From contig JAUXQT010000003.1 of assembly GCA_030682135.1 (NCBI GenBank), positions 1 through 64,000 on the forward strand: a DNA stretch of 64,000 nucleotides. The letters are read 5' to 3'. Numbering within the stretch: position 1 is the first letter of the stretch; each line of letters begins with the position of its first letter. Below the pieces are notes generated by a model, which was not told the DNA's origin, did no database searches, and was given only the letters and a program-made list of their open reading frames with translations. Made by a program: the position numbers and the translations under genes. The stretch is from Nitrospirota bacterium. Lineage in GTDB: Bacteria; Nitrospirota; Nitrospiria; Nitrospirales; Nitrospiraceae. Positions 1 to 64,000 of the stretch are shown piece after piece.

Positions 1-454
1 AAATTCAATTGGTTGGAGAACGCCGGCCCTCAGCCCTTCTCTCTTCTGAGGCGATAGAAGCGGCATCGGTCGCTCTTATCCTCGGGCTAGAACAAGCCCC
101 CTCAGGTACCCCCGAGTCCCTCCCCCCAGCAGCTTGGAAGAAGTTTGACCCGCTGCTCGCGTCTCCCCTTCGGTTGCCTCCTGGCGATATCTGGTTCCAA
201 CAACGAACCCGGCGTTTGACGGGAATGCAGTCGGCAGATCATACCGACCATACCGAAATTGCAACCATCATGCTTAGCTAGCCCCCACCACTAACCCGCC
301 CAAGACAGCAGAACGAGCGCCACGGAAGAACGTTCAACCTCAACTGTTCGAGGTATTCAGCGCTTCAAACTCCGCACTTCGAATCACACCTTCTCGCACG
401 TCTCTTACCCTAGCGTTTAGTCCATGGACACCGATTGACGATTTCACCCCCACA
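1..454. other. Intergenic/edge region without a supported gene
   Basis: No reading frame here has protein-like composition, a ribosome binding site and a recognisable family together. The listed 90-aa and 62-aa ORFs lie on opposite strands of the same DNA and look like chance frames. Positions 331-405 hold 7-bp-periodic repeats. A gene truncated by the window edge cannot be excluded for the first ~280 bases. Confidence 0.5.
331..405. repeat. Heptamer-periodic degenerate repeat
   Basis: Read in steps of seven, the segment gives related words such as GTTCAAC, CTCAACT, GTTCGAG, then CTTCAAA, CTCCGCA, CTTCGAA. It is the most degenerate member of a family of 7-bp-periodic intergenic repeats seen elsewhere in the window, for example near 1.85, 9.6 and 61.6 kb. 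Confidence 0.45.
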
Positions 455-922
455 CTATACCCACTCCGTGGGCTCACGGGTGGGTCGGTCAGTCACCCTC
501 ACAGCAAGCACCTCTCTGATTGTCCGACACACCCGATCGATCTCTCCAACCTCCACCATGGGAACAATCCAAGCATCTGCAGGTTCCAGTTCAATGCGAT
601 AGTGATTTTTCCTCGCCGAGAACCACTCGATATACGGATGAGGCGCGAGGTTCGGGTGAGGGTCGAACGAAATCAAGTTGACATCCCCGATCTGGGGATT
701 CTCCATGTCGCCAATCACCTGCCCAGCAAGATCTTCGTCTTCAAACCGGGGATTCCGAAACTGTATGACCTGCCCCGCGATATCGGGCTTGAAGTTTCCC
801 CGTAAGTACAGATCGACCGGACCGATCACGGCAAACATAATCCGCCCCACAATCGTCCCCTCGATGCGATTGTCCAAAAACCCTTCCTGCACCCAACGCC
901 CATTGCCGAATTTTTGTGACAT
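455..922 (-). CDS. Hypothetical protein, 155 aa
   Basis: The real gene is only the last 155 codons of a longer ORF-track frame. It starts at ATG 922 (MSQKFGNGRW), directly after a strong GGAGG ribosome binding site. Upstream of that, the frame runs antisense-like through the neighbouring permease. The protein has no signal peptide or membrane segment. It is rich in hydrophobic/charged alternation (GRIMFAVIGPVDLYLRG), suggesting a compact beta-rich cytosolic domain. No family was recognised. It lies just downstream of the DMT permease on the same strand with a gap of ~17 bases, so co-transcription is likely. Confidence 0.75.
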   Translation of the reverse strand: MSQKFGNGRWVQEGFLDNRIEGTIVGRIMFAVIGPVDLYLRGNFKPDIAGQVIQFRNPRFEDEDLAGQVIGDMENPQIGDVNLISFDPHPNLAPHPYIEWFSARKNHYRIELEPADAWIVPMVEVGEIDRVCRTIREVLAVRVTDRPTREPTEWV

Positions 923-939
923 CCGACTCCTCCGATGTA

Positions 940-1809
940 CTAGACCGGCTGGACTGAGGCAGCGACGGGCACTGGCGCTTGCGGACCGCTGCCAAGCGAG
1001 CCCACCACTACCGCTATTAAAATAAGGCCGCTGCCGATCCATCCTTGCAGATCCAACGTTTCCCCCAGGAAATACCAGGAGAGCCAGGCTGCATAGGCCG
1101 GCTCCGAAGCAAAGATCAAGGCCACCTGTTGTGCCGGCACAATCCGTTGCACCCACATCTGAACGGCAAAGGCCCCGGTCGCAAGCCCTCCGGTCACCCC
1201 AAGCCCGAACAACAACAACGCAGTCGGCGCAAAGGCCTGAGCCGGCGCCTGCTCCATCAACATGGTAGGAAATAACAGAACCACCATGGCCATCATCTGC
1301 CAGGCAAACAGAGACGGTGCATCGACTTCGCGGGTAAACCGCTCGAGACAGGCGATATGCGCAGCAAAGGCGAAGGCACAGCCCAGCGTCATAAGGTCGC
1401 CAAGATTTCCGGATGCGCTGGGCTTCACCAGCAACCAAAGCCCCACCGTCGCGACTCCTGTGGCCAATAATACGCGCCAATCGAATCGGCGAAGAATCAA
1501 GGGAACAATCACGACATACAGCGCCGTAATGAAGGCAGAGTTCGACGAAGTGGTGTAGTGAATCCCGACCGTTTGAAGGACATAGCCGAGAAAGAGCCAG
1601 CCGGTGGCGATCGCACCGGCCCGCAACACCGCCGGGTCGCGATGCAGGCGGAGGCTCCACAGCAAAAACCCGCCCCCGACCAGCAACGCCCCAAGCAGGA
1701 ATCGCAGAAACAGAAACGACAACGGTGGAATCTGCTCCAACACCGCCTTGGTCGCGGGAAACGTCGCGCCCCAAATGAACGTTGTCAGAAGGAGTGCGAA
1801 TCGTGGCAT
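940..1809 (-). CDS. DMT-superfamily permease (EamA family), 289 aa
   Basis: This is a drug/metabolite-transporter-type permease, expected to export a small metabolite or amino acid across the inner membrane. The substrate cannot be read from sequence. It has the usual ~290-aa length and ten hydrophobic segments arranged as two EamA halves. The first begins LLTTFIWGATFPATKAVLEQ and contains the GIHYTTSSNSAFITALYVV segment. The second half ends with the typical SEPAYAAWLSWYFLGETL signature and a terminal helix LILIAVVVG. A small conserved gene follows on the same strand (455..922). A heptamer-type repeat sits immediately upstream of the start. Confidence 0.9.
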   Translation of the reverse strand: MPRFALLLTTFIWGATFPATKAVLEQIPPLSFLFLRFLLGALLVGGGFLLWSLRLHRDPAVLRAGAIATGWLFLGYVLQTVGIHYTTSSNSAFITALYVVIVPLILRRFDWRVLLATGVATVGLWLLVKPSASGNLGDLMTLGCAFAFAAHIACLERFTREVDAPSLFAWQMMAMVVLLFPTMLMEQAPAQAFAPTALLLFGLGVTGGLATGAFAVQMWVQRIVPAQQVALIFASEPAYAAWLSWYFLGETLDLQGWIGSGLILIAVVVGSLGSGPQAPVPVAASVQPV

Positions 1810-1818
1810 CAGATTGAA

Positions 1819-1910
1819 GAAGTGCTGAGAGTTGGGTACTAAGTGCTGAGCTTGAGGTTCAGAAAATTACACAGCACTGAGTACGCAGGACTCAGCACTG
1901 CCCCCTCAAG
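1819..1910. repeat. Inverted heptamer-periodic repeat
   Basis: The left arm reads in heptamers GTGCTGA, GAGTTGG, GTACTAA, GTGCTGA. The right arm CAGCACT, GAGTACG, CAGGACT, CAGCACT is its reverse complement in design. The arms flank a short AT-rich centre, so the whole segment can form an imperfect hairpin. It lies in the gap upstream of the permease start and reaches into the 3' end of the next gene (1906..2115). Confidence 0.7.
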
Positions 1911-2115
1911 CCTTGCACAGGGCGCAGCGCCGCTGATCCGTCGTCCCAGCCTGCTCCATCGCCGCGAGCGCTCGCTCCTTGTCAGGATAGTCGAACCAGC
2001 CGCCCTCCCAGAAATCGCTGGAGGAGCCGATCGTCGACGAGGGCACTTCGGCACAACGATCCTTGTGGAGCGTAACCCGATCGATTGAGCGGGCGATGTG
2101 AATCCAATAGATCAT
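1906..2115 (-). CDS. Small conserved protein with terminal CxxC, 69 aa
   Basis: The small protein starts MIYWIHIARS and ends RRCALCKA. A histidine-cysteine pair (LHKDRC) near the N-terminus and the C-terminal CALC could form a metal site. The central GGWFDYPDKERALAAMEQ resembles a small family in which such Cys/His pairs flank a short helix. That resemblance is from memory of the pattern, not from a search. No partner is evident, and the neighbours on the same strand are the DMT permease and a 58-aa protein. Real coding is supported by the protein-like composition and the acidic-aromatic centre. Confidence 0.6.
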   Translation of the reverse strand: MIYWIHIARSIDRVTLHKDRCAEVPSSTIGSSSDFWEGGWFDYPDKERALAAMEQAGTTDQRRCALCKA

Positions 2116-2244
2116 AGGAACAGCCCTTCACAGACAGACCGAGACACGGCCCTTGGGTTACAACTCAGGGCTCGTCCGCGCTCACGACCTGCGATCAGAT
2201 TCCACTTCGACCGACGAGAGAAGCTCGCCGGCGATTGAGACAAC

Positions 2245-2421
2245 TTACGGCAGGAGCTGCCACTCATCTTTCTCAATGAAGACCTTGACGCCGGTCTCGA
2301 GTTTCTTGATATCGTCCTTATCGAAGAGCCTCATGTAGCGCTCGATCCGATCCTCGTCATCGATCCGCTCTTCTTGCATCATTCCACCGGTACTCTTGTA
2401 TTTCCGAATCAACAGGGGCAT
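2245..2421 (-). CDS. Small charged protein, 58 aa (below ORF-track cutoff)
   Basis: This gene is missing from the supplied track because it is only 58 codons long. Reading the minus strand from ATG 2421 gives MPLLIRKYKSTGGMMQEERI, then a highly charged helix-forming stretch. It ends EKDEWQLLP before TAA at 2245-2247. A clear AGGAGG sits seven bases upstream of the ATG. The charged KDDIKKLETGVKVFIEKDEW tail looks soluble. No function is recognised. It is transcribed divergently from the FmdB-type gene at 2550. Confidence 0.7.
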   Translation of the reverse strand: MPLLIRKYKSTGGMMQEERIDDEDRIERYMRLFDKDDIKKLETGVKVFIEKDEWQLLP

Positions 2422-2549
2422 CGAAATCCTCCTCGTAAGCCACTAGAAGTCACCTCAGCAAGGTGTGTACAATAAGGCAAAGTTCACGGGCCGGTCAAGA
2501 GCGGATTCGCACTCTGTCCCGGGAACATCCAGCATGAAGGATACGCACG

Positions 2550-2858
2550 ATGCCGATCTATGAATATCGTTGTAGAAAATGCGAAAAGCAGTTTGATGCG
2601 ACCCAATCCGTCCATGTCAGACCGGAAGACACGATCTGCCCGCACTGTCAGGCCCAGGAGGCGACACGATTGATGTCTGCCAGCACGACAGTGGTCAAAG
2701 GGACCCACAAAACCGGCTTTGCCGAACAAAAAGCCTACAACATGCTGGACGAGCGGATGGACAAATTCGCCAAGCTGCCACCGCTGATGGGGAAACGCGC
2801 CGCCCCCGAGACTGGCGGACCACCAGACCCTGCAAGCGGCGGCATCACGGAGAACTGA
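2550..2858 (+). CDS. FmdB-family zinc ribbon protein, 102 aa
   Basis: The protein begins MPIYEYRCRKCEKQFDATQS and carries a second pair, TICPHCQ. Together they form the CxxC...CxxC zinc ribbon of the FmdB/putative regulatory protein family. The remainder is a low-complexity tail ending DPASGGITEN, as is common in this family. The role is unknown; members are often annotated as putative regulators. The gene is ~70 bases upstream of the binding-protein gene on the same strand and may share a transcript. Confidence 0.9.
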   Translation: MPIYEYRCRKCEKQFDATQSVHVRPEDTICPHCQAQEATRLMSASTTVVKGTHKTGFAEQKAYNMLDERMDKFAKLPPLMGKRAAPETGGPPDPASGGITEN

Positions 2859-2931
2859 ACCAGACCGTGAACTGGCATCTGCACGCACAGCATCCTCGTC
2901 CCGATAGCCACCCCAACCCAATGGAGATCCC

Positions 2932-3753
2932 ATGATTGCGAGACAGGTACTCTCGCTAGGCCTCGGCCTGCTATTCAGCTGGAGCATGGCCACCAGCGCG
3001 CTGGCGGAGGTGACCGGAAACCTGATCATTGCGGGCAACGGACCGGAGCTCACGACTATTGAAGCCCTGGCCCGCGCCTTTGAAAAGGCCAACCCCCGCG
3101 CCTATCTCGATGTCGTTTGGGAGGCCAGCTCGAAGCCGGTTGAGCTGGTTAAAGCCGGCCAAGCCCACATCGCCGTGACCGGAACCGAGGACCCAGGCCT
3201 CTCGGCAGCCGTCATCGCCTGGGATGGAATCGGCATCCTCGTGCATCTCTCCAATGTGACAAAAGATGTGACGAAGCAACAGATCGCCGACATCTTCTCC
3301 GGTAAGATCACCATGTGGTCTGAATTAGGCGGCCTCGACACAAAAATACTGGTCATCGACCGGCCTCGCAATCAAAACATCCGCGATGCGTTTGAGGCTC
3401 AGCTTGGCGTGACAGGAAAGATCACCAGCAGCGCCAAAGTCATCGGCTCCGATGAGCAGGTCGTCAAAACCGTCGTAGGAACGTTACCCCCACTGTCTGC
3501 CATCACCTATCTCTCGTTGAATCAGGCCCTGTCTGCCGTCTCAGGCGGCGTCGCCGTCAAACTCTTGCCCATCGACAAGATCGAGCCGGAGGTCCCCACC
3601 GTGAAGGACGGCCGTTATCCCTTCCGGCGCCCAATCCTCCTCCTGTCCAAGAAGGAGCCGAACCATCTGGCTGAGGCCTTCACGCAGTTCGTGCTGTCCC
3701 AAGTCGGTCAAGAACTCATTGCCGACACATACATTCCGCTCAAAGAGAAATAG
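2932..3753 (+). CDS. PstS-like periplasmic substrate-binding protein, 273 aa
   Basis: An N-terminal signal peptide (VLSLGLGLLFSWSMATSALAEV) precedes a periplasmic binding-protein fold of the phosphate-binding type. The signatures are GNLIIAGNGPELTTIEALARAFE, VVWEASSKPVELVKAG and DIFSGKITMWSELGG, a hallmark of PstS-like PBPs. A C-terminal AFTQFVLSQVGQELIADTYIPL follows. No ABC permease or ATPase lies next to it, so it may be an orphan binding protein or a sensor component rather than a transporter subunit. The ligand (phosphate or a similar oxyanion) is inference from the fold. The IPT protein gene follows after 32 bases. Confidence 0.88.
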   Translation: MIARQVLSLGLGLLFSWSMATSALAEVTGNLIIAGNGPELTTIEALARAFEKANPRAYLDVVWEASSKPVELVKAGQAHIAVTGTEDPGLSAAVIAWDGIGILVHLSNVTKDVTKQQIADIFSGKITMWSELGGLDTKILVIDRPRNQNIRDAFEAQLGVTGKITSSAKVIGSDEQVVKTVVGTLPPLSAITYLSLNQALSAVSGGVAVKLLPIDKIEPEVPTVKDGRYPFRRPILLLSKKEPNHLAEAFTQFVLSQVGQELIADTYIPLKEK

Positions 3754-3785
3754 TCCTGAACCGTCGTTCATTGAAGGAGGCACCT

Positions 3786-4244
3786 ATGCACATGTGGCGA
3801 TCATCGGTCTTCATGCTACTGGGGCTCATCGGAATTATGGCAGTACCGCTTCCTCTCTCCTATGCGGAAGAACCAGGAGCCATGGTGGACGGCGCGGGCT
3901 TCACCCTCTACGGGACCGAATCGATCAAGGGGTCCGATGCCGCGAAGGTCGAACGGGACCCGGTCTGCGACCGGAGCAAGCGGCCAAAGATCTTTAAGGT
4001 CGAACCGGATGAAGCCAAACCCGGCCAGAAGGTCACGATCAAAGGCGAGAATTTCGGGGCCAAAGAATGTTTCCACGGGGTAGCCTTCAGCGCGGCGGGG
4101 CCGGCCAAAATCGACTACACCTTCGTCAACGAGACGACCATCGAAGCGACCGTTCCTGACGTCCGAGCCGGCATGTCGTTCATCGATGTGGTCGCCGGCG
4201 GCGGCAACGCCAGGTCAAAGGGCTTTTTAGTCCAAGCGAAGTAG
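3786..4244 (+). CDS. Exported IPT/TIG-domain protein, 152 aa
   Basis: The start at ATG 3786 is chosen over the track's 3771 because a perfect GGAGG ends six bases before it. The start then gives a clean signal peptide (MHMWRSSVFMLLGLIGIMAV...SYAEE). The mature part carries one IPT/TIG immunoglobulin-like fold, read as DEAKPGQKVTIKGENFGAKE followed by TTIEATVPDVRAGMSFIDVV. Such domains mediate protein contact or ligand binding on secreted proteins. It follows the PBP gene closely and probably shares its mRNA. The function beyond the fold is unknown. Confidence 0.85.
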   Translation: MHMWRSSVFMLLGLIGIMAVPLPLSYAEEPGAMVDGAGFTLYGTESIKGSDAAKVERDPVCDRSKRPKIFKVEPDEAKPGQKVTIKGENFGAKECFHGVAFSAAGPAKIDYTFVNETTIEATVPDVRAGMSFIDVVAGGGNARSKGFLVQAK

Positions 4245-4263
4245 CCGGAATCCGACAATCTCC

Positions 4264-4296
4264 ACCGGAGGCGCGGCGCTGTGCCGTGCCTCCGGT
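4264..4296. terminator. GC-rich hairpin after the IPT gene
   Basis: ACCGGAGGC and CGGC pair with GCCG and GCCTCCGGT across a GCTGT loop, with one unpaired G/T on each side. The hairpin lies 20 bases after the stop codon. No T-run follows, so it could be an unusual terminator or an mRNA-stabilising 3' structure. Confidence 0.5.
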
Positions 4297-4426
4297 CCCC
4301 TCGATCAGGCCCATTTCCAGCCTGCGTTCCCTCGACAAGACTCTTGATCTTATGCTAGCTTACGCGCTCATTTTCGCCTGAGAACTCTCGCGGATTCGCG
4401 TGCGATCTGAGGAGACGGGGGCTGGT

Positions 4427-5845
4427 ATGTTCAAGAAGATTCTGGTGGCCAATCGCGGCGAAATCGCCATGAGGATTATTCGCGCCTGCCGCGAATTGAA
4501 CATCGCCACTGCCGCCATCTATTCCGAAGCCGATTCGACCGGTATCTACGTCAAAAAGGCGGACGAAGCCTACATGGTCGGTCCGGGACCGGTCAAAGGC
4601 TTCCTGGATAGCCAACAGATCGTCAGTCTGGCCCAACGGATCAGCGCCGACGCCATCCATCCGGGCTACGGATTTCTCTCGGAAAACTCGAAATTTGCGC
4701 AACTGTGCCAAACCTCCGGTATTACCTTCATCGGCCCATCGCCGCACGCCATCGATTTAATGGGCAGTAAGGTCAACGCCCGCGACCTCGCCAAGCGAGT
4801 GGGCGTTCCCATCGTCCCCGGCACCGAAGGCGGCGTCACCGACGTGAACGAGGCCTTGGCCTTTGCGAAAGCCACTGGGTATCCCGTCATCATTAAAGCC
4901 AGTGCAGGCGGAGGAGGACGCGGCCTCCGGGTCGTCCGATCCGACGCAGAACTCCGTGAGAACATGGCGGTGGCTTCTCGGGAAGCACAAGCATCGTTCG
5001 GCGATGGCAGCGTCTTCCTCGAAAAATATATCGAACGGCCGCATCACATCGAATTCCAGATCCTGGCCGACAAACACGGCAACATGATCCACCTGGGCGA
5101 GCGCGATTGCTCGATCCAACGCCGGCATCAAAAGCTCATCGAAATTGCCCCCTCGTTGATCCTGACGCCGAAGCTGCGCGCCGAAATGGGCGCAGCGGCC
5201 ATTACGATTGCCAAAGCGGTCGATTATGACAATGCCGGCACGGTTGAGTTCCTGCTCGACCAGGACGGCCATTATTACTTCATGGAGATGAACCCTCGAC
5301 TCCAAGTCGAACATACGGTGACCGAGCAGATCACCGCGATCGACATCGTGCGCAATCAGATCGCCATTGCCGCGGGCCTGCCTCTGGAGATCACACAGCA
5401 GGAAGTCACGCTCCAGGGCCATTCCATCCAATGCCGCATCAATGCCGAAGACCCTAAGAACAACTTTATGCCCTGCACGGGCACCATCACCGCCTATCTC
5501 TCGCCGGGCGGGATCGGGGTACGCATCGACGGAGCGGTCTACAAAGACTATACGGTGCCGCCCTACTACGACGCCCTCTTGGCTAAACTCACCGTCCGTG
5601 GCCGTACCTGGGAAGAAACCGTCAGCCGGATGAGACGGTCGCTCGAAGAATATGTCCTGCGCGGGGTGAAAACCACGATCCCCTTCATGAAAGAAATCAT
5701 GCAGGAGCCGGATTTCATGGCGGGCCGTTTCGACACGTCCTATCTCGAGACGCATCCGGACCTGTTCAACTACCACGATTTCGAACAACCGGAGGACCTG
5801 GTGTTGGCGCTCTCCGCTGCCATCGCCGCCTACGAAGGGCTGTGA
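4427..5845 (+). CDS. pycA: Biotin carboxylase subunit (pyruvate carboxylase subunit A), 472 aa
   Basis: This subunit carries out ATP-dependent carboxylation of biotin with bicarbonate, the first half-reaction of biotin-dependent carboxylases. The start at 4427 (MFKKILVANRGEIAMRII) follows GAGGAGACGGGGGC; the track start nine codons earlier lacks family homology. The N-terminal preATP-grasp domain, glycine-rich ATP loop (KASAGGGGRGLRVV), MEMNPRLQVEHTVTE and the C-terminal biotin carboxylase domain are all present. The length matches AccC. The adjacent partner is a carboxyltransferase-biotin carrier protein of pyruvate carboxylase type, with no accB/accD here. I therefore call it the A subunit of a two-subunit pyruvate carboxylase, which would supply oxaloacetate. 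AccC remains an alternative name. Confidence 0.93.
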   Translation: MFKKILVANRGEIAMRIIRACRELNIATAAIYSEADSTGIYVKKADEAYMVGPGPVKGFLDSQQIVSLAQRISADAIHPGYGFLSENSKFAQLCQTSGITFIGPSPHAIDLMGSKVNARDLAKRVGVPIVPGTEGGVTDVNEALAFAKATGYPVIIKASAGGGGRGLRVVRSDAELRENMAVASREAQASFGDGSVFLEKYIERPHHIEFQILADKHGNMIHLGERDCSIQRRHQKLIEIAPSLILTPKLRAEMGAAAITIAKAVDYDNAGTVEFLLDQDGHYYFMEMNPRLQVEHTVTEQITAIDIVRNQIAIAAGLPLEITQQEVTLQGHSIQCRINAEDPKNNFMPCTGTITAYLSPGGIGVRIDGAVYKDYTVPPYYDALLAKLTVRGRTWEETVSRMRRSLEEYVLRGVKTTIPFMKEIMQEPDFMAGRFDTSYLETHPDLFNYHDFEQPEDLVLALSAAIAAYEGL

Positions 5846-5900
5846 CCGCACAGCCGCCGATCAACCACCGATAACGAATTAACCGGCAGATTAGAACATC

Positions 5901-7853
5901 ATGGCGACACGACGACCTACAAAAAAACAGGCACCCAAGAAACGAGCGGCAGCACCAGCCGTCCGGACGTCAAAAACCCGTGCCAAGGTTAGCCCCGAGT
6001 TGACCATCCAACCGGCAACCGGCAAGCCCATCCTGCTCACCGAAGTCGCCTTGCGCGATGGCCATCAGTCGCTGCTGGCCACACGCATGCGGACAGAGGA
6101 CATGCTGCCTATCGCCCAGAAGCTCGACGCCGTCGGCTATTGGTCGCTCGAAGTCTGGGGCGGCGCCACCTTCGACACCTGCCTCCGCTTCCTCAAAGAA
6201 GATCCCTGGGAACGGCTGCGCGCACTGCGTGCCGCCATGCCCAACACCAAATTGCAAATGCTGCTCCGCGGACAGAACCTGGTCGGCTATCGGCATTATG
6301 CCGACGATGTCTTGGAGCGGTTCATCGAACGGTCCGCCACCAACGGCATCGACGTCTTCCGCATCTTCGACGCCCTGAACGACATCCGCAACATGGAGCG
6401 GGCGATGCGCGAAGTGAAGGCCTGCGGCAAACATGTCGAAGCCGCCATCAGCTATACCGTCAGTCCCGTCCATAGTGTCGACCGTTTCGTCGACATGGCG
6501 AAAAAACTGGAAGACTTGGGCACCGATACGCTCTGCATCAAAGACATGGCCGGACTCTTGGAGCCACTCGAGGCCTATCACCTCATCCGCCGGATCAAGG
6601 CAGCCGTAAAGGTCCCGATCCATTTGCATTCGCATTACACCTCGGGAATGGCCTCGATGACCTCCTTCATGGCGATCCTGGGCGGTCTCGACATGCTGGA
6701 TACGTCCATCTCGCCATTGGCCGGCGGCACCTCGCACCCGGCGACGGAAACCCTGGTGGCCTCGCTGCGGAACACGCCGTACGATACGGGGCTGAACCTC
6801 GTGTCGTTTCTCCCGATCACCGAACATTTCCGCACCGTGCGACGAAAGTATCGGCAGTTCGAAAGCGAGTTCACCGGCGTCGATGCCGAAATCCTCTCCT
6901 CGCAGATTCCCGGCGGCATGCTCTCCAATCTCGCGGCGCAACTGACCGAACAGAATGCGCTCGATCGGATCAAAGAAGTCCTGGATGAAGTCCCGCGCGT
7001 CCGCAAGGAAATGGGCTATCCCCCGCTCGTGACCCCCACGAGTCAGATCGTCGGCACCCAGGCCACGCTGAACGTGCTGACGGGCGAACGGTACAAAGTC
7101 ATCACCACGGAAACCAAGAACTATTTCCTCGGACTGTACGGCAGAGCGCCGGGACCGCTCGATCACGACATCATGGCCCGGGCGATCGGGGACGACCAAC
7201 CGATCAAAACGCGGCCCGCCGATCGACTGGAGCCTGAACTCGAAGCCATCAAAAAAGATCTGCCGGCCTCGGCCACCACGGTGGAAGACCAGCTCTCGTT
7301 CACGCTGTTCCCCGCCATCGCGCGGGACTTCTTCGACGCACGCGAGAAGGGGGATCTGACGCTGGCGCCCCTCGAAAGTTTCTCGCCCAGTGGCCCGGCG
7401 ACAGCCACCGAACTCCATTTGGCCCCCGCCGAATTCAACGTCACGGTCCACGGCGAAACCTATCATGTGAAGGTGTCCGGTTCCGGGAGAAAGGTGGACG
7501 GGCGCAAACCTTACTATATCCGCGTGAACGACAAACTCGAAGAAGTCTCGCTGGAACCCATTCAAGAGATCCTGGCCGGCGTGCCGGAGGCTCCTGACAG
7601 CGGCACCAGCGCCAAACGTAAACGGCCCAGACCGTCCAAGCCGGGAGACGTCGCCCCTCCGATGCCGGGCCGCGTCGTCAAAATACTGGTGGCGGCGAAT
7701 GCCGCGGTGAAGGCCGGCGATCCCCTGCTGATCATCGAGGCCATGAAAATGGAAAGCCAGGTCCCTGCGCCGATCGACGGGACCGTCACCGCCATTCTGG
7801 TCGTAGAAGGCGACAACGTGAAGACGGATGAAACAGTCATCCAGCTGGAATAG
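5901..7853 (+). CDS. pycB: Pyruvate carboxylase subunit B (carboxyltransferase plus biotin carrier), 650 aa
   Basis: The protein transfers CO2 from carboxybiotin to pyruvate. A basic Ala/Lys-rich N-terminus (~30 aa) precedes the HMGL-like TIM barrel, opening LTEVALRDGHQSLLATRMRT. The barrel contains PIHLHSHYTSGMASM metal-site residues and DTSISPLAGGTSHPATET. A PYC/OADA conserved domain follows, then a Pro/Lys-rich linker (KRKRPRPSKPG), then a biotinyl domain with the EAMKMES signature (biotin lysine about residue 616). The alternative, the alpha subunit of oxaloacetate decarboxylase, is less likely because the beta/gamma membrane subunits are absent and a biotin carboxylase is adjacent. The gap to pycA is 55 bases, so an operon is likely. 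Confidence 0.93.
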   Translation: MATRRPTKKQAPKKRAAAPAVRTSKTRAKVSPELTIQPATGKPILLTEVALRDGHQSLLATRMRTEDMLPIAQKLDAVGYWSLEVWGGATFDTCLRFLKEDPWERLRALRAAMPNTKLQMLLRGQNLVGYRHYADDVLERFIERSATNGIDVFRIFDALNDIRNMERAMREVKACGKHVEAAISYTVSPVHSVDRFVDMAKKLEDLGTDTLCIKDMAGLLEPLEAYHLIRRIKAAVKVPIHLHSHYTSGMASMTSFMAILGGLDMLDTSISPLAGGTSHPATETLVASLRNTPYDTGLNLVSFLPITEHFRTVRRKYRQFESEFTGVDAEILSSQIPGGMLSNLAAQLTEQNALDRIKEVLDEVPRVRKEMGYPPLVTPTSQIVGTQATLNVLTGERYKVITTETKNYFLGLYGRAPGPLDHDIMARAIGDDQPIKTRPADRLEPELEAIKKDLPASATTVEDQLSFTLFPAIARDFFDAREKGDLTLAPLESFSPSGPATATELHLAPAEFNVTVHGETYHVKVSGSGRKVDGRKPYYIRVNDKLEEVSLEPIQEILAGVPEAPDSGTSAKRKRPRPSKPGDVAPPMPGRVVKILVAANAAVKAGDPLLIIEAMKMESQVPAPIDGTVTAILVVEGDNVKTDETVIQLE

Positions 7854-8820
7854 CTCCCTTCACGACAGCCCGGCGCCACCACCTCGCAGCGCTCGTACCT
7901 GGCTGCGCACTTCGCTCATAGGCCTGTCGCTCATGCTGACTGCTTGCACGTCTCCCTCTTCCTTGCCTCAGTGGTTCGACGCCCTCGGGCGACTCCCGGT
8001 CAACAGCGTTACGGTCCAGGGTCAACGCATAGCGTACCTCGACGTGGGACAGGGGCCGCTCGTCCTGCTCCTCCATGGATTCGGGGGCTCGATGTGGCAG
8101 TGGGAACATCAACAAGCGGCGCTCTCCGCCCATTTCCGCGTGATTACTCCAGACCTGGTCGGCGCAGGGCTGTCGGACAAACCGGATATCGAGTACCGGC
8201 CGGATCAACTGCTGGCCTTTCTCGTGGGCTTCATGGATGCGCTCCATATTCCTCAGGCCAGCGTGGTGGGGAACTCCATGGGAGCCGGACTCGCCATCGG
8301 ACTGGCCCTCGACCACCCGACACGCGTCTCACAGCTTATCCTGATCGATGGACTCCCGGCTCATGTCATGGAACACCTGGCCAGCCCCTCGCTTCGTCGC
8401 GCCTTAACCACCAGCACCCCATCCTGGCTGGTCTCGTTCGGCAATTGGCTCTTTGGAGGCCTGATACTCGAATCCACGCTGCGTGAATTCGTCTACGATC
8501 CGGCCCTGTTGACTCAAGCCGTTCTGGACCGCTCCAACCATAACCGCCAGCAGCCAGGACTCTTCCGGGCCCTCCTCACGATCGGCACCAATCTCCCGCT
8601 GTGGGAACGACACTTCGCGCCACGCATCGGGACCATCACCCACCGTACGTTGATTGTATGGGGCGAGGAAGACCGCGTGTTTCCCCTCCCGGCCGGCGAC
8701 CAACTCCATCGAGCGATTACCGGCTCGACGTTCGTGACAATTCCTAAAGCAGGCCACATTCCTCAGTGGGAACAGCCTGAGGTCGTGAACAAGGCGCTCC
8801 TGGACTTTATGAGGCCCTAG
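7828..8820 (+). CDS. Lipoprotein alpha/beta hydrolase, 330 aa
   Basis: This is an alpha/beta-fold hydrolase anchored as a lipoprotein. A long basic N-terminus precedes LIGLSLMLTAC, which fits a lipobox with Cys as the acylated residue. Fold signatures are LLHGFGGSMWQWEHQ (oxyanion loop), VVGNSMGAGLA (nucleophile serine in GNSMG), IVWGEEDRVFPL (acid) and IPKAGHIPQWEQP (histidine). The substrate is unknown; esterase or haloperoxidase-like chemistry is plausible. The start at 7828 overlaps pycB by 26 bases. No better start is seen before the hydrophobic segment, so translational coupling is likely. Confidence 0.85.
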   Translation: MKQSSSWNSSLHDSPAPPPRSARTWLRTSLIGLSLMLTACTSPSSLPQWFDALGRLPVNSVTVQGQRIAYLDVGQGPLVLLLHGFGGSMWQWEHQQAALSAHFRVITPDLVGAGLSDKPDIEYRPDQLLAFLVGFMDALHIPQASVVGNSMGAGLAIGLALDHPTRVSQLILIDGLPAHVMEHLASPSLRRALTTSTPSWLVSFGNWLFGGLILESTLREFVYDPALLTQAVLDRSNHNRQQPGLFRALLTIGTNLPLWERHFAPRIGTITHRTLIVWGEEDRVFPLPAGDQLHRAITGSTFVTIPKAGHIPQWEQPEVVNKALLDFMRP

Positions 8821-8882
8821 CCACACCAACATAGGCCACAGGACCGCGCGACAATGCGTACGGTTGTCTTACCAAGGAGAAC

Positions 8883-9545
8883 ATGATGAGGTCAGCATTT
8901 CGAACAGTCATCGGCGCCACAATCTGCCTGACGATCGGGCTTACCGGATGCGGGAGTACCGGAAGCGGGACCAGTTTTCTCTACAAGAACCTCACCGTCG
9001 CAGATGGCAGCACCATGGCGGGTGAAGGCCATACTGTCCTCTTCAAGGGAAGCCCCCTGGTTCTCTCGGGAACCGGCATTAAAGTCGGCGATCCTCTCCG
9101 GGAGGTCAAACTGACACAGACGGATCTCTCGCAGATCAACATCACCGACACCAAGGGCAAGGGCAAGGTCCGGATCATCAGCGTCGTGCCGTCGCTGGAC
9201 ACGAAAGTCTGCGAGCAACAAACCCATTTTCTAAGCGAGAAGAATAAAGGGCTGGACAAGCTCATCGAGCTGATCACCGTCAGCATCGATACGCCCTTCG
9301 CCCAAAAGCGATTCGCGGAAGAGGCCCATATCACCAACGTGACGTTCCTCTCGGATTATCGAGGCGCCGAATTCGGAAAGACCTTCGGACTCTTCCTCAA
9401 GGACCCCCACATCCTGGCGCGCACCGTCATGGTCATCGACGCCCACAACCACGTGCGGTATCTGCAAATCACGCCCGAGCTGGCCCAACTGCCGGACATG
9501 GATGAAGCGTTTGCGGTGGCAAAGTCACTGATCACGGCCAGCTAG
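8883..9545 (+). CDS. tpx: Lipoprotein thiol peroxidase (Tpx/peroxiredoxin family) lacking the resolving Cys, 220 aa
   Basis: The peroxidase reduces hydroperoxides through a peroxidatic cysteine. The family signatures are ISVVPSLDTKVCEQQTHFLS (peroxidatic Cys), SIDTPFAQKRF and ARTVMVIDAHNHVRY. Two features are unusual. The protein has an N-terminal lipoprotein signal (ICLTIGLTGC), whereas Tpx is normally a ~165-aa soluble protein. In classical Tpx the FAQ.RFC motif carries the resolving cysteine, but here the sequence reads FAQKRFAEE. No other cysteine exists in the mature domain apart from the lipid-anchor Cys. The enzyme must use an external thiol or act as a 1-Cys type. AAGGAG precedes the double ATG. 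Confidence 0.88.
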   Translation: MMRSAFRTVIGATICLTIGLTGCGSTGSGTSFLYKNLTVADGSTMAGEGHTVLFKGSPLVLSGTGIKVGDPLREVKLTQTDLSQINITDTKGKGKVRIISVVPSLDTKVCEQQTHFLSEKNKGLDKLIELITVSIDTPFAQKRFAEEAHITNVTFLSDYRGAEFGKTFGLFLKDPHILARTVMVIDAHNHVRYLQITPELAQLPDMDEAFAVAKSLITAS

Positions 9546-9564
9546 GCCAAAAAATGGTGCGGTC

Positions 9565-9675
9565 GAAGTTCAGGCCAAGGCCAAGATGTTCGCGGTTCAG
9601 CGTTCGAGGTTTTAGAACTTCGAACCTGAAACCTCGAACTGTTCTGTCGAAGCCTGAACCTCGGCCTCACCCGTT
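9565..9675. repeat. Inverted heptamer-periodic repeat upstream of sthA
   Basis: In 7-bp register the arm reads TTCGCGG, TTCAGCG, TTCGAGG, TTTTAGA and is answered by ACTTCGA, ACCTGAA, ACCTCGA. The word GTTCGAGGTTT occurs opposite its complement AAACCTCGAAC. The element fills almost the whole tpx-sthA gap, ending just before the sthA ribosome binding region. Confidence 0.7.
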
Positions 9676-9690
9676 GCAGATAGGACTCTG

Positions 9691-11094
9691 ATGGCGCAAT
9701 ACGACATGCTGGTGATTGGAACCGGCCCGGCGGGCCAGAAGGCGGCGGTCCAGGCCGCCAAGCTGGGCAAAAAAGTCGGCATCATCGAACGCAAAGAGGT
9801 CCTCGGCGGCGTCTGCACGAACACCGGCACCATCCCCAGTAAATCCCTCCGCGAGGCGGTTCTCTATCTCTCGGGGTTCCGCCAGCGCACCCTGTACGGA
9901 GCCGGCTATCGACTGAAAGAATCGATCACGATCGAAGATCTCGCCTTTCGCGCCAACCACGTCATCAAGAACGAAATCGAGATCGTGCGAAACCAGATGG
10001 CCCGCAACGGCATCGATCTGCTCCACGGAGAAGCCCGTTTCCTCGATCCGCACCGGCTCCTCATTCAACGGGCCGGCACGTCGACGGAACATCGGGCGCA
10101 TGTCATCGTGATCGCGGTGGGGACAGAGCCGGCGAGGCCGGCCGACATTCCCTTCGACGATCGCACGATCATCGATACCGACGGCCTCCTCACGCTCACA
10201 CACCTTCCAACGTCGATGGTCATTGTCGGAGGCGGCGTCATTGGAACGGAGTATGCCTCGATCTTAGCGGCGATCGGTGTGCCGGTCACCCTGATCGACA
10301 AGCGGCCGCGCTTGCTGGAGTTTGTCGACGCGCAGATCATCGAGGCCTTGCAGCAGCAGATGACAAACCTCGGCGTCACACTCTGTCACGAAGAAGAAGT
10401 GGTCTCCATCCGGAAAGAATCCGATGGACAGGTCACGGTCTCGCTGGCACACCGGCCGCCGATCGCCACCACAACGCTCATGTATGCCATCGGCCGCGTC
10501 GGCGCCACGAAACCCTTAAACCTCACATCCATCGGCATCACGCCGGATGCGAGAGGCCGCATCGTCGTGAACGAGCATTTTCAAACATCCATCCCCCATA
10601 TCTACGCGGCCGGAGACATCATCGGGTTTCCCGCTCTGGCCTCCACCTCCATGCAACAGGGGCGTCATGCCGCTTGCCATGCCTTCGGCCATCCAGACCG
10701 TACGGACACGGGCCTCCTCCCCTATGGCATCTACGCCATTCCTGAAATCTCCATGGTCGGGCGAACCGAGGAAGAGCTGGAGAAGGCAGAGACTCCCTAC
10801 GCGGCCGGCATCGCACATTATCGTGAAATTGCCCGCGGACAGCTCATCGGCGATGAAACCGGCATGCTGAAGCTGCTCTTTCACCGCGAGACCCATGCGC
10901 TCCTGGGCGTCCATGCCATCGGAGAAGGGGCCACAGAGCTCGTGCACATCGGCCAGGCCGTCATGGCCTATCGGGGCAAGATCGACTACTTCATCGATAC
11001 AGTCTTCAACTACCCGACCCTGGCGGAATGTTATAAAGTCGCCGCACTGGACGGCATCAATCGATTGCCGAGACCCTGGCCGTCGCACGAGTGA
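9691..11094 (+). CDS. sthA: Soluble pyridine nucleotide transhydrogenase (Si-specific), 467 aa
   Basis: This flavoprotein interconverts NADPH + NAD+ and NADP+ + NADH in the cytosol. The FAD Rossmann motif (YDMLVIGTGPAGQKAAVQAAK) is followed by EVLGGVCTNTGTIPSKSLRE. The disulfide motif CxxxxC of lipoamide dehydrogenases has become CTNTGT with a single Cys, which is characteristic of SthA rather than dihydrolipoamide dehydrogenase. A second nucleotide-binding motif (SMVIVGGGVIGTEYASI) and the C-terminal dimerisation domain (YGIYAIPEISMVGRTEEEL) are present. The length matches the family. The stop codon lies inside the start of a heptamer repeat. Confidence 0.93.
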   Translation: MAQYDMLVIGTGPAGQKAAVQAAKLGKKVGIIERKEVLGGVCTNTGTIPSKSLREAVLYLSGFRQRTLYGAGYRLKESITIEDLAFRANHVIKNEIEIVRNQMARNGIDLLHGEARFLDPHRLLIQRAGTSTEHRAHVIVIAVGTEPARPADIPFDDRTIIDTDGLLTLTHLPTSMVIVGGGVIGTEYASILAAIGVPVTLIDKRPRLLEFVDAQIIEALQQQMTNLGVTLCHEEEVVSIRKESDGQVTVSLAHRPPIATTTLMYAIGRVGATKPLNLTSIGITPDARGRIVVNEHFQTSIPHIYAAGDIIGFPALASTSMQQGRHAACHAFGHPDRTDTGLLPYGIYAIPEISMVGRTEEELEKAETPYAAGIAHYREIARGQLIGDETGMLKLLFHRETHALLGVHAIGEGATELVHIGQAVMAYRGKIDYFIDTVFNYPTLAECYKVAALDGINRLPRPWPSHE

Positions 11095-11193
11095 AACTCG
11101 TGAAGCGTATCTCGTGAAGCGTGAAACGGAAAAGGCATTCACTTCCTCTCTATTTATTTCTCGCGAGATACAAGATACGCTTCACGAACGACG
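11091..11193. repeat. GTGAAGC/GTATCTC heptamer inverted repeat
   Basis: The sthA-tenA gap begins with heptamers GTGAAGC, GTATCTC, GTGAAGC, GTGAAAC. Near its end it carries the inverse words GATAC, AAGATACGCTTCACGAACG. The two halves can pair as a hairpin ahead of the tenA ribosome binding site. The same words recur at 18.97, 29.83 and 61.59 kb. Confidence 0.75.
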
Positions 11194-11214
11194 TTCTTTT
11201 ACGCAAGAGGTCAC

Positions 11215-11883
11215 ATGTCTTTTACAAATCACTTGAGACAACTCGCCACACCCATCTGGGACGCCCAACTCACCCATCCATTCGTCGTGGCGTTGGGCAA
11301 GGGGACCTTGCCGGAGCGCAAATTCAAGTACTACATCCTGCAAGACGCCAGGTTTCTCGGCGACCTGGCCCGCGTGTTTTCTGCCGGAGCGATGAGAGCG
11401 CCTGATTCAGAAACGGCGCTGCGGCTCACGAAGCTCGCAGAAGAAACCATCGTCGTCGAACGGAGCCTCCACGAAGGATATGGATCGCGCTGGAAGATGA
11501 GCGCCAAGGACATGTCGTCCGTATCTATGGCACCGACAAACTTTGCCTACACCAGGCATATGCTGACCGTCGCGCATACAGGCTCGGTCGCGGAGGTCAC
11601 CGTCGTCGCCCTCCCCTGCGCCTGGATCTACTGCGTCGTCGGACAGCATTTATTGAAGAACGGACCTCCGTCTAAGAATCACCCCTATCGCGACTGGCTC
11701 ATGCTCTACGCCTCGCCGGAATTTGCAGAAGTGCAGCAATGGATGCGCAAGAAAGTGGACCAGTGGGCCAAGACCGCGGGGAAGGAAGAAAAGCGGCGCA
11801 TGGAAGAAGCGTTCATCATCAGCTCGCGGTATGAGTGGATGTTTTGGGAGATGGCGTGGAACGAAGAGAAGTGGCCGGTGTGA
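11215..11883 (+). CDS. tenA: TenA-family thiaminase II / aminopyrimidine aminohydrolase, 222 aa
   Basis: Most TenA proteins salvage the thiamine pyrimidine (aminopyrimidine to HMP) by hydrolysis. Family features are the N-terminal TPIWDAQLTHPFVVALGKGTL, LPERKFKYYILQDARFL, the catalytic Cys in VALPCAWIYCVVG, and the C-terminal acid/aromatic motif SSRYEWMFWEMAW. The HMP kinase thiD lies ~4 kb downstream on the same strand, consistent with pyrimidine salvage, though the two are not in one operon. CAAGAGG precedes the start codon. Some TenA homologues have other amine-metabolising roles, so the exact substrate is inference. Confidence 0.9.
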   Translation: MSFTNHLRQLATPIWDAQLTHPFVVALGKGTLPERKFKYYILQDARFLGDLARVFSAGAMRAPDSETALRLTKLAEETIVVERSLHEGYGSRWKMSAKDMSSVSMAPTNFAYTRHMLTVAHTGSVAEVTVVALPCAWIYCVVGQHLLKNGPPSKNHPYRDWLMLYASPEFAEVQQWMRKKVDQWAKTAGKEEKRRMEEAFIISSRYEWMFWEMAWNEEKWPV

Positions 11884-11950
11884 GAGGCGGGCGGGCCAGA
11901 GCTGGGCGGCTCTCTCCGCTAGCAGCCACAGAGCGCCGTTGACCGCTCTG

Positions 11951-12074
11951 GCAGGGTGCTGAAAAAGTCCGCCAGCGGCGTTCTCACTTCGCTCAGAGGC
12001 TCAACGTACCGCAGCGTACGCCTCCCCTCTTCGCTTGCTGCGGCCTTGCTGGTCGGCCTTTTTGAGCACCCTGC
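11951..12074 (-). repeat. Family-1 ~125-bp palindromic repeat, copy a
   Basis: Terminal inverted repeats GCAGGGTGCTGAAAAAG and CTTTTTGAGCACCCTGC enclose GCTGCGGCCTTGC and a central AACGTACCGCAGCGTACG hairpin. It is in reverse orientation relative to the copy at 19671. It lies ~70 bases after tenA. Confidence 0.85.
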
Positions 12075-12480
12075 AAGGCTTCGCCTCCGCTTGGTGCCGA
12101 AAACTAGCCACACCGTCGCGCCGGTGTGGCGTCGAACATTCGTCGCCACTGCCTGCGGCAGATGCTGCAGCACAGCATGAGCGGTCACCCAACGGCGCTC
12201 TGATCACGCTCCGAGAACCGCCCAGCCCAGGCCCTAGAATTGGACACCGGACGAGAGGGGGAGTGAGTGAAGAAAGGCCGTATTCGGAAGGCAGGCAGCA
12301 GGGCCGTTCCATTGCTCGCGCAACGCGCGGCCTCAGAAGGCCCTCGTTGGACGCGCGCAGTCTGGCCCAGCCCTGCTACCTGCCCAAAGAAAACCACCGG
12401 CCACAAGATGGGGAGAAGCAGAGAGACCAAAAGGTAGCGCCACCCGTCAAGTCATGCCGTGCCTGATTGGGAGAAACAGG
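12075..12480. other. Non-coding gap holding a hairpin and a family-2 element
   Basis: No supported gene lies between the family-1 copy and the FRG gene. A perfect 8-bp stem CCACACCG/CGGTGTGG with a short GC loop lies near 12107-12128. The 95-bp family-2 element occupies 12290-12384. The rest looks featureless. Confidence 0.55.
12290..12384 (-). repeat. Family-2 structured repeat, copy A
   Basis: The core on the minus strand reads GCGCGCGTCCAACGAGG, GCC-TTCTGA-GGC, then CGCGTTGCGCGAGCA. The flanking arms GGCAGGCAGCAGGGC and (reverse complement of the far side) GGCAGGTAGCAGGGC match at all but one of these positions. The whole 95 bp can fold into a long hairpin. Confidence 0.75.
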
Positions 12481-13299
12481 ATGAATGAAGTTACCTTGAA
12501 CACCTGGGAAGATTTTGAAAGCAAGTTGAAAGAGCTGACACAAAATCACACCGCACAAAAACAGAAGGCGCTAACCCATGTCTCCGGCATTCTTTTTCGT
12601 GGCCATTCAGACCACACCTGGCAATTAACAACTTCGCTTGAACGATATAAAGCACGCCGTTTTAGCATTGACGAGTATTACCGCATTATCTCTGCTGTGA
12701 AGCCACAAATCGAAACCCTTACGAATATGCGGTGGGACATCCCTACTCCCCCGGACTTCTCAGAATTGATGGCGCAACGCATACCTTTCCTCATCGGCGG
12801 GTTGCCCGGCTACGAGTATATGGTTCACCTCCGTCACCATGGATTCCCCTCTCCACTACTCGACTGGACCCGCTCGCCCTACGTAGCGGCTTTCTTCGCA
12901 TTTGATGGTGCTAAAGATCACACTAAAATTGTCTCGATTTTTGCGTACCAGGAATATGCGGGAATGGGGAAGAGTGGTTCTAGTGGAGAACCTGCCATAT
13001 CGAGCTTAGGCCCGTATATCAGAAGTCATCGGCGACATTATCTTCAACAGAGTGAATACACAGTCTGTACTGTCAAGAAAGGAGACGTCGGTTACTACGA
13101 ATGTCACGAATCGGCATTCGGGGAAAGTGTTACTGTTCAGGACCTGCTCTGGAAGTTCAACCTACCAGCCAGCGAGAGAGCAAAAGTCCTCAGGGCACTT
13201 GACGCCCACAACCTCAACGCCTTTTCTCTGTTTGGCTCTACAGAAAGTCTCATGAAAACATTAGCTCTTAGAGAGATCGATTTTTCGACCGAAGAATGA
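12481..13299 (+). CDS. FRG-domain protein, 272 aa
   Basis: The start at ATG 12481 (MNEVTLNTWEDF) is chosen because GGGAGAAACAGG precedes it. The namesake FRG motif is seen as ILFRGHSDHTWQLTTSLER, with the conserved continuation LRHHGFPSPLLDWTRSPYVAAFFAF. FRG domains are found in proteins of unknown biochemistry that often sit in defence or mobile regions. There is no transmembrane segment and no second recognisable domain. Codon and base usage are visibly more AT-rich than the neighbours, and family-1 and family-2 repeats lie immediately upstream, suggesting horizontal acquisition. No partner gene is evident. Confidence 0.85.
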   Translation: MNEVTLNTWEDFESKLKELTQNHTAQKQKALTHVSGILFRGHSDHTWQLTTSLERYKARRFSIDEYYRIISAVKPQIETLTNMRWDIPTPPDFSELMAQRIPFLIGGLPGYEYMVHLRHHGFPSPLLDWTRSPYVAAFFAFDGAKDHTKIVSIFAYQEYAGMGKSGSSGEPAISSLGPYIRSHRRHYLQQSEYTVCTVKKGDVGYYECHESAFGESVTVQDLLWKFNLPASERAKVLRALDAHNLNAFSLFGSTESLMKTLALREIDFSTEE

Positions 13300-13324
13300 C
13301 AACAAATTTCTCTGCAAGGGCACG

Positions 13325-14311
13325 ATGACCAATCGTCATATCTGGCTAAATCTTAGTGGGCTCGGGCTCTTGATTGCCCTGCTGGGGCTGACCTATTGGT
13401 TGAATACCGGTGCGCGGGCGGTGCCTGGGTTGATTGATGATTTGCAGAACGGGGATCTGCAGGCGCAGATGTTGGCGGCGGAGGGATTGAAGGAGATCGG
13501 CTCGAACGCGCAGCCGGCGGTGCCGGTCTTGGTGACAGTCGCGATCTCGGATACAAACCTCTCCTTGAGCGGTGCGGCGGCCGGGGCGTTGCCGGTGATC
13601 GATTTACGTGCGGCACGACAAGTTATGACCGCCTGGCTCCCCAAGCTCCACGATCCAGATGCTCACATGAGGGGCTATGCCGCCTCGACGATTGGCGCGC
13701 TCGGTCCTGTCGCAAAGCCGGCTGTTCCTATTCTGGTCAGGCTCTTGAGTGACGAAGACATCGCAGTCCGCGAACGGGCAACTCGTACGCTGGGCGCTAT
13801 CGGCCTTCCAATCGATATGGTCATGGGCGAATTGCTGCAAGCGCTGCGCGATCCTGAATGGACGGTTCGTTACGCGGCAGTTACGCAATTTTCATTCAAC
13901 GGTTTCTCCAGCCCGGAATCCCTCGCCGCCTTGCGCGACCTCACAAAGGATTCGAATCAGACCGTGGCTGGATTGGCTCAATCGGCCGTGGCGACAGCCG
14001 AACGATTGATACAGGCTTCTGTCTACTCCCTGATGTTGAGCCAGGGAATGAACCGCACCTATACGCTGCATCAATTGGCCAAACTCGGACCGCGCGCAGC
14101 TGATGCCGTCTCTGGCATCGCTGCGGTCCTCACCACCGGGAAACCGCTCGAACGGTATCTGGCAGCCTCTGCGTTGGAGGAAATCGGTCCGGCGGCGAAA
14201 GAATCGACTCCTGCGCTGCAAAGAGCCCTTCACGATACCGATCCGATTGTGCGCGAGGCAGCACTCGCGGCGCTGCAGTCGATCGAGAACAAGAGGGACC
14301 AGACGCCATGA
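13325..14311 (+). CDS. HEAT-repeat membrane-anchored protein, 328 aa
   Basis: An N-terminal signal-anchor (IWLNLSGLGLLIALLGLTYWL) is followed by at least five alpha-alpha HEAT/PBS-lyase-like repeats, such as AAEGLKEIGSNAQPAVPVLV, YAASTIGALGPVAKPAVPIL and AASALEEIGPAAKESTPAL. These form a curved scaffold for protein binding, so the product is probably an envelope-bound interaction partner rather than a lyase. The next gene overlaps by four bases (ATGA), implying translational coupling with the 168-aa membrane protein. AAGGGCACG precedes the ATG. Confidence 0.85.
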   Translation: MTNRHIWLNLSGLGLLIALLGLTYWLNTGARAVPGLIDDLQNGDLQAQMLAAEGLKEIGSNAQPAVPVLVTVAISDTNLSLSGAAAGALPVIDLRAARQVMTAWLPKLHDPDAHMRGYAASTIGALGPVAKPAVPILVRLLSDEDIAVRERATRTLGAIGLPIDMVMGELLQALRDPEWTVRYAAVTQFSFNGFSSPESLAALRDLTKDSNQTVAGLAQSAVATAERLIQASVYSLMLSQGMNRTYTLHQLAKLGPRAADAVSGIAAVLTTGKPLERYLAASALEEIGPAAKESTPALQRALHDTDPIVREAALAALQSIENKRDQTP

Positions 14312-14814
14312 CCGATTCAGCATCGACTCGCCGGCTCACAACCTTCACCCTCATCGTCTATTGGAGCTGTATCTTATTGGGGCTCACAGTCCCATTGCTG
14401 GCCACGGTCGGCGTCGATCTGGTCAAACACCAACAGTCATTGGGAAAGGCACTCCATCAACTGCGCCTCCACCTGTTCGCGCCAGGCTACAACCTCTTCT
14501 TGATTGCCGTTATGAACGCTGTGCCCTTCGTCCTCTTTGCCGTCTTCACCCTGTTCCATCTCGGGAACGTCCCATCAGAAGATCAGCGGCTCGCCGGTCG
14601 GCGCAAAACCGGTGTGCTCATAGCCACATTTGGGCTTCTCGGACTCGGTGCTTGGACCCATGTCATGACCCTCTGGTATCCGGATGCCCAAGGGGCGTTG
14701 GCCTACGTCTTCCTGCCATTTATGCAAGCCATCGTGCTTCCAATCAGTTATGCGGTCGGACGGCTGCTGGGGCGCTTCCTTATTCGTGAAGAGAATGTTA
14801 AAAACGCCCGCTAG
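14308..14814 (+). CDS. Multi-pass membrane protein, 168 aa
   Basis: About four hydrophobic segments are seen: LTTFTLIVYWSCILLGLTVPLLA, LFLIAVMNAVPFVLFAVFTLF, GVLIATFGLLGLGAWTHVM and YVFLPFMQAIVLPISYAVGRLLG. A charged loop EDQRLAGRRKTG separates two of them. No family was recognised. The start codon overlaps the HEAT gene stop, so the two products are probably made together and may interact, with the HEAT protein anchored next to this inner-membrane protein. This is context inference only. Confidence 0.75.
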   Translation: MTDSASTRRLTTFTLIVYWSCILLGLTVPLLATVGVDLVKHQQSLGKALHQLRLHLFAPGYNLFLIAVMNAVPFVLFAVFTLFHLGNVPSEDQRLAGRRKTGVLIATFGLLGLGAWTHVMTLWYPDAQGALAYVFLPFMQAIVLPISYAVGRLLGRFLIREENVKNAR

Positions 14815-14839
14815 ACAGGCCCTGCCCGCTGAGTATAAT
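14812..14839 (+). promoter_or_regulatory. Candidate sigma70-type promoter for the FlgO-like gene
   Basis: TAGACA at 14812-14817 and a perfect TATAAT at 14834-14839 are separated by 16 bases, about 50 bases upstream of the start codon at 14890. The elements are read by eye; only one mismatch to the -35 consensus is present. Confidence 0.55.
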
Positions 14840-14889
14840 GTGCGCTAGCGTTGACGTGATTCCCGATCTCACAGGATGACTTTCCCGGT

Positions 14890-15870
14890 ATGAATCGCCT
14901 CCTCCTCACGATCCTCCTAGCCATCTCCACCTGCTGGACGGTTCCTGCTCACGCAGCCTCGCCATACGAGGACAGTCTGAGGCTGCTGGCGGAGGGAGTG
15001 GTCGCCGATGTCGCAAAGGCCAAAAGGGGCCGTCTGGCGGTGATGGACTTTACGGATGCGAACGGCATCGTCACGCCGATCGGACAATTTATCGCGGAAG
15101 AACTGGGCACGCAGATTTTGGTCACCGGCGAGTTCAAAGTCGTCGACCGCGCCCTCGTGAGTTCGACCTTGAAAAAGTTCCATGTCACGACGCTCGAACC
15201 GGCTCAGGCGAAAGCCGTGACGCGAGCGGCCAAAGCGGTACGAGCCGATATATTTCTCACTGGGTCCTATCTCGAATCGGCAGGAGAGGTCCGGGTCACC
15301 GTGAAGCTGCTCAGCCCCAGCACCGTCCAGTCACTGGGCGCCACACGCGGCATCCTTCCCAAAGCCGGCCCGCTAGGGGACCTGATCAAGGAAGTGAATA
15401 AGCCGCCTGTCGTCATCGTCGATCCATCCGCCAAGGCACCGCCACCCCCCGGTCTCGGCTTCCATCGTAATGAACAGTATCAGCTGGTCGTGACCTCGCT
15501 GCACCAGCGGGACAATCGGGTCACCGCCGATCTGACCGTCGAAAATACCTCTTCGCGTGACATCAAAGTCCTCTGCCTGCTGCAAAGCACCCTGCTGGAA
15601 GACAACCATGGCGCGTTGTGGAAATTAGAGGCACAAGACAATCGCGAAGGCCTCTGCGCACGTGGACTTGAACTCTCGCCGAGAGAGAAAGACCGGGCCG
15701 TGCTGACCTTCTCGGCTCCGGCCGGCACACAGGCAAACCACTTTACCCTGCGTTATCACGAGAGGATGCCACGCCCGGATGCCCGGTTCTCCATCGAGGG
15801 CCTCACAGCCGAATCGGCTGGAGCCTCTCCAGCAGTCACCGACACGACAGCACCACCTTCCACCAATTGA
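14890..15870 (+). CDS. FlgO-like exported protein, 326 aa
   Basis: A signal peptide (LLTILLAISTCWTVPAHA) precedes a FlgO/CsgG-like nucleotide-binding-fold domain. The domain is seen in GRLAVMDFTDANGIVTPIGQFIAEEL, VVDRALVSSTLKKF and AVRADIFLTGSYLE. The C-terminal half (residues ~195-310) is a beta-rich domain, NEQYQLVVTSLHQRDNRVTADL. FlgO-type domains occur in outer-membrane-associated proteins of flagellar or surface assembly, but no flagellar genes are nearby here. The protein may thus serve an unrelated envelope function. It ends in an Ala/Thr/Pro-rich tail, seven bases before the thiD start. Confidence 0.8.
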   Translation: MNRLLLTILLAISTCWTVPAHAASPYEDSLRLLAEGVVADVAKAKRGRLAVMDFTDANGIVTPIGQFIAEELGTQILVTGEFKVVDRALVSSTLKKFHVTTLEPAQAKAVTRAAKAVRADIFLTGSYLESAGEVRVTVKLLSPSTVQSLGATRGILPKAGPLGDLIKEVNKPPVVIVDPSAKAPPPPGLGFHRNEQYQLVVTSLHQRDNRVTADLTVENTSSRDIKVLCLLQSTLLEDNHGALWKLEAQDNREGLCARGLELSPREKDRAVLTFSAPAGTQANHFTLRYHERMPRPDARFSIEGLTAESAGASPAVTDTTAPPSTN

Positions 15871-15877
15871 AACTCAT

Positions 15878-16681
15878 ATGAACACATCACTCATCAAACA
15901 GGTTTTGACGATTGCCGGATCCGATTCTGGCGGTGGGGCAGGCATCCAAGCCGACATCAAATCGATGTCGGCCAACGGAGTCTATGCCATGTCGGTCATT
16001 ACGGCGATCACGGCACAAAATACGGAAGAGGTCACCCAGGTCTTCGAATTACCGACCTCGATCGTCGCGGCGCAAATCGATGCGGTGTTCGACGACTTTG
16101 ACGTCGCGGCGGTCAAGACCGGAATGTTGTCCTCCACGGCCATCGTCGAAGTCGTCGCCAAGCTTCTGAAACCTCAAAATGTCACGAATCTCGTGGTGGA
16201 TCCGGTTATGATTTCGAAGACAGGCCAGGCGCTGCTGAAGCCTGAGGCCATCGAGGCCGTGAAGACGCAGCTTTTTCCTTTGGCACTGCTCGTCACACCG
16301 AATATCCACGAGGCCCAACAACTGTCCGGCATCGAGATCAAAACCCTCGCGGACGCTCGCCGCGCCGCCAAAGTCATTCATGCATTCGGCTGCAAGTATG
16401 TGCTGATCAAGGGTGGCCACTTGCTGGCAGAACAAGGCACCGACCTGCTCTATGACGGCCGATTCTTCAATGTGTTCAAGGGGGAATTTATCGATACCCC
16501 CCACACGCATGGCACAGGCTGCACGCTCGCCTCGGCCATCGCAGCCCATCTCGCACGGGGTAAATCCATGAACGACGCCGTTCAGACAGCCAAGGCCTAC
16601 CTCACCGAGGCCATTCGCCATAGTCTGGCGATCGGCCACGGAACGGGACCCACGAATCATTTTTACTTTCTCCAGACCTAG
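15878..16681 (+). CDS. thiD: Hydroxymethylpyrimidine/phosphomethylpyrimidine kinase, 267 aa
   Basis: ThiD phosphorylates HMP and HMP-P for thiamine biosynthesis. The start at 15878 (MNTSLIKQVLTIAGSDSGGG) is preferred; the track's earlier start runs back through the 3' end of the previous gene. Family motifs are AGSDSGGGAGIQADIK, GVYAMSVITAITAQNT, DAVFDDFDVAAVKTGML, DPVMISKTGQALL and the anion-hole/catalytic segment DTPHTHGTGCTLASAIAA. The length is typical for ThiD. It lies just after the FlgO-like gene and shares the pyrimidine-salvage theme with tenA. A family-1 palindrome follows ~70 bases after the stop. Confidence 0.95.
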   Translation: MNTSLIKQVLTIAGSDSGGGAGIQADIKSMSANGVYAMSVITAITAQNTEEVTQVFELPTSIVAAQIDAVFDDFDVAAVKTGMLSSTAIVEVVAKLLKPQNVTNLVVDPVMISKTGQALLKPEAIEAVKTQLFPLALLVTPNIHEAQQLSGIEIKTLADARRAAKVIHAFGCKYVLIKGGHLLAEQGTDLLYDGRFFNVFKGEFIDTPHTHGTGCTLASAIAAHLARGKSMNDAVQTAKAYLTEAIRHSLAIGHGTGPTNHFYFLQT

Positions 16682-16751
16682 CAGAATGCAGAGGGAACTA
16701 GACAACATCACTCGATGGTCTGCACGTCTTGAACAATATGAATACCGTTTG

Positions 16752-16876
16752 CAGGAGGCTCAAAAAGTTCGTCCAGCAAGGCCGCAGGCGAGTCGAAACC
16801 GGAGGCGTACCCTCAGGGGCACGTTGAGGATTTCGATGAGCCGAGAACGAAGCTGGCGGACGTTTTCAGCCTCCTG
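16752..16876 (+). repeat. Family-1 palindromic repeat, copy b
   Basis: CAGGAGGCTCAAAAAG at the left and the matching inverted end CGTTTTCAGCCTCCTG at the right enclose GGCCGCAGGCGAGTCGAAAC and the GCGTACCCTCAGGGGCACG hairpin. The outer ends differ from the usual AGGATGCT but changed together (AGGAGGCT/AGCCTCCT), so pairing is kept. The next gene's AGGAGG ribosome site starts three to four bases after the right end. Confidence 0.88.
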
Positions 16877-16889
16877 TTAGGAGGACTCC

Positions 16890-18170
16890 ATGGGTCGTTT
16901 CACCGCCCGCCCACTAACGTTTCTGATCACTGGGTTCGGCTGGCTCCTGCTTTCTTCCCTGTTGGGATTAGCCATCCTCATTGGATTGATCCATGGCACG
17001 CCGCTGCCCTCGTGGTTACGGCTGGTCCATGTGCATGCCATCCTCATCGGCGGCATCCTGCAACTCATGATCGGGGGACTCTGTACGTCCCTATCGCACA
17101 GCTCCCAGGGCGACGGAGCTCCCTCGAAATCTCATCTAGGGCTGTTCGTCATCCTCAATGCCGCCACGGCCGGTTTGCTCGTGGGGTTCGGTCTCGAAGG
17201 CATGAGGATCGCCGGCCTAGCTGGGATAGTGATACTGGGAACAGTCGCCTCTCTCGCCCCGGCAGCCTGGCAATATGCTCGACAAAGCCCGGCTCAACCA
17301 GCCAATCCCTCGTGGCTCTATCGATTCTCAGTCATCGCCTTACTTGGAGGATTGGCCATCGGCATCGCGATGGCCTTCCGAGTCATGCCGGAATTCTATG
17401 CCCATGCGCGACTCCTTCACCTCCATCTGATTCTGATGGGTTTCGTGACGTTGGCCATGATCGGTGCCACGCAGCGGCTCCTGCCGATCATCTTGCAGAC
17501 CGAACTCTATAGTCCCAAACTCGCTCGGCTTGTATCGATCTTGCTTCCTGCAGGCTTCGCCATCCTCATCGGGGGATTCATCACCTCCTCCCTCAGACTG
17601 GAACTCGCGATCGGAGGACTGCTCGTCCTCAGCATCGGCCTCTACGCCTATAATCTCCTTCGTACATGGACCAGCTCAGGCCGGCCGGGGAACGCCGCTT
17701 CCGATCATCTCCTGGTCGCCACGTTCTTCCTGGTCCTCATGATGATTATGGGCGTCCTCGTCGGAGCCAACTTCCTTCCGCAACTCCCCGTATTGCCGTT
17801 TGGATCGTTGCACCTCGCAGCCTATACTCACATGGCCTTGATCGGATTTATCCTGCAGACGGTCTTGGGAGTCTTGTCCTTTGGCATTCCTGAAATGCTG
17901 GCGGCCAGCCGAGTCGCAAGCCGGAAAAAACAGGGCCCCTATCGAGAGCAACTCGCAGCCATCATGGACCGGTGGCGAGCCGTTCAGCTGGCAGGATTGA
18001 GCTTGGGAACCATGAGCTTCGGCGTACTCGCAGCGATGACCTGGAACTTCCCGCTCAATTCACTCCCCATGCAGATCGCCACCTGGGTCACCGTCGGCTT
18101 GCTCCTGAGCAGCCTGGCCCTCTTTACCGCCAAACTCGCCTGGGCCTTTGGAGTTCGTCCCCAAGAATAA
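16890..18170 (+). CDS. 12-TM membrane protein, haem-copper oxidase subunit I / NnrS-like, 426 aa
   Basis: Twelve hydrophobic helices are visible. Histidines lie inside several of them: LRLVHVHAILIGGILQLMIG, LLHLHLILMGFVTLAMIGA and AAYTHMALIGFILQTVLG. This intramembrane His pattern recalls haem-copper oxidase subunit I and the haem/copper NnrS family involved in nitric oxide response. A genuine oxidase role is doubtful, since no subunit II, cytochrome or assembly gene is adjacent and the full catalytic His set is not apparent. A strong AGGAGG precedes ATG 16890. A family-1 repeat abuts the ribosome binding site. Confidence 0.75.
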   Translation: MGRFTARPLTFLITGFGWLLLSSLLGLAILIGLIHGTPLPSWLRLVHVHAILIGGILQLMIGGLCTSLSHSSQGDGAPSKSHLGLFVILNAATAGLLVGFGLEGMRIAGLAGIVILGTVASLAPAAWQYARQSPAQPANPSWLYRFSVIALLGGLAIGIAMAFRVMPEFYAHARLLHLHLILMGFVTLAMIGATQRLLPIILQTELYSPKLARLVSILLPAGFAILIGGFITSSLRLELAIGGLLVLSIGLYAYNLLRTWTSSGRPGNAASDHLLVATFFLVLMMIMGVLVGANFLPQLPVLPFGSLHLAAYTHMALIGFILQTVLGVLSFGIPEMLAASRVASRKKQGPYREQLAAIMDRWRAVQLAGLSLGTMSFGVLAAMTWNFPLNSLPMQIATWVTVGLLLSSLALFTAKLAWAFGVRPQE

Positions 18171-18206
18171 TTACCTCTCCCATGTTGTTGGGTACTAGGC
18201 ACTCTT

Positions 18207-18986
18207 ATGGAAGAAGCCATAACTTTTCACGATCGCAATGGCCATAACGTGGCGGCAATCCTCAGCACGCCCGATAAGCCAACGGCAGGTGTCGCCGTAC
18301 TGTGCCACGGGTTTCTTTCCGGCAAGAACAGCACAACCAACAACACCTTGACCCGCCTCCTCAATGAGCAGGGCCTGGCGACCTTTCGATTCGACTTTTT
18401 CGGCCAAGGAGAGAGCGACGGACCGTTCGAAGCGATCACCACCACGCTGGCGATCGCACAAACTGAAGCCGCCCTGGATCTGGTGACCGCCAAGGGATAC
18501 AACCGAATCGGGCTCGTCGGCTCAAGCTTCGGAGGGCTCGTGGCCATTCTGACGACAGCCAGACGTCAGGACATCACCTGCTTAGCCCTGAAATGTCCAG
18601 TGGTGGATTTTGCGGAAGAGCTGCGCGTAACATTCGGACCTGAAGAATTGGCTCGATGGCAAGCCACGGACACGATTCCGAACATCATGGGCGGGCCAGA
18701 CCGGGTTCGTTTGCGGTATGGCTTTTACGAAGACTGCCTCAGACAGATTGCTTATGGGCCAGCTGAACGAATTACGGCACCGACGCTGATTGTACAGGGC
18801 GACCATGATGAATGTGTCCCCCTCCATCAAAGCCAACGATTGCACGAGGTGCTGGGAGGTCCGAAGCGGCTGGATCTCCTGCCAGGCGCCGATCACCGGT
18901 TCACGCGAGGGGAAGACTTTCTCCAGATGACCACCTCGATCAGCGAGTGGCTCGTCAGGCATCTCCTCGTGAAACGTGAAGCGTGA
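18207..18986 (+). CDS. Alpha/beta hydrolase (serine aminopeptidase S33-like), 259 aa
   Basis: This is a cytosolic alpha/beta hydrolase. Features in order are VAVLCHGFLSGKNSTTN (oxyanion loop), FRFDFFGQGESDG, IGLVGSSFGGLVAIL (nucleophile in GSSFGG), LIVQGDHDECVPLHQS (acid) and LPGADHRFTRGEDF (histidine). The arrangement matches S33-type acyl/peptide hydrolases with an unknown substrate. No signal peptide is present. The last codons, LLVKREA, come from a GTGAAAC/GTGAAGC heptamer repeat that overlaps the gene end. This suggests that the C-terminus was set by repeat invasion. Confidence 0.88.
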   Translation: MEEAITFHDRNGHNVAAILSTPDKPTAGVAVLCHGFLSGKNSTTNNTLTRLLNEQGLATFRFDFFGQGESDGPFEAITTTLAIAQTEAALDLVTAKGYNRIGLVGSSFGGLVAILTTARRQDITCLALKCPVVDFAEELRVTFGPEELARWQATDTIPNIMGGPDRVRLRYGFYEDCLRQIAYGPAERITAPTLIVQGDHDECVPLHQSQRLHEVLGGPKRLDLLPGADHRFTRGEDFLQMTTSISEWLVRHLLVKREA

Positions 18987-19067
18987 AGCGTATCTCGCAA
19001 GAATTCCGAATCCGGGTCTGCAACGAGACACGAACGAAGCAAGCGGGATTTTTCAGCATCCTGTTAG
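18965..19067. repeat. Heptamer repeat plus half of a family-1 repeat
   Basis: CTCGTGAAACGTGAAGCGTGAAGCGTATCTCGC is the GTGAAGC-type heptamer string overlapping the hydrolase stop. Downstream, GGGATTTTTCAGCATCCTGTTAGG (19046-19067) matches only the right-hand terminal repeat of family 1, so this is a deletion remnant. It lies directly before the next start codon. Confidence 0.7.
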
Positions 19068-19074
19068 GTCATAC

Positions 19075-19527
19075 ATGATTACTGAAGGCATCCAACAAGT
19101 CTTAACCGTGTTGTATCCCCTCTACAAAGAGGAGGTCTATCGCCGACGCGAGCAGATGATGCGGCTCACGGCCTTCGGTTCACTGGGCCTGATGGCCATG
19201 CTGTTCGCCCTCCTCTTGAGCCCACAGAAGGATCGCCTCACGAGCTTCGATGCACTGGTCCTAGGCGTTGCCAGTCTCATCTGGTGCGGGCTGTTCTGCG
19301 CGTTGATCCTCCAGCAACAGTCCCGACATCGGCTGGCCAAACAAGTCCTGATTCAGCTCGAACAAGCGTTGGGGTTTTACGAAGACGGCCTTTTTGTCGA
19401 GAATCATACTCTCTACCCGGAAGGATGGAAGACCGCCTGGCAGGGTGATCGGACCGCGATCCTCTACTTTGCATCGCTCTGGTCATTGACGGGATTGTTC
19501 CTTCTCTCGCTCCTCTTCTCCTCATAG
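19075..19527 (+). CDS. Two-TM membrane protein, 150 aa
   Basis: I choose ATG 19075 (MITEGIQQVLTVLYPLYKEE), because the upstream part of the track ORF is repeat DNA. Two adjacent transmembrane segments (FGSLGLMAMLFALLL and SFDALVLGVASLIWCGLFCALIL) are followed by a soluble amphipathic region. A third C-terminal helix, ILYFASLWSLTGLFLLSLL, ends the protein. No family is recognised. It is a simple inner-membrane protein with no operon partner. Its upstream region is made of repeat remnants. Confidence 0.7.
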   Translation: MITEGIQQVLTVLYPLYKEEVYRRREQMMRLTAFGSLGLMAMLFALLLSPQKDRLTSFDALVLGVASLIWCGLFCALILQQQSRHRLAKQVLIQLEQALGFYEDGLFVENHTLYPEGWKTAWQGDRTAILYFASLWSLTGLFLLSLLFSS

Positions 19528-19586
19528 AGGCCGGTCACAGCCCTCACAACATTTAGACTTCCAACGCTGCGCCCTTTCTTGCCGTC

Positions 19587-19615
19587 TCTAGCAGGCGGCG
19601 AAAAAACTCGGTGTA
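19587..19615 (-). repeat. Family-1 terminal fragment
   Basis: CTAGCAGGCGGCGAAAAAACTCGG resembles the terminal sequence CTAGCAGGATGCTGAAAAAGTCCGCC of complete copies. Only this end is visible, 56 bases upstream of the full copy at 19671. Confidence 0.55.
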
Positions 19616-19670
19616 TGAGAAAGAGCATAGCCAACATGCTCCGAATTGCACCGTGGCTGGAACAACCACA

Positions 19671-19792
19671 GGATGCTCAAAAAGGCCGTCCAGCAAGGCC
19701 GCAGGCGAGTCGAAACCGGAAGCGTACCCTTCGGGGTACGTTGAGGATTTCGATGAACCGAGAACGAAGCTGGCGGACTTTTTCAGCATCCT
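19671..19792 (+). repeat. Family-1 palindromic repeat, copy d (clearest copy)
   Basis: AGGATGCTCAAAAAGGCCG and CGGACTTTTTCAGCATCCT form the terminal inverted repeats. The centre has a perfect stem CGTACCC-TTCG-GGGTACG. Intermediate segments GTCGAAACCGG and GAGGATTTCGATG extend the palindrome. No ORF is encoded, so it behaves like a REP- or MITE-type non-autonomous element. Confidence 0.9.
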
Positions 19793-19999
19793 GCTAGGAA
19801 ATTTCTTCCGGCCTTTCCCTCTTCTCTCTACAGCCATACTGGTACACCGCCATCGCAAACTGACAATTTCCTCGCCAATCGAACGATTTTCACGAAAAAT
19901 GCAGATGTACTCCCCTGCATGAACAGGGCATGCGCTTTGCGTAGCTATCACCATCTGTTCCAACACCGTTTTGATTGTTTGACTGCAAGGGAAGGTACC

Positions 20000-20947
20000 G
20001 TGACCCCGGTCCTCACATCGTACCCCATCAAATATATCTTCCTCACCCTCACCCTGTTCGCAGGCTTCACCGCCTCGACGGTCATCGCTGCTGAACATGG
20101 CAGGGAAGGCCCTCATAGCCTGATTCATCGGCCACAGGCAGAACGCCCTGCTCCGTCCGCGCCAATCCAAGGGACCGGGGTCAGACCTCTCAACGGTCAA
20201 CCGCCTCGCCTCGCACCGCAAACCGAACTGCCAAAAACCTCAGCACCGCCAACAAGCGCGCCAGTGAAACATCATCGAAAACTCGCCACGCGCCCAACCA
20301 ATGTATCGGCCGCTCTTGCAGCCCGGGAAACATCGATCGCCGCAGCAGGGCAAGTGACGCGGACGACAGCCGATTCCAGCAAGGCGACTGCGCCTCCGGC
20401 AACGGCGCCAGGATCACAATCGACAGCAAGCCTCTTCGCAGGAGCCACCTCGACTGCTGCCGCGACGGCAACCCCAAGATCTCTCACACCATCTCCCTTA
20501 GCCAACATGGCAGCAACCAGCCCTGTAGCCTCGACTGGAAGCGGTTCCGCTCCTTCACCCGGTGGTTCGAGATCGGCAGTGAACCTGCTCAGGACCTCCG
20601 CAATTGCGAGTCTGCTCCAAGCCCCCACGCCAGTGGTCATCGCACCTCCGTCATCCCCGCCCCCTTCGACACCTCCATCGACACCTCCTCCCGGCCCATC
20701 GACTGGAAGCGTCACACTCTCATGGGCGGCAAATGGGGAACCAGACCTGGCAGGCTATAAAATCTACGTCGGCACGGCGTCCGGCCGGTACGATTTCTCT
20801 GGATCGCCTTTCATGACTGGACTCGTCACGAGCTATAGGGTCTCCAATCTTCCTGTCCCACTAACCTACTTCTTCGCCTTATCCGCCTACGACAATGCCG
20901 GGAACGAGAGTTCACTCTCGGCGGAAATCAGCAACAGCCTCTACTGA
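20000..20947 (+). CDS. Secreted Ala/Ser/Thr/Pro-rich protein with fibronectin type III domain, 315 aa
   Basis: GTG 20000 is chosen as start because GGAAGG lies just upstream and the following residues form a signal peptide (IKYIFLTLTLFAGFTASTVIAAE). The middle 180 residues are low-complexity Ala/Thr/Ser/Pro, probably an extended or glycosylated stalk. It contains PPSSPPPSTPPSTPPPGP immediately before one fibronectin type III module (SVTLSWAANGEPDLAGYKIY ... YFFALSAYDNAGNESSLS). This fits a surface or secreted adhesive protein. The exact function is unknown. A family-1 repeat begins two bases after the stop codon. Confidence 0.82.
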   Translation: MTPVLTSYPIKYIFLTLTLFAGFTASTVIAAEHGREGPHSLIHRPQAERPAPSAPIQGTGVRPLNGQPPRLAPQTELPKTSAPPTSAPVKHHRKLATRPTNVSAALAARETSIAAAGQVTRTTADSSKATAPPATAPGSQSTASLFAGATSTAAATATPRSLTPSPLANMAATSPVASTGSGSAPSPGGSRSAVNLLRTSAIASLLQAPTPVVIAPPSSPPPSTPPSTPPPGPSTGSVTLSWAANGEPDLAGYKIYVGTASGRYDFSGSPFMTGLVTSYRVSNLPVPLTYFFALSAYDNAGNESSLSAEISNSLY

Positions 20948-20948
20948 C

Positions 20949-21070
20949 GGCTGCTGAAAACGGTCCCCGGCTTCGTTCTCACCTCGCCAACATCCTCAAC
21001 GTAGCCGAGAGGCTACGCCTCCGGTGTTGCCATCGGCTGCGGCCTTGCCGGATGACCGCTTTGAGCAGCC
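20949..21070 (-). repeat. Family-1 palindromic repeat, copy e
   Basis: GGCTGCTGAAAACGG and the inverse CCGCTTTGAGCAGCC are the ends, with an AACGTAGCCGAGAGGCTACG central hairpin. Relative to other copies the hairpin changed on both arms (GTAGCC/GGCTAC instead of GTACCC/GGGTAC), retaining pairing. It starts two bases after the preceding stop codon. Confidence 0.85.
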
Positions 21071-21107
21071 TATCCTTGCTGGAGATCAGAAGAAGGTGCT
21101 CTCGTAC

Positions 21108-21270
21108 GGGATGCTCAAACAGACGAGTCCACTAGGCCGCAGGGAGTCCGGCGACTGAGGCGTACGTTTCTCTCCCGCCCACCCCGAGCTGCCGAAACCG
21201 CTCTTTCACCCGAGGTACGTCGCAAGGAGACGGACGACTGAGAACGACATGGAAAACATTTTGAGCGCTG
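21108..21270 (+). repeat. Degenerate family-1-like repeat, copy f
   Basis: GGGATGCTCAAACAGACGAG, TAGGCCGCAGG, GAGGCGTACG and GGTACGTCGCAAGGA occur in the usual order, but with an extra ~40-base segment between the hairpin arms. The right end is poorly kept. It seems to be a decayed or rearranged member. Confidence 0.5.
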
Positions 21271-21302
21271 CCTCGGATGTGAATTGCAGGCAGGGACTAG
21301 AT

Positions 21303-21425
21303 AGGATGCTCAAAGCGGTCATCCAACGAGGCCGCAGGGGAGAAATAACCGGAGGCGTACCCTCAGGGGTACGTTGAGGATTATTTCGATCCGAGAACGA
21401 AGTTGGGGATCGCTTTCAGCATCCT
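21303..21425 (+). repeat. Family-1 palindromic repeat, copy g
   Basis: AGGATGCTCAAAGCGGTCATCC and GGATCGCTTTCAGCATCCT are inverted ends with coordinated changes (GCGGTCATCC against GGATCGC). The TAG stop of the minus-strand SUMF1-fold gene overlaps the right end. Confidence 0.9.
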
Positions 21426-22224
21426 ATCGCGATTGGGCGCAGCGGAAGCCCGTGTAACTATTGCGGGTCTCAGGCGGAAGCTTGAAACGTCCATAGGTGA
21501 GAAGATATTTCGGCGCGTCTGACCAGGATCCGCCGCGGAGTACTTTAAATTGACCTGACTCAGGTCCTTGCGGATTGTGTTCCGGCGAGTTCTCGTAGTA
21601 GTTCACTCCGTACCAATCCTCTACCCATTCCCCGACGTTCCCGGCCAATTGGTAGAGCCCATAGGGACTCTTGCCCTGCTCATAGGATTGCACGGGCATC
21701 AAAACCTGGCTATAGCTGAACCGCGCACCCAATGCGTAATTCGCCAGTTCCTTATTCGGAACCTGATTGCCCCAGGGATACAATCGTCCATCCGTTCCTC
21801 TGGCCGACTTTTCCCATTCCGCTTCGGTCGGAAGCCGCTTCCTCTTCCACCGGCAATAGGCATCCGCATCGGACCAGTCCACGCCGATCACCGGCCGATC
21901 GCCATGCTGCGACAGCTCGACCATATTCCATTGCCACGGTGCAGGTCGATTCGTCTCAGCGAGAAACACGGCATACTGCGCCGTTGTCACTTCGTAAACG
22001 TCGATGAAGAACCTGGATAACACAACGTGATGCTTGGGACGTTCATCTTCAAGCGCCTGCATCCCGTCGACACCCATCGTAAACGGCCCTTCGGGAACCT
22101 CGACCATCGGAGTTTCAACAGGGGGCTGCAGCTCCAGGGCCTTCGATCTTCTCAGGCGATCAAGTTGAGCCTCGCTGAAAGACACGGTAATGGCCAAGAA
22201 TAGAAGAATGCTCAAAAAGGCCAT
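21424..22224 (-). CDS. SUMF1/FGE-fold exported protein, 266 aa
   Basis: The fold of formylglycine-generating enzymes is recognised in MVEVPEGPFTMGVDG, FFIDVYEVTTAQYAVFL, PVIGVDWSDADAYCRWKRKR, LPTEAEWEKSARG and LAGNVGEWVEDWYG. The end is VLRGGSWSDAP...TGFRCAQSR. The catalytic cysteine pair of true FGE is not seen in the C-terminal part, so a non-sulfatase role (ligand binding or another modification) is likelier. The start is set at ATG 22224, giving a signal peptide (MAFLSILLFLAITVSFSEAQ). The track's longer frame reads through repeat DNA. Both the start codon and the stop codon lie within family-1 repeat copies. Confidence 0.85.
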   Translation of the reverse strand: MAFLSILLFLAITVSFSEAQLDRLRRSKALELQPPVETPMVEVPEGPFTMGVDGMQALEDERPKHHVVLSRFFIDVYEVTTAQYAVFLAETNRPAPWQWNMVELSQHGDRPVIGVDWSDADAYCRWKRKRLPTEAEWEKSARGTDGRLYPWGNQVPNKELANYALGARFSYSQVLMPVQSYEQGKSPYGLYQLAGNVGEWVEDWYGVNYYENSPEHNPQGPESGQFKVLRGGSWSDAPKYLLTYGRFKLPPETRNSYTGFRCAQSR

Positions 22225-22328
22225 CCAACGCGGCCGCAGGCGAGAGAAAACCGGAGGCGTACCCTTAGGGGTACGTTGAGGATTTTGTCGAGCCGAGAAC
22301 AAAGTTGGTGGCATTTTTCAGCATTCTT
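22204..22328 (+). repeat. Family-1 palindromic repeat, copy h
   Basis: AAGAATGCTCAAAAAGGCC and GGCATTTTTCAGCATTCTT are the ends; the central stem is CGTACCC-TTAG-GGGTACG. The copy covers the start codon of the SUMF1-fold gene on one side and reaches one base from the stop of the methyltransferase gene on the other. Confidence 0.88.
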
Positions 22329-22329
22329 C

Positions 22330-22992
22330 TCAATGGATGATCCCGCCGACGACCCAATGCCGATCATCCGGCACATCGATGATCAACCGCGTCAAATTCA
22401 TTTGCGCCAATTGTGCGCTGATTTCATCTTCGGTGAACGCCGCTAGTAACGAGTTGTAGAAATCTCTCCTAAGAATGTCCGGAGCCCCTGAGGCATACCG
22501 GTCGACGATCGCCTGCGCCTCTTCCGGCGATTCCGGCCGCAAGAGGTCCATCACGAGCACAGGCGAACCAGGCTTCACCGCCACACGTAATTTGTGCCAG
22601 AACTGCAGCGGGTTCGGCACGTGATGTAACAGGCTATTAGACATGGCGGCATCGGCCATATTGGCCCCGGCAAGGTCCTGAAAGCGCTCACAGCGAAAGG
22701 TGATACGATCGGACAGCCCCGCTTGCCGCACCCTGTCCTCGGCCAACCGGATCATCGGAGAAGAGGCGTCGATCGCAGTAATCCGACAGCCTGGCACCGC
22801 GCAAGCCAAACGAATGGGAATATCGCCAGGGCCACAACCCAGGTCGAGCACATGGCCCTCGGAGAATTCCGGAAAGTATTCACGAAATAGATCGACGAAG
22901 CCCTGGTTCTCCTGCGAGAAGTCCGCCGCCGCATAGGCCTGGACCTGCGCATCGTCCTCCATCAATTCAGGTTCGAGCACGCGCAGCATCAT
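22330..22992 (-). CDS. Class I SAM-dependent methyltransferase, 220 aa
   Basis: Rossmann methyltransferase motifs are present in order: VLDLGCGPGDIPIRLA (motif I), ITAIDASSPMIRLAEDRV (motif II acid), RFQDLAGANMADAAMSNSLL and VLVMDLLRPESPEEA. No substrate-specific domain is seen; UbiE-like small-molecule methylation is a possibility only. A clear AAAGGAG lies upstream of the double ATG at 22992. The upstream gap contains an inverted heptamer repeat. It is followed directly by the family-1 copy h. Confidence 0.88.
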   Translation of the reverse strand: MMLRVLEPELMEDDAQVQAYAAADFSQENQGFVDLFREYFPEFSEGHVLDLGCGPGDIPIRLACAVPGCRITAIDASSPMIRLAEDRVRQAGLSDRITFRCERFQDLAGANMADAAMSNSLLHHVPNPLQFWHKLRVAVKPGSPVLVMDLLRPESPEEAQAIVDRYASGAPDILRRDFYNSLLAAFTEDEISAQLAQMNLTRLIIDVPDDRHWVVGGIIH

Positions 22993-23014
22993 GAGATCAC
23001 TCCTTTAAAAGCAG

Positions 23015-23090
23015 ATGGCCGATGGCTAATAGCAGAAAAGGATTGGACAGTCTCCCCGTTCATCGCTCTTGCCATCGGCCATAGGCTATC
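23015..23090. repeat. Inverted heptamer-periodic repeat (GATGGCC type)
   Basis: GATGGCC, GATGGCT, AATAGCA on the left are answered by TGCCATC, GGCCATA, GGCTATC on the right across ~30 bases. The element fills the gap between the MOSC gene stop and the methyltransferase start. Confidence 0.7.
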
Positions 23091-23574
23091 AGCTCTTTAT
23101 CTCGACAGCGTCACCGGGCCTCACCAGCCCCTCCCGCAACACCTTGGCATAGACCCGGCTCCAGCCAGGATGCTTTTTCTGGGAGATGCGCTGATAGTCC
23201 CCGTCCTGAAACCATGGCGCGTTGTGACTGCAGGGAACCGTGTAACTCATCACTTCAAGCCGGACATCCGAACCGACCGACATCACCACGCCAGGTCGAA
23301 TGAGCTCCCAGTCCAACCCTGCCAGCGTCAGGTTCTCCCCCGACGATCCTGAGTTAATCGGATGTCCTTCATCCTGAAGCCGCTCAAGAAGCTCGAGCGA
23401 GAAGAGACAGACAGCCCGATCCGGCCCACCATGCACTTTGAGGTTTCGTTGCCGGTCGCCCTCCACACCCCGTTCCGTCAGCTTCGCTTCACGAATCGGC
23501 TTTTTCGGCACACCTCCATCAGAGACGTTGATCTGATGCACATGAGGAGAGGACGGTCGTCCTGGTGCGGTCAT
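23089..23574 (-). CDS. MOSC-domain protein, 161 aa
   Basis: MOSC domains occur in molybdenum-cofactor sulfurase C-termini and in stand-alone proteins such as YiiM that use molybdopterin cofactors. Signatures seen are EAKLTERGVEGDRQRNLKVH, GGPDRAVCLFSLELL, SGSSGENLTLAGLDWELIRPG and the conserved cysteine segment VMSYTVPCSHNAPW. The stand-alone length is typical. It overlaps prmA by four bases, so the two genes are co-translated, though no functional tie is obvious. Confidence 0.88.
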   Translation of the reverse strand: MTAPGRPSSPHVHQINVSDGGVPKKPIREAKLTERGVEGDRQRNLKVHGGPDRAVCLFSLELLERLQDEGHPINSGSSGENLTLAGLDWELIRPGVVMSVGSDVRLEVMSYTVPCSHNAPWFQDGDYQRISQKKHPGWSRVYAKVLREGLVRPGDAVEIKS

Positions 23575-24440
23575 CGGCCGGCTCCCTCGCAGGATTCCCC
23601 CATCAACAATTCCAATGCCACCCAGCCCTCTTGCTCGCGCCGTTGGGAGAACAACGCGCCAACCTTGGAGAAGGCGTCGAGAATCTCCTGCTCTTGATCG
23701 AGCAGAATGCCGGACAACAAGAGCCGCGCACCATGAGTCGCATATTCCCCCAGTTCATCGCACAGCAGCAAGAGCGTCTGGCGGTCGAGATTCGCCAGCA
23801 CGAGATGGGGTCGAGATGATCCGGCGACATCGCTCAGCGTCCCACAGACTAACTGCAGCTCACGTCCAAACCCGTTCTCTATGGCATAGTCTCGTGCGCA
23901 GTCCACCGCAACAGAATCGCATTCCACTCCAAGAGCCGAGGCCGCCCCGAGCCGCAGTGCGACCATCGCCAGAATCCCGCTGCCTGACCCCACATCCAGC
24001 ACGGACTCGCCGCCGTGCACGAGATCTTCCAGCCATTCGAGTAACATCCGCGTCGTCGCATGGTGTCCGGTCCCGAAGGCCTGCTTGGGGTCGAGCACGA
24101 TCTCAATATCTTGAGGGAGCAGCACCGCCTGCTCCCAACTCGGCCGGATGACAATCCGCCGACCGATCCTGATCGGCCGGACCGACTGAGCCCATTGCCT
24201 GTTCCAATCCTGATCCGGCATCGATTGCACCAGCACCTCGGCATCGGCCCCACCGAACTGCTGCAAGACCGCTCGAAGCGCCGCCACATGATCGGCACTC
24301 CACCGGTCGCTCGGCCAATAGAGATGCATCGTAGGGCCATCCTGCCAGGCCCCCTGTACGAAGGGATCCGCCAGCGCGCCCAGGAGTTCTCCCGCGTCGA
24401 TGTCGGCGTGAATCGTGACGTCTATCCAATCCTGTGCCAT
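23571..24440 (-). CDS. prmA: Ribosomal protein L11 methyltransferase, 289 aa
   Basis: The protein trimethylates ribosomal protein L11. The PrmA layout is visible. A small N-terminal substrate-recognition domain is followed by RRIVIRPSWEQ, then the family hallmark VLDPKQAFGTGHHATTRMLL. SAM motif I is SVLDVGSGSGILAMVALRLG, then ECDSVAVDCARDYA and LVLANLDRQTLLLL. The length agrees with E. coli PrmA. It is the first gene of a two-gene unit with the MOSC protein and diverges from the MutS-like gene. Confidence 0.9.
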   Translation of the reverse strand: MAQDWIDVTIHADIDAGELLGALADPFVQGAWQDGPTMHLYWPSDRWSADHVAALRAVLQQFGGADAEVLVQSMPDQDWNRQWAQSVRPIRIGRRIVIRPSWEQAVLLPQDIEIVLDPKQAFGTGHHATTRMLLEWLEDLVHGGESVLDVGSGSGILAMVALRLGAASALGVECDSVAVDCARDYAIENGFGRELQLVCGTLSDVAGSSRPHLVLANLDRQTLLLLCDELGEYATHGARLLLSGILLDQEQEILDAFSKVGALFSQRREQEGWVALELLMGESCEGAGR

Positions 24441-24496
24441 TGAATCCTATCCTGTTATTGACGGAGGGAGGCCCATCCAGTAAGGTCGAAGCGACC

Positions 24497-26371
24497 ATGC
24501 AACAGAATCAGCACCACACAGAAGCGCCAGGACGAGAGCAGACGTTGCAGCGGCTGCTTCGACGAACCGATCGGTTGCTCCAGACAGGTCTTCGAACCAG
24601 TGCCACCTTTACCCGCTGGCGTGTCGTCCTGTTCGCCACGGCGCTGCTCTGCACAATTACGCTCTACAGACTTGGTTGGTACCAGGCCGGCAATGGTTCG
24701 CTCGCCGGGTTCCTCATCCTGTTCCTGATCGTCGCGAGCTATCATACCAGGCTGGAACAGCGGATTCATCGGCTCCGGGAATGGCAACGGATCAAGCAGA
24801 CGCATGTGGCTCGCCTCCGCCTCGATTGGGACAGAATCCCTGCACAGACCTTCGCCGGGCCGGCCCATCACCTCTACGCGAACGACCTCGACCTCGTCGG
24901 GCCCCATTCGTTGTTTCAACTGCTCAACACCACCGTCTCCTCGCATGGCCGCGAGCGATTGGCTGCCTGGCTTCTCTCACAGCCACCTGCCCCGGACGCC
25001 TGGGTGGAACGCCAAGCCTTGGTCCGTGAGCTCACGGCAAGGCCATTGTTTCGAGACCGATTGGCGCTTGAAGCCCGCTTGCTCGGTGAACAGGAGATCG
25101 ACGGCCATCGCCTGGCTGCCGTATTGCAACATCGCCTGGAGATTCCCCGGCTGCATATTATTCTGCCAATCCAGGCCCTCCTCGCCGCGACCACCGCAGG
25201 GCTTGGACTCGCCGCGTTGCTGAATCTGCTGCCAGGGTACTGGATGTTCTCCTTCGGCCTCTACGCCCTCGCCTATTTTTTCACGGACCAGGGAGAGGAA
25301 CTGCTCGAACATGCGGTCGGCCTCCACCATGAAGTCGAGAAACTCGGAACGGTATTCGGGCACATCGACCGTCATGCGAAACGATCCCGCTCCGTCCTCT
25401 TTCGCACCTGGGCCCCGCTCGCGACCAGCGCCACGTCGCCCATTCATCTGATCCGACAGGCCGCGCGAGTGCTCCATGGCATCAGCATCAAAGCCCATCC
25501 GGTCGTCCACCTTGCCGTGAATGCCCTCTGCCCCTGGGACCTCTGGTTCGCCAGGAGATTGGGCCAGATCCAGGATCAGATCCGAGATCATCTCCCCTTG
25601 TGGCTGGATCGACTGGCGGAAATTGAAGCGGCTGCGGCATTAGGCACCTTCGCCTACCTGCACCCCCGCTATATCTGGCCTTCATCGCTTCAAACCGACA
25701 ACCGACAGAACGGGGCAGCTCCACGCTGCTCCGCTCGCAATCTCGGTCATCCGCTGATCCCCCATGCGATGCGCGTGGCCAACGACTTCTCCCTTCAGGG
25801 CCTCGGACAGGTGCTGCTCGTCACCGGATCCAACATGTCCGGGAAAAGCACCTTCCTCCGGACTGTGGGAATCAATATCTGTCTCGCACAAGCCGGCGCA
25901 CCGGTCTGCGCCAGCCATTTCGAATGGACCTGGGTGCGCGTGGTCTGCTGTATCCGGGTGGACGACTCCCTCGACGAGGGGCTGTCGTTTTTCTATGCGG
26001 AAGTGAAACGGCTCAAGACGTTGCTCGACGCGACGATGGATCGATCCCGCGCCCCGGTGCTCTTCTTGATCGACGAAATCTTCAAGGGCACCAACAATCG
26101 CGAGCGATTGATCGGGAGCCGCTCCTTCATCACCGGCCTCTCGCAAGGCCATGGGTTCGGCATGGTCACGACCCATGACCTCGAATTGACCGATCTCGAC
26201 AAAACGGTGCCGGGATTACGCAACGCCCACTTTCAGGAAACGGTGGCAGCCGGCGCACTCCAATTCGACTACCAGCTCCGTTCAGGTCCCTGCCCCACCA
26301 CCAATGCGCTACGGATTATGGAATTGGAAGGGTTGCCGGTGCCAGGCACAGCACCAGGCCTGATCAACTAA
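24497..26371 (+). CDS. Membrane MutS-like ATPase, about 624 aa
   Basis: This protein carries a MutS domain-V ATPase: VLLVTGSNMSGKSTFLRTVG (Walker A), VRVVCCIRVDDSLDEGLSFF, APVLFLIDEIFKGTNNRER (Walker B) and FGMVTTHDLELTD. The core/lever region (residues ~130-400) resembles MutS domain III. Domains I and II for mismatch recognition are absent. Unusually, hydrophobic segments near the N-terminus (VVLFATALLCTITLYRL, LAGFLILFLIVASY) and in the middle (LLAATTAGLGLAALLNLL) indicate membrane anchoring. It is thus a MutS-related membrane protein of unknown role, not mutS itself. The start is uncertain: GTG 24434 or ATG 24497; I list the latter. Confidence 0.82.
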   Translation: MQQNQHHTEAPGREQTLQRLLRRTDRLLQTGLRTSATFTRWRVVLFATALLCTITLYRLGWYQAGNGSLAGFLILFLIVASYHTRLEQRIHRLREWQRIKQTHVARLRLDWDRIPAQTFAGPAHHLYANDLDLVGPHSLFQLLNTTVSSHGRERLAAWLLSQPPAPDAWVERQALVRELTARPLFRDRLALEARLLGEQEIDGHRLAAVLQHRLEIPRLHIILPIQALLAATTAGLGLAALLNLLPGYWMFSFGLYALAYFFTDQGEELLEHAVGLHHEVEKLGTVFGHIDRHAKRSRSVLFRTWAPLATSATSPIHLIRQAARVLHGISIKAHPVVHLAVNALCPWDLWFARRLGQIQDQIRDHLPLWLDRLAEIEAAAALGTFAYLHPRYIWPSSLQTDNRQNGAAPRCSARNLGHPLIPHAMRVANDFSLQGLGQVLLVTGSNMSGKSTFLRTVGINICLAQAGAPVCASHFEWTWVRVVCCIRVDDSLDEGLSFFYAEVKRLKTLLDATMDRSRAPVLFLIDEIFKGTNNRERLIGSRSFITGLSQGHGFGMVTTHDLELTDLDKTVPGLRNAHFQETVAAGALQFDYQLRSGPCPTTNALRIMELEGLPVPGTAPGLIN

Positions 26372-26379
26372 GGCTCACT

Positions 26380-29300
26380 GTGACGACACCCATCAGCACA
26401 GGCTCCCGCGCCACGCCCCATCCTCTCCGCGGCCTATTGATCGCGCAATTCTTCGGCGCGTTCAACGACAACGTCTGGAAGCTGATGGTCGCCTTGCTAG
26501 CCATCAGGCAGGTCACGGCCGCCGTCGGCCCGACGGGACCGGCGTTTGAAGCAGCCTCCCAGGCGCAGACCACCATCGCCTTCGTCGTCTTCAACCTGCC
26601 CCTCATGCTGTTCTCTCTGGTCGCAGGCGTCCTGTCGGACCGGTTAAGCAAACGGACCGTCATCATTGCTATGAAGATGAGCGAAGTCGCGCTGATGGGA
26701 GCCGGAACCGTGGCACTCTGGGAAAACCCGGCTGGCGGATGGCCCGCCTTGATCGTCCTGGGGGGCATGGGAGTCCACAGTGCGTTCTTCAGCCCGGCTA
26801 AGTACGGCATTCTGCCCGAGCTATTGACCTACGAACAACTTTCACTCGGCAACGGCTTGCTGAAGATGTGGACCTTCTTCGCTATCATCGGCGGCACGAC
26901 AGCAGGAGGTATCTTTCTGGGCCTCTCACACGCGAGTCCTTGGCTGGCGGGACTCGCGGTGACCGTCCTTTCCGTGATCGGATTTCTTGCTGCCTGGACC
27001 ATCCCCCGCGTGCCGGTTGCCCGATCGGAAGGCGGCGTGATTGCTACCATCGCTGTCGCCTGGGCGGCAATCCGTGAAGACCGCCTGTTGCGGCTGGCTA
27101 TTGGCATCAACATCATGTTCTGGACCATCGCCAGCCTGTTCGGCCAGGACATGCTGATCTACGCCAAGGCCAGGCTCGAATTGTCCGACGAGCTGTCCGG
27201 ACTCCCGCTCGCGGTTCTTGGGATCGGCATCGGCATCGGCGCCGGGCTCGCAGGCCGCCTCTCTGCCTCGAAAATCGAAATCGGACTGATCCTGCCAGGC
27301 TGCTTCTGTCTGGCCGGCGGACTGCTGGTGCTGGGCCTGATTCCGCCCAGCCTCACCGGTGCACTCACGCTGATGGCGGCACTCGGCATCGCCAGCGGCT
27401 TCATCAATGTGCCGATCAACGCGCTCATCCAATGGCGCGCCCCGGCCGACCGGCGCGGCGCCGTCATCGCGTTGGGCAACACGTTTATGTTCGGTGGCGT
27501 CATGCTCGGATCGCTGGGCGCGGGATTTCTGTCGCACATCGGCCTCTCCGCCACCGACATCCTCCTGGCCTGCGCAGGCGTGGCGCTGATCGGCACCGTC
27601 ACCGTCCTCTGGCTGATGCCGGACAGCCTTCTGCGGTTCACGATGGTGCTACTGCCACGCCTCTTCTATCGCCTGACCGTCATCGGAAGCGAGTCCGTGC
27701 CGCGAGAGGGCGCTGCACTGCTGGTGCCGAACCATGTGTCCTTCGTGGACGGGTTCTTGCTGATGGCGAGTCTGGACCGCCCGATCCGTTTTGTGGTGGA
27801 TGCCCGCTATGCAGAGTATCCCTTGCTCCGGCCGCTCATGAAGGCCATGCGCGTCATCCCGATCGCCTCCGGCGAAGGACCGCGCGTCATCCTGCGCGCC
27901 CTTCGTGACGCAGGCGCCGCCTTGGACAACGGCGAGATCGTCTGCATCTTCCCCGAAGGACAGATCACCAGGACCGGAACACTCTTGCCGTTCCGACGAG
28001 GCTTCGAACGCATCGTGAAGGGACGAACCGTCCCTGTCATTCCGGTCCACCTCGACCGGATCTGGGGCAGCATCTTCAGCTTTACGAACGGCCGGTTCGT
28101 CGGCAAATGGCCGGAGCGCATCCCCTATCCCGTCACCGTCTCGTTCGGAACGCCTCAACCCTCCTCGACCCCGGCCTATGAACTCCGACGACTCGTCCGT
28201 GAACTGGGAGAAACGGCCTGGTATCTGCGCAAAGCCGATCAGGAAACCCTGCATCGTCCTGTCGTGAGAGCCTGGCGACGGCATCCCTTCGCCTTTGCCC
28301 TGGCCGACGGCTCACGCCCGCACGTGTCGGCTTTGCAGGCATTGATCGGCACCATCGTACTCGCCCGAATACTCAGACCCCATTGGGAAGGACAGCAGCA
28401 TGTCGGCTTACTCCTGCCACCCAGCGTCGCCGGTGCCTTGGTCAATATCGCCGCGTCCCTGTCAGGCAAAACCAGCATCAACCTGAACTACACGGTTGGA
28501 AAGGCCGGCCTGGAATCGGCCATCGCACAGGCCTCGATCAAGACCGTGCTCACCAGCCGCCAATTTATCGAGAAGGCGAAGCTCGACATCCCGCAGGGCA
28601 CCACCATCCTCTGGCTCGAAGACCTCGCCAAGACCATTAGCGGCGGCAAGAAGTTCGTCGCACTGCTGTTCGCCCTGTTCACCCCGATACGAATCTTAGA
28701 GCGGGCCTGCGGACAGACTGGCAAGACCGGCATGGACGATCTGGCCACCATCATCTTCAGCAGCGGCAGCACAGGCGAACCGAAGGGGGTGATGCTCTCC
28801 CACTTCAGCATCAATTCCAACGTCGAAGGAGCCTCCCAGGTCATCCATATCAGCAAGGCCGATCGTGCCCTCGGCATCCTCCCCTTCTTCCATTCCTTCG
28901 GCTACATGCTCCTCTGGTTCTACTTGCGACATAACACCGGGGTCGTCTTTCATCCTTCGCCGCTCGACGTGAGCGCGATTGGAGAACTTTGCAGCCGGTA
29001 TCGCATCTCGCTCCTGGTCGCCACGCCGACCTTTCTCCAGCTCTATCAGCGGCGCTGCACGCCGGAACAGTTCAGCACGCTGCGCGTCATCATCACGGGA
29101 GCCGAAAAGCTGCCGATGCGGCTCATGCAGTCGTTCCAGGAACGTTTCGGCATAACCCCCGTCGAGGGTTATGGGGTGACGGAATGTGCGCCCGTCATTG
29201 CGGCAAACTGCCCGGACTTCCGCGCCTCTGGATTTTTTCAAGTGGCCTCGCGGCGGGGAACCGTGGGGCAGCCGCTGCCCGGCGTCTCCGTACGCATCGT

Positions 29301-29835
29301 CGATCCCGACAGCTATGAGATTCTTGCGCCAGGCACACCCGGCATGCTGCTCGTCAAGGGCCCCAACTTGATGAACGGCTATCTAGGCCGGAAGGATCTC
29401 ACCGACAAGTCTATGAAGGATGGCTGGTACATCACAGGGGACATCGCCACCCTGGATGAAGATGGCTTTCTCTCAATCACCGACCGGCTCTCGCGCTTCT
29501 CGAAGATCGGCGGGGAAATGGTCCCTCATGGCCGCGTCGAAGAGGCGCTGCAGCAAGCGGTCGGCGGCGACATGCAAGTCTTCGCCGTCACCGGCATTCC
29601 CGACGACAAGAAAGGTGAACAGCTTGCCGTGCTCCACACCCTCGATGAAGCGCAGATTCCCGGCATCGTAAGCAAGCTCGCAGCAGACGGACTCCCGAAT
29701 TTGTTCATTCCATCACGGGCAAACTTCATCAAAGTCGAGGCCCTGCCAGTATTGGGGACTGGCAAGATGGACCTGCGCGGCCTCAAGCGGATCGCCATGG
29801 AACGGCTTTCGGGGGACGTGAAGCGTCTTTCGTGA
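26380..29835 (+). CDS. Fused MFS flippase / PlsC acyltransferase / acyl-ACP synthetase, 1151 aa
   Basis: Three functions are fused. Residues ~1-410 are an LplT-like MFS lysophospholipid flippase (FFGAFNDNVWKLMVALLAI ... VAGVLSDRLSKRTVI). Residues ~420-610 are a PlsC-type acyltransferase with the NHVSFVDGFLL (NHxxxxD) and FPEGQITRTG motifs. Residues ~640-1150 are an AMP-forming acyl synthetase with IIFSSGSTGEPKGVMLSH and GYGVTECAPVIA. This matches the Aas/LplT system, which imports and reacylates lysophospholipids at the inner membrane. The start is GTG, eight bases after the MutS-like gene stop. The last codons (DVKRLS) derive from a heptamer repeat. Confidence 0.92.
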   Translation: MTTPISTGSRATPHPLRGLLIAQFFGAFNDNVWKLMVALLAIRQVTAAVGPTGPAFEAASQAQTTIAFVVFNLPLMLFSLVAGVLSDRLSKRTVIIAMKMSEVALMGAGTVALWENPAGGWPALIVLGGMGVHSAFFSPAKYGILPELLTYEQLSLGNGLLKMWTFFAIIGGTTAGGIFLGLSHASPWLAGLAVTVLSVIGFLAAWTIPRVPVARSEGGVIATIAVAWAAIREDRLLRLAIGINIMFWTIASLFGQDMLIYAKARLELSDELSGLPLAVLGIGIGIGAGLAGRLSASKIEIGLILPGCFCLAGGLLVLGLIPPSLTGALTLMAALGIASGFINVPINALIQWRAPADRRGAVIALGNTFMFGGVMLGSLGAGFLSHIGLSATDILLACAGVALIGTVTVLWLMPDSLLRFTMVLLPRLFYRLTVIGSESVPREGAALLVPNHVSFVDGFLLMASLDRPIRFVVDARYAEYPLLRPLMKAMRVIPIASGEGPRVILRALRDAGAALDNGEIVCIFPEGQITRTGTLLPFRRGFERIVKGRTVPVIPVHLDRIWGSIFSFTNGRFVGKWPERIPYPVTVSFGTPQPSSTPAYELRRLVRELGETAWYLRKADQETLHRPVVRAWRRHPFAFALADGSRPHVSALQALIGTIVLARILRPHWEGQQHVGLLLPPSVAGALVNIAASLSGKTSINLNYTVGKAGLESAIAQASIKTVLTSRQFIEKAKLDIPQGTTILWLEDLAKTISGGKKFVALLFALFTPIRILERACGQTGKTGMDDLATIIFSSGSTGEPKGVMLSHFSINSNVEGASQVIHISKADRALGILPFFHSFGYMLLWFYLRHNTGVVFHPSPLDVSAIGELCSRYRISLLVATPTFLQLYQRRCTPEQFSTLRVIITGAEKLPMRLMQSFQERFGITPVEGYGVTECAPVIAANCPDFRASGFFQVASRRGTVGQPLPGVSVRIVDPDSYEILAPGTPGMLLVKGPNLMNGYLGRKDLTDKSMKDGWYITGDIATLDEDGFLSITDRLSRFSKIGGEMVPHGRVEEALQQAVGGDMQVFAVTGIPDDKKGEQLAVLHTLDEAQIPGIVSKLAADGLPNLFIPSRANFIKVEALPVLGTGKMDLRGLKRIAMERLSGDVKRLS

Positions 29836-29880
29836 ATCGTATCTCGCGAGATACGAGCGACGAACGACGAGATACGAGGC
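29822..29880. repeat. GTGAAGC-type heptamer repeat with perfect palindrome
   Basis: The 18-bp perfect palindrome CGTATCTCGCGAGATACG (29838-29855) is flanked by GACGTGAAGCGTCTTTCGTG and GCGACGAACGACGAGATACG. It overlaps the end of the fused acyltransferase gene and precedes the amidohydrolase start by a few bases. Confidence 0.75.
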
Positions 29881-29883
29881 TCT

Positions 29884-30879
29884 ATGACCATGCCACCTGC
29901 CACAAAATCGCTGATCGATTGCCATGTGCATCTGGCTGCGCTGCCGGATGGCGACAACGGCTGTTTCATCTCGCCGAAGATGTTGAAGAGTCCGCTGTTC
30001 CGGTTTTTATTCTGGAAACACGGGCTTTCTGTCGATCGCCCTCGCGAAGCCAATCAGAAATATCTCGACGACCTCCTGATCGAGCTCCGCGCCTCCCGCC
30101 ATGTGCAGAAAGCCGTACTCCTCGGCATGGACGGCGTCTATGATCACAACGGACAGCTCAACCGAGAACACACGGACTTTCTCATCAGCAACGACTATGT
30201 GCTGAAGACGGCGCAGGCCCACCCGCATGAATTACTGGCCGGCGTGTCGATCAATCCTCAGCGGCGCGATGCCATCGACGAAGTCCATCGTTGCGCGGAT
30301 GCCGGTGCGGTCCTGGTAAAAGTGCTGCCGAACGCGAAACAATTCGACCCGGCCAATCCGAAGTACAAACCCTTCTACCGGGCATTGGCCGAACGGAATT
30401 TGCCATTCCTCAGTCACGTCGGCTACGAATTCAGCTTGATCGGCAAGGATCAATCGGTCGGCGACCCGGAGAGGCTTCGGGTACCGCTCGACGAAGGCGC
30501 CACCGTCATCGCCGCCCATGCCTGCAGCTACGGCCTGATCCTCTATGAAAAGTTTCTGCCCACGCTGCGGGACCTTGTGCAGCGCTACCCGAACTTCTAT
30601 TCGGACATCTCAGCCCTTACATTACCCAATCGGTTCCGGATGCTCCTGCATCTTCGCCAGTATCCCGAGGTGCATGAGCGCCTGCTCTTCGGCACCGACT
30701 ATCCCCTCTCCGTGTTCCACGTCGCAGCCTGGGGCCGCGTCGCCTTCGGGACGCTGCGCAAGATGATGAAAACCAAAAACCGCTTCGACCGCCAAGTCGA
30801 GGTCTGCAATGGGCTGAAGCTGGGCTTCCGCTCGCTCGGAGACCTGCTCCCCCACACAGCGGCGAAAACGACCAGCTAG
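29884..30879 (+). CDS. Metal-dependent amidohydrolase (amidohydrolase 2 type), 331 aa
   Basis: This TIM-barrel metal hydrolase shows LIDCHVHLAALPDG (HxH metal motif), an internal lysine/His segment (LVKVLPNAKQFDP; FLSHVGYEF), VIAAHACSYG and the terminal acid in LLFGTDYPLSVFHV. The set fits the amidohydrolase-2 (2-amino-3-carboxymuconate decarboxylase-like) family rather than dihydroorotase. The substrate is unknown. The gene follows the lipid-remodelling fusion by ~50 bases of repeat. A family-1 palindrome begins right at its TAG stop. Confidence 0.85.
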   Translation: MTMPPATKSLIDCHVHLAALPDGDNGCFISPKMLKSPLFRFLFWKHGLSVDRPREANQKYLDDLLIELRASRHVQKAVLLGMDGVYDHNGQLNREHTDFLISNDYVLKTAQAHPHELLAGVSINPQRRDAIDEVHRCADAGAVLVKVLPNAKQFDPANPKYKPFYRALAERNLPFLSHVGYEFSLIGKDQSVGDPERLRVPLDEGATVIAAHACSYGLILYEKFLPTLRDLVQRYPNFYSDISALTLPNRFRMLLHLRQYPEVHERLLFGTDYPLSVFHVAAWGRVAFGTLRKMMKTKNRFDRQVEVCNGLKLGFRSLGDLLPHTAAKTTS

Positions 30880-31004
30880 CAGGCTGTTGATAAAGGCCGC
30901 CAGCGGCGTTCTCACGGCGCGCAGAGGTTCAACGTACTGCCGAGAGTACGCTTCGCCTCTCCGCTTGCTGCGGCCTTGCGGGACGGCCTTTCTGAACAGC
31001 CTGC
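30880..31004 (-). repeat. Family-1 palindromic repeat, copy i
   Basis: Ends GCAGGCTGTTGATAAAGGCCG and CGGCCTTTCTGAACAGCCTGC enclose the AACGTACTGCCGAGAGTACG hairpin. It starts immediately after the amidohydrolase TAG. A further inverted end TTTGTCAACAACCTGCTAG occurs at about 31066-31084. It is nearly the reverse complement of CTAGCAGGCTGTTGATAAA at the left boundary, so the ~210-bp gap is bracketed by matching ends. Confidence 0.85.
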
Positions 31005-31090
31005 GACGACTTCTGACAGCAACTGCAACTGTTCTGGCATGCGAATTTCTGTAGTGGCTTGGTAGTTTGTCAACAACCTGCTAGAGCGAC

Positions 31091-31351
31091 ATGTCTATGG
31101 ACCACGAAGAGATACTTGCCAGCCTGCGCGAAAGGATTCTGGCCTTCGCGACATTACGGGTATCGAGGGATCGTGCCGAGGACCTTGTCCAGGACGTGCT
31201 CTCTGTCCTCCACGAAAAATATACGCGCGTCACGGAACTGACCGAACTGGTTCCCCTGGCATTTCAAATCTTACGGTTCAAGATGCTGGATGCCCATCGC
31301 AAGTCACTCCGTCGGGATACCGCTCAGTCGCTAGCGCGAGGAGTTTCCTGA
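31091..31351 (+). CDS. Truncated sigma-70-like protein (region 2 only), 86 aa
   Basis: Sequence typical of sigma-70 region 2 is seen: LRERILAFATLRVSRDRAEDLVQDVLSVLHEKY and ILRFKMLDAHRKSLRRD, as in ECF-type sigma factors. Region 4 (the -35-binding helix-turn-helix) is missing: the frame ends SLARGVS eleven bases before a family-1 repeat. Either the gene was truncated when the repeat arrived or the C-terminal half was deleted. Alone it could bind core polymerase but not a -35 element, so it is probably a remnant or a decoy. No anti-sigma factor is adjacent. Confidence 0.65.
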   Translation: MSMDHEEILASLRERILAFATLRVSRDRAEDLVQDVLSVLHEKYTRVTELTELVPLAFQILRFKMLDAHRKSLRRDTAQSLARGVS

Positions 31352-31361
31352 ACAGCCTCGT

Positions 31362-31483
31362 AGGATGCTCAAAACGTTTGTCCAGCAAGGCCGCAAGCGA
31401 ATCGAAACCGGAGGCGTACCCCAGGGGTACGTTGAGGATTTCGATGAGCCGAGAACGAAGCTGGCGGGCGTTTTCAGCATCCT
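31362..31483 (+). repeat. Family-1 palindromic repeat, copy j
   Basis: AGGATGCTCAAAACGTTTGTCC and CGGGCGTTTTCAGCATCCT are the ends; the centre is GCGTACCCC-AG-GGGTACG. The right end overlaps the TAG stop of the minus-strand membrane protein at 31482. Confidence 0.9.
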
Positions 31484-31841
31484 ACAAGAAGTTGATCACC
31501 ACCAGCCCGACAATCGCAGCCAATCCGCCGATGCAGCAGAGCACAAACCCGGCGGCTCCAGCGACAAACCAGGGCCTGACTCGCCTGAACTCTTGCGGCG
31601 TCAGCAACGGGTGCAACTCGACGGGAGCCCTCCACCAGCGAGGCGGGAGCATCTTGCGTGGAGCGAGCTGTGTGAAAAGCACGACGTGATACCAGAGGCC
31701 AGTAGGAATCCCAACGAGGAGGCCCACAACCAAGACCCAGAGCCCCAGCTCGATCATGATCTGCGGCGTGACCACAAGCGTGATGAGCGCGATGACACAC
31801 AGCCCTACCAGGCTTCCGATGACCAGCAACAGTTCAAGCAT
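31482..31841 (-). CDS. Small membrane protein, about 119 aa
   Basis: The first two hydrophobic segments (MLELLLVIGSLVGLCVIALI and LGLWVLVVGLLVGIPTGLWY) are followed by an aromatic/basic loop containing PRKMLPPRWWRAP. The C-terminal helix is FVAGAAGFVLCCIGGLAAIV. No family is recognised. The start is uncertain: ATG 31841 gives MLELLLVIG directly, whereas the track's TTG start at 31889 adds 16 residues. The gene sits between two family-1 elements (copies j and k), with its stop codon in copy j, so it may be a repeat-bounded passenger gene. Confidence 0.6.
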   Translation of the reverse strand: MLELLLVIGSLVGLCVIALITLVVTPQIMIELGLWVLVVGLLVGIPTGLWYHVVLFTQLAPRKMLPPRWWRAPVELHPLLTPQEFRRVRPWFVAGAAGFVLCCIGGLAAIVGLVVINFL

Positions 31842-31907
31842 GAGAAGGATTGTACCGGAATCCTCTTGTAGGCGGAGGCGGTTCGTCAAAAATCAGAACA
31901 CCCACGC

Positions 31908-32072
31908 AGGATGCTCAAAACGTTCGTCCAGCAAGGCCGCATCGATCGATCGTTCACTTAGGGGTGGATGGGATGATCCCAACTGCGCGCGTCCAACGAG
32001 GGTCTTCTGAGACCACGCGTTGCGCGAGCAAAGGGATCGCCCCAACCACCCCACTCCATTTTTCAGCATCCT
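31908..32072 (+). repeat. Composite repeat k: family-1 ends around a family-2 core
   Basis: The left part AGGATGCTCAAAACGTTCGTCCAGCAAGGCCGCA is normal family 1 and the right end TTTTTCAGCATCCT is the matching inverted end. The usual central hairpin is replaced by a complete family-2 element (31961-32052). The two families are therefore physically nested. Confidence 0.85.
31961..32052 (+). repeat. Family-2 structured repeat, copy B (nested)
   Basis: The core is CTGCGCGCGTCCAACGAGG, GGTC-TTCTGA-GACC, then ACGCGTTGCGCGAGCA. The flanking arms GGGGTGGATGGGATGATCCC and, reverse-complemented, GGGGTGGTTGGGGCGATCCC match at 17 of 20 positions. The arm sequence is unrelated to the arms of copies A, C, D and E. 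Confidence 0.8.
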
Positions 32073-32083
32073 ACGGACAGGCA

Positions 32084-32902
32084 TCATGGCTGAGTACGCC
32101 CGGCGTAGCGCCCAAGCTGCGTTACGAAGGGGAACCGCAGCATCATGAACAGATTCAAACAGACCGGTGGGCCAAGGTGTTCGAGGCCGATCTTCATCCC
32201 CAGTTGCCCCAAGGCCGGCTCCGCGCAGTAGGTTCCGAATAACCGGTCCCACCAGGGCACATTGAATCCATAGTTGCTGTTGGTTTCGCGCACATCCACA
32301 GAATGATGGATACGATGCATGTCCGGCGTCACAACGAACCACCGGAGTATGCGATCAAGACTCACCGGCATCTGCACGTTGCTGTGATTGAAGAGGGCCG
32401 TGCTGTTGAGCACGATCTCGAAGGCGACCACCGCGAAAGGGGCCACTCCCAGCGCCAGCACCGCTGCGGTCTTCACCATCGTTGAGATCACGATTTCGAC
32501 CGGATGAAAACGCACCCCGCTGGACACATCCAGATCCAGATCCGAATGATGCATCATATGGAACCGCCAGAGGATCGGAACCAGATGGAACACTTGATGC
32601 TGGCAATAGATAATGAAATCGAGCGCCACCACCGCCAGCCCGAATTCGAGCCAGACCGGTCCCTCGATCCCATTCAACAGGCCCCACCCACGCTCCTGTG
32701 CCATGGCGGCGACTGCCACCACACCACCCATGAAAAACAGCCTGGCAATCACCGTATTCAGGATCACGATCGTGAGGTTGCCACCCCATCGGCAGAGCTT
32801 CGAAGCCGTCAGCTTTCGTCGCGGCGCCAACAGCTCCCATGTGGCCATGATGCCCAGCACGGAAAGATACGAACCTACTCGAATGAGGTCGTCAGAGCCC
32901 AT
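32084..32902 (-). CDS. Fatty acid hydroxylase / sterol desaturase family protein, 272 aa
   Basis: This membrane di-iron oxygenase shows the histidine boxes HQVFHLVP, FHMMHHSD and the C-terminal HRIHHSVD, the standard pattern of the sterol desaturase/fatty acid hydroxylase superfamily. Four or more hydrophobic helices surround them (LFFMGGVVAVAAMA; LEFGLAVVALDFIIYC; AAVLALGVAPFAVVAFEIVL). It likely hydroxylates a lipid; the substrate is unknown. Redox partners are not adjacent. It starts the minus-strand accessory block and lies just beyond composite repeat k. Confidence 0.88.
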   Translation of the reverse strand: MGSDDLIRVGSYLSVLGIMATWELLAPRRKLTASKLCRWGGNLTIVILNTVIARLFFMGGVVAVAAMAQERGWGLLNGIEGPVWLEFGLAVVALDFIIYCQHQVFHLVPILWRFHMMHHSDLDLDVSSGVRFHPVEIVISTMVKTAAVLALGVAPFAVVAFEIVLNSTALFNHSNVQMPVSLDRILRWFVVTPDMHRIHHSVDVRETNSNYGFNVPWWDRLFGTYCAEPALGQLGMKIGLEHLGPPVCLNLFMMLRFPFVTQLGRYAGRTQP

Positions 32903-32947
32903 ACCACCCCCTGCTCATGTTGACTCCCGCTCATTCCAATGTTCATG

Positions 32948-32968
32948 GATCAATGGCCCCTGGAGCCT
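32948..32968. repeat. Short recurring motif (ATCAATGGYYCCTGGARCCT), copy 1
   Basis: GATCAATGGCCCCTGGAGCCT matches the motif found at 34457 and 35377 with three or four substitutions. It lies between the desaturase and DUF1348 genes and is followed by TGCGCGCGCAC, possibly a stub of a family-2 core. Confidence 0.5.
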
Positions 32969-33062
32969 ACTGCGCGCGCACACATCACGACTGACTAGTG
33001 AAAAAGACCAGAGCCAGACCACGAAACCGGATGACACGCCGAACCGATCGACCTCGTACGGG

Positions 33063-33533
33063 CTAGAGGCCCAGGTCTGAGAGCCCTGGATGGTCATCCG
33101 GTCGACGCCCCAGCGGCCAGTGATACTTGCGCTCCGCCTCGCTGATCGGCAGGTCGTTGATGCTGGCGATACGGCGACGCATGTACCCCTGCTCGTCGAA
33201 TTCCCAGTTTTCATTGCCGTAGGACCGGAACCACCTGCCGGCATCATCATGCCATTCATAGGCAAATCTCACCGCAATACGATTCCCGGAAAACGCCCAT
33301 AACTCCTTGATGAGCCGATAGTCCAACTCCTTGCTCCATTTTCGAGTCAAAAACTGCACGATGGCGTCACGTCCCGCAAGGAACTCCGCGCGGTTGCGCC
33401 AGACACTGTCTTGCGTGTACGCCATGGCAACCCGCTGCGGGTCGCGGGTATTCCAAGCGTCTTCGGCCATGCGAACTTTTTGCGCGGCAGTTTTGGCGTC
33501 GAATGGCGGCAATGGTGGTCTTGGGGCTTCCAT
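33063..33533 (-). CDS. DUF1348-family protein (NTF2-like fold), 156 aa
   Basis: This is a conserved small protein of the SnoaL/NTF2-like superfamily. The DUF1348 pattern is clear: [62 protein letters not shown] and the C-terminal [16 protein letters not shown]. The biochemical role is not known. Such genes are widespread in Proteobacteria, and this block (DUF1348, DoxX, DUF1272) could have come by transfer. No signal peptide. Confidence 0.9.
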
Positions 33534-33661
33534 ATCGCTCCTTACGAGAAAGTTTGAGTTTGCCTATCGACTACTGCGAAGCAATAAAAGACTCTGGAAC
33601 AATTGCTCGTTCATTCTATGTACACCATCATCGATAAAAACAGCCATGCTCGAGAGGGGCA

Positions 33662-34069
33662 TCAATGACCATGGGAACACCTTTCAGTTCCCGCCTTCTC
33701 ATATTGCGGCCTGCTGTACCAATAGGCCCAGGCAATCAATATGCCTTGAAGAAAGAGCCGGAGCCATAGGCCAAGAGACGAGGCCCAGGGATACAGTTCA
33801 GGGTGCAAAGCCATGTGCACATTCGCCGGAAAGACCGCGATCAACAAAGCGATCAATCCCCAGGCCGCCAACCAGGACCACCGCTCGAACAGCAGAAGCC
33901 CTCCCAACCCGATCTCCGCAACGCCGCTGACGTATACCAACGCCACAGGCCAGGGCAGATAGGGCGGCATGATGCTCAGATAAAACGGTGTGTTGAGAAA
34001 ATGGTTCGCTCCGGCCGCCATAAAGAACAGGCCGTACAGCCATCGCGAGATGTGTTTGAGGCGATTCAT
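33662..34069 (-). CDS. DoxX-like membrane protein, 135 aa
   Basis: Four transmembrane segments are visible: LYGLFFMAAGANHFL, PVALVYVSGVAEIGLGGLLLF, WLAAWGLIALLIAVFPANVHM and LRLFLQGILIAWAYWY. The order and the FMAAGANHFL / GVAEIGLGG signatures match DoxX-like proteins (related to thiosulfate:quinone oxidoreductase DoxD/DoxX). Function in this organism is unknown. The neighbouring DUF1272 gene is read in the same direction with a short gap, and they may be co-transcribed. Confidence 0.85.
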   Translation of the reverse strand: MNRLKHISRWLYGLFFMAAGANHFLNTPFYLSIMPPYLPWPVALVYVSGVAEIGLGGLLLFERWSWLAAWGLIALLIAVFPANVHMALHPELYPWASSLGLWLRLFLQGILIAWAYWYSRPQYEKAGTERCSHGH

Positions 34070-34116
34070 CGCTCAGACTGAATCCGTCGCGGTACATACC
34101 ATGGCAGGTCAATCCT

Positions 34117-34425
34117 CTATCGCTTGTCCGGTGGGATCGTCTTGATCTTGCCCGAGAACCGTTCATGCGTCGCCGGATCGACCGGCCGATGCTTCACCTT
34201 CGTGCCAGCCGGATCCTTACCGAGAAAATTGCCGCCATTCCAATTCTCCGTGGGCCTGATCGGCCTCGGAGCGAACCCGCCGCCGCAATTCGGACAGACA
34301 TTTTCCAGAACCTGTTCGACACAGGCCATGCAGAACGTGCATTCATACGAGCAGATCCGCGCCTCAAGCGACTCAGGCGGCAGCGCCTTGCTGCAATGCT
34401 CGCAGGTCGGTCTGAGTTCAAGCAT
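34117..34425 (-). CDS. DUF1272 zinc-binding protein, 102 aa
   Basis: Eight cysteines are spaced as zinc ligands: CEHC, RICSYECTFCMACVE and NVCPNCGGGF. They are followed by the conserved RPIRPTENWNGGNFLGKDPA tail. This is the DUF1272 family of small zinc proteins, with no known function. The initiating MLELRPTCEHCSKALPPES matches the family from its first residue. A short recurring motif lies ~30 bases upstream, at the 3' end of the next minus-strand gene. Confidence 0.92.
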   Translation of the reverse strand: MLELRPTCEHCSKALPPESLEARICSYECTFCMACVEQVLENVCPNCGGGFAPRPIRPTENWNGGNFLGKDPAGTKVKHRPVDPATHERFSGKIKTIPPDKR

Positions 34426-34456
34426 GGGGTCTTGGATGTGTTGCTGCCACTACATG

Positions 34457-34482
34457 CAATCAGTGGCTCCTGGAACCTTTTT
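34457..34482. repeat. Short recurring motif, copy 2
   Basis: CAATCAGTGGCTCCTGGAACCTTTTTC overlaps the stop codon of the trypsin-like protease gene. The palindromic centre GGCTCCTGGAACC and the nearby GAACC/GGTTC pair can form small hairpins. It is closely matched at 35377. Confidence 0.6.
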
Positions 34483-35302
34483 CAGGTTCAGCTCCCTCAG
34501 CCTGCAGGATGGTGTCTCGAATAAACTTGGAAGGGACAACCGCTGCGAGCTTTCCTCCCGTATCGTCGCTAATGGTGCCATGAACAAGGCCAACCACGGT
34601 AGTCGGCGCCGACTTATTTGGAAACACAAGACCACCACTAGAAGCGAATGGCCCAGGCATTTGAAAAACAGGTCCGCCACTGAACCCGCCAATGCTTGGC
34701 TTGTCGAGGACGAAGAACGTAGCTTCCTTCTTAATATCGGGACTGAATATTCGAAGCAATCCACTTGCAGGCTTCGCCTCACTCGTAATCGGTGAAAAGC
34801 GGCCGGTCGTTCCGAGTGCCAAAGGAAATCCCATTACCGTTACCGGGCGCTCCCGCTCTGGAGCGCTCTCCTCCGAGGCGAGCAAAACAAATCCCAGAAA
34901 GCGACCTTGCATCAGCGGAAGGGTCTTGCTATTAAGATTCAGTTTTAGAACCGCCACATCAGACTCACTATGAACCTGCCAGGACAACTTCTCGCCATCA
35001 GAAAGTAGGTCTTTCAGTAAAATCGAGACGGGGATGTCCTTTGCGGCCCGAACCGTAACAGTTGAATTACCCGTCAAGAACTGAGCTACGTGAGCTGCAG
35101 TGACTAGGTACGGCTGCTCTGCTATGCCCAAGCCCCGCGATTCTGCAGTAACAAAGAACCCTGTACCATTTTGATTGCCTTCTTTGAGGTAAGCAACCGT
35201 GACCGAGAGATCATCCAGAGTCATCGCCTGTACTCCACTATATTCAGTCAGAGTCAATGCGCTTGCAGTAAGAGACACTATAAGAAGTAGAGGAAATTTC
35301 AC
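34460..35302 (-). CDS. Exported trypsin-like serine peptidase, 280 aa
   Basis: A signal peptide (FPLLLIVSLTASALTLTEYSGVQA) leads into a chymotrypsin-fold protease. Catalytic residues are visible as VTAAHV (His), ESDVAVLKL (Asp) and GGFSGGPVFQ (Ser in GxSGGP). There is no PDZ domain, so it is simpler than DegP/HtrA. Base composition is more AT-rich than the core genes, consistent with an accessory origin. It appears to be a single-gene unit: the short recurring motif overlaps its 3' end, and another copy lies upstream beyond its start. Confidence 0.85.
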   Translation of the reverse strand: MKFPLLLIVSLTASALTLTEYSGVQAMTLDDLSVTVAYLKEGNQNGTGFFVTAESRGLGIAEQPYLVTAAHVAQFLTGNSTVTVRAAKDIPVSILLKDLLSDGEKLSWQVHSESDVAVLKLNLNSKTLPLMQGRFLGFVLLASEESAPERERPVTVMGFPLALGTTGRFSPITSEAKPASGLLRIFSPDIKKEATFFVLDKPSIGGFSGGPVFQMPGPFASSGGLVFPNKSAPTTVVGLVHGTISDDTGGKLAAVVPSKFIRDTILQAEGAEPEKGSRSH

Positions 35303-35376
35303 GGCACCCCCATGGCTATATACTGATGAAGATACTAAGAAACTCGATGTCCGAGTTCATGCTTTACGGAAAGGGG

Positions 35377-35404
35377 CAATCAATGGTTCCTGGAACCTTT
35401 ACCA
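35377..35404. repeat. Short recurring motif, copy 3
   Basis: CAATCAATGGTTCCTGGAACCTTTACCAG contains the perfect palindrome GGTTCCTGGAACC (allowing the central base). It lies three bases from the stop codon of the 207-aa gene. A half copy (TTGAACCTTTCCAGCCCTCA) is seen at that gene's other end, ~36030-36050. Confidence 0.6.
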
Positions 35405-35406
35405 GC

Positions 35407-36030
35407 TCAATCCGCCGGAAGATTCTGCGAAAGGTAGGCCAACAACTCTTCGATTGGACCTCCGTAGTCGCGATCGATGAGCGCCTGTAATTGGCGAACA
35501 GACTCCTCCTTCCACCGCGCAAGTTCTTCTACGGAAGCATCGCGTGCCGGCTTTGATGTCTTTACAGCCTTGAACGCGCGAATTCGCTCCACCAATTCAC
35601 GAAGTCGTGGTGCATCAGGGAACAAAGCACGGACCGTTCCGAGATCCTCGAAGAGGGCTTGGTTATTTTTCACGATGTCGAAAACAAGGTCCTCGCTTCG
35701 GTGCATCCAGCGCTGAGCCTCTTGCAGGTCGAGGGAATCCTTAGGCGACCCTGAACGCTTCCACCGCGCCTCGTGATAGTCAGAAAAGATCATCGCCTCA
35801 TATCGAGAGACATACAGTTGTATGGTGCCGAACTTTCGTCCGGTAAGTCGTGCATAAACTTGGCGCTGGCCCTGAACCTTTTGGAGGTGGACTTGTGACG
35901 AGAATTGAAACTGGGATGCATAATACTGCCCCACGATCCCACCACCCGCTGCAAGCACCCCACCAACAACAGTGGCGAGCAGTGTCCTCCAGGCGTCGTG
36001 CCTTCTGACACTTTGATCTTGGTTACGCAC
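35407..36030 (-). CDS. Hypothetical single-pass membrane protein, 207 aa
   Basis: An N-terminal cytosolic stretch (MRNQDQSVRRHDAWR) precedes one transmembrane helix (TLLATVVGGVLAAGGGIVG). A long, highly charged alpha-helical region follows (QVYARLTGRKFGTIQLYVSRYE; AFKAVKTSKPARDASVEELARW). It is predicted to extend into the periplasm or cytosol as a coiled domain. No family was recognised. The gene is flanked at both ends by the short recurring motif and belongs to the AT-richer accessory block. Confidence 0.7.
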   Translation of the reverse strand: MRNQDQSVRRHDAWRTLLATVVGGVLAAGGGIVGQYYASQFQFSSQVHLQKVQGQRQVYARLTGRKFGTIQLYVSRYEAMIFSDYHEARWKRSGSPKDSLDLQEAQRWMHRSEDLVFDIVKNNQALFEDLGTVRALFPDAPRLRELVERIRAFKAVKTSKPARDASVEELARWKEESVRQLQALIDRDYGGPIEELLAYLSQNLPAD

Positions 36031-36254
36031 TTGAACCTTTCCAGCCCTCAGTCTGCTGTTTCTTATCCTGACGGCCTAACGATTGAGTATGCTGACTGGC
36101 ACATTAGAAATTGTTCAATGGCTTCTTCCCTACAGTTTCCAATCAGGGATGAACCTCTCCGACATTGCGCTCGCCCCGATATACGACTGACGTAGAGATT
36201 CTTGCGCGCACCTAGCCACATGTCAACACTCCGTTCAGCTCTCTCGTTCTTCTC
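36031..36254. other. Gene-free gap
   Basis: No supported coding region. It begins with a half copy of the short recurring motif (TTGAACCTTTCCAG) and contains TTCAATGGCTTCTTCCCT near 36114, which may be another decayed copy. The remainder is featureless. Confidence 0.5.
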
Positions 36255-36358
36255 CTAAGAAGGGCGACCTGGTTGATCCTCGATTGCGCGCGTCGAACGA
36301 GCACATTCTTATCGTGCGCGTTCCGCGAGCAGGAGGACGACCAGGACGCCCTTCTCCC
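36255..36358 (+). repeat. Family-2 structured repeat, copy C
   Basis: The core is TTGCGCGCGTCGAACGAGCAC, ATTCTTATC, GTGCGCGTTCCGCGAGCA. The arms AGAAGGGCGACCTGGTTGATCC and, reverse-complemented, AGAAGGGCGTCCTGGTCGTCC pair over ~20 positions. It lies upstream of the mntA promoter. Confidence 0.8.
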
Positions 36359-36392
36359 ATCTGAAAGGATCCCCTCCCTCGCGCCATACCCT

Positions 36393-36435
36393 GAGTAGGA
36401 ACCGTTATTCCTCTACTCACAAGGTGTCATATAAT
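36393..36435 (+). promoter_or_regulatory. Candidate mntA promoter with inverted-repeat operator
   Basis: A perfect -10 hexamer TATAAT lies at 36430-36435, with a weak -35 about 16-17 bases before it. Overlapping the -35 region is an inverted repeat GAGTAGGAA ... TTCCTCTACTC (36393-36418). Toxin-antitoxin operons are commonly autoregulated at such sites; binding here is inference. Confidence 0.5.
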
Positions 36436-36505
36436 CGCTGCCTCCCCTCTCCCCTTCGCATGCATGTTCTTGCACCCACGGACCATTCGTGATAACTGAA
36501 GAGAT

Positions 36506-36994
36506 ATGAGCGACACCGGCCACATGACCTCGAAGGAAAGCGCCAGGGCTCAGTCTGCAATTAGACAAATCTTGGCTCGCCATCCATCTATCGCCGTGGC
36601 GATCCTCTTCGGCTCGCTCGCAGCTGGGCTCGAACGAACCGATAGCGACCTGGACCTCGCCGTGGCTTCGACCGCGCCGCTCAGTCCGCAGACCCGACTT
36701 CAGCTCATCGAAGAACTGGCGGTCGCGATGGGTCGGCCAATCGACCTGATCGATCTCTCAGAGACTCACGGACCGCTCTTGCAACAGATCCTCACAAAAG
36801 GGCGACTGCTGACCTGCACGGACAGGACACGCTACGCAGACCTGCTCCTGCGAGTGGTCTATGAAGAGGCCGACGTGATGCCCTACTACCGCCGCATCCT
36901 CGCGGAAAGAAGACAGGCATGGATCGGAACACAGCCCGCATTACCCACGGAAGCTTCTACTACAACCGCCGATACGTCGCTACGACACGCCTGA
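36506..36994 (+). CDS. mntA: MntA-like nucleotidyltransferase antitoxin, 162 aa
   Basis: This is a minimal nucleotidyltransferase of the MNT family, which inactivates HEPN toxins (HepT) by transferring AMP to a conserved tyrosine. The motif GSLAAGLERTDSDLDLAV fits GSX10DXD. The helical tail YADLLLRVVYEEADVMPYYR is typical of the family. The start is either ATG 36506 or the in-frame ATG 36524. A HepT gene lies downstream in the same orientation, but separated by ~120 bases instead of the usual overlap. The module lies between family-2 repeats C and D. Confidence 0.85.
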   Translation: MSDTGHMTSKESARAQSAIRQILARHPSIAVAILFGSLAAGLERTDSDLDLAVASTAPLSPQTRLQLIEELAVAMGRPIDLIDLSETHGPLLQQILTKGRLLTCTDRTRYADLLLRVVYEEADVMPYYRRILAERRQAWIGTQPALPTEASTTTADTSLRHA

Positions 36995-37117
36995 CGGCGG
37001 GCGGGCTCGCCGCTCACTCGGTCAACATACTGTGTTAAGTATGCCTCCCTCATTCACGACTCCGCACGCCCGTCTCGCTTGACGTCTCAACGGTTTCGTC
37101 ACGAACCCTCGTGAGTA

Positions 37118-37532
37118 ATGCGGGCTAGTCGAAGCCAAGCTGAAATCGCTCAGACGTTGCGTCGAGCGAATCGCAGCCAAGACACCGTCGTCTGCCGAAC
37201 TCCTGGCGCAGAGCCCGGACCTACAAGACATCATCGCGCTAAATCTCCAACGTGCCGTACAGTTATCCGTAGATCTTGCCTCCCACCTAATTGCCGAGAC
37301 CGACGCCCGTCCGCCCTCCACGATGGCGGAGAACTTCGACGCGCTCAAGAACCTTCAGATCATCACCCCTGCCCTGGCTGACCGTATGATAAAAGCGGTC
37401 GGATTCAGAAACATTGCAGTCCATAGCTATCACACCATTGATTGGAATATCGTTTATCAGATCTGCAGCCGTCACCTCGACGATTTTCGGCAGTTCGCCC
37501 AGGCGGTTACCCGCCGATTACACCTTTCCTAA
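37118..37532 (+). pseudogene. hepT: HepT-like HEPN toxin with frameshift near the start
   Basis: Reading from 37119 in the frame of the track ORF at 37323 gives a full HEPN toxin. It runs GLVEAKLKSLRRCVERIAAK, then DIIALNLQRAVQLSVDLASH, and MIKAVGFRNIAVHSYHTIDW, with the RX4HXY motif (RNIAVHSY) intact. No ATG, GTG or TTG is available in that frame after the TAA at 37116-37118. The only plausible start, ATG 37118, is in another frame. Removing one G from the GGG at 37122-37124 would give ATG CGG CTA GTC GAA (MRLVEAKL), the expected N-terminus. So a +1 insertion probably silences the toxin, unless a rare CTG start at 37140 is used. Confidence 0.7.
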
Positions 37533-37625
37533 CGCTCCAGCCTCAGCAAGTGCGCGCGTCTAACGAGGGCCTTCCAGGCCGTGCGTTGCACGAGCACAGG
37601 AGACCAATATTGAGCCTGGCTCTCC
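37533..37625 (+). repeat. Family-2 structured repeat, copy D
   Basis: It begins right after the hepT TAA. The core is GTGCGCGCGTCTAACGAGG, GCC-TTCCA-GGC, CGTGCGTTGCACGAGCAC. The outer arms (CTCCAGCCTCAGCAA against TTGAGCCTGGCTC) pair less well than in the other copies. Confidence 0.75.
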
Positions 37626-37648
37626 CCGTTCATTCCCACATCGGCTAC

Positions 37649-37748
37649 AGGGGAGCAGCCAGATTGTCCTTCACTGCGCGCATTGAGGGAGCACATTCTG
37701 ATTGTGCGGCCTCAGCGAGCAAGAAGGACGATCTGGCCGCTCCCCGCC
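37649..37748 (+). repeat. Family-2 structured repeat, copy E
   Basis: The core here is CTGCGCGCATTGAGGGAGCAC, ATTCTGATT, GTGCGGCCTCAGCGAGCA. AACG/CGTT of the other copies is replaced on both strands by TGAGG/CCTCA, keeping the stem. The arms GGGGAGCAGCCAGATTGTCCTTC and, reverse-complemented, GGGGAGCGGCCAGATCGTCCTTC differ at only two positions. Confidence 0.8.
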
Positions 37749-37909
37749 ACCCCTTATATGAACGGGAGGCCCAGACGCTCGCGAGCCTGACAGGCTGGGG
37801 CATCAGCGAGATCCGCAAGACAATGAACATCCAGACAGCATCAGCCCGAAAAGAGGTGGTATCAGCGGCTGTGGGTGAACTGAATCGGGGTCTTGTCGCT
37901 CAAACGACA
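37749..37909. other. Short gap with possible gene remnant
   Basis: One frame reads EREAQTLASLTGWGISEIRK and onward to AVGELNRGLVAQ, which has helix-like composition but no start codon or recognisable family. It may be a remnant. No other feature is seen. Confidence 0.3.
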
Positions 37910-37942
37910 ACGGCGAGGCCTGGGATCACCAGGCCTCGCCGT
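37910..37942. terminator. Strong bidirectional hairpin terminator
   Basis: A perfect 14-bp stem ACGGCGAGGCCTGG / CCAGGCCTCGCCGT with a five-base loop GATCA lies 40 bases beyond the stop of the minus-strand gene at 37982. On the minus strand it is followed by TGTCGTTTG. It is the most stable simple hairpin in the window. Confidence 0.8.
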
Positions 37943-37981
37943 GTCTTACTTGACGCCAGCCCTGTGGCTGACGCTCTTGCT

Positions 37982-39040
37982 CTACGTTCTGACGGAAAGA
38001 GAGAACGTCGTCTGTCGAGTTGACTGGTAGGCCAGATAGACCGATGGACCAGTTGTCGCGGGAGCAGTAGGAGTCGTAGGAGCCGGATTCGTCTGGGGCC
38101 CCTCAACCTGCTGCGTGTCGCCTGCCTTCTCATTCTGCGATGTCTTCCCGAAGTTCTTCAGGAATTGTGAAAAGTATTTGCCGAGCTTGTCCGTCTCGAT
38201 CCGTGCGTTTTTCGTCGCATCCAACACTTGCTGCACGATCGACGCAGTCTGGCTTGGCACGGCCGCAGGCGCCGCACCCTGGGTTGGCACCGTGATACCA
38301 GTCGACGGAGACGGGATCGCCGCTGCCGTCGTCGGCGCCTCACCTTGGGTCACGGCTTCAGTGGTTGGAGCCGGAGGTGGGGTCGCTGGGACTGTGGTAT
38401 CGGAAGACGGAGCAGGGATCGCCTCCTCCGTCGTGGGTGCCGGACCAAAGGTGACGGCCTGAGGTGTTGGAGTAGACGGAATGGTCGAAGGAGTCGACGT
38501 GTCGGGCTGCCCAGCCACCTCACCGGTCAAAGCGGCGGCAAAGCGGGTCACCGTTCGTTCGAAGTCGACGCTCAGGTCCAGACCGGACAGGGAGGAGTAA
38601 TCGCCAAAACTCTCGCTCAGTTTTGAAGCCTTAGCCAGAGCCGCATCATCCTGTCCGCTCAAGACTTTTCTGAAAATATTCGCCACTTTCCGAAACAGTT
38701 TGGAGAGGTCCTTCACCTCCTGGTCGTTCAGATCGCCTTCGACCGTCACGCCGAACTCCTGCTTGAGCGAGTACTCGGCATACTTCGCCTCAATATCCGT
38801 CGTCGTGCCGTTGCCTACGGCATGGGACGTATAATTCACTGCACGGAAATCCGATTCAATATCTGCGGAGAGGGTAATCTTGTCGCCTTCCGCCGTCGTC
38901 ACACTGAGGCGACCGGAGAAGTCGGTGGAGACCGCGACCCCGCCAACCTTCGTATCCAGCCGCTGGGCGCCCGTATTGTTCGAAGATGAGAGGTTGAAGA
39001 ACTGGTTCGGATCGACTTGGGTCAGCGCTTGAACGGACAT
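37982..39040 (-). CDS. Protein with low-complexity Pro/Thr repeat region, 352 aa
   Basis: Residues 1-175 form a folded domain with TKVGGVAVSTDFSGRLSVTT, DKITLSADIESDF and a charged helix LNDQEVKDLSKLFRKVANIFR. A Pro/Thr/Ala-rich region follows, built of imperfect ~30-residue repeats (EEAIPAPSSDTTVP / AAAIPSPSTGITVP, and AVTFGPAPTTE / AVTQGEAPTTA). The tail holds an amphipathic helix (DKLGKYFSQFLKNFGK). There is no signal peptide. Such architecture suggests a secreted or assembly-related scaffold, but no family was identified. It is bounded downstream by the strong terminator at 37910. Confidence 0.7.
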   Translation of the reverse strand: MSVQALTQVDPNQFFNLSSSNNTGAQRLDTKVGGVAVSTDFSGRLSVTTAEGDKITLSADIESDFRAVNYTSHAVGNGTTTDIEAKYAEYSLKQEFGVTVEGDLNDQEVKDLSKLFRKVANIFRKVLSGQDDAALAKASKLSESFGDYSSLSGLDLSVDFERTVTRFAAALTGEVAGQPDTSTPSTIPSTPTPQAVTFGPAPTTEEAIPAPSSDTTVPATPPPAPTTEAVTQGEAPTTAAAIPSPSTGITVPTQGAAPAAVPSQTASIVQQVLDATKNARIETDKLGKYFSQFLKNFGKTSQNEKAGDTQQVEGPQTNPAPTTPTAPATTGPSVYLAYQSTRQTTFSLSVRT

Positions 39041-39204
39041 GATGCCACTCCTCGATTTGACAGGCTCAGTACGACTTGCCGCGTACTTCTCCTATCGGCG
39101 CCCACTCGGTTGAACTTTAGTACGCCAGCGCTCTTGTGCTATATATAACGAATACGATCTGCGATAAGACCATCGACTCCATGCCCCACAGAGGAGGGAC
39201 CGCG

Positions 39205-39585
39205 ATGACACAACGTACTGTTTGGGCCCTATTTCCGGTACTGCTGCTGTTGATGTCTGGCTGCACACTCAAAGCCACCGTCAAGGAAACGACCGATACC
39301 ACGTCCAATGTGACAGGGACGACGTCCGGACGCACCTGGTGGAATGAAGACGGGCTCCTGCATCCCGAGCATAAACTCACAGCCTTTCTGGCCCTGAACG
39401 AGGCCAATGTGGAGCAGGATCTGGCACGAGGGCGGGGGGAATATGTGACATCGCTCGGTACCCTTCTGGGATTGCCGGACGACCAGCAGGCCGCCTTTCA
39501 CAGCAAGGCCCAGGCGAACTTCGAGGCGCTCACCACATCCGATCGAGACACCCAGGTCCAACAGGTACGGACGTTGGCTCGCTAA
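39205..39585 (+). CDS. DUF3015-family lipoprotein, 126 aa
   Basis: ATG 39205 follows GAGGAGGGAC and starts a lipoprotein signal (LFPVLLLLMSGC, lipobox Cys). The mature part has RTWWNEDGLLHPEHKLTAFL and LARGRGEYVTSLGTLLGLPD, the DUF3015 pattern. The function is unknown; members are small envelope proteins in Gram-negative bacteria. The earlier start in the track has no ribosome binding site. It precedes the Usp gene by 25 bases. Confidence 0.85.
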   Translation: MTQRTVWALFPVLLLLMSGCTLKATVKETTDTTSNVTGTTSGRTWWNEDGLLHPEHKLTAFLALNEANVEQDLARGRGEYVTSLGTLLGLPDDQQAAFHSKAQANFEALTTSDRDTQVQQVRTLAR

Positions 39586-39610
39586 ACATTGCATAAGGAA
39601 TTATCGACCG

Positions 39611-40438
39611 ATGCTCCCATTTCGACGAATTTTTAATCCCACGGATTTCTCAGCCTTAGACTCAGCGGCATTCGCCCATGCCCTCAAACTCACCTGCCTC
39701 GTACAGGGCGAGCTGACGATGATGCATGTCGACCCCGCCGTCGGGCGCAAAGACTTCGAAGACTTCCCTCGCATCCGTCCGCTCCTCGCTCGATGGGGCG
39801 TCTTGCCGGAAGGCAGCTCGAAAGAGGATGTCGTGAAATTGGGAATTCAGATCCAACGAGTCCGCGCTATCGCAGACCATGCCACAGACGCCATCCTCCA
39901 ACAGTTGATGGCCCACCCTACCGATCTGTTGGTGCTGTCGACGCACCAGCGCGAAGGGTTCGCTCGACTCACGCACAAGGCCGTGGCCGAGCCCATCTCG
40001 CGCAAGACTCACACCAAAACGCTCTTTGTCCCGACCGGCGTCGAGGGGTTCGTCTCAACGGAGACGGGCAAGATCAACCTCACCCGCGTCTTGATCCCCA
40101 TCGTCCATACGCCGAACCCGCAACCGGCCATCGATCTTGCCGCGGAGCTGGCGAGTGCGTTGGGCAGCGAGAACGTCTTATTCGAACTGGTGCATCTTGG
40201 GAAAGAAGCCGATCTCCCAAAATTCACCAAGCCTGAGCGCCCAGGCTGGTCCTGGGAGACCCTCGCCGCGAAGGGCGATCCGGTCGAATGGATCTTGGCA
40301 GCGGGAGCGGAGTTCGACGTGGACCTGATCGTGATGATGACGGAAGGTCACAGCAGCCTGTTCGACCTGCTTCGCGGCAGCACCACCGAGCGGGTGGTCC
40401 GTGGGGCCCGTTGCCCCTTACTCGCTATTCCTGCATAG
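39611..40438 (+). CDS. Tandem universal stress protein, 275 aa
   Basis: Two UspA domains are present. The first, FRRIFNPTDFSALDSAAFAHALKL, ends in an atypical SRKTHTKTLFVP. The second starts at residue ~150 (INLTRVLIPIVHTPNPQPAID) and ends STTERVVRGARCPLLAIPA, close to the Gx2GX9G(S/T) ATP-type signature in degraded form (GHSSLFDLLRGSTTERVV). Tandem Usp proteins bind nucleotides and respond to stress; the trigger here is unknown. Confidence 0.9.
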   Translation: MLPFRRIFNPTDFSALDSAAFAHALKLTCLVQGELTMMHVDPAVGRKDFEDFPRIRPLLARWGVLPEGSSKEDVVKLGIQIQRVRAIADHATDAILQQLMAHPTDLLVLSTHQREGFARLTHKAVAEPISRKTHTKTLFVPTGVEGFVSTETGKINLTRVLIPIVHTPNPQPAIDLAAELASALGSENVLFELVHLGKEADLPKFTKPERPGWSWETLAAKGDPVEWILAAGAEFDVDLIVMMTEGHSSLFDLLRGSTTERVVRGARCPLLAIPA

Positions 40439-40523
40439 CCTCTACCGTTCGGTTGACAGGAAAATAGGCGGCGATTACAGTGGGCCCCACCTCGCACCCC
40501 ACCTTCTTTCGACAGGGAGGCCT

Positions 40524-41108
40524 ATGCAACAACTCAGACTCTCATCCATCCTCAATATCGCCTGGCTCTTCGCCTCAATCTTTCTAGGCCTCTTCCTCAT
40601 CTCCGTCCCTCCGGCATCGAGCGGAAATCCCGAATACCTGCCGATCTGCAACCTCCCAAAATGTCTGAATCCTCAAGTGACGACCAAATCAGGAATCGGC
40701 ACAGCCGCAGCGACGGCTGAAGCCAAAATCTCTCCCGACGATGCGGCGAAATGGTGCACGACATACAAACCGCGCGACAAGTACTGCCCGAAAGAGCAGG
40801 TCCAATCGGGCTGGATCGGTTTTCGTCCGCTCTATCGCGCCAGCGCGGATTGTCTCGCCGGTCGGCTGACCGCCATCGATGGCGGAACCTACAACTACGT
40901 CGGCATCTGGGAAGAAGGCGCTGGCAAGGGCCTGCCTCGGTTCCGCGTCAAGGGTGACGCGAAAGACCTGAAATGGGAAGGGTCAGGAGCCGACGTCGAC
41001 CATACGGGAACCTTTTTGGGATGGGGCGGGGGAAGTGCGAATCTGGCCGCGCAATGGAACGTGCTCTGTGCCGGCGCCTCTGTGCCGGCGCCCCTGCGCC
41101 AGCCATGA
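40524..41108 (+). CDS. Hypothetical secreted protein, 194 aa
   Basis: ATG 40524 follows a perfect AGGGAGG and opens a signal peptide (ILNIAWLFASIFLGLFLISVPPASSG). The mature protein holds several cysteines (ICNLPKCL; WCTTYKPRDKYCPKE; ADCLAG), likely disulfide-bonded. It also has a glycine-rich beta pattern (IDGGTYNYVGIWEEGAGKGLPR; TFLGWGGGSANLAAQW) that suggests a small jelly-roll-like domain. No family was recognised. The remaining upstream ORF in the track is not used. Confidence 0.75.
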   Translation: MQQLRLSSILNIAWLFASIFLGLFLISVPPASSGNPEYLPICNLPKCLNPQVTTKSGIGTAAATAEAKISPDDAAKWCTTYKPRDKYCPKEQVQSGWIGFRPLYRASADCLAGRLTAIDGGTYNYVGIWEEGAGKGLPRFRVKGDAKDLKWEGSGADVDHTGTFLGWGGGSANLAAQWNVLCAGASVPAPLRQP

Positions 41109-41135
41109 AATAACCATCGCTCCGTGCGCATCGAA

Positions 41136-44100
41136 CTAATGCACGACCTGCGCGAGGCCAATCGATCGGTCTTCGCCTCCCCGTCCGATAACCGTTCGCA
41201 CGATCGTCCCGTCTTTGAACACCAGGATGTTCGTTGGGACCGCCGGTATCCGCGGTCCCGGGAGAATCACACCGGCCAGATTCAGCGGGTCGCAGGCGGA
41301 CAGCTTGACCTCCTGAGCCAGACCGAAACCGGTCTGGCGTAACGCCCGCATCGACTGGACCGCCTCCGGCAACGCAAATTGCTCCCCGACAAATCCCGAC
41401 ACGAAACGTCCCCCGCGAATCTCGCCTTGCAGCTCCATGCGTCGATATTGCACCAGCAGATCGCGCCAGGACTGAACCAGAGATTCACGGGCCAGCAAAT
41501 CGCGGAACACCACGCCATAACGACGAAGGAGCTGGCGCGCAACGGACTCGATACGAGGTGATGCGTGATGAGTGATGGGTGATGCGCCGGACACCATGCG
41601 CTGAGCGCTGATAGCTGAAGGCTGATAGCTGCCAGCTTGCCTCAAGAGCGACCACCGCCCGGCTGAATGACGAGGCCGGCGAGACCGCCCCCGCCCCTCC
41701 GCCCGGCGGCGACGCGGATCCATGAGGGCGCGGAGGTTATCGAACCCATCGGCCGTGACCAGGCCTGTGGCCACGAGTTCCCACAGCCCTTCTTCCACTT
41801 CCGTCGGAAGATGGTTGGTCATTCGCACGAGATCGGCAAAGAAGCTGGCCCCTCGCTCAGACAAGGAGCGACGCAGGTCTTGCGCCACGGCACTCAACGG
41901 GACAAAGGGGTCAGGCCCGGCCGAGGCGGCATCAGCGTGGAAGGCCTCCATCAACCACTCGCTCGCCTCACGTGGAAAGACACCGATCGGCGCCACACTC
42001 GTCGGGACGATCCGACGCCGGTCAAGATCGCTGCCCTGGGCCAACCGCGGATGAGGAGACAGCCGGCCCCAACTCACGGCCCCGCTCAGACAGAGCCGGT
42101 CCAGATACTCCGGCTCATACTTCGCCAACCTCGCCCGTAACAACTGTGGCTCCCAGGCCGAAGCAGCCGTTTCGAAACCGGCCAACTGCGCGATCACGTC
42201 AGCCAGCCCCGCCTCTCCATGCAGGCGAGCCCCAGGCGCCGCATGCTGCCACCGCAAGAGAAAGGACATGAACTCAGCCGCCGTAACCGGCTCGATTTCC
42301 TTCCTCAGCCTGCCAATGGTCAATCGATGGATGCGGGCCAGCAACCGGCGATGGCACCATTCTGGCGCGCCCGCGCCCGACAGTGCTGAGTCCTGAGTGC
42401 TGAGTGATGAGTCCGGTCGAAATCGTCCTCGGAGCACTTGGCCCTGCGACTCCAAGCGAAGGAACGCATGCTCCACTTGATTGACAGGAAGATGCAGACG
42501 AGCTGCCAGCTCACTGCCCATTGTCGGCCCGATGCTTTCCATCCAGCCAAGCACGATGGCATCGAACGTCGTCTCATCGCCTCCCGCCAGTGCTGCTTCG
42601 ACTTGAGCCTGATGTTCCTTCGCAACCCATCCCCTAGCCTCTCGCCCCGCGCCCCGCGCCACCAGCTCAATTGCCCGCCCTTCCTCAATCAATCTCGGCA
42701 GATGAATCGCCCAGTCCTTGAGTTCCTCGACCGGCAGCCAGACCAACGTGAGCAAGGCATCGTGCAATTCATCCGGATCGCGCACGACGGGCCAGGATTC
42801 GCGCTGCACTTCCTCAATGGCCGCAGGGTCTAACGCCCCGACCTCGCCGGCCAACTGAGCCGGCAGCGTGCGCCGCATCTCCACTGCCCGCGCGCGCCGC
42901 TCTTCCAGCGGTGCATCGTCGAGAAACGCATAGGGGTTGGCATTCAAGATCTCGTGCGAGAACGGCGAGGGAATCGGCGTATCGACCGCCACACAACGAA
43001 TGGCCCCTGCTTCAATCTGCTTGAGAATTGCCGTCAACCCGTCGAGATCCATCGCCTCCGTGAAACAATCCCGCAGGGTCTCGTTCACAAGCGGATGATC
43101 CGGAATCTGGCGAGTCCGTTCGCCGACGATATTGTCCTGACAGGCGATGGCATCGGGGAAGACGGCGCCGAGCAGATCCTCCGCCTTCATCCGTTGAATC
43201 TGCGGGGGCACTTTGTTGCCGTGAGAGAACCGCAGCAACAGCAAGGCACGACTGACATTCCAGCGCCAGCGGGTCGTAAACATCGGGGCCTGAAGCACGG
43301 CGGGCAGCAGGACCTCGCGAAGCGTCTGGCTATGCAGGAAGCCGAACACCGAATCGAGCGGAAAACTGTGCTTTTCGCCCAGCGAGATCACAATCCCGTT
43401 GTCGGTCGCCGCCGCTTGCAGTTCGAAATCGAACGTCACGCAAAATCGCTTCCGCAAGGCGAGGCCCCAAGCCCGGTTGATCCGCCCGCCGAAGGGCGTG
43501 TGCAAGACGAGCTGCATCCCGCCGCTTTCATCGAAGAACCGTTCCGCCACGATCGTCTGTTGGGTCGGGACCGTTCCGAGCACCGCGATTCCCGCGGCGA
43601 TGTAGGCGACAGCTTGCTCCGCACCACGTTGGTCAAGCGCACATTCTTGTCGCAACCAGGCAAGTACCGAGTACTGAGTGCTGAGTGCTGAGTGTTCGGA
43701 ACTGACGCCTGAGGAAAGGGCTCGCTCGGCAATTGCCTGCCGCAGCGCTGCCACTTCGGCCGACAGTTCTGCCGTGCGCGACGGCGCTTCGCCACGCCAG
43801 AAGGGAATATTGGGCGGTGCCCCTTGCGCGTCTTCCACCCGCACCTTGCCTCTCTCAATGCCCTTGATGCGCCAGGAGGTGTTGCCCAGCAACATGATAT
43901 CGCCGGTCAGACTCTCCACCGCAAAGTCTTCATCGACCGACCCCACAACCGTGCCGTCTGGTTCCGCGACGACTGCATAGTTCGCCGTGTCAGGGATGGC
44001 CCCGCCGGATGTGATCGCCGCCAGTCGCGCCCCTCGCCGGCCTTTGATGCGACGATTGATCCGATCGTGAAACAGATAGGCCTGCCCCCGCCCGCGATTG

Positions 44101-45512
44101 GTCGCAATCCCATCCGCCAACATCTTCAGCACCTGATCGAAATCCGAGCGAGCCAAGTCCCGATAGGGATCGGCCCGCCGGCAGAGATCGAACAGATCGT
44201 CCTCTTCCCAGGTCTGGGTTGCCGCGGCTGCCACTATCTGCTGCGCCAAAATATCGAGCGGAGCCGGAGGCACGGCGATGCGATCCAGAACTCCTGTCCG
44301 AATCGCACGCATCAGCGCCGCACATTCGAGCAAGTCGTCCCTCGTCATCGCAAAGAGACGGCCCTTGGGAATGGCCTTGATCCAGTGACCGGCCCGGCCG
44401 ACCCGCTGCAGACAGGTGGCAATCGCACGGGGCGAACCGATCTGACAGACAAGGTCCACGGCCCCAATATCGATGCCGAGTTCGAGCGAGGCCGTGGCGA
44501 CGACGACGCGCGTTTTGCCGCTCTTGAGCCGTTCTTCAGCCGACAAGCGAATCTGGCGCGAGAGGCTGCCATGGTGCGCCGCCACGGCATCGGCGCCTAA
44601 GTCTACTAGTCGTTCTTCCAGGAAGTGCGAGACTCGTTCTGCGAGGCGTCTCGTATTGACGAAAACCAGGGTCGAGCGATGCTGCCGGACCAGTTCGGCG
44701 ACACGATCGTAGATATCCGCCCAGATCGCATTTGTCGCCACAGCGCTCAATTCGTCCTTCGGCACCTCCACCGCCAGATCCATCTCGCGCTTGTGCCCTA
44801 TGTCGATGATGTTGCAGGGAGCCGTGAGGAACGAAGGGATACAGGCTGAAGGTTCACGATTACCGACCAGGAACTGTGCCACGACTTCGATGGGCCGCTG
44901 CGTCGCAGAGAGTCCGATCCTTTGAGGCTTCGTGAGGGTCAGCGCTTCCAATCGCTCCAACGATAGAGCCAAGTGGGCTCCTCGTTTATTCGGCGCCACG
45001 GCATGGATTTCATCGACGATCACGGTTCGGACCGTCTGAAGAAGTCGGCGGCTCTTCTCCGCGGTTAACAAAATATAGAGCGACTCCGGGGTCGTGACGA
45101 GAATATGGGGTGGCCGCTTGAGCATCTGCTGGCGCTCAGCCATCGGCGTATCGCCGGTACGGACCAGCACACGAAGTTCCGGCATCAAGAGCCCTGCAGA
45201 CAAGGCTGCGTTTCCTATTTCAACGAGCGGCTGTTGAAGGTTTTTCTGGATGTCGTTGCTGAGCGCTTTCAGCGGCGAGACATACAACACTTGCGTATGG
45301 TCGTCGAGTTCACGCGCCAGGGCCTGTTTGAAGAGGTGGTCGATGCAGGAGAGAAAGGCGGCGAAGGTCTTACCGGACCCGGTCGGCGCGGCGATCAACA
45401 CATCGCCACCGGATTGAATGGCGGGCCAAGCCTGCACTTGCACATCGGTCGGCCGACCAACCTGAGCCTGAAACCATTCGGCGATGAGAGGATGGAAGAG
45501 AGAGAGCGGCAT
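41136..45512 (-). CDS. lhr: Large Lhr-type superfamily 2 helicase, 1458 aa
   Basis: This ATP-dependent helicase is of the long Lhr type (E. coli Lhr is ~1500 aa), linked to nucleic-acid repair. Motifs are IAAPTGSGKTFAAFLSCID (I), VIVDEIHAVAPNKRGAHLAL (II, DEIH), LSATQRPIEVVA (III) and VVATASLELGIDIGAVDLVC (V). QRVGRAGHWIKAIPKGRL is motif VI. The Lhr core winged helix and a long C-terminal region follow. Three linkers contain peptides (HSALSTQYSVLAW, SSLSTQDSALSG, QPSAISAQR) encoded by heptamer-type repeat DNA. The gene is minus-strand. A broken copy of its 5' end lies at 52417-52590. Confidence 0.93.
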   Translation of the reverse strand: MPLSLFHPLIAEWFQAQVGRPTDVQVQAWPAIQSGGDVLIAAPTGSGKTFAAFLSCIDHLFKQALARELDDHTQVLYVSPLKALSNDIQKNLQQPLVEIGNAALSAGLLMPELRVLVRTGDTPMAERQQMLKRPPHILVTTPESLYILLTAEKSRRLLQTVRTVIVDEIHAVAPNKRGAHLALSLERLEALTLTKPQRIGLSATQRPIEVVAQFLVGNREPSACIPSFLTAPCNIIDIGHKREMDLAVEVPKDELSAVATNAIWADIYDRVAELVRQHRSTLVFVNTRRLAERVSHFLEERLVDLGADAVAAHHGSLSRQIRLSAEERLKSGKTRVVVATASLELGIDIGAVDLVCQIGSPRAIATCLQRVGRAGHWIKAIPKGRLFAMTRDDLLECAALMRAIRTGVLDRIAVPPAPLDILAQQIVAAAATQTWEEDDLFDLCRRADPYRDLARSDFDQVLKMLADGIATNRGRGQAYLFHDRINRRIKGRRGARLAAITSGGAIPDTANYAVVAEPDGTVVGSVDEDFAVESLTGDIMLLGNTSWRIKGIERGKVRVEDAQGAPPNIPFWRGEAPSRTAELSAEVAALRQAIAERALSSGVSSEHSALSTQYSVLAWLRQECALDQRGAEQAVAYIAAGIAVLGTVPTQQTIVAERFFDESGGMQLVLHTPFGGRINRAWGLALRKRFCVTFDFELQAAATDNGIVISLGEKHSFPLDSVFGFLHSQTLREVLLPAVLQAPMFTTRWRWNVSRALLLLRFSHGNKVPPQIQRMKAEDLLGAVFPDAIACQDNIVGERTRQIPDHPLVNETLRDCFTEAMDLDGLTAILKQIEAGAIRCVAVDTPIPSPFSHEILNANPYAFLDDAPLEERRARAVEMRRTLPAQLAGEVGALDPAAIEEVQRESWPVVRDPDELHDALLTLVWLPVEELKDWAIHLPRLIEEGRAIELVARGAGREARGWVAKEHQAQVEAALAGGDETTFDAIVLGWMESIGPTMGSELAARLHLPVNQVEHAFLRLESQGQVLRGRFRPDSSLSTQDSALSGAGAPEWCHRRLLARIHRLTIGRLRKEIEPVTAAEFMSFLLRWQHAAPGARLHGEAGLADVIAQLAGFETAASAWEPQLLRARLAKYEPEYLDRLCLSGAVSWGRLSPHPRLAQGSDLDRRRIVPTSVAPIGVFPREASEWLMEAFHADAASAGPDPFVPLSAVAQDLRRSLSERGASFFADLVRMTNHLPTEVEEGLWELVATGLVTADGFDNLRALMDPRRRRAEGRGRSRRPRHSAGRWSLLRQAGSYQPSAISAQRMVSGASPITHHASPRIESVARQLLRRYGVVFRDLLARESLVQSWRDLLVQYRRMELQGEIRGGRFVSGFVGEQFALPEAVQSMRALRQTGFGLAQEVKLSACDPLNLAGVILPGPRIPAVPTNILVFKDGTIVRTVIGRGGEDRSIGLAQVVH
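41555..41645. repeat. Heptamer repeat inside lhr (GATGAGT / GCTGATA type)
   Basis: In 7-bp register the plus strand reads GATGCGT, GATGAGT, GATGGGT, GATGCGC and, after a short break, GCTGAGC, GCTGATA, GCTGAAG, GCTGATA, GCTGCCA. Translated on the minus strand it gives a Ser/Ala-rich linker (SYQPSAISAQR; ITHHASPRIES). Confidence 0.75.
42378..42420. repeat. Heptamer repeat inside lhr (AGTGCTG type), first
   Basis: AGTGCTG, AGTCCTG, AGTGCTG, AGTGATG, AGTCCGG in direct tandem. On the coding strand it reads DSSLSTQDSALSG between two helicase C-terminal domains. Confidence 0.75.
43665..43697. repeat. Heptamer repeat inside lhr (AGTGCTG type), second
   Basis: AGTACCG, AGTACTG, AGTGCTG, AGTGCTG, AGTGTTC in direct tandem. 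On the coding strand it reads EHSALSTQYSVL. Three units equal seven codons, so the peptide is itself 7-residue periodic. Confidence 0.75.
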
Positions 45513-45684
45513 CGGCGATATTTTAACATGCGCAGGAGCGGCGCTCTACGTGGCTGACAGCCTCCCATCTCTTCGATCTCTGGGAGGCCTCAAGTCCCTA
45601 CATCGTTGACCGATAAAGCAACGGAGAAACCTCAACATCTCAATGTCGCGATGCACTGTCACGGCCTTCCACACAAGGACGATC

Positions 45685-46116
45685 ATGAAGGAACCGGCAC
45701 AAGCCACGACCGCAGCCAAATCCTCGACCAAACGGGGCAACATTCTCTCCATCATCGTCATCCTGCTCGCGTTCGGCATGATCGGAGGCGTGCTCTCCGC
45801 CATCAACAGCACCCCTTCCTGCCCTGATGAATTAATCGGCTCCTGGACCACGACCGCGCAGGGCTACGACGACAAGGTACTCTTGATCACCCGGAAAGGG
45901 ATCGTGTTCAGCGCGGGAGAGGACGCGGTCGAGGGGCTGGCCGTTCGGGGATTACAGGCCATGCCGGATGAATCGGGAATATTCTATACCATCACCTACG
46001 GCACCTCGAGAAGCGATGAGCAAGTCTTGTCCTTTCACTATCACCCTCGCAGGCACACCATCACCTTCAACAACCAATCGCATCTGGTCTGGACCAGAAA
46101 AACGGTGGAGTCCTGA
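45685..46116 (+). CDS. Hypothetical membrane-anchored protein, 143 aa
   Basis: ATG 45685 (MKEPAQATTA) follows AAGGACGATC. One transmembrane helix (NILSIIVILLAFGMIGGVLS) near residue 30 is followed by a ~90-residue exported domain, beginning SCPDELIGSWTTTAQGYDDK and rich in beta strands (VLSFHYHPRRHTITFNNQSH). The composition resembles a lipocalin-like or sensor domain, but no family was identified. Its stop overlaps the next start. It is the first gene of the tight four-gene sensory operon (45685-52339). Confidence 0.75.
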   Translation: MKEPAQATTAAKSSTKRGNILSIIVILLAFGMIGGVLSAINSTPSCPDELIGSWTTTAQGYDDKVLLITRKGIVFSAGEDAVEGLAVRGLQAMPDESGIFYTITYGTSRSDEQVLSFHYHPRRHTITFNNQSHLVWTRKTVES

Positions 46117-46781
46117 TGGCCCGCTTCAAGCGCCGACAGCTGTTCGTCCACCCGCTTCAGCATTGGTTCGTGGTCACGGCAGTCATTTACTTTGCCTGCC
46201 TGTTACTCGTGCTGTACGGCATCGTGTTCCTTCCGATGGTCCAGTCTCTGGATGACCCCTCCGTCACATGGCAGGAGCGGGCTCAGGTGGCGTCTCAATT
46301 CCTCGACTTTAATGCCAGGGTCTGGCCCTGGCTGCTCGTGACGTTCCTCGGACTCCTCCTCCATTCCATCTACGTCATGCACCGCATTGCCGGTCCCCTC
46401 TATCGCTTTACGGCGCTCTTCCAGTCGGTTGGAGCCGGCCATTTACATCTGCGGGCCCACCTCCGCGAACACGATTATCTCCATCGGGAAGCACGGGACT
46501 TCAACGCGATGCTGGACCGGCTGGAGCAGAAGATCGAAACCTTGAACCTGCATTGTGCCGCTGTCACAGAGGCCTACGAGGATGTGGCGCTGCTTGTGCG
46601 AGGAAAATCACCGGGCCACGCGAATGCCGCACTCGCGAAGCTCGAAACAGAACTCCACCAGTTCAGAACCAGCATTGATGCATTCACGGTACAAGCCCTG
46701 CCGCCGCCACGAGAACAACAAGGGGTCGACTCCGCCGCTCCTGGTGCCATGGATTCACCGGCTAATACGAAAGCCGCATGA
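46116..46781 (+). CDS. HAMP-like membrane protein, 221 aa
   Basis: Two transmembrane helices (FVVTAVIYFACLLLVLYGIVF and PWLLVTFLGLLLHSIYVM) bracket a short exported loop of ~30 residues (VQSLDDPSVTWQERAQVASQFLDF). A HAMP-like segment follows (HRIAGPLYRFTALFQSVGAGHLHLR ... DYLHREARDFNAMLDRLEQKI), then a coiled region (ALAKLETELHQFRTSIDAF). There is no kinase or methyl-accepting domain. Its sequence layout matches the N-terminal 235 residues of the next gene product, so the two are paralogues. Overlapping starts indicate translational coupling. Confidence 0.8.
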   Translation: MARFKRRQLFVHPLQHWFVVTAVIYFACLLLVLYGIVFLPMVQSLDDPSVTWQERAQVASQFLDFNARVWPWLLVTFLGLLLHSIYVMHRIAGPLYRFTALFQSVGAGHLHLRAHLREHDYLHREARDFNAMLDRLEQKIETLNLHCAAVTEAYEDVALLVRGKSPGHANAALAKLETELHQFRTSIDAFTVQALPPPREQQGVDSAAPGAMDSPANTKAA

Positions 46782-48136
46782 CCATGAGCCGACTGTACTA
46801 TGCGGGGAATACACCGACAGATGCCGCCCATTCTCCATCGGGGGAAGCTCCATCGGGAGACCGTCCCACCAGCCAAGTCCAAGCCGGACCTGGAATTCAG
46901 CCTTTTCACCGGCGACGATGGGCCATAGTCCATCCGCTTCAGATTCGCATGCTCACCATTGTGCTCGCCTATTCACTGACGATCCTCGTCATGTTGGCCA
47001 TTCCCCTGTTCTCCCCTTTGATGCAGGGGCTCGACGATCGAACACTCCCCTGGCAAGAGAAGGCCCTCATCGCCAACAATTTGCTCGACCTGCATGACAG
47101 GTATTGGCCCTGGGCGCTCGGCGCCGTCCTCGTGCTCCTGATCCATTGCGCCCACTCCATGCTGGCCATGTATCATGTTGCAGGCCCCCTCTATCGCCTG
47201 AAGACCGTATTCCTGCAAATCGGCCAGGGCAACCTCTCGATCAGAACGACGCTTCGGAAAGGGGATTTCCTGACCCCTGAAGCGGACCTCGTCAATCAGA
47301 TGACCGCGCAACTCCAGGCGAAAATTACCTCGATCAAGACGGCACAAGCGGCGGTCGCCCTCGACATCGGCCAATTGCATCAAGCCGTCACGGCCATGGA
47401 CAACCCAGGACTCACCGCACTCGTGAGGAAGACGGAACGGGATCTGGCAGAGATGCAGTCTTCGCTCGACACGTTTAGAACTGACCGAGGCTTCACCCTC
47501 ATTGAACTTATGCTCGCCGTGGCCATCGTCGGAGTCCTGAGCAGCCTGGCGATCCCCAACTATCTGGGTTTTCTTGAGAAGGCCCGTATTGCCAGGACCG
47601 TGGCCGAGATGAACGGGGTCGCGAAGGAAATTTACGGCTACGCGCACCCCGATGGACAATATCCCGATAGCTTAGCGCAGATAGGCTGGGACCAGCGGCT
47701 AGACCCTTGGGGTAATCCCTACCAGTACTACCGGCTCAATTGCGCGAATCCGGCCTTCAGCCGTCTCGACCCCATCGCACCGTCTGGCAATGAGGCTGAT
47801 GGGCTCATCATTCCTGCAAGCCATTACCCTCCGTACCACCCGGCCCGCCTCTCTCTCGCAGTAGATACGGGCAGTCATCAGAGTCTCATCCGGCTTGTTG
47901 CTCAAGGTGGCAACTCGGGCAACGGAGGTGGTAACGGGGGGGGAGGGGGGCCTCCCTGCGGCAGCATCGGACATGCGAGGAAGGACCGATTCCTGGTGCC
48001 GATCAACTCGGACTTCGACCTCTACAGCATGGGAAAAGACGGACAATCTGTCGGTCCATTAACAGCACAAAAGAGTCACGATGACGTCATTCGGGCCAAC
48101 GATGGCGGGTATTACGGCTTGGCCTCCAATTTTTAA
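46778..48136 (+). CDS. HAMP membrane domain fused in frame to a GspG-like pseudopilin, 452 aa
   Basis: Residues ~45-235 repeat the HAMP membrane protein design (IVLAYSLTILVMLAIPLFS; WPWALGAVLVLLIHCAHSM; HVAGPLYRLKTVFLQIGQGN). Directly after SLDTFRTDR comes a perfect prepilin motif, GFTLIELMLAVAIVGVLSSL, with the cleavage site at about G238/F239 and Glu at +5. The C-terminal ~200 residues are GspG-like (DPWGNPYQYY; NSDFDLYSMGKDG; DDVIRANDGGYYGLASNF) with a glycine-rich insertion. No stop lies between. ATG 47453 (MQSSLDTFRTDRGF) could start a separate prepilin, so one protein, a processed polyprotein or two overlapping products are all possible. Confidence 0.85.
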   Translation: MTMSRLYYAGNTPTDAAHSPSGEAPSGDRPTSQVQAGPGIQPFHRRRWAIVHPLQIRMLTIVLAYSLTILVMLAIPLFSPLMQGLDDRTLPWQEKALIANNLLDLHDRYWPWALGAVLVLLIHCAHSMLAMYHVAGPLYRLKTVFLQIGQGNLSIRTTLRKGDFLTPEADLVNQMTAQLQAKITSIKTAQAAVALDIGQLHQAVTAMDNPGLTALVRKTERDLAEMQSSLDTFRTDRGFTLIELMLAVAIVGVLSSLAIPNYLGFLEKARIARTVAEMNGVAKEIYGYAHPDGQYPDSLAQIGWDQRLDPWGNPYQYYRLNCANPAFSRLDPIAPSGNEADGLIIPASHYPPYHPARLSLAVDTGSHQSLIRLVAQGGNSGNGGGNGGGGGPPCGSIGHARKDRFLVPINSDFDLYSMGKDGQSVGPLTAQKSHDDVIRANDGGYYGLASNF

Positions 48137-48148
48137 GATGCCGCGATT

Positions 48149-51100
48149 ATGACGACCGCCTTTTCCCTTTCGCTATTCCACAGTCGCGTCGCACGCCGCA
48201 TTGTCGGGCTCTTCGTCCTCTGTGCCCTGATTCCAACGTCGATCCTTGGATGGATTGCATACAGCCAGGTCACAGATCAGCTGATTCTGCAAGCGTCAGC
48301 CCGTCTCAGACAGGAGAGCAAGGCTCAAGGGATGGTCATCTACGACCACCTCCTCTCACTGAAAGCCGATCTCGATCGCACGGCCGCAACATTGTCCACA
48401 GAGAGTCCCGTCACGCAGGACAAGACGATCACGGCTTCGGTCAAGGAACTGGGCCACCGATTCCGCGAACTCCGACTGCTCACATACGGCAGCCCGGATC
48501 GTCACCATTTGAACGATGAGCAACTGAAACACCTTCGAGCCGGCAAGACACTGTTACGGTTCCAGCCGACACCCGACCAGTCCACTGGGATGGCGATGAT
48601 CCGAGCGGTCAACCGGGATCAGTTGGAAGCGGGACTGCTGTCAGCCCAGGTTGACGTCACCCTGCTCTGGAGCGCACAGGTGAAAGAAACCCTGCCGTCC
48701 GATACGGATCTCGTCGTCGAGGATCAAGGACGGCGGGCTCTCTATTCAACCTTTCCGCGCCAAATCAATCTACCGGACTTCCGCAGGCAGGACCTTGCCG
48801 CTCCCATGACGGACGCGTTTGTGTGGCAGACTGGCGGCCACGAGTACATCGCGGGAGTCTGGACGATTCCATTGCGATACCTGTTTCTCGCGGATCCCTG
48901 GATCATCGCGCTGAGCCAATCCAAAGAATCCACGTTAGCGCCAGTCGACCAATTTCGTCACACCTTCTTGCTGGTCATCGCCTCGGCATTGACGGTCGTG
49001 CTGCTGCTCAGCCTCTCGCAAATCCGCCGGCAGCTCCAGCCCCTGACGCTCTTACAGGAAGGCACCGCCCGTCTCGCCGGAGGAGACTTTACCACTCGCG
49101 TCACGGTGGCCAGCCACGATGAATTCGAAGATCTGGCGGCCTCCTTCAACAACATGACCGGCACACTCAGCCGGCAATTCCACCTCTTGGAAACCCTCTC
49201 CGCGATCAGTCATGCCATCCTGTCCAGTCACGAACCGACGGCGATGATGAAAATCCTCCAATCCAGGATCTCCGAAACCATTGCCTGCGACGCGATCGGC
49301 TTGACCTTGATCGATCCTGACCAACACAGACCTGCCATGATGTCCCTGCGGCATCTGACCGGGCCATCCGAGCATGAGATCACAGAGCGTGCCTGTCAAT
49401 TCTCGACCGGCGACCTCGCCCACCTGCAAGCCCACCCACACCATGTGATGGTATCGCCGCCCGCCTTGCCAGGCTATCTCGCGGCGATGGCTCGGCCCGG
49501 ACTTTCCTCCTTCGCCATCTTTCCGATTCTTGTGAACCATGAGGTGGACGGCACGCTGATCCTCGCGTACCGCGAGGGGAACGAACCCTCGACTAACGAT
49601 ATGGCCTATGCCCGCCGCCTGGCCGATCAAGTCGCCGTCGCCCTCACGAACAGCCGGGCCATTGAATCGCGCATACGTGCCCAGGTGGAGTTGGTGGGAG
49701 CCGTCGATGCCAAGCACCAAGCCGAAGAACGGGCCGATGTGCTCCAGGCCGCCAACCGGTCGCTGGAAGCGAAGGAAGAACGGCTGCGGCAGCAACAGAG
49801 CGCCATGCTGGCGCTCGTGAAAGACCGCACCGTCTACGAAGGCTCTCTTGGAGAGACTGCCAGACAGGTCACCGCCACCGCAGCCCAGGCGCTTACCGTG
49901 GAGCGAGCCAGTATATGGATCTTTGCCGCCCCGGCGCGGGCCCTCTACTGCCTCGACAGCTATGAGCGCACCGTGGGTCGCCACAGCCCTGAGGACAAAC
50001 TCACAAGAGCGCTCTATCCTCATTATTTCGACGCGCTGGAGCGCGAGAGCCTCCTGGTTGCGGCCCAGGCCGAACACAGCGAGCACTTCAAGGAGTTGGC
50101 CACAGGGGTTCTTGCGCCGCGACTCGTGACCTCACGATTGGATGCCCCCTTCAAGACCAATGGTGAATTAACCGGAGTGGTGTCGTTCGAACATGTCGGC
50201 CCTCCACGAGACTGGGCGCTCGACGAACAACAGTTTGCTCAGGCGCTCGCCAATTTCATGACGCTCGTCCTGGAGGCGACCCGCCGCAGCGAGGCGGAAC
50301 AAGCGCTCGCGATGGCCAAGACCGCGGCAGAAGAGGCGACCAAGGCCAAGGCAGAGTTTCTGGCCAACATGAGTCATGAGATCCGTACGCCCATGAATGG
50401 GGTGATCGGCATGACCGAGATCCTCGCCCGCACCTCTCTCTCCGAAACACAACGCCACTATGTGGAGACCATTCACAACTCAGGGGACACACTGTTGACC
50501 CTCATCAACGACATTCTCGACTTTTCCAAGATTGAAGCCGGCAAGCTGGACATCGAAACGACCGCGCTCGACCTCAGAGAGGTGGTCGAACGCACCGCGG
50601 AGCAGCTCGCCGAGCGCGCACAGCGAAAAGGCCTGCAGCTGCTAGTGCTGTATGAATCGTCTGTTCCCACCGCCGTCCTCGGCGATTCCACTCGTATCCG
50701 TCAGATCCTCACAAATCTCATGAGCAATGCCATCAAATTTACCCAGCAGGGCGATGTGAGCGTGCTCGTCACCGTCGATCGACCCCAGTCCGGAGACACC
50801 GGCCCTCCCACCATCATGCTCGCCGTCTCAGATACGGGGTCCGGCATCAGCCCGGAGGGCCAGGCGAAACTCTTCCAATCCTTCTCCCAAGTGGACGGGT
50901 CCTCGACAAGGGTCCATGGCGGAACCGGGCTGGGACTCAGTATTTGCAAGCAGCTGAGCGAATTGATGGGCGGCACGATCGGCGTACAAAGCCTGATCGG
51001 ACAGGGCAGTACGTTTTGGGTCACGCTCCCGTTACCGTTGCAGTCCGGCTCCGGCGCACTGAACGCACCGCGTCCCTCACTCGCAGGCCTCAGGGTCTGC

Positions 51101-52339
51101 GCCGCCGTGAGCCACCCCCCGACCAGGCACCTGCTCACCCGTTACCTTTCGAACTGGGGCATCACCTGTCGAATGGCCGGCACCGGGGCTGAGTTCCTCG
51201 AACAGGTCATGGACGAACTGGCCACAGAAGGCGGCCGGGTGATTGCGCTCGTGGACGAAACGTTCACGGACATGACCGATATCCAATTGCTGCACGCGCT
51301 GGCATCCGACTCCGTCCTCGCCTCCGTCGGGATTCTGCGCCTGGTGTCCTTTATTCGCCGTGCAGACGTGGAGCAAGAGCCGCTGTTTGGCCACATGCCC
51401 TTCGTCACCAAACCGCTCCGCTACGAGGCCCTCCATCTGGCGCTCCAGAGTTTCCTCGACAGCCCGCACGTCGTCGTACCTCAACTGAGTCCGTCGCCGG
51501 CACGGTCTCCTCGTGTCATCGGCCGCATCCTCGTGGCGGAAGACAACCCTGTGAACCAGGAGATTGCACTCTTGATGCTGGAAAGCCTCGGATGCACCGC
51601 GACGATTGCCCAGACCGGACAAGAGGTGCTCGACACGGCACAGAAGACCCGCTACGACCTCATCCTGATGGATTGCCAGATGCCGGTCATGGACGGATTT
51701 GAAGCCACCCGCCGAATACGGGAATGGGAAGCGGTGATCGGCAACGGCCATTCACATCATCCCATTCCCATCATCGCACTCACCGCGCATGCCTCACCGG
51801 AAGACCGCGAGCACTGCCTTGCCACCGGCATGAACGACTATCTGTCAAAGCCCTTCACCAGGGAAGGGCTCCAACAAATGCTCCTGTCATGGCTCCAGCC
51901 AGGGCCGATGGCACAGAGAGATGGACAGATCCAGCTGGAGAAGGCCTCACGAGAGGCAACGACGACGCTGGTCGAGGCATCCGCTGCGATCGACCGCCAG
52001 GCCTGGAGTTCGATTACCGCACTGCAGCGGCCTGGCCAACCGGACGTCCTGGCAAGAATCCTATCGCTCTATCTCAAGGACTCGCAGCAACTGGTCGACA
52101 ACTTACGGGTGGGGCTGACCACCAACGCCGCTCAACTCGTCAACGAAGCCGCGCATAGCCTGAAATCACGAAGCGGCATGCTCGGGGCGATCTCCCTCTC
52201 AGACTTGTGCGGGCAGATGGAAACGATCAGTCGCCGTGGCCCACTGGTAGAAGCTGAGCCTCTACTCGAACCACTCGAAGCCGCATTCGCCCAAGCCTGT
52301 CTGGTGTTTCAAGCCGAACTCGACAAGAGAATGCACTGA
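48149..52339 (+). CDS. Hybrid histidine kinase with two receiver domains and HPt, 1396 aa
   Basis: Domains in order: signal-anchor TM (IVGLFVLCALIPTSILGWIAY), periplasmic sensor (~40-265), second TM (FLLVIASALTVVLLLSL), HAMP, two GAF domains (~360-510, ~570-720) and HisKA with MSHEIRTPMNGVIG (phosphorylatable His ~743). HATPase follows (NLMSNAIKFT; DTGSGISPEG; GGTGLGLSICKQL). Receiver 1 lacks the N-terminal acidic pair (VCAAVSHPP) but keeps an Asp; receiver 2 is intact (EDNPVNQEIA; Asp ~1175 in LMDCQMPVMDG). The protein ends in an HPt (NEAAHSLKSRSGML, His ~1336). The phosphorelay needs no separate kinase but no response regulator with DNA-binding output is adjacent. It closes the pseudopilin operon. 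Confidence 0.92.
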   Translation: MTTAFSLSLFHSRVARRIVGLFVLCALIPTSILGWIAYSQVTDQLILQASARLRQESKAQGMVIYDHLLSLKADLDRTAATLSTESPVTQDKTITASVKELGHRFRELRLLTYGSPDRHHLNDEQLKHLRAGKTLLRFQPTPDQSTGMAMIRAVNRDQLEAGLLSAQVDVTLLWSAQVKETLPSDTDLVVEDQGRRALYSTFPRQINLPDFRRQDLAAPMTDAFVWQTGGHEYIAGVWTIPLRYLFLADPWIIALSQSKESTLAPVDQFRHTFLLVIASALTVVLLLSLSQIRRQLQPLTLLQEGTARLAGGDFTTRVTVASHDEFEDLAASFNNMTGTLSRQFHLLETLSAISHAILSSHEPTAMMKILQSRISETIACDAIGLTLIDPDQHRPAMMSLRHLTGPSEHEITERACQFSTGDLAHLQAHPHHVMVSPPALPGYLAAMARPGLSSFAIFPILVNHEVDGTLILAYREGNEPSTNDMAYARRLADQVAVALTNSRAIESRIRAQVELVGAVDAKHQAEERADVLQAANRSLEAKEERLRQQQSAMLALVKDRTVYEGSLGETARQVTATAAQALTVERASIWIFAAPARALYCLDSYERTVGRHSPEDKLTRALYPHYFDALERESLLVAAQAEHSEHFKELATGVLAPRLVTSRLDAPFKTNGELTGVVSFEHVGPPRDWALDEQQFAQALANFMTLVLEATRRSEAEQALAMAKTAAEEATKAKAEFLANMSHEIRTPMNGVIGMTEILARTSLSETQRHYVETIHNSGDTLLTLINDILDFSKIEAGKLDIETTALDLREVVERTAEQLAERAQRKGLQLLVLYESSVPTAVLGDSTRIRQILTNLMSNAIKFTQQGDVSVLVTVDRPQSGDTGPPTIMLAVSDTGSGISPEGQAKLFQSFSQVDGSSTRVHGGTGLGLSICKQLSELMGGTIGVQSLIGQGSTFWVTLPLPLQSGSGALNAPRPSLAGLRVCAAVSHPPTRHLLTRYLSNWGITCRMAGTGAEFLEQVMDELATEGGRVIALVDETFTDMTDIQLLHALASDSVLASVGILRLVSFIRRADVEQEPLFGHMPFVTKPLRYEALHLALQSFLDSPHVVVPQLSPSPARSPRVIGRILVAEDNPVNQEIALLMLESLGCTATIAQTGQEVLDTAQKTRYDLILMDCQMPVMDGFEATRRIREWEAVIGNGHSHHPIPIIALTAHASPEDREHCLATGMNDYLSKPFTREGLQQMLLSWLQPGPMAQRDGQIQLEKASREATTTLVEASAAIDRQAWSSITALQRPGQPDVLARILSLYLKDSQQLVDNLRVGLTTNAAQLVNEAAHSLKSRSGMLGAISLSDLCGQMETISRRGPLVEAEPLLEPLEAAFAQACLVFQAELDKRMH

Positions 52340-52416
52340 ACGCCCACACTCACTCGATACTGCCTCAGGCCTTGGCCATCAAAGTCGCGCTACCTGCTGT
52401 TTAGTTAATTATGGGG

Positions 52417-52590
52417 ATCGATGCAGGAGAGAAAGGCGGCGAAGGTCTTACCAGAACCGGTCGGCGCGGCGATCAGCACATCGCCCCCAGACTGAATGGC
52501 CAGCCAAGCCCGCACTTGCATATCGATCGGAACACCGACGCTCGAACGAAACCAGTCAGCGATGAGAGGGTGGAATCGGGAGAGCGGCAT
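52417..52590 (-). pseudogene. Fragment duplicating the lhr 5' end
   Basis: The 58 codons starting MPLSRFHPLIADWFRSSVG and including SGGDVLIAAPTGSGKTFAAF are clearly homologous to the start of the intact lhr at 45512 (MPLSLFHPLIAEWFQAQVG). Both are on the minus strand. The nucleotide match is close through the Walker A motif, then stops abruptly at ~52417, after which a stop codon follows. No other part of the helicase is present. It is a remnant of duplication or replacement recombination bracketing the 6.9-kb sensory operon. Confidence 0.88.
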
Positions 52591-52632
52591 GGTACGGGGA
52601 CCGTAGCATGCCGCAACATGCAGCTCTACCGG

Positions 52633-54210
52633 CTAAGGCAGGGCGCGGACATACGTGTGCTGACCGCCACCAGTGCCCAGATTGCTCGCCAACGAGGCGA
52701 ACGCAACAAATCCTCCGCTCCCATTCATAGCAGGGATATCGCTTGCGGCATCACCCGCGACGACACTTCCGCTCGTATTGTCTCGAGACACCAGGCTCGT
52801 TGTCGGCCCAGTACGGTCGTGCAGATATACTTGTTGCCCACTGATCAGAGCGATGAGATTGGTTGAGGCCGACACAAAAGCGACGTAACGTCCGTCGGCG
52901 CTGATGGACGGTGTATTGCTATTTTGGTTCCCGGCATTAGGGGTCCCACTATTGTCTCGCGAAATCAGACTATTGGTGCCGTTCGGGCCCGTATTCCGGT
53001 CGTGGATATACACCTGCTGCCCACTGAACCCGGCCACAATATTGGTGGCCCCTGAGACAAAGGCTACATACCGGCCATCGCCGCTGATCGATGGGACACT
53101 GCTATTTCCGTTGCCGACCGTGCCTGCACTATCTTTCGAAACCAGGCTGGTCGTACCGTTGGGCCCATTCAAGCGATCATGAACATAGATCTGCCGGTTG
53201 CCCCCGGCGGCGCCTAGGTTGGTCGACAACGAAGCAAAGGCCACAAACTGGCCGTCTGAACTTATCGTCGGGGTGGAGCTATTGTCATTGCCAGGTATGG
53301 GAGTCAGGTTGTTGTCCTTCGAAACCAGCGTCGTCTGCCCCGTTTGCCGATCATGCACGTAGACCTGTGTCCCGCTGACACCAGACACTAAATTCGTCGA
53401 TGCCGAAACAAAGGCAACATAGCGCCCGTCTGCACTGATCGCCGGCGCACTACTGATACCAGTACCGGCCACGCCCGCACTGCTCTTCGAGATGACGGAG
53501 GTCTGGCCGGTCTGACGATTGCGCACATAAATCTGTTGGCCGCTGACTCCGGTCACGAGGTTCGTAGCCAGCGAGACAAATGCCACGAGGCTCCCATCGC
53601 TACTGATTGAAGGCGCGCTACTCCCACCGTTTCCCGAGATGACGATTGTTGTGGTGCTATCGCGTGAAACCACTTCGATTTGATTCGTCTGCCGATTGTG
53701 CAGGTAGATCTGTGAGCCGCTGACACCGGCGACGAAATTTGCCGCTTGAGAGGTAAAGGCCACGAGGCTTCCATCACTGTTGATGGAAGGAGCCGAACTG
53801 GCGCCGCTACCTGCCACACCAGTACTATCGACTGATACTCGATCTGTCCTCGGATGCACCGCAAACAATACCGAGCCGGTCGCGGTCTTGCCCGTGCCGT
53901 CCCTTACAGTGAGCACCGCAGTAACATTTCCTTCTCCCGTCGGGGTGCCGCTCACGACACCTGTGCCTGCATTGAGGGAGAGGCCACTCGGCAGGGTGCC
54001 GCCAAACAAGGTCCAGGTGAACGGAGCCGTGCCCCCTGTGGCAGCCAATGTCGAGGAATAGGCATTCCCGACTACGCCATACGTGGCCGAGGTCGTCGAT
54101 ACCGCAAAGGTCTGAGGATTGCCTCCTCCCGCACCACTCCCGCCGCCGGAACAACTGAAGAGACTCAACCCGAGGATCAGGGTCGACACTGTTGCGGCAA
54201 TGTGTTTCAT
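52633..54210 (-). CDS. Lipoprotein with Ig-like domain and WD40/TolB-type beta-propeller, 525 aa
   Basis: The start at ATG 54210 gives a lipoprotein signal (LILGLSLFSCSGGG). An Ig-like putative domain (YSSTLAATGGTAPFTWTLFGG ... LSLNAGTGVVSGTP) is followed by about seven blades of the form SxDGxxVAFxSxATNLVxGVSGxQIYVHDRxTGxT, a PD40/TolB-like beta-propeller. It is probably exposed on the outer membrane for ligand or protein binding. The repeats are nearly identical at nucleotide level, so blade number may vary among strains. GGAG lies ~11-14 bases before the start. Confidence 0.85.
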   Translation of the reverse strand: MKHIAATVSTLILGLSLFSCSGGGSGAGGGNPQTFAVSTTSATYGVVGNAYSSTLAATGGTAPFTWTLFGGTLPSGLSLNAGTGVVSGTPTGEGNVTAVLTVRDGTGKTATGSVLFAVHPRTDRVSVDSTGVAGSGASSAPSINSDGSLVAFTSQAANFVAGVSGSQIYLHNRQTNQIEVVSRDSTTTIVISGNGGSSAPSISSDGSLVAFVSLATNLVTGVSGQQIYVRNRQTGQTSVISKSSAGVAGTGISSAPAISADGRYVAFVSASTNLVSGVSGTQVYVHDRQTGQTTLVSKDNNLTPIPGNDNSSTPTISSDGQFVAFASLSTNLGAAGGNRQIYVHDRLNGPNGTTSLVSKDSAGTVGNGNSSVPSISGDGRYVAFVSGATNIVAGFSGQQVYIHDRNTGPNGTNSLISRDNSGTPNAGNQNSNTPSISADGRYVAFVSASTNLIALISGQQVYLHDRTGPTTSLVSRDNTSGSVVAGDAASDIPAMNGSGGFVAFASLASNLGTGGGQHTYVRALP

Positions 54211-54305
54211 ATCGGAGGTTCTCCTGCGTATTCTCAAGGCAACGGTTGTGCCATCTTACCCGACTGTGAAAATATGGGGCAACCTTACGGATGGGGGGTT
54301 ATTGA

Positions 54306-55100
54306 GTGAGTCAACCTTCGACTTCGCCGCTCGTAGTGCTGGGCTCAGGCTATACGGGGCATCTGTTGCACGCCATGGGAGCCGCTCAAGGACGGACGAT
54401 CCTAGCCACGAGCAGGAATCCTCTTCGCCATCTCGCCGAGATGCCCTCGGAACAACGTGTGATGTTCGACCTGGAACAGCCCTCGACCTGGATGAATATC
54501 CCTACAGGCGCCGATCTCATCTGGTGCTTTCCGGCGACCCCGCTTCGTCAGGTAGAGGCCTTCGCAGGTTGGCTCAACGCCTCAGCCAGACGCCTCGTCG
54601 TACTCGGCAGCACCTCGGCCTATGAGGTCGGCGAATCTCAGGACTATCCGCCTGAATGGATCGATGAAACCGCGCCCATCGATCTGACTAAACCCCGCGT
54701 TCAGGGTGAGGAGTTCTTACGACACACATATGGAGCGATCGTCTTACGCGTCGCGGGCATCTATGGGCCAGGGAGAAATCCGTTAAATTGGATCAGGCAA
54801 GGCCGCGTCGGCCGATCACGGAAATATGTGAACTTGATTCACGTCGAAGATCTGGCGGCCATCTGCCTCGCCGCCATCGAACAAGGAACCCCTGGCGAAG
54901 CCTACAACATCAGCGACGGCCAACCCCACACATGGAGCGAGATCTGCGCCACGGTACAACAACGATGGGGCGTGACCGGAACACCAACAAAGGAAGATCA
55001 CTCAACAGGCAAACGCATCAGCAATGCCAAGCTTCGAACAACACTCGGATATACGTTGAAGCACCCAAACCTCTATGAAGCTCTGCAAACTCTGACATAG
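54306..55100 (+). CDS. NAD(P)-dependent epimerase/reductase-like SDR, 264 aa
   Basis: The extended-SDR-like Rossmann motif is VVLGSGYTGHLLHAMG, a YeeZ-type GxGxxG variant. LGSTSAYEVGESQDYPP provides the Ser/Tyr segment, and LRVAGIYGPGRNPLNWI and YVNLIHVEDLAAICLAAIEQ are typical. The C-terminal part EAYNISDGQPHTWSEICATV is that of UDP-glucose-4-epimerase-like reductases. The substrate is unknown. The start is GTG 54306, after GGGGTTATTGA; the ribosome binding site is weak. The gene is divergent from the beta-propeller gene, and a family-1 repeat follows its stop. Confidence 0.88.
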   Translation: MSQPSTSPLVVLGSGYTGHLLHAMGAAQGRTILATSRNPLRHLAEMPSEQRVMFDLEQPSTWMNIPTGADLIWCFPATPLRQVEAFAGWLNASARRLVVLGSTSAYEVGESQDYPPEWIDETAPIDLTKPRVQGEEFLRHTYGAIVLRVAGIYGPGRNPLNWIRQGRVGRSRKYVNLIHVEDLAAICLAAIEQGTPGEAYNISDGQPHTWSEICATVQQRWGVTGTPTKEDHSTGKRISNAKLRTTLGYTLKHPNLYEALQTLT

Positions 55101-55123
55101 AAACTTCACCTATTGTGTATCTT

Positions 55124-55247
55124 GCGGACGATCAAACTGGTTCTCCAACTAGGCCGCAGACGAAACCCAACCGGAGGCGTACCCGTAGGGTACGTTGAGG
55201 ATTGGGTTGAGTTGAGAACGACGTTGGAGGCCAGTTTCATCGTCCGC
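55124..55247 (+). repeat. Family-1 palindromic repeat, copy l
   Basis: Ends GCGGACGATCAAACTGG and CCAGTTTCATCGTCCGC replace the usual AGGATGCT with GGACGAT on both sides, so the inverted repeat is kept. The centre is CGTACCC-GTA-GGGTACG. The TAG stop of the CPBP gene overlaps its right end. Confidence 0.88.
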
Positions 55248-56731
55248 TACCGTAACAACGCCATGACGGCCAAACAGACCAGTAGATTATTGATCGCATG
55301 CGCCAACATTCCTGGCAAAAGACTCCCCGTCTTTTCATACATCCAGGCCCAGAGCAGACCACTCCAGAGCACACTGATGAAACCGACTAACCCATAACCA
55401 TGAGCGATGGCAAAGATGCTTGCACTGATCAATGCGGCAGGCAGGAAGCGGAACCTCCGGCGTAGAATCGCGAACAGGAGCCCGCGAAACGCGAGTTCTT
55501 CAAACACGGGGGCAAAGATCACATACTCGACTAAACTGATCGCCGTCAAAGCAGGCGAGGCCCAGACAAGATCTGCGTCGAACCATTCAGCCCAATGACT
55601 CGTCAGATGGAGCGGCTCCGACAACCAATCCATCACCCACTCGCCCCACAACCCGGCAGCCACCACCGCCAAGACCGCAATCGCCAGACGTCCGGCACGG
55701 GCCCATCCGATCTCCAGCCCAAACCCTTCGTCGAACGTCATTCCGGCCGGCCGGAAGAGGTGGCGATGGGCCAAAAAGAGTAACGGCAGATTCGTCATCG
55801 GAATGGCCAATGCCCGAAGCGACGCATTGTCGGGCGGCGCATAAATCAAAAATAGCGCAGTAAACATCGCACCGATCGCGCCACCGCGCAACAACACTGC
55901 CGCACCGATTCCGCCTGGCCAGGGCGGCGGCACGCCCGGTTCATGGAGCCTGACGAAACTAGACGGCTCCTTCCGCCTCAGCCAGATGAGGACTAAGGCC
56001 ACCGTCCCGAGGACCAGCGCGCTGAGCTCGACAAGCGTGACACGCTGCGACCGGACAAATTGACGGTCGACGCGGACCGCAGCCTGTTCCTGAATCCTGG
56101 CCACGAGCGCGTGGTCGTTGGCACGGCGAGCCAGCCCTTCAGCCAGGCGATCGTAAAACCAGCCGGCGGGCAACAGCTCTGCCAGCTCGGCTTGCCACAC
56201 AACATACCGGTCCGCATCATGAGCCGGTCCTTCGCCATAGGCGGCCATCACTAGATCGGCAAACTGCGGCAGCGGATCCTCCGCTTCGGCCCAGTCGTGC
56301 GCAGAGAGAAGCGCCTGCGACACATGGCCGGCCTCGGCTTGAAGAATCGCTAACTGAAGCGGCACGACAGGATCGGCAGAGACCCTGGCCAATTCTCGAT
56401 ACCATTCAATCGCATGGATCTGCTCAGCCTCGCGATCGCCGGAGGCCCAGGTAAAGAGCCATTGCTCCCATGGTCTCGCGCGCGTGAGCCCTTCGTGAAC
56501 ATCCATCGTCCGGCTGACCATCAGACTGAGCGCTTGCTCAGGTGCCTCGATCCGCTCCAGCTTGGATGACGAGGCGGACAGCCACACCACCATGGCCAAG
56601 GCCCCCACAAGAAATATGGCTGCCAACAGCGTGATCTTGGGGGAAAACCGTCCGGGATAGATTCCGACCGGCGGCGGCGCGTCCGTAGATCGCCACCAGG
56701 ATTGTGGCGGCTGCGGCTCGTTGAGGGGCAC
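55247..56731 (-). CDS. CPBP-family intramembrane protease (Abi-like), 494 aa
   Basis: The C-terminal ~200 residues are the CPBP metalloprotease: VFEELAFRGLLFAILRRR (EExxxR), FAIAHGYGLVG and the final helix NNLLV, with several transmembrane helices. The N-terminal half has one signal-anchor (ITLLAAIFLVGALAMVVWL) and a soluble domain (VVPLQLAILQAEAGHVSQAL) resembling a helical-repeat region. I prefer GTG 56731, because GGAGAGAG ends just before it; ATG 56746/56749 have no ribosome site, and the track start is still further out. Bacterial members cleave membrane peptides or proteins. A family-1 repeat supplies the stop. Confidence 0.85.
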   Translation of the reverse strand: MPLNEPQPPQSWWRSTDAPPPVGIYPGRFSPKITLLAAIFLVGALAMVVWLSASSSKLERIEAPEQALSLMVSRTMDVHEGLTRARPWEQWLFTWASGDREAEQIHAIEWYRELARVSADPVVPLQLAILQAEAGHVSQALLSAHDWAEAEDPLPQFADLVMAAYGEGPAHDADRYVVWQAELAELLPAGWFYDRLAEGLARRANDHALVARIQEQAAVRVDRQFVRSQRVTLVELSALVLGTVALVLIWLRRKEPSSFVRLHEPGVPPPWPGGIGAAVLLRGGAIGAMFTALFLIYAPPDNASLRALAIPMTNLPLLFLAHRHLFRPAGMTFDEGFGLEIGWARAGRLAIAVLAVVAAGLWGEWVMDWLSEPLHLTSHWAEWFDADLVWASPALTAISLVEYVIFAPVFEELAFRGLLFAILRRRFRFLPAALISASIFAIAHGYGLVGFISVLWSGLLWAWMYEKTGSLLPGMLAHAINNLLVCLAVMALLR

Positions 56732-56988
56732 CGTTTCTCTCTCCATCATGGTTCGAACTATAACATGCTGATTTTCAGACTCGAAACCCCTCAAAGTGAC
56801 TAGACCACGCAATAGACCCATCAGAATACCCGTGGCCGAGAGTGATTGAAGTCCGCTATACTTGCCTCTTGATTGAGGCGTGAGCGAGACAAGCAAGACG
56901 CGCGCGACAGGCACGACGCGCAAAAATACAACTTCCGCCTAGTCGCGCTTTTCTCGCAAGTCACGCGAGTCTCGCATTTTGGAGTGTT

Positions 56989-58176
56989 ATGCCCGTTCCA
57001 AACTTTACCCCCCCACGCCGGCTGCTCCTTGGCCCAGGACCCAGCATGGTGCATCCACGAGTGCTCCGCGCGCTCTCGACTCCTCTGGTCGGCCACCTGG
57101 ACCCGGCCTTTCTCGGGATCATGAACGATATCCAAGCCCTGTTGCGCGGCGTCTTTCAGACCAAGAATCGGTTCACCATCGCAGTCTCCGGCACCGGCTC
57201 AGCCGGGATGGAAGCGTCGATGGTGAATATCGTTGAACCGGGCGATACCGTGATCGTCGGGATCAATGGTGTGTTTGGCACAAGATGGGCCACCATCGTC
57301 GAACGTTGCGGTGGCAAGGCCATTCGCGTGGAGGCTCCCTGGGGACAGATCATAGAACCAGAGGCCATCGAGCAGGCACTCCGCCAATCCGGCCCGGTGA
57401 AGGCCGTGGCCATCGTCCATGCGGAAACTTCGACCGGCGTCTGGCAGCCGCTTGAGCTTATCGCCCGCCTCTGCCGCGAGCATGACAGCCTGTTCCTCGT
57501 CGATGCCGTGACTTCGTTGGGAGGCGCCCCGGTCGAGGTCGATCGTTGGGGCATCGATGTCTGTTATAGCGGCACACAGAAATGTCTGAGTTGTCCCCCC
57601 GGCCTGTCTCCCTTCACCCTCAGCGAGCGCGCATGGGCCGCGATCAAAGCCAGGCGCACGCCCTGCCAGAGTTGGTACTTGGATCTATCATTGATCTCGG
57701 ACTACTGGGCTGAAGGCACGAGGGCATACCATCACACGGCCCCGATCTCCATGCTCTACGCGCTACGGGAAGCGTTGCGCCTCGTCGACGAAGAAGGATT
57801 GCCGACACGCTTCGCGCGCCATCAACTCAATAGCGACGCCTTGACCGCGGGCTTGATCGAACTTGGACTTCAGCCCCTTCCCCCCGCGGGATATCGACTC
57901 CCGATGTTGACCTGTGTCACAGTCCCCTCCCATATTCCTGAAGCGGAGATACGGGCGGATCTGCTCACGATGTATGGCATTGAAATCGGCGGGGGGCTCG
58001 GCCCTCTCACTGGTAAGGTCTGGCGTATCGGCTTCATGGGCGAATCATCGACCGAAGCCCATGTCTTAACCCTGCTCAATGCGTTGGAAGAACTATTTAT
58101 TCGCGGCGGGTGGTTGTCCACTCCCGGAGTCGGACTCCAAGCCGCAGCACGAGTCTATAACCGCAAGGCGTCTTAA
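56989..58176 (+). CDS. PLP-dependent aminotransferase class V (serine/alanine-glyoxylate type), 395 aa
   Basis: Class V aminotransferase signatures: LLLGPGPSMVHPRVL at the N-terminus, AVSGTGSAGMEASMVN, VHAETSTGVWQPLELIA, LVDAVTSLGGAPVEVD and SGTQKCLSCPPGLS with the Schiff-base lysine. The length and order fit serine-glyoxylate / alanine-glyoxylate aminotransferases, which interconvert serine, alanine and glyoxylate. The exact substrate is inference. GGAGTG precedes ATG 56989. The upstream gap is GC-rich with heptamer-like words. A haem protein gene follows closely. Confidence 0.9.
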   Translation: MPVPNFTPPRRLLLGPGPSMVHPRVLRALSTPLVGHLDPAFLGIMNDIQALLRGVFQTKNRFTIAVSGTGSAGMEASMVNIVEPGDTVIVGINGVFGTRWATIVERCGGKAIRVEAPWGQIIEPEAIEQALRQSGPVKAVAIVHAETSTGVWQPLELIARLCREHDSLFLVDAVTSLGGAPVEVDRWGIDVCYSGTQKCLSCPPGLSPFTLSERAWAAIKARRTPCQSWYLDLSLISDYWAEGTRAYHHTAPISMLYALREALRLVDEEGLPTRFARHQLNSDALTAGLIELGLQPLPPAGYRLPMLTCVTVPSHIPEAEIRADLLTMYGIEIGGGLGPLTGKVWRIGFMGESSTEAHVLTLLNALEELFIRGGWLSTPGVGLQAAARVYNRKAS

Positions 58177-58196
58177 CGGCAAAGGACATCGATCTC

Positions 58197-58799
58197 ATGG
58201 ATAACAAACCATTACTCTGGGTACTCGGTGGCGCGTCCTTTGCGTTTGTCGCCGTCATCACCTACTGGGTCTTTGCCCTGACATTGGCCAATCAGATGAA
58301 GGCTGATCTCGTTCCGCCGGCAAAGGCCGCGTCGTATATCCACGCCTTGATCGAAGCCAACCGGAAAAACTACACGGAAAACGTCGTGGACAAACTCCGC
58401 AAGGCAGGACTCGCGGTCGCGATCGAACATTGGCGGGACGAAAAAGGCGTGCCCCTTCCTGCCCAATTTCTCTTGGAGTCCGGGCGGCTGGTCGCACAAA
58501 AGGATCTCAAGTTCACCTTCCGGCTCGCCAGCATGACGCCGATCTACGTCTGGAATGGTGCCACGACGGACTTCGAGCGAAAAGGGCTCGACACCGTCAC
58601 CAAAGATCCCTCAAAACCATTCGGGGGGTTCGTCAGGCTCGACGGTGGCCGCTACTATCAAACGATTTATCCGGATCTCGCGGTCGCTCAATCCTGCGTC
58701 ACTTGTCACAACGAACATCCCAACAGCCCGCGCCGCGACTACAAAGTCGGCGATGTGATGGGCGGCATCATTATCACCATCCCCATCGATATACCATGA
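58197..58799 (+). CDS. DUF3365-family c-type haem protein, 200 aa
   Basis: One N-terminal membrane helix (LLWVLGGASFAFVAVITYWVF) is followed by a Tll0287/DUF3365-like sensor domain. The domain contains NRKNYTENVVDKLRKAG, PLPAQFLLESGRLVAQ and, near the C-terminus, the haem attachment site SCVTCHNEH (CxxCH) followed by YKVGDVMGGIIITIP. Members are periplasmic redox or NO-sensing haem domains. Here there is no C-terminal signalling domain, so it may act alone. The stop overlaps the amidohydrolase start (ATGA). Confidence 0.88.
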   Translation: MDNKPLLWVLGGASFAFVAVITYWVFALTLANQMKADLVPPAKAASYIHALIEANRKNYTENVVDKLRKAGLAVAIEHWRDEKGVPLPAQFLLESGRLVAQKDLKFTFRLASMTPIYVWNGATTDFERKGLDTVTKDPSKPFGGFVRLDGGRYYQTIYPDLAVAQSCVTCHNEHPNSPRRDYKVGDVMGGIIITIPIDIP

Positions 58800-60010
58800 T
58801 GCAATCCTTTGCCATTCGCTCCGTGCGTGCCATCGATGGGACCGGTCGAACGATCGAACGGGCCACGGTGATTATTCGAGGAAAGACCATTGCCGCCGTC
58901 GGGCCGGATCGAGAGCTCGCGATCCCGCGCGGTGCGACCAAGATCGATGGCCGGGGACTAACCCTCTTGCCGGGATTGATCGACTGTCACGTGCACTTCT
59001 GCCTCGGAGCCGAGCCGGATGTCGTCGAGGCGATTGCGAACGAGACGCCCGCGCTGACATTGCTCAAGTCGAGCCGGGCGGCGCACCAGACCTTGGAGGC
59101 AGGTGTGACCACCGTGCGCGACGTCGGGTCGCGAGACCATGCCATCTTTACGTTGAAGCAGGCCATCGATACGGGCCTCGTGCCAGGTCCCCGCATCGTC
59201 GGAGCGGGCCTGGCGATTTGCATGATCGGCGGCCATGCCCGGTTTATCGGTCAGGAAGTGCAAGGGGTCGAACAAGTCCGCGCTGTCGTACGAGCACAAA
59301 TCGCCGCTGGAGCCGGCGTCATTAAAGTCATCGCCTCGGGCGGTGTCCTCACGCCTGGCACTTCGCCGGACCAGGCCCAAATGACCGTGGAAGAACTCAG
59401 GGCCGCCGTGGAAGAAGCCGGGCAAGCGGGGCGGAAAGTCGCTGCCCATGCCCATGGATCGTCGGGGATGAAAAATGCCGTGCGCGCCGGAGTCCATTCG
59501 ATCGAGCATGCCACGCTCATGGACGAAGAAGCCGCCAGCATGATGCGAGGACAGGGGGTCTTCATGGTCCCAACCCTCTCCGCGCTGGCCACCACTGCCG
59601 CCTGCCGCCTTGGGTGCGGGGTGCCGGACAGTGCTCGCGACAAGGCCAAATCGATGACGAAACGTCATGCCGTCAGCTTCAAGAACGCCCTGCGTGACGG
59701 CATCCAGATTGCGATGGGCACCGACGCGGGCACGCCCTTTAACTTTCATGGCGAGAACGCCCAGGAGCTCGAACGGATGGTCGCCTTCGGCATGAGCCCG
59801 ATGCAGGCCATTCTCGCCTCGACCTCCGCCGCCGCGCGTTTAATCGGCATTCAGGATCAGGTGGGAACCATCGAGAAGGGGAAAGTGGCCGACCTTCTGC
59901 TGATCGAAGGCAATCCGATCCGCCATATCGACCTGCTCCGCGACCGGAGCCGGATTGTCGGGGTCATGCAGGCGGGCAAGTGGGCGGCAGGGCCTCTCTC
60001 CAAGACGTGA
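58796..60010 (+). CDS. Amidohydrolase (imidazolonepropionase/prolidase-like), 404 aa
   Basis: The start is ATG 58796 or 58799; the earlier track start is in the wrong part of the upstream gene. The metal-dependent amidohydrolase pattern runs IDCHVHFCLGAEPDV (HxH), VIKVIASGGVLTPGTSP (lysine), VAAHAHGSSGMKNAV and GVHSIEHATLMDEEA (His ligands). The last is GTDAGTPFNFHGENAQEL (Asp), with the C-terminal beta-composite domain GTIEKGKVADLLLIEGN. Closest style is the imidazolonepropionase/Xaa-Pro dipeptidase group of hydrolases. Substrate unknown. Its start overlap with the haem protein gene indicates co-translation. Confidence 0.88.
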   Translation: MMQSFAIRSVRAIDGTGRTIERATVIIRGKTIAAVGPDRELAIPRGATKIDGRGLTLLPGLIDCHVHFCLGAEPDVVEAIANETPALTLLKSSRAAHQTLEAGVTTVRDVGSRDHAIFTLKQAIDTGLVPGPRIVGAGLAICMIGGHARFIGQEVQGVEQVRAVVRAQIAAGAGVIKVIASGGVLTPGTSPDQAQMTVEELRAAVEEAGQAGRKVAAHAHGSSGMKNAVRAGVHSIEHATLMDEEAASMMRGQGVFMVPTLSALATTAACRLGCGVPDSARDKAKSMTKRHAVSFKNALRDGIQIAMGTDAGTPFNFHGENAQELERMVAFGMSPMQAILASTSAAARLIGIQDQVGTIEKGKVADLLLIEGNPIRHIDLLRDRSRIVGVMQAGKWAAGPLSKT

Positions 60011-60011
60011 A

Positions 60012-60085
60012 CAGTGATGAGTGACGCGTGAAAGGTTTTCCAGACCCGCCTTTCTACATTGTACGTCTAACGTCTTTCATAGAAC
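60012..60085. repeat. Heptamer-type repeat between convergent genes
   Basis: GTGATGA, GTGACGC, GTGAAAG on the left and TGTACGT, CTAACGT, CTTTCAT on the right are heptamer-register words. They overlap the 3' end of the J-domain gene (encoding its YERR terminus). Confidence 0.6.
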
Positions 60086-60708
60086 AATTCGAGCGCACTG
60101 GCAAAGCCCTTGATGCGTCCGTTGCGGAACACGTCCTCGAGCTGACCACGTAGCGATCTGACACCTCCCTCGTCACCACGATTCGCCACCCCTTGGGACA
60201 GCAGCATCTCCGTGGCCACCTCGACGAGCCGCTGCTTGCGCCCCTCCATCTCAACCGTGACGAGCTCCTCCATGGCCTCCGAGGCCCGTTCCCGAATGAT
60301 GGCTTCCTTGAACGTGTCGTATCCTTGATCCGCCACCGTCCGCTCGCGAATCACGGCGAGTTCCGCTTTGATCCGCTTCACGTCTTTCATCAAGACCGCA
60401 AAGATTTCCTTCCGCCCCTCATCGAAGAGCTTTTGCTCCATCTCGTCGAGAATGATCGCAGGGTCGGCGACTTCCTCCCGTGAGGTTTCATCCCCCCAAT
60501 TGAGCCGATCGTAGTTCCGCCGCTTCTCCGGATCGCCAACGATTTCATACGCCGCATTGAGCTCACGGATCTTGGCTTCCGCTTGTGTGCTCTCGGGGTG
60601 GCGATCAGGATGGTGCTGAAAGACCAGCTTCCGGTACGCCTTCTTGATCGCGTCGTCGGACGCGTCGCGTGAGACCCCCAGCACCCGATAGAAGTCGATT
60701 CGTGCCAT
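60067..60708 (-). CDS. J-domain protein, 213 aa
   Basis: The N-terminal J domain is complete: FYRVLGVSRDASDDAIKKAY, then HHPDRHPES (HPD tripeptide) and AAYEIVGDPEKRRNYDRLN. J domains stimulate Hsp70 ATPase. The C-terminal ~140 residues are helical and highly charged (EMEQKLFDEGRKEIFAVLMK; EGRKQRLVEVATEMLLSQG), without the DnaJ zinc finger or C-terminal substrate domains. It is a class III J protein with a dedicated target that is unknown. No DnaK gene is in this window. Confidence 0.9.
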   Translation of the reverse strand: MARIDFYRVLGVSRDASDDAIKKAYRKLVFQHHPDRHPESTQAEAKIRELNAAYEIVGDPEKRRNYDRLNWGDETSREEVADPAIILDEMEQKLFDEGRKEIFAVLMKDVKRIKAELAVIRERTVADQGYDTFKEAIIRERASEAMEELVTVEMEGRKQRLVEVATEMLLSQGVANRGDEGGVRSLRGQLEDVFRNGRIKGFASALELFYERR

Positions 60709-60844
60709 GGCGGCGACTATAGCATGGGACTTCGCCGGGCTTCACCTCGTCCTCTGCATTGAAACAGTCGCACCTGGCGTGACTCCCAACGGCCTGCGGC
60801 GTGTGAATTAATCGCTTCAAAATCAGCCTGAATCGCGCGCCCCC

Positions 60845-60872
60845 TTGACATCCCCTTAAAGCGGCTTATGGT
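60845..60872 (+). promoter_or_regulatory. Candidate promoter giving a nearly leaderless mRNA
   Basis: A perfect TTGACA at 60845-60850 and TATGGT at 60867-60872 are separated by 16 bases. The expected transcription start, about seven bases after the -10 element, coincides with ATG 60879, and no Shine-Dalgarno is seen upstream. Confidence 0.5.
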
Positions 60873-60878
60873 GTAAGC

Positions 60879-61550
60879 ATGACTAACACACCGCCACCCA
60901 AAGCCCTGACCCACGACGAGAAGAAAGCTGCCGATGCGGCCTTTGCCGGTCGCCCCTTCGATGAGTCCTGGTCTGCTGCCGCCCGAGCCGTCTACGACGG
61001 TATTGTGAAGGCCTTGCCCCCCGCAGACGCTGTGAGCCCTGCTCCCTCCACCGTGGAAGAATCCGCAGAGGCTCCGTCCGCGCAGCATCAAACGCACGAG
61101 GCTCAAGAGCCTCTCTCGCTCGAACCGGTCGATGGGCAAGAGTTGGTAGAGGGGACGGTCCTGCCTCCGGCCATTCGCGACCGGGACGCAGCCATTCAAG
61201 CCGGGACCTTGATCGACGTGACACCGACTGCCCTGCAACTCGGCATCACCTTCCCGGTCACGATCACCAGGCCGCTCTGGGAAGTGGGCATTGTCACCAC
61301 CCATGCACTCCCTGAAGCAGATCAAACCAACCGGTTGCGCGACATTCTCATGGCCTTTCGCCTGCGCCTGGCCAGTCTGACCACCGTGTCGCCCCTGCTC
61401 GACTTTCCCGTTCTTCTGGCCTTACCGCCAAGCACGGTGCCACAACCAGTGCCCTTGTTCGCGCTGATTCAGCCGGATCCCACGCACCAGGCGAATGTGA
61501 CGCTGCTGCTGCCGAACGAAGTGTCGCTCTCCATTACCTCACTGAATTGA
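60879..61550 (+). CDS. Hypothetical protein, 223 aa
   Basis: The protein has no signal peptide and is acidic to neutral with a Pro/Ala/Glu-rich middle (VSPAPSTVEESAEAPSAQHQ). The C-terminal ~110 residues look folded (TPTALQLGITFPVTITRPLWE; RDILMAFRLRLASLTTVSPLL; ANVTLLLPNEVSLSITSLN). No family was recognised. The start lies only ~7 bases after a good -10 element, suggesting leaderless translation. Convergent with the CCA-adding enzyme, with a T-run hairpin after the stop. Confidence 0.75.
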   Translation: MTNTPPPKALTHDEKKAADAAFAGRPFDESWSAAARAVYDGIVKALPPADAVSPAPSTVEESAEAPSAQHQTHEAQEPLSLEPVDGQELVEGTVLPPAIRDRDAAIQAGTLIDVTPTALQLGITFPVTITRPLWEVGIVTTHALPEADQTNRLRDILMAFRLRLASLTTVSPLLDFPVLLALPPSTVPQPVPLFALIQPDPTHQANVTLLLPNEVSLSITSLN

Positions 61551-61580
61551 CAGGCTGTTCTCAGACAGCGAGTCCAACAC

Positions 61581-61661
61581 CCGTGAAGCGTATCTCGTGA
61601 AGCGTCGTTCGTTCAGGATTCAGACGCTTCACGTTTCACGAACGACGAGAGTCCCTTTTTT
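61581..61661. repeat. Inverted GTGAAGC heptamer repeat followed by T-run
   Basis: CGTGAAGCGTATCTCGTGAAGCGTCGTTCGT pairs with ACGCTTCACGTTTCACGAACGACG, and CCCTTTTTTAG follows on the plus strand, giving a terminator-like form for the 223-aa gene. The right half encodes the C-terminus FVKREASES of the CCA-adding enzyme on the other strand. Confidence 0.8.
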
Positions 61662-62959
61662 AGCAGCTTGCAGGCTAGCGCACGTTCGTCCGCCTCCGTT
61701 GTAATCGTCCCATCGATGCGCGCATCTAATAATTTCCCCAAGATCGTCCCGTACTGCGGTCCTGGCTGCAGCCCCATGGACTGAAGATCTCGTCCCATGA
61801 GTGCCGTTTTGATCGTTCGATTCTTCATATAGGCCACAAGTTGTCTCTTCAGGCGGCTCAATATCGCCGCTTGCTGTAGACGCATCTGCTTTGCCAGAAC
61901 CAGGACGAGCGTCTCATCAGGAAGATCGACCAAGAGGCGATAGACCTGCGACGGGTGTACAACTCTCTCATCGGCCAGTCTCTTCAGAACACGATCGGCC
62001 AACGGTCCACCGGCACGCACCTTCCTGGCCTGTTCCCGTGACAACGCGAGCCGCCTGATCATCGCCGCCACCACAGCCTGGCTCGACTCGCTCGAGAGAG
62101 CCATGAAATAGACGATCGGCTTGTCGATCTCACGATCCGGGAATCGACCTGTCCACCAGACAAGCGCCTTGGGAAGGGTCGTCACCACTCGCTTCACGTT
62201 CGTCGTGTAGCTCAAACGGCGATGAAGAAACCGGAGCAGCGTCAACTGCGACAACCGCGCCATCACTCGCACCGGATCGCGCTCGCCGAGCAGCAACAGA
62301 ATTTCGTTCTGCAATCGAGGACCGGAGAGTTGCTGGATCAGATTCGTAGAGGCCGCCTGCGCAAGCAAGCGACTCGTATTCCGCTCAAGGCGGAACTTGA
62401 GCCGTTGTTCGAACCGGATCGCTCTGAAGATGCGAGTGGGATCGTCCTGAAAGCTGCCTGCGTGCAGCACGCGGATCGTACGCGCACGAAGGTCGCGCTG
62501 CCCTCCATAGGCATCGAGCAGCCGTCCGAACTGTCCAGGATTCAGCTGCAGCGCGATGGCATTGATAGTGAAATCACGCCGGTAGAGATCCTCTTCGATC
62601 GACGCAGGCTGAACCGTCGGCAGAATACCTGGCAAGGCGTAGGACTCTCGCCTGGTCGTCGCGATATCCATCTTGAGCCCGTCAGGAAATACTAACCTCG
62701 CCGTTGCAAACCGTTCGAATACCGCAAGCCCGGCGCGATAGCGGTCGGCAACCAGTCGAGCGAAGGCAACACCGTCTCCCTCCACCGTCAGATCGAGATC
62801 CAGGGTCACATGCCCCAGCAGCAAATCCCGAACCACGCCGCCCACGAGATACAGGGACGCACCCCGTTCATCCGCGAGAGCTCCAAGCTCACGAAGAAGA
62901 GAGTGACGCTCTTGAGGGAGGCGATTCAATAGATTGCGACTAGTCATCCGACCCTTCAT
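61613..62959 (-). CDS. CCA-adding tRNA nucleotidyltransferase / poly(A) polymerase family, 448 aa
   Basis: The N-terminal class II nucleotidyltransferase is clear: LYLVGGVVRDLLLGHVTLDLDLTVEG (GGxVRD and DxD), RRESYALPGILPTVQPA, EDLYRRDFTINAIAL and GQRDLRARTIRVLHAGSF. The last is followed by the RIFRAIRFEQRLKF RNA-binding motif. The C-terminal helical part is of the long type. This fits the CCA-adding enzyme, which finishes or repairs tRNA 3' ends. Start: ATG 62959 (MKGRMTS) or 62947 (MTSRNLL), the latter with AAGGGTCGG before it. The last residues come from a heptamer repeat. Confidence 0.92.
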   Translation of the reverse strand: MKGRMTSRNLLNRLPQERHSLLRELGALADERGASLYLVGGVVRDLLLGHVTLDLDLTVEGDGVAFARLVADRYRAGLAVFERFATARLVFPDGLKMDIATTRRESYALPGILPTVQPASIEEDLYRRDFTINAIALQLNPGQFGRLLDAYGGQRDLRARTIRVLHAGSFQDDPTRIFRAIRFEQRLKFRLERNTSRLLAQAASTNLIQQLSGPRLQNEILLLLGERDPVRVMARLSQLTLLRFLHRRLSYTTNVKRVVTTLPKALVWWTGRFPDREIDKPIVYFMALSSESSQAVVAAMIRRLALSREQARKVRAGGPLADRVLKRLADERVVHPSQVYRLLVDLPDETLVLVLAKQMRLQQAAILSRLKRQLVAYMKNRTIKTALMGRDLQSMGLQPGPQYGTILGKLLDARIDGTITTEADERALACKLLKKGLSSFVKREASES

Positions 62960-63186
62960 GGGACGTCATTGTAGCAACCTCCTGCACTGGGAGGAACAGT
63001 GGTTTTCGGCATAGGCTTGCCCACACAAGGAAGCGGCGAAGATGCGCCGCAAATTTCACCGCAGTTCTCCGTCGCACATCGAGTAATGCAACTATCTGGG
63101 AAAGGCCGATGGATGTCCTCGCAAAGCTGGCGCTCAATGCCCCAATAGGGCTCTGGCTCATCGGCGAAGACGACGATTTCGCCCAT
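62956..63186 (-). CDS. Possible small cysteine-rich protein, 76 aa
   Basis: From ATG 63186 the minus strand gives MGEIVVFADEPEPYWGIERQ, then a Cys-rich stretch (DSCITRCATENCGEICGA) and ends GGCYNDVP, overlapping the CCA gene start by four bases. The even spacing of cysteines and the aromatic/acidic start look protein-like, and the junction suggests translational coupling. There is no strong ribosome site and no family match. It may be a chance frame. Confidence 0.35.
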   Translation of the reverse strand: MGEIVVFADEPEPYWGIERQLCEDIHRPFPDSCITRCATENCGEICGASSPLPCVGKPMPKTTVPPSAGGCYNDVP

Positions 63187-63306
63187 GACACCCCCCCATT
63201 CGGGGGATGCCCGACTCACCGATACGCCGTTTCCTCCCTGAGCCACACTCATCTGCAGGCTGCGATACGTTACCCTGCACATATTTATCGCAGCACCTTG
63301 TTGCAA

Positions 63307-63643
63307 TTTGCGCCAGGCGACTCTAGAGCATTGCCCTTAATTTACTCACGTTAGCGACGGTCACTCCCTCCGTACCCTCTCACCACGCTGAACGCAACGC
63401 CTCTATCTATGCGGAATTAACGACCTCGCGCCTAGCGGATCACTTCGTTCGTGCGCACGGCACACCTCCTGCTATTCAACTTCACACATGCGTGATTTCA
63501 CCAAAATATCACCACCGGTGAGCAACGTGAGAGCGGCCGGCGGTCAGTGATCTGCGTAGTTTTCAGTTGGGGGTGATCACACGAATCCTTTTTCTCACAT
63601 CACGCTCTCATTTTCACGAACTTCAACCATCGAGGGGTTTCAC
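63307..63643. other. Long upstream region of the last gene
   Basis: No coding region is supported. The gap has several dyad words, such as TCACCACCGGTGA (~63513) and GGGTGATCAC (~63571), which could be operator sites for the lipoprotein gene. Nothing else is recognised. Confidence 0.45.
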
Positions 63644-64000
63644 ATGTCGGACCTAAGACGCACGAAGGAAACGACGGCCGTGATACCAATGCGCCAATCG
63701 CTCGGGAGAGGTGTGCTGCACCTGGCCATAGCATCGAGTAGCGTCATGCTGTTAGTTGCGTGTGGGAGCGAAGACGCTGCAGCACCACCGGCTCCAGTCG
63801 CGAGCGCCTGTTCCAGCGCGATCAGCAACGCGACCGGCAAATGGGTGACGGTGGCCAACAATTCATTCGTACCCCCTGGCGGGGCGGGGAAGAGCTTCTT
63901 CAGTTTTAATCAACCCTCGATCAACAGGGATGGCAAAGTCGTCTTTCGGGCACGGGCGAAGGCGGCAGGGGGGGGTGCGGGTGGAGAACCACATCGAGGC
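63644..64000 (+). CDS. Lipoprotein, N-terminal part (truncated by window end)
   Basis: ATG 63644 (MSDLRRTKETTAVIPMRQSL) follows GAGGGGTTTCAC. A lipoprotein signal is visible (LHLAIASSSVMLLVAC, lipobox Cys), then a low-complexity AAAPPAPVAS stretch. A mature part starts KWVTVANNSFVPPGGAG and includes INRDGKVVFRARAKA, similar in style to the beta-propeller lipoprotein at 52633. The frame remains open to the end of the window, so the total length and family cannot be determined. Confidence 0.75.
   Translation, partial: MSDLRRTKETTAVIPMRQSLGRGVLHLAIASSSVMLLVACGSEDAAAPPAPVASACSSAISNATGKWVTVANNSFVPPGGAGKSFFSFNQPSINRDGKVVFRARAKAAGGGAGGEPHRG

Follow-up and report, generated by a model that had tools for sequence, protein, structure and literature searches.

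How would a predicted envelope thiol peroxidase be recycled that is devoid of the resolving cysteine of its family? This question is raised by a tpx-like gene in the window (the whole 64,000-nucleotide stretch of Nitrospirota DNA that was analysed), which a first-pass annotation made from the sequence alone had placed at 8883-9545. An open reading frame of 220 amino acids is indeed found there, on the + strand. The second ATG, at 8886, is the likelier true start, given the N-termini of most relatives and an AAGGAG at 8874-8879 that resembles a ribosome-binding site; this would remove a single Met only and leaves the reading of the product as a 1-Cys lipoprotein unchanged. A sigma-70-like promoter was looked for upstream of tpx and none was found. 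The gene and the parts of its predicted product are the following:

8883..9545, + strand: tpx-like gene for a predicted lipoprotein thiol peroxidase (open reading frame, 220 aa; start possibly 8886)
8883..8951, + strand: predicted lipoprotein signal peptide (residues 1-22) and lipobox Cys23 (LTGC, Gly at +2), from the sequence; box common to 71/71 clade members
8952..9032, + strand: N-terminal extension (residues 24-50, FxYK...V..GxGEG), conserved in the alignment, residues 31-50 predicted to be ordered
9033..9530, + strand: Tpx peroxiredoxin domain (residues 51-216), from profile matches and the match of the predicted fold to Tpx structures
9189..9212, + strand: active-site motif PSLDTKVC (residues 103-110) with Thr107 and peroxidatic Cys110, from the alignment; motif as in PMC5302317
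9315..9317, + strand: Ala145 (GCG) in place of the resolving Cys, within helix 138-148, from the alignment column and predicted secondary structure
9420..9422, + strand: catalytic Arg180, invariant in 56 sequences

Membership of the Tpx family, as originally proposed, is borne out by the Tpx model NF001808 (144.3 bits, cut-off 123), and the closest solved structures by sequence are also Tpx. An AlphaFold2 model of the protein (mean pLDDT 90.8), in which C110 lies near the start of helix 108-119, has S. aureus Tpx as its top PDB match in Foldseek (3p7x_B, TM-score 0.94 by target, for a predicted model). The protein has a fold, a PSxDTxVC motif, a Thr/Cys/Arg triad and an AxxRF helix in common with E. 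coli Tpx, S. aureus 3p7x and A. aeolicus 2yzh. The Tpx active-site motif PS(I/L/V)DTx(V/T/I)C with its catalytic Arg, and the AxxR(F/W)C resolving motif of helix alpha-3 described for 4930 Tpx, are documented (PMC5302317). However, whereas known Tpx structures have their resolving Cys in this helix (PMC5302317), the window protein has an Ala there and, in addition, carries a lipobox and a conserved extension at its N-terminus. The resolving motif has become AQKRFA, and the first-pass reading of an Ala for the Cys of FAQKRF-C proved accurate, since the Tpx alignment gives A145 and shows a Cys neither at this position nor elsewhere in the mature protein other than C110 and the lipobox Cys.

The complete set of cysteines consists of C15 in the signal peptide and C23 in the lipobox, both within TICLTIGLTGC, and C110 in PSLDTKVC, which leaves the peroxidatic Cys as the sole one in the mature domain, as had been noted from the start. 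Another Cys acting as the resolving one was considered and rejected: the mature domain offers none, and of the other two, C23 would carry the lipid and C15 would be lost with the signal peptide. The protein therefore displays the peroxidatic Cys and the missing resolving Cys of the 1-Cys class. Judging from its motifs and alignment, it is related to Tpx by descent without being an atypical 2-Cys Tpx, and it is expected to act as a 1-Cys enzyme. The predicted lipoprotein signal was also recognized correctly, LTGC23 being found behind a hydrophobic stretch. A mis-called start, with translation from M45 yielding a cytosolic protein, was rejected since, unlike M45, the lipobox and residues 30-50 are conserved; in the AlphaFold2 model, residues 31-50 of this clade-specific extension have a pLDDT of 88-97.

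How widespread is this arrangement? Homologues from relatives and from 296 Nitrospirota genomes were used, their frames being extracted and aligned; near relatives were the only matches in the scan of genome contigs, and the sample outside Nitrospirota consists of plasmids and is thin. Lipoprotein Tpx were found 71 times in the class Nitrospiria, invariably without the resolving Cys and with a single Cys in the domain (71/71 for both), the resolving position being occupied by Ala save for Ser in L014 and L094. Lipoboxes were called by a pattern rule and inspection by eye, which account for 67 loci (including L001, the window's own gene) and four loci (L163, L168, L169 and L171), respectively; in L193, the lipobox is a few residues off the position expected by the rule. 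None of the 48 Nitrospirota Tpx with a resolving Cys has a lipobox. Both kinds occur together in three genomes (G206, G220 and G289), so the lipoprotein is there a separate paralogue rather than an in-place replacement. What the first-pass annotation had seen as a single oddity is thus, as far as the aligned sequences tell, a conserved trait of the whole clade of predicted exported proteins. Eight columns, including T107, V109, C110 and R180, are invariant among 56 lipoprotein, Sec-exported and signal-less Tpx, and the tpx-like gene is under purifying selection (dN/dS 0.09-0.17 versus six congeners). A chance loss of the resolving Cys was rejected in view of these dN/dS values and of the same state in the 71 lipoprotein homologues.

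A maximum-likelihood tree calculated with the resolving column left out places all the exported Tpx sampled (lipoprotein, Sec-exported Nitrospirales and Vibrio plasmid) in one clade (SH-aLRT 100, branch 0.58). On this tree, export arises once but there are five changes of the Cys state, several signal-less lineages (L095-L098, L105, L186 and Vibrio tpx1, which has Val) having also lost the resolving Cys. Export and loss are perfectly associated in the sample, yet both fall on a single branch, and the independent-pairs test meets a single origin of export on the tree. Since the association rests on one event, it does not demonstrate causation; from their distribution on the tree, the two look like one ancient step.

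The Sec-exported Nitrospirales paralogue (L046, L047, L099-L102 and L104), about 35-45% identical, lacks both a lipobox and the resolving Cys; its N-terminus is Sec-like. Its motif is PQLNTPVC, with Asn replacing Asp and Gln replacing Ser, its AxxRF helix has diverged, and it falls below the Tpx cut-off where scored. Vibrio plasmids carry tandem tpx genes (L144, 3453-4567; L145, 3444-4561), neither of which has the usual resolving Cys: Val takes its place in the signal-less copy, and Ile in the exported copy, where there is a single Cys. The exported protein, a 'peroxiredoxin' (WP_095573347; L144, 3959-4567), resembles the window protein in its predicted export, its single domain Cys and the replacement of the resolving Cys, here by Ile, and belongs to the same clade, but it has a Sec-like signal without the lipobox of the window protein, and is encoded just downstream of the second, signal-less Tpx. 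The signal-less Tpx that lost the resolving Cys independently have Leu (L095-L098, Nitrospirota family f15), Val (L105) or Met (L186) in its place. Some signal-less Tpx without the usual resolving Cys carry other cysteines; in the f15 group, FTC(T/V)D contains one more Cys, which might resolve instead.

The genes surrounding tpx are these:

4400..5845, + strand: biotin carboxylase / pyruvate carboxylase subunit A-like gene (PycA-like), named by inspection; synteny
5901..7853, + strand: pyruvate carboxylase / oxaloacetate decarboxylase subunit B-like gene (PycB-like) with a biotinyl domain, named by inspection; synteny
7828..8820, + strand: alpha/beta hydrolase, itself with a lipobox (LTAC); PF00561; synteny
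9691..11094, + strand: SthA-type NAD(P) transhydrogenase; NF003585, 634 bits; synteny
11215..11883, + strand: TenA family protein; TIGR04306, above cut-off; synteny

The order PycA-like, PycB-like, hydrolase, Tpx, SthA-like and TenA is kept in most Nitrospiraceae loci examined, and the neighbourhood also occurs in a genome of another family (G037) and partially in G057. The hydrolase gene (7828-8820) begins before the PycB-like gene ends, and its pairing with tpx is conserved. The SthA-like flavoprotein was considered as a reductase for Tpx and rejected, since the second redox Cys is missing from its GGVCTNTGT and the model that it matches is that of the transhydrogenase. In G206 (L128), a glutathione-peroxidase-like gene immediately precedes the lipoprotein tpx.

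Where could the electrons come from? The genome, which is 99.96% complete, encodes one DsbD_TM/CcdA protein (G000:C81:150594), whose gene is found beside that of a CGPC TlpA/ResA-like protein (134 bits with the NCBIfam ResA model, below the cut-off of 170), and there are three further exported TlpA-like genes (L134, L138 and L139). The CcdA-TlpA locus is unlinked to tpx and adjoins genes that inspection identified as ResB/CcsA-like, of the kind that acts in cytochrome c maturation, so it may serve this process only. DsbA is present and VKOR was not found in the genome. As for other peroxide defences, neither heme catalase (PF00199) nor a KatG-type enzyme (PF00141) was found in the genome, which leaves peroxiredoxins and the cytochrome c peroxidases that are present.

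The reading that seems, on balance, the probable one is an envelope-anchored 1-Cys Tpx peroxidase, the sulfenic acid of which would be reduced by a CcdA-fed TlpA/ResA-like protein. The pre-protein is predicted to be exported, lipidated at Cys23 and to face the periplasm, with a probable outer-membrane placement since Gly, not Asp, follows the lipobox Cys. Cys110, activated by Thr107 and Arg180, would reduce H2O2, organic peroxides or peroxynitrite, being converted into a sulfenic acid. Because there is no resolving Cys, an internal disulfide cannot form; an external dithiol, most likely that of the periplasmic TlpA/ResA-like protein, would attack this sulfenic acid directly, and CcdA would recharge the donor from cytoplasmic thioredoxin. 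We infer the location, the peroxidase activity and the identity of the reductant, as well as the link of CcdA-TlpA to Tpx. The earlier expectation of an 'unusual reductant' holds only in part: CcdA next to a TlpA/ResA-like CGPC protein is a kind of donor that has precedents in Caulobacter (PMC5403849) and pneumococcus (PMC3914529). Against this main reading, cytochrome c peroxidases already provide periplasmic peroxide removal.

By analogy, the nearest functional precedent is the ScsB-TlpA-PprX pathway of Caulobacter crescentus, also cited in PMC9144841, in which electrons flow from ScsB, a membrane reductase of the DsbD family, to the TlpA-like protein and on to PprX, a peroxiredoxin of the envelope (PMC5403849). 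A TlpA-like protein and a DsbD-family membrane reductase are both encoded in the genome, the latter being CcdA here instead of ScsB. The Etrx1/Etrx2-CcdA-MsrAB2 system of S. pneumoniae has thioredoxin-like lipoproteins that are fed by CcdA and in turn recharge a repair enzyme outside the cytoplasm, but this terminal enzyme is a methionine sulfoxide reductase rather than a peroxidase (PMC3914529). The 1-Cys peroxiredoxins Prx6 and AhpE similarly combine one catalytic Cys with an external reductant; they are, however, of other subfamilies by sequence, the window protein matching Tpx best.

The same enzyme might be recycled in the periplasm not by a TlpA-like protein but by sulfide (H2S) or a small thiol, either cysteine or one taken up from neighbours. 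Small thiols are often accepted by 1-Cys peroxiredoxins, and an active site left open by the absence of a resolving Cys would permit their entry. This is nevertheless an unlikely route, if one to be kept in view, since a search of this genome and 12 congeners for GshA-type glutamate-cysteine ligases (PF04262, PF04107) found none. Glutathione, which the first-pass annotation had named for an assay, is for this reason unlikely to be the donor in vivo; PF04107 is present in two genomes of another family. Somewhat less probable is a peroxide sensor or thiol relay, in which the Cys110 sulfenic acid would oxidise a partner envelope protein with no bulk scavenging. Peroxiredoxins offer a precedent (PMC6753162), the lipid anchor would set the protein beside its partners and the N-terminal extension, ordered in the predicted model, could be a docking surface, but the conserved neighbourhood contains neither a regulator nor an obvious Cys partner. 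There is slightly less still to recommend a scheme in which the peroxidatic Cys of neighbouring molecules resolve each other and the TlpA-like protein reduces the intermolecular disulfide: the E. coli Tpx resolving-Cys mutant C95S crystallised in this form (PDB 3hvx) and membrane crowding would favour it, but 3hvx is an engineered mutant of E. coli Tpx. Finally, the loss of a usually conserved catalytic residue could betray a decaying or inactive paralogue, which is very improbable given the invariant T107, C110 and R180, the purifying selection and the retention of the gene across Nitrospiria together with its neighbourhood.

If the protein is indeed an envelope peroxidase served by CcdA-TlpA, what would it mean for its hosts? 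Tpx without a resolving Cys have already been noted in subfamily surveys. The fold, motif and chemistry are those of known Tpx. It is the exported 1-Cys clade that seems not to have been described before: no description of a lipid-anchored or exported 1-Cys Tpx clade was found in the literature searched, many subscription papers being outside that search. Few periplasmic peroxidases are known (PMC9144841), and thiol peroxidase function in an oxidising compartment has been little explored. The nitrite oxidiser N. defluvii is without classical catalase and superoxide dismutase (PMC8115632); this, the conservation of the gene across the order and a genome in which neither heme catalase nor KatG was found imply that the envelope Tpx could be a real part of peroxide defence. 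Tentatively, and as a proposition somewhat more doubtful than the main reading, secretion and loss of the resolving Cys may have been coupled in an exported Tpx branch, giving a lipid-tethered, CcdA-TlpA-run enzyme that would be a major periplasmic defence against peroxide and peroxynitrite in Nitrospira, hosts in which no GshA-type ligase, heme catalase or KatG was found. A predicted lipid-anchored peroxidase is encoded by nitrite-oxidising Nitrospira and related bacteria; having lost the second cysteine of its cytoplasmic cousins, it must have a different recharge route, and the automatic annotation 'thiol peroxidase' hides such exported members with a different recycling mechanism.

Between tpx and sthA (window 9546-9690) lies a long palindromic hairpin (MFE -65.9 kcal/mol, z -6.6) for which no Rfam match was found. 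Similar hairpins are present 3' of tpx in >10 relatives and are missing or replaced in others; this element may be a terminator or else a mobile palindrome of small size.
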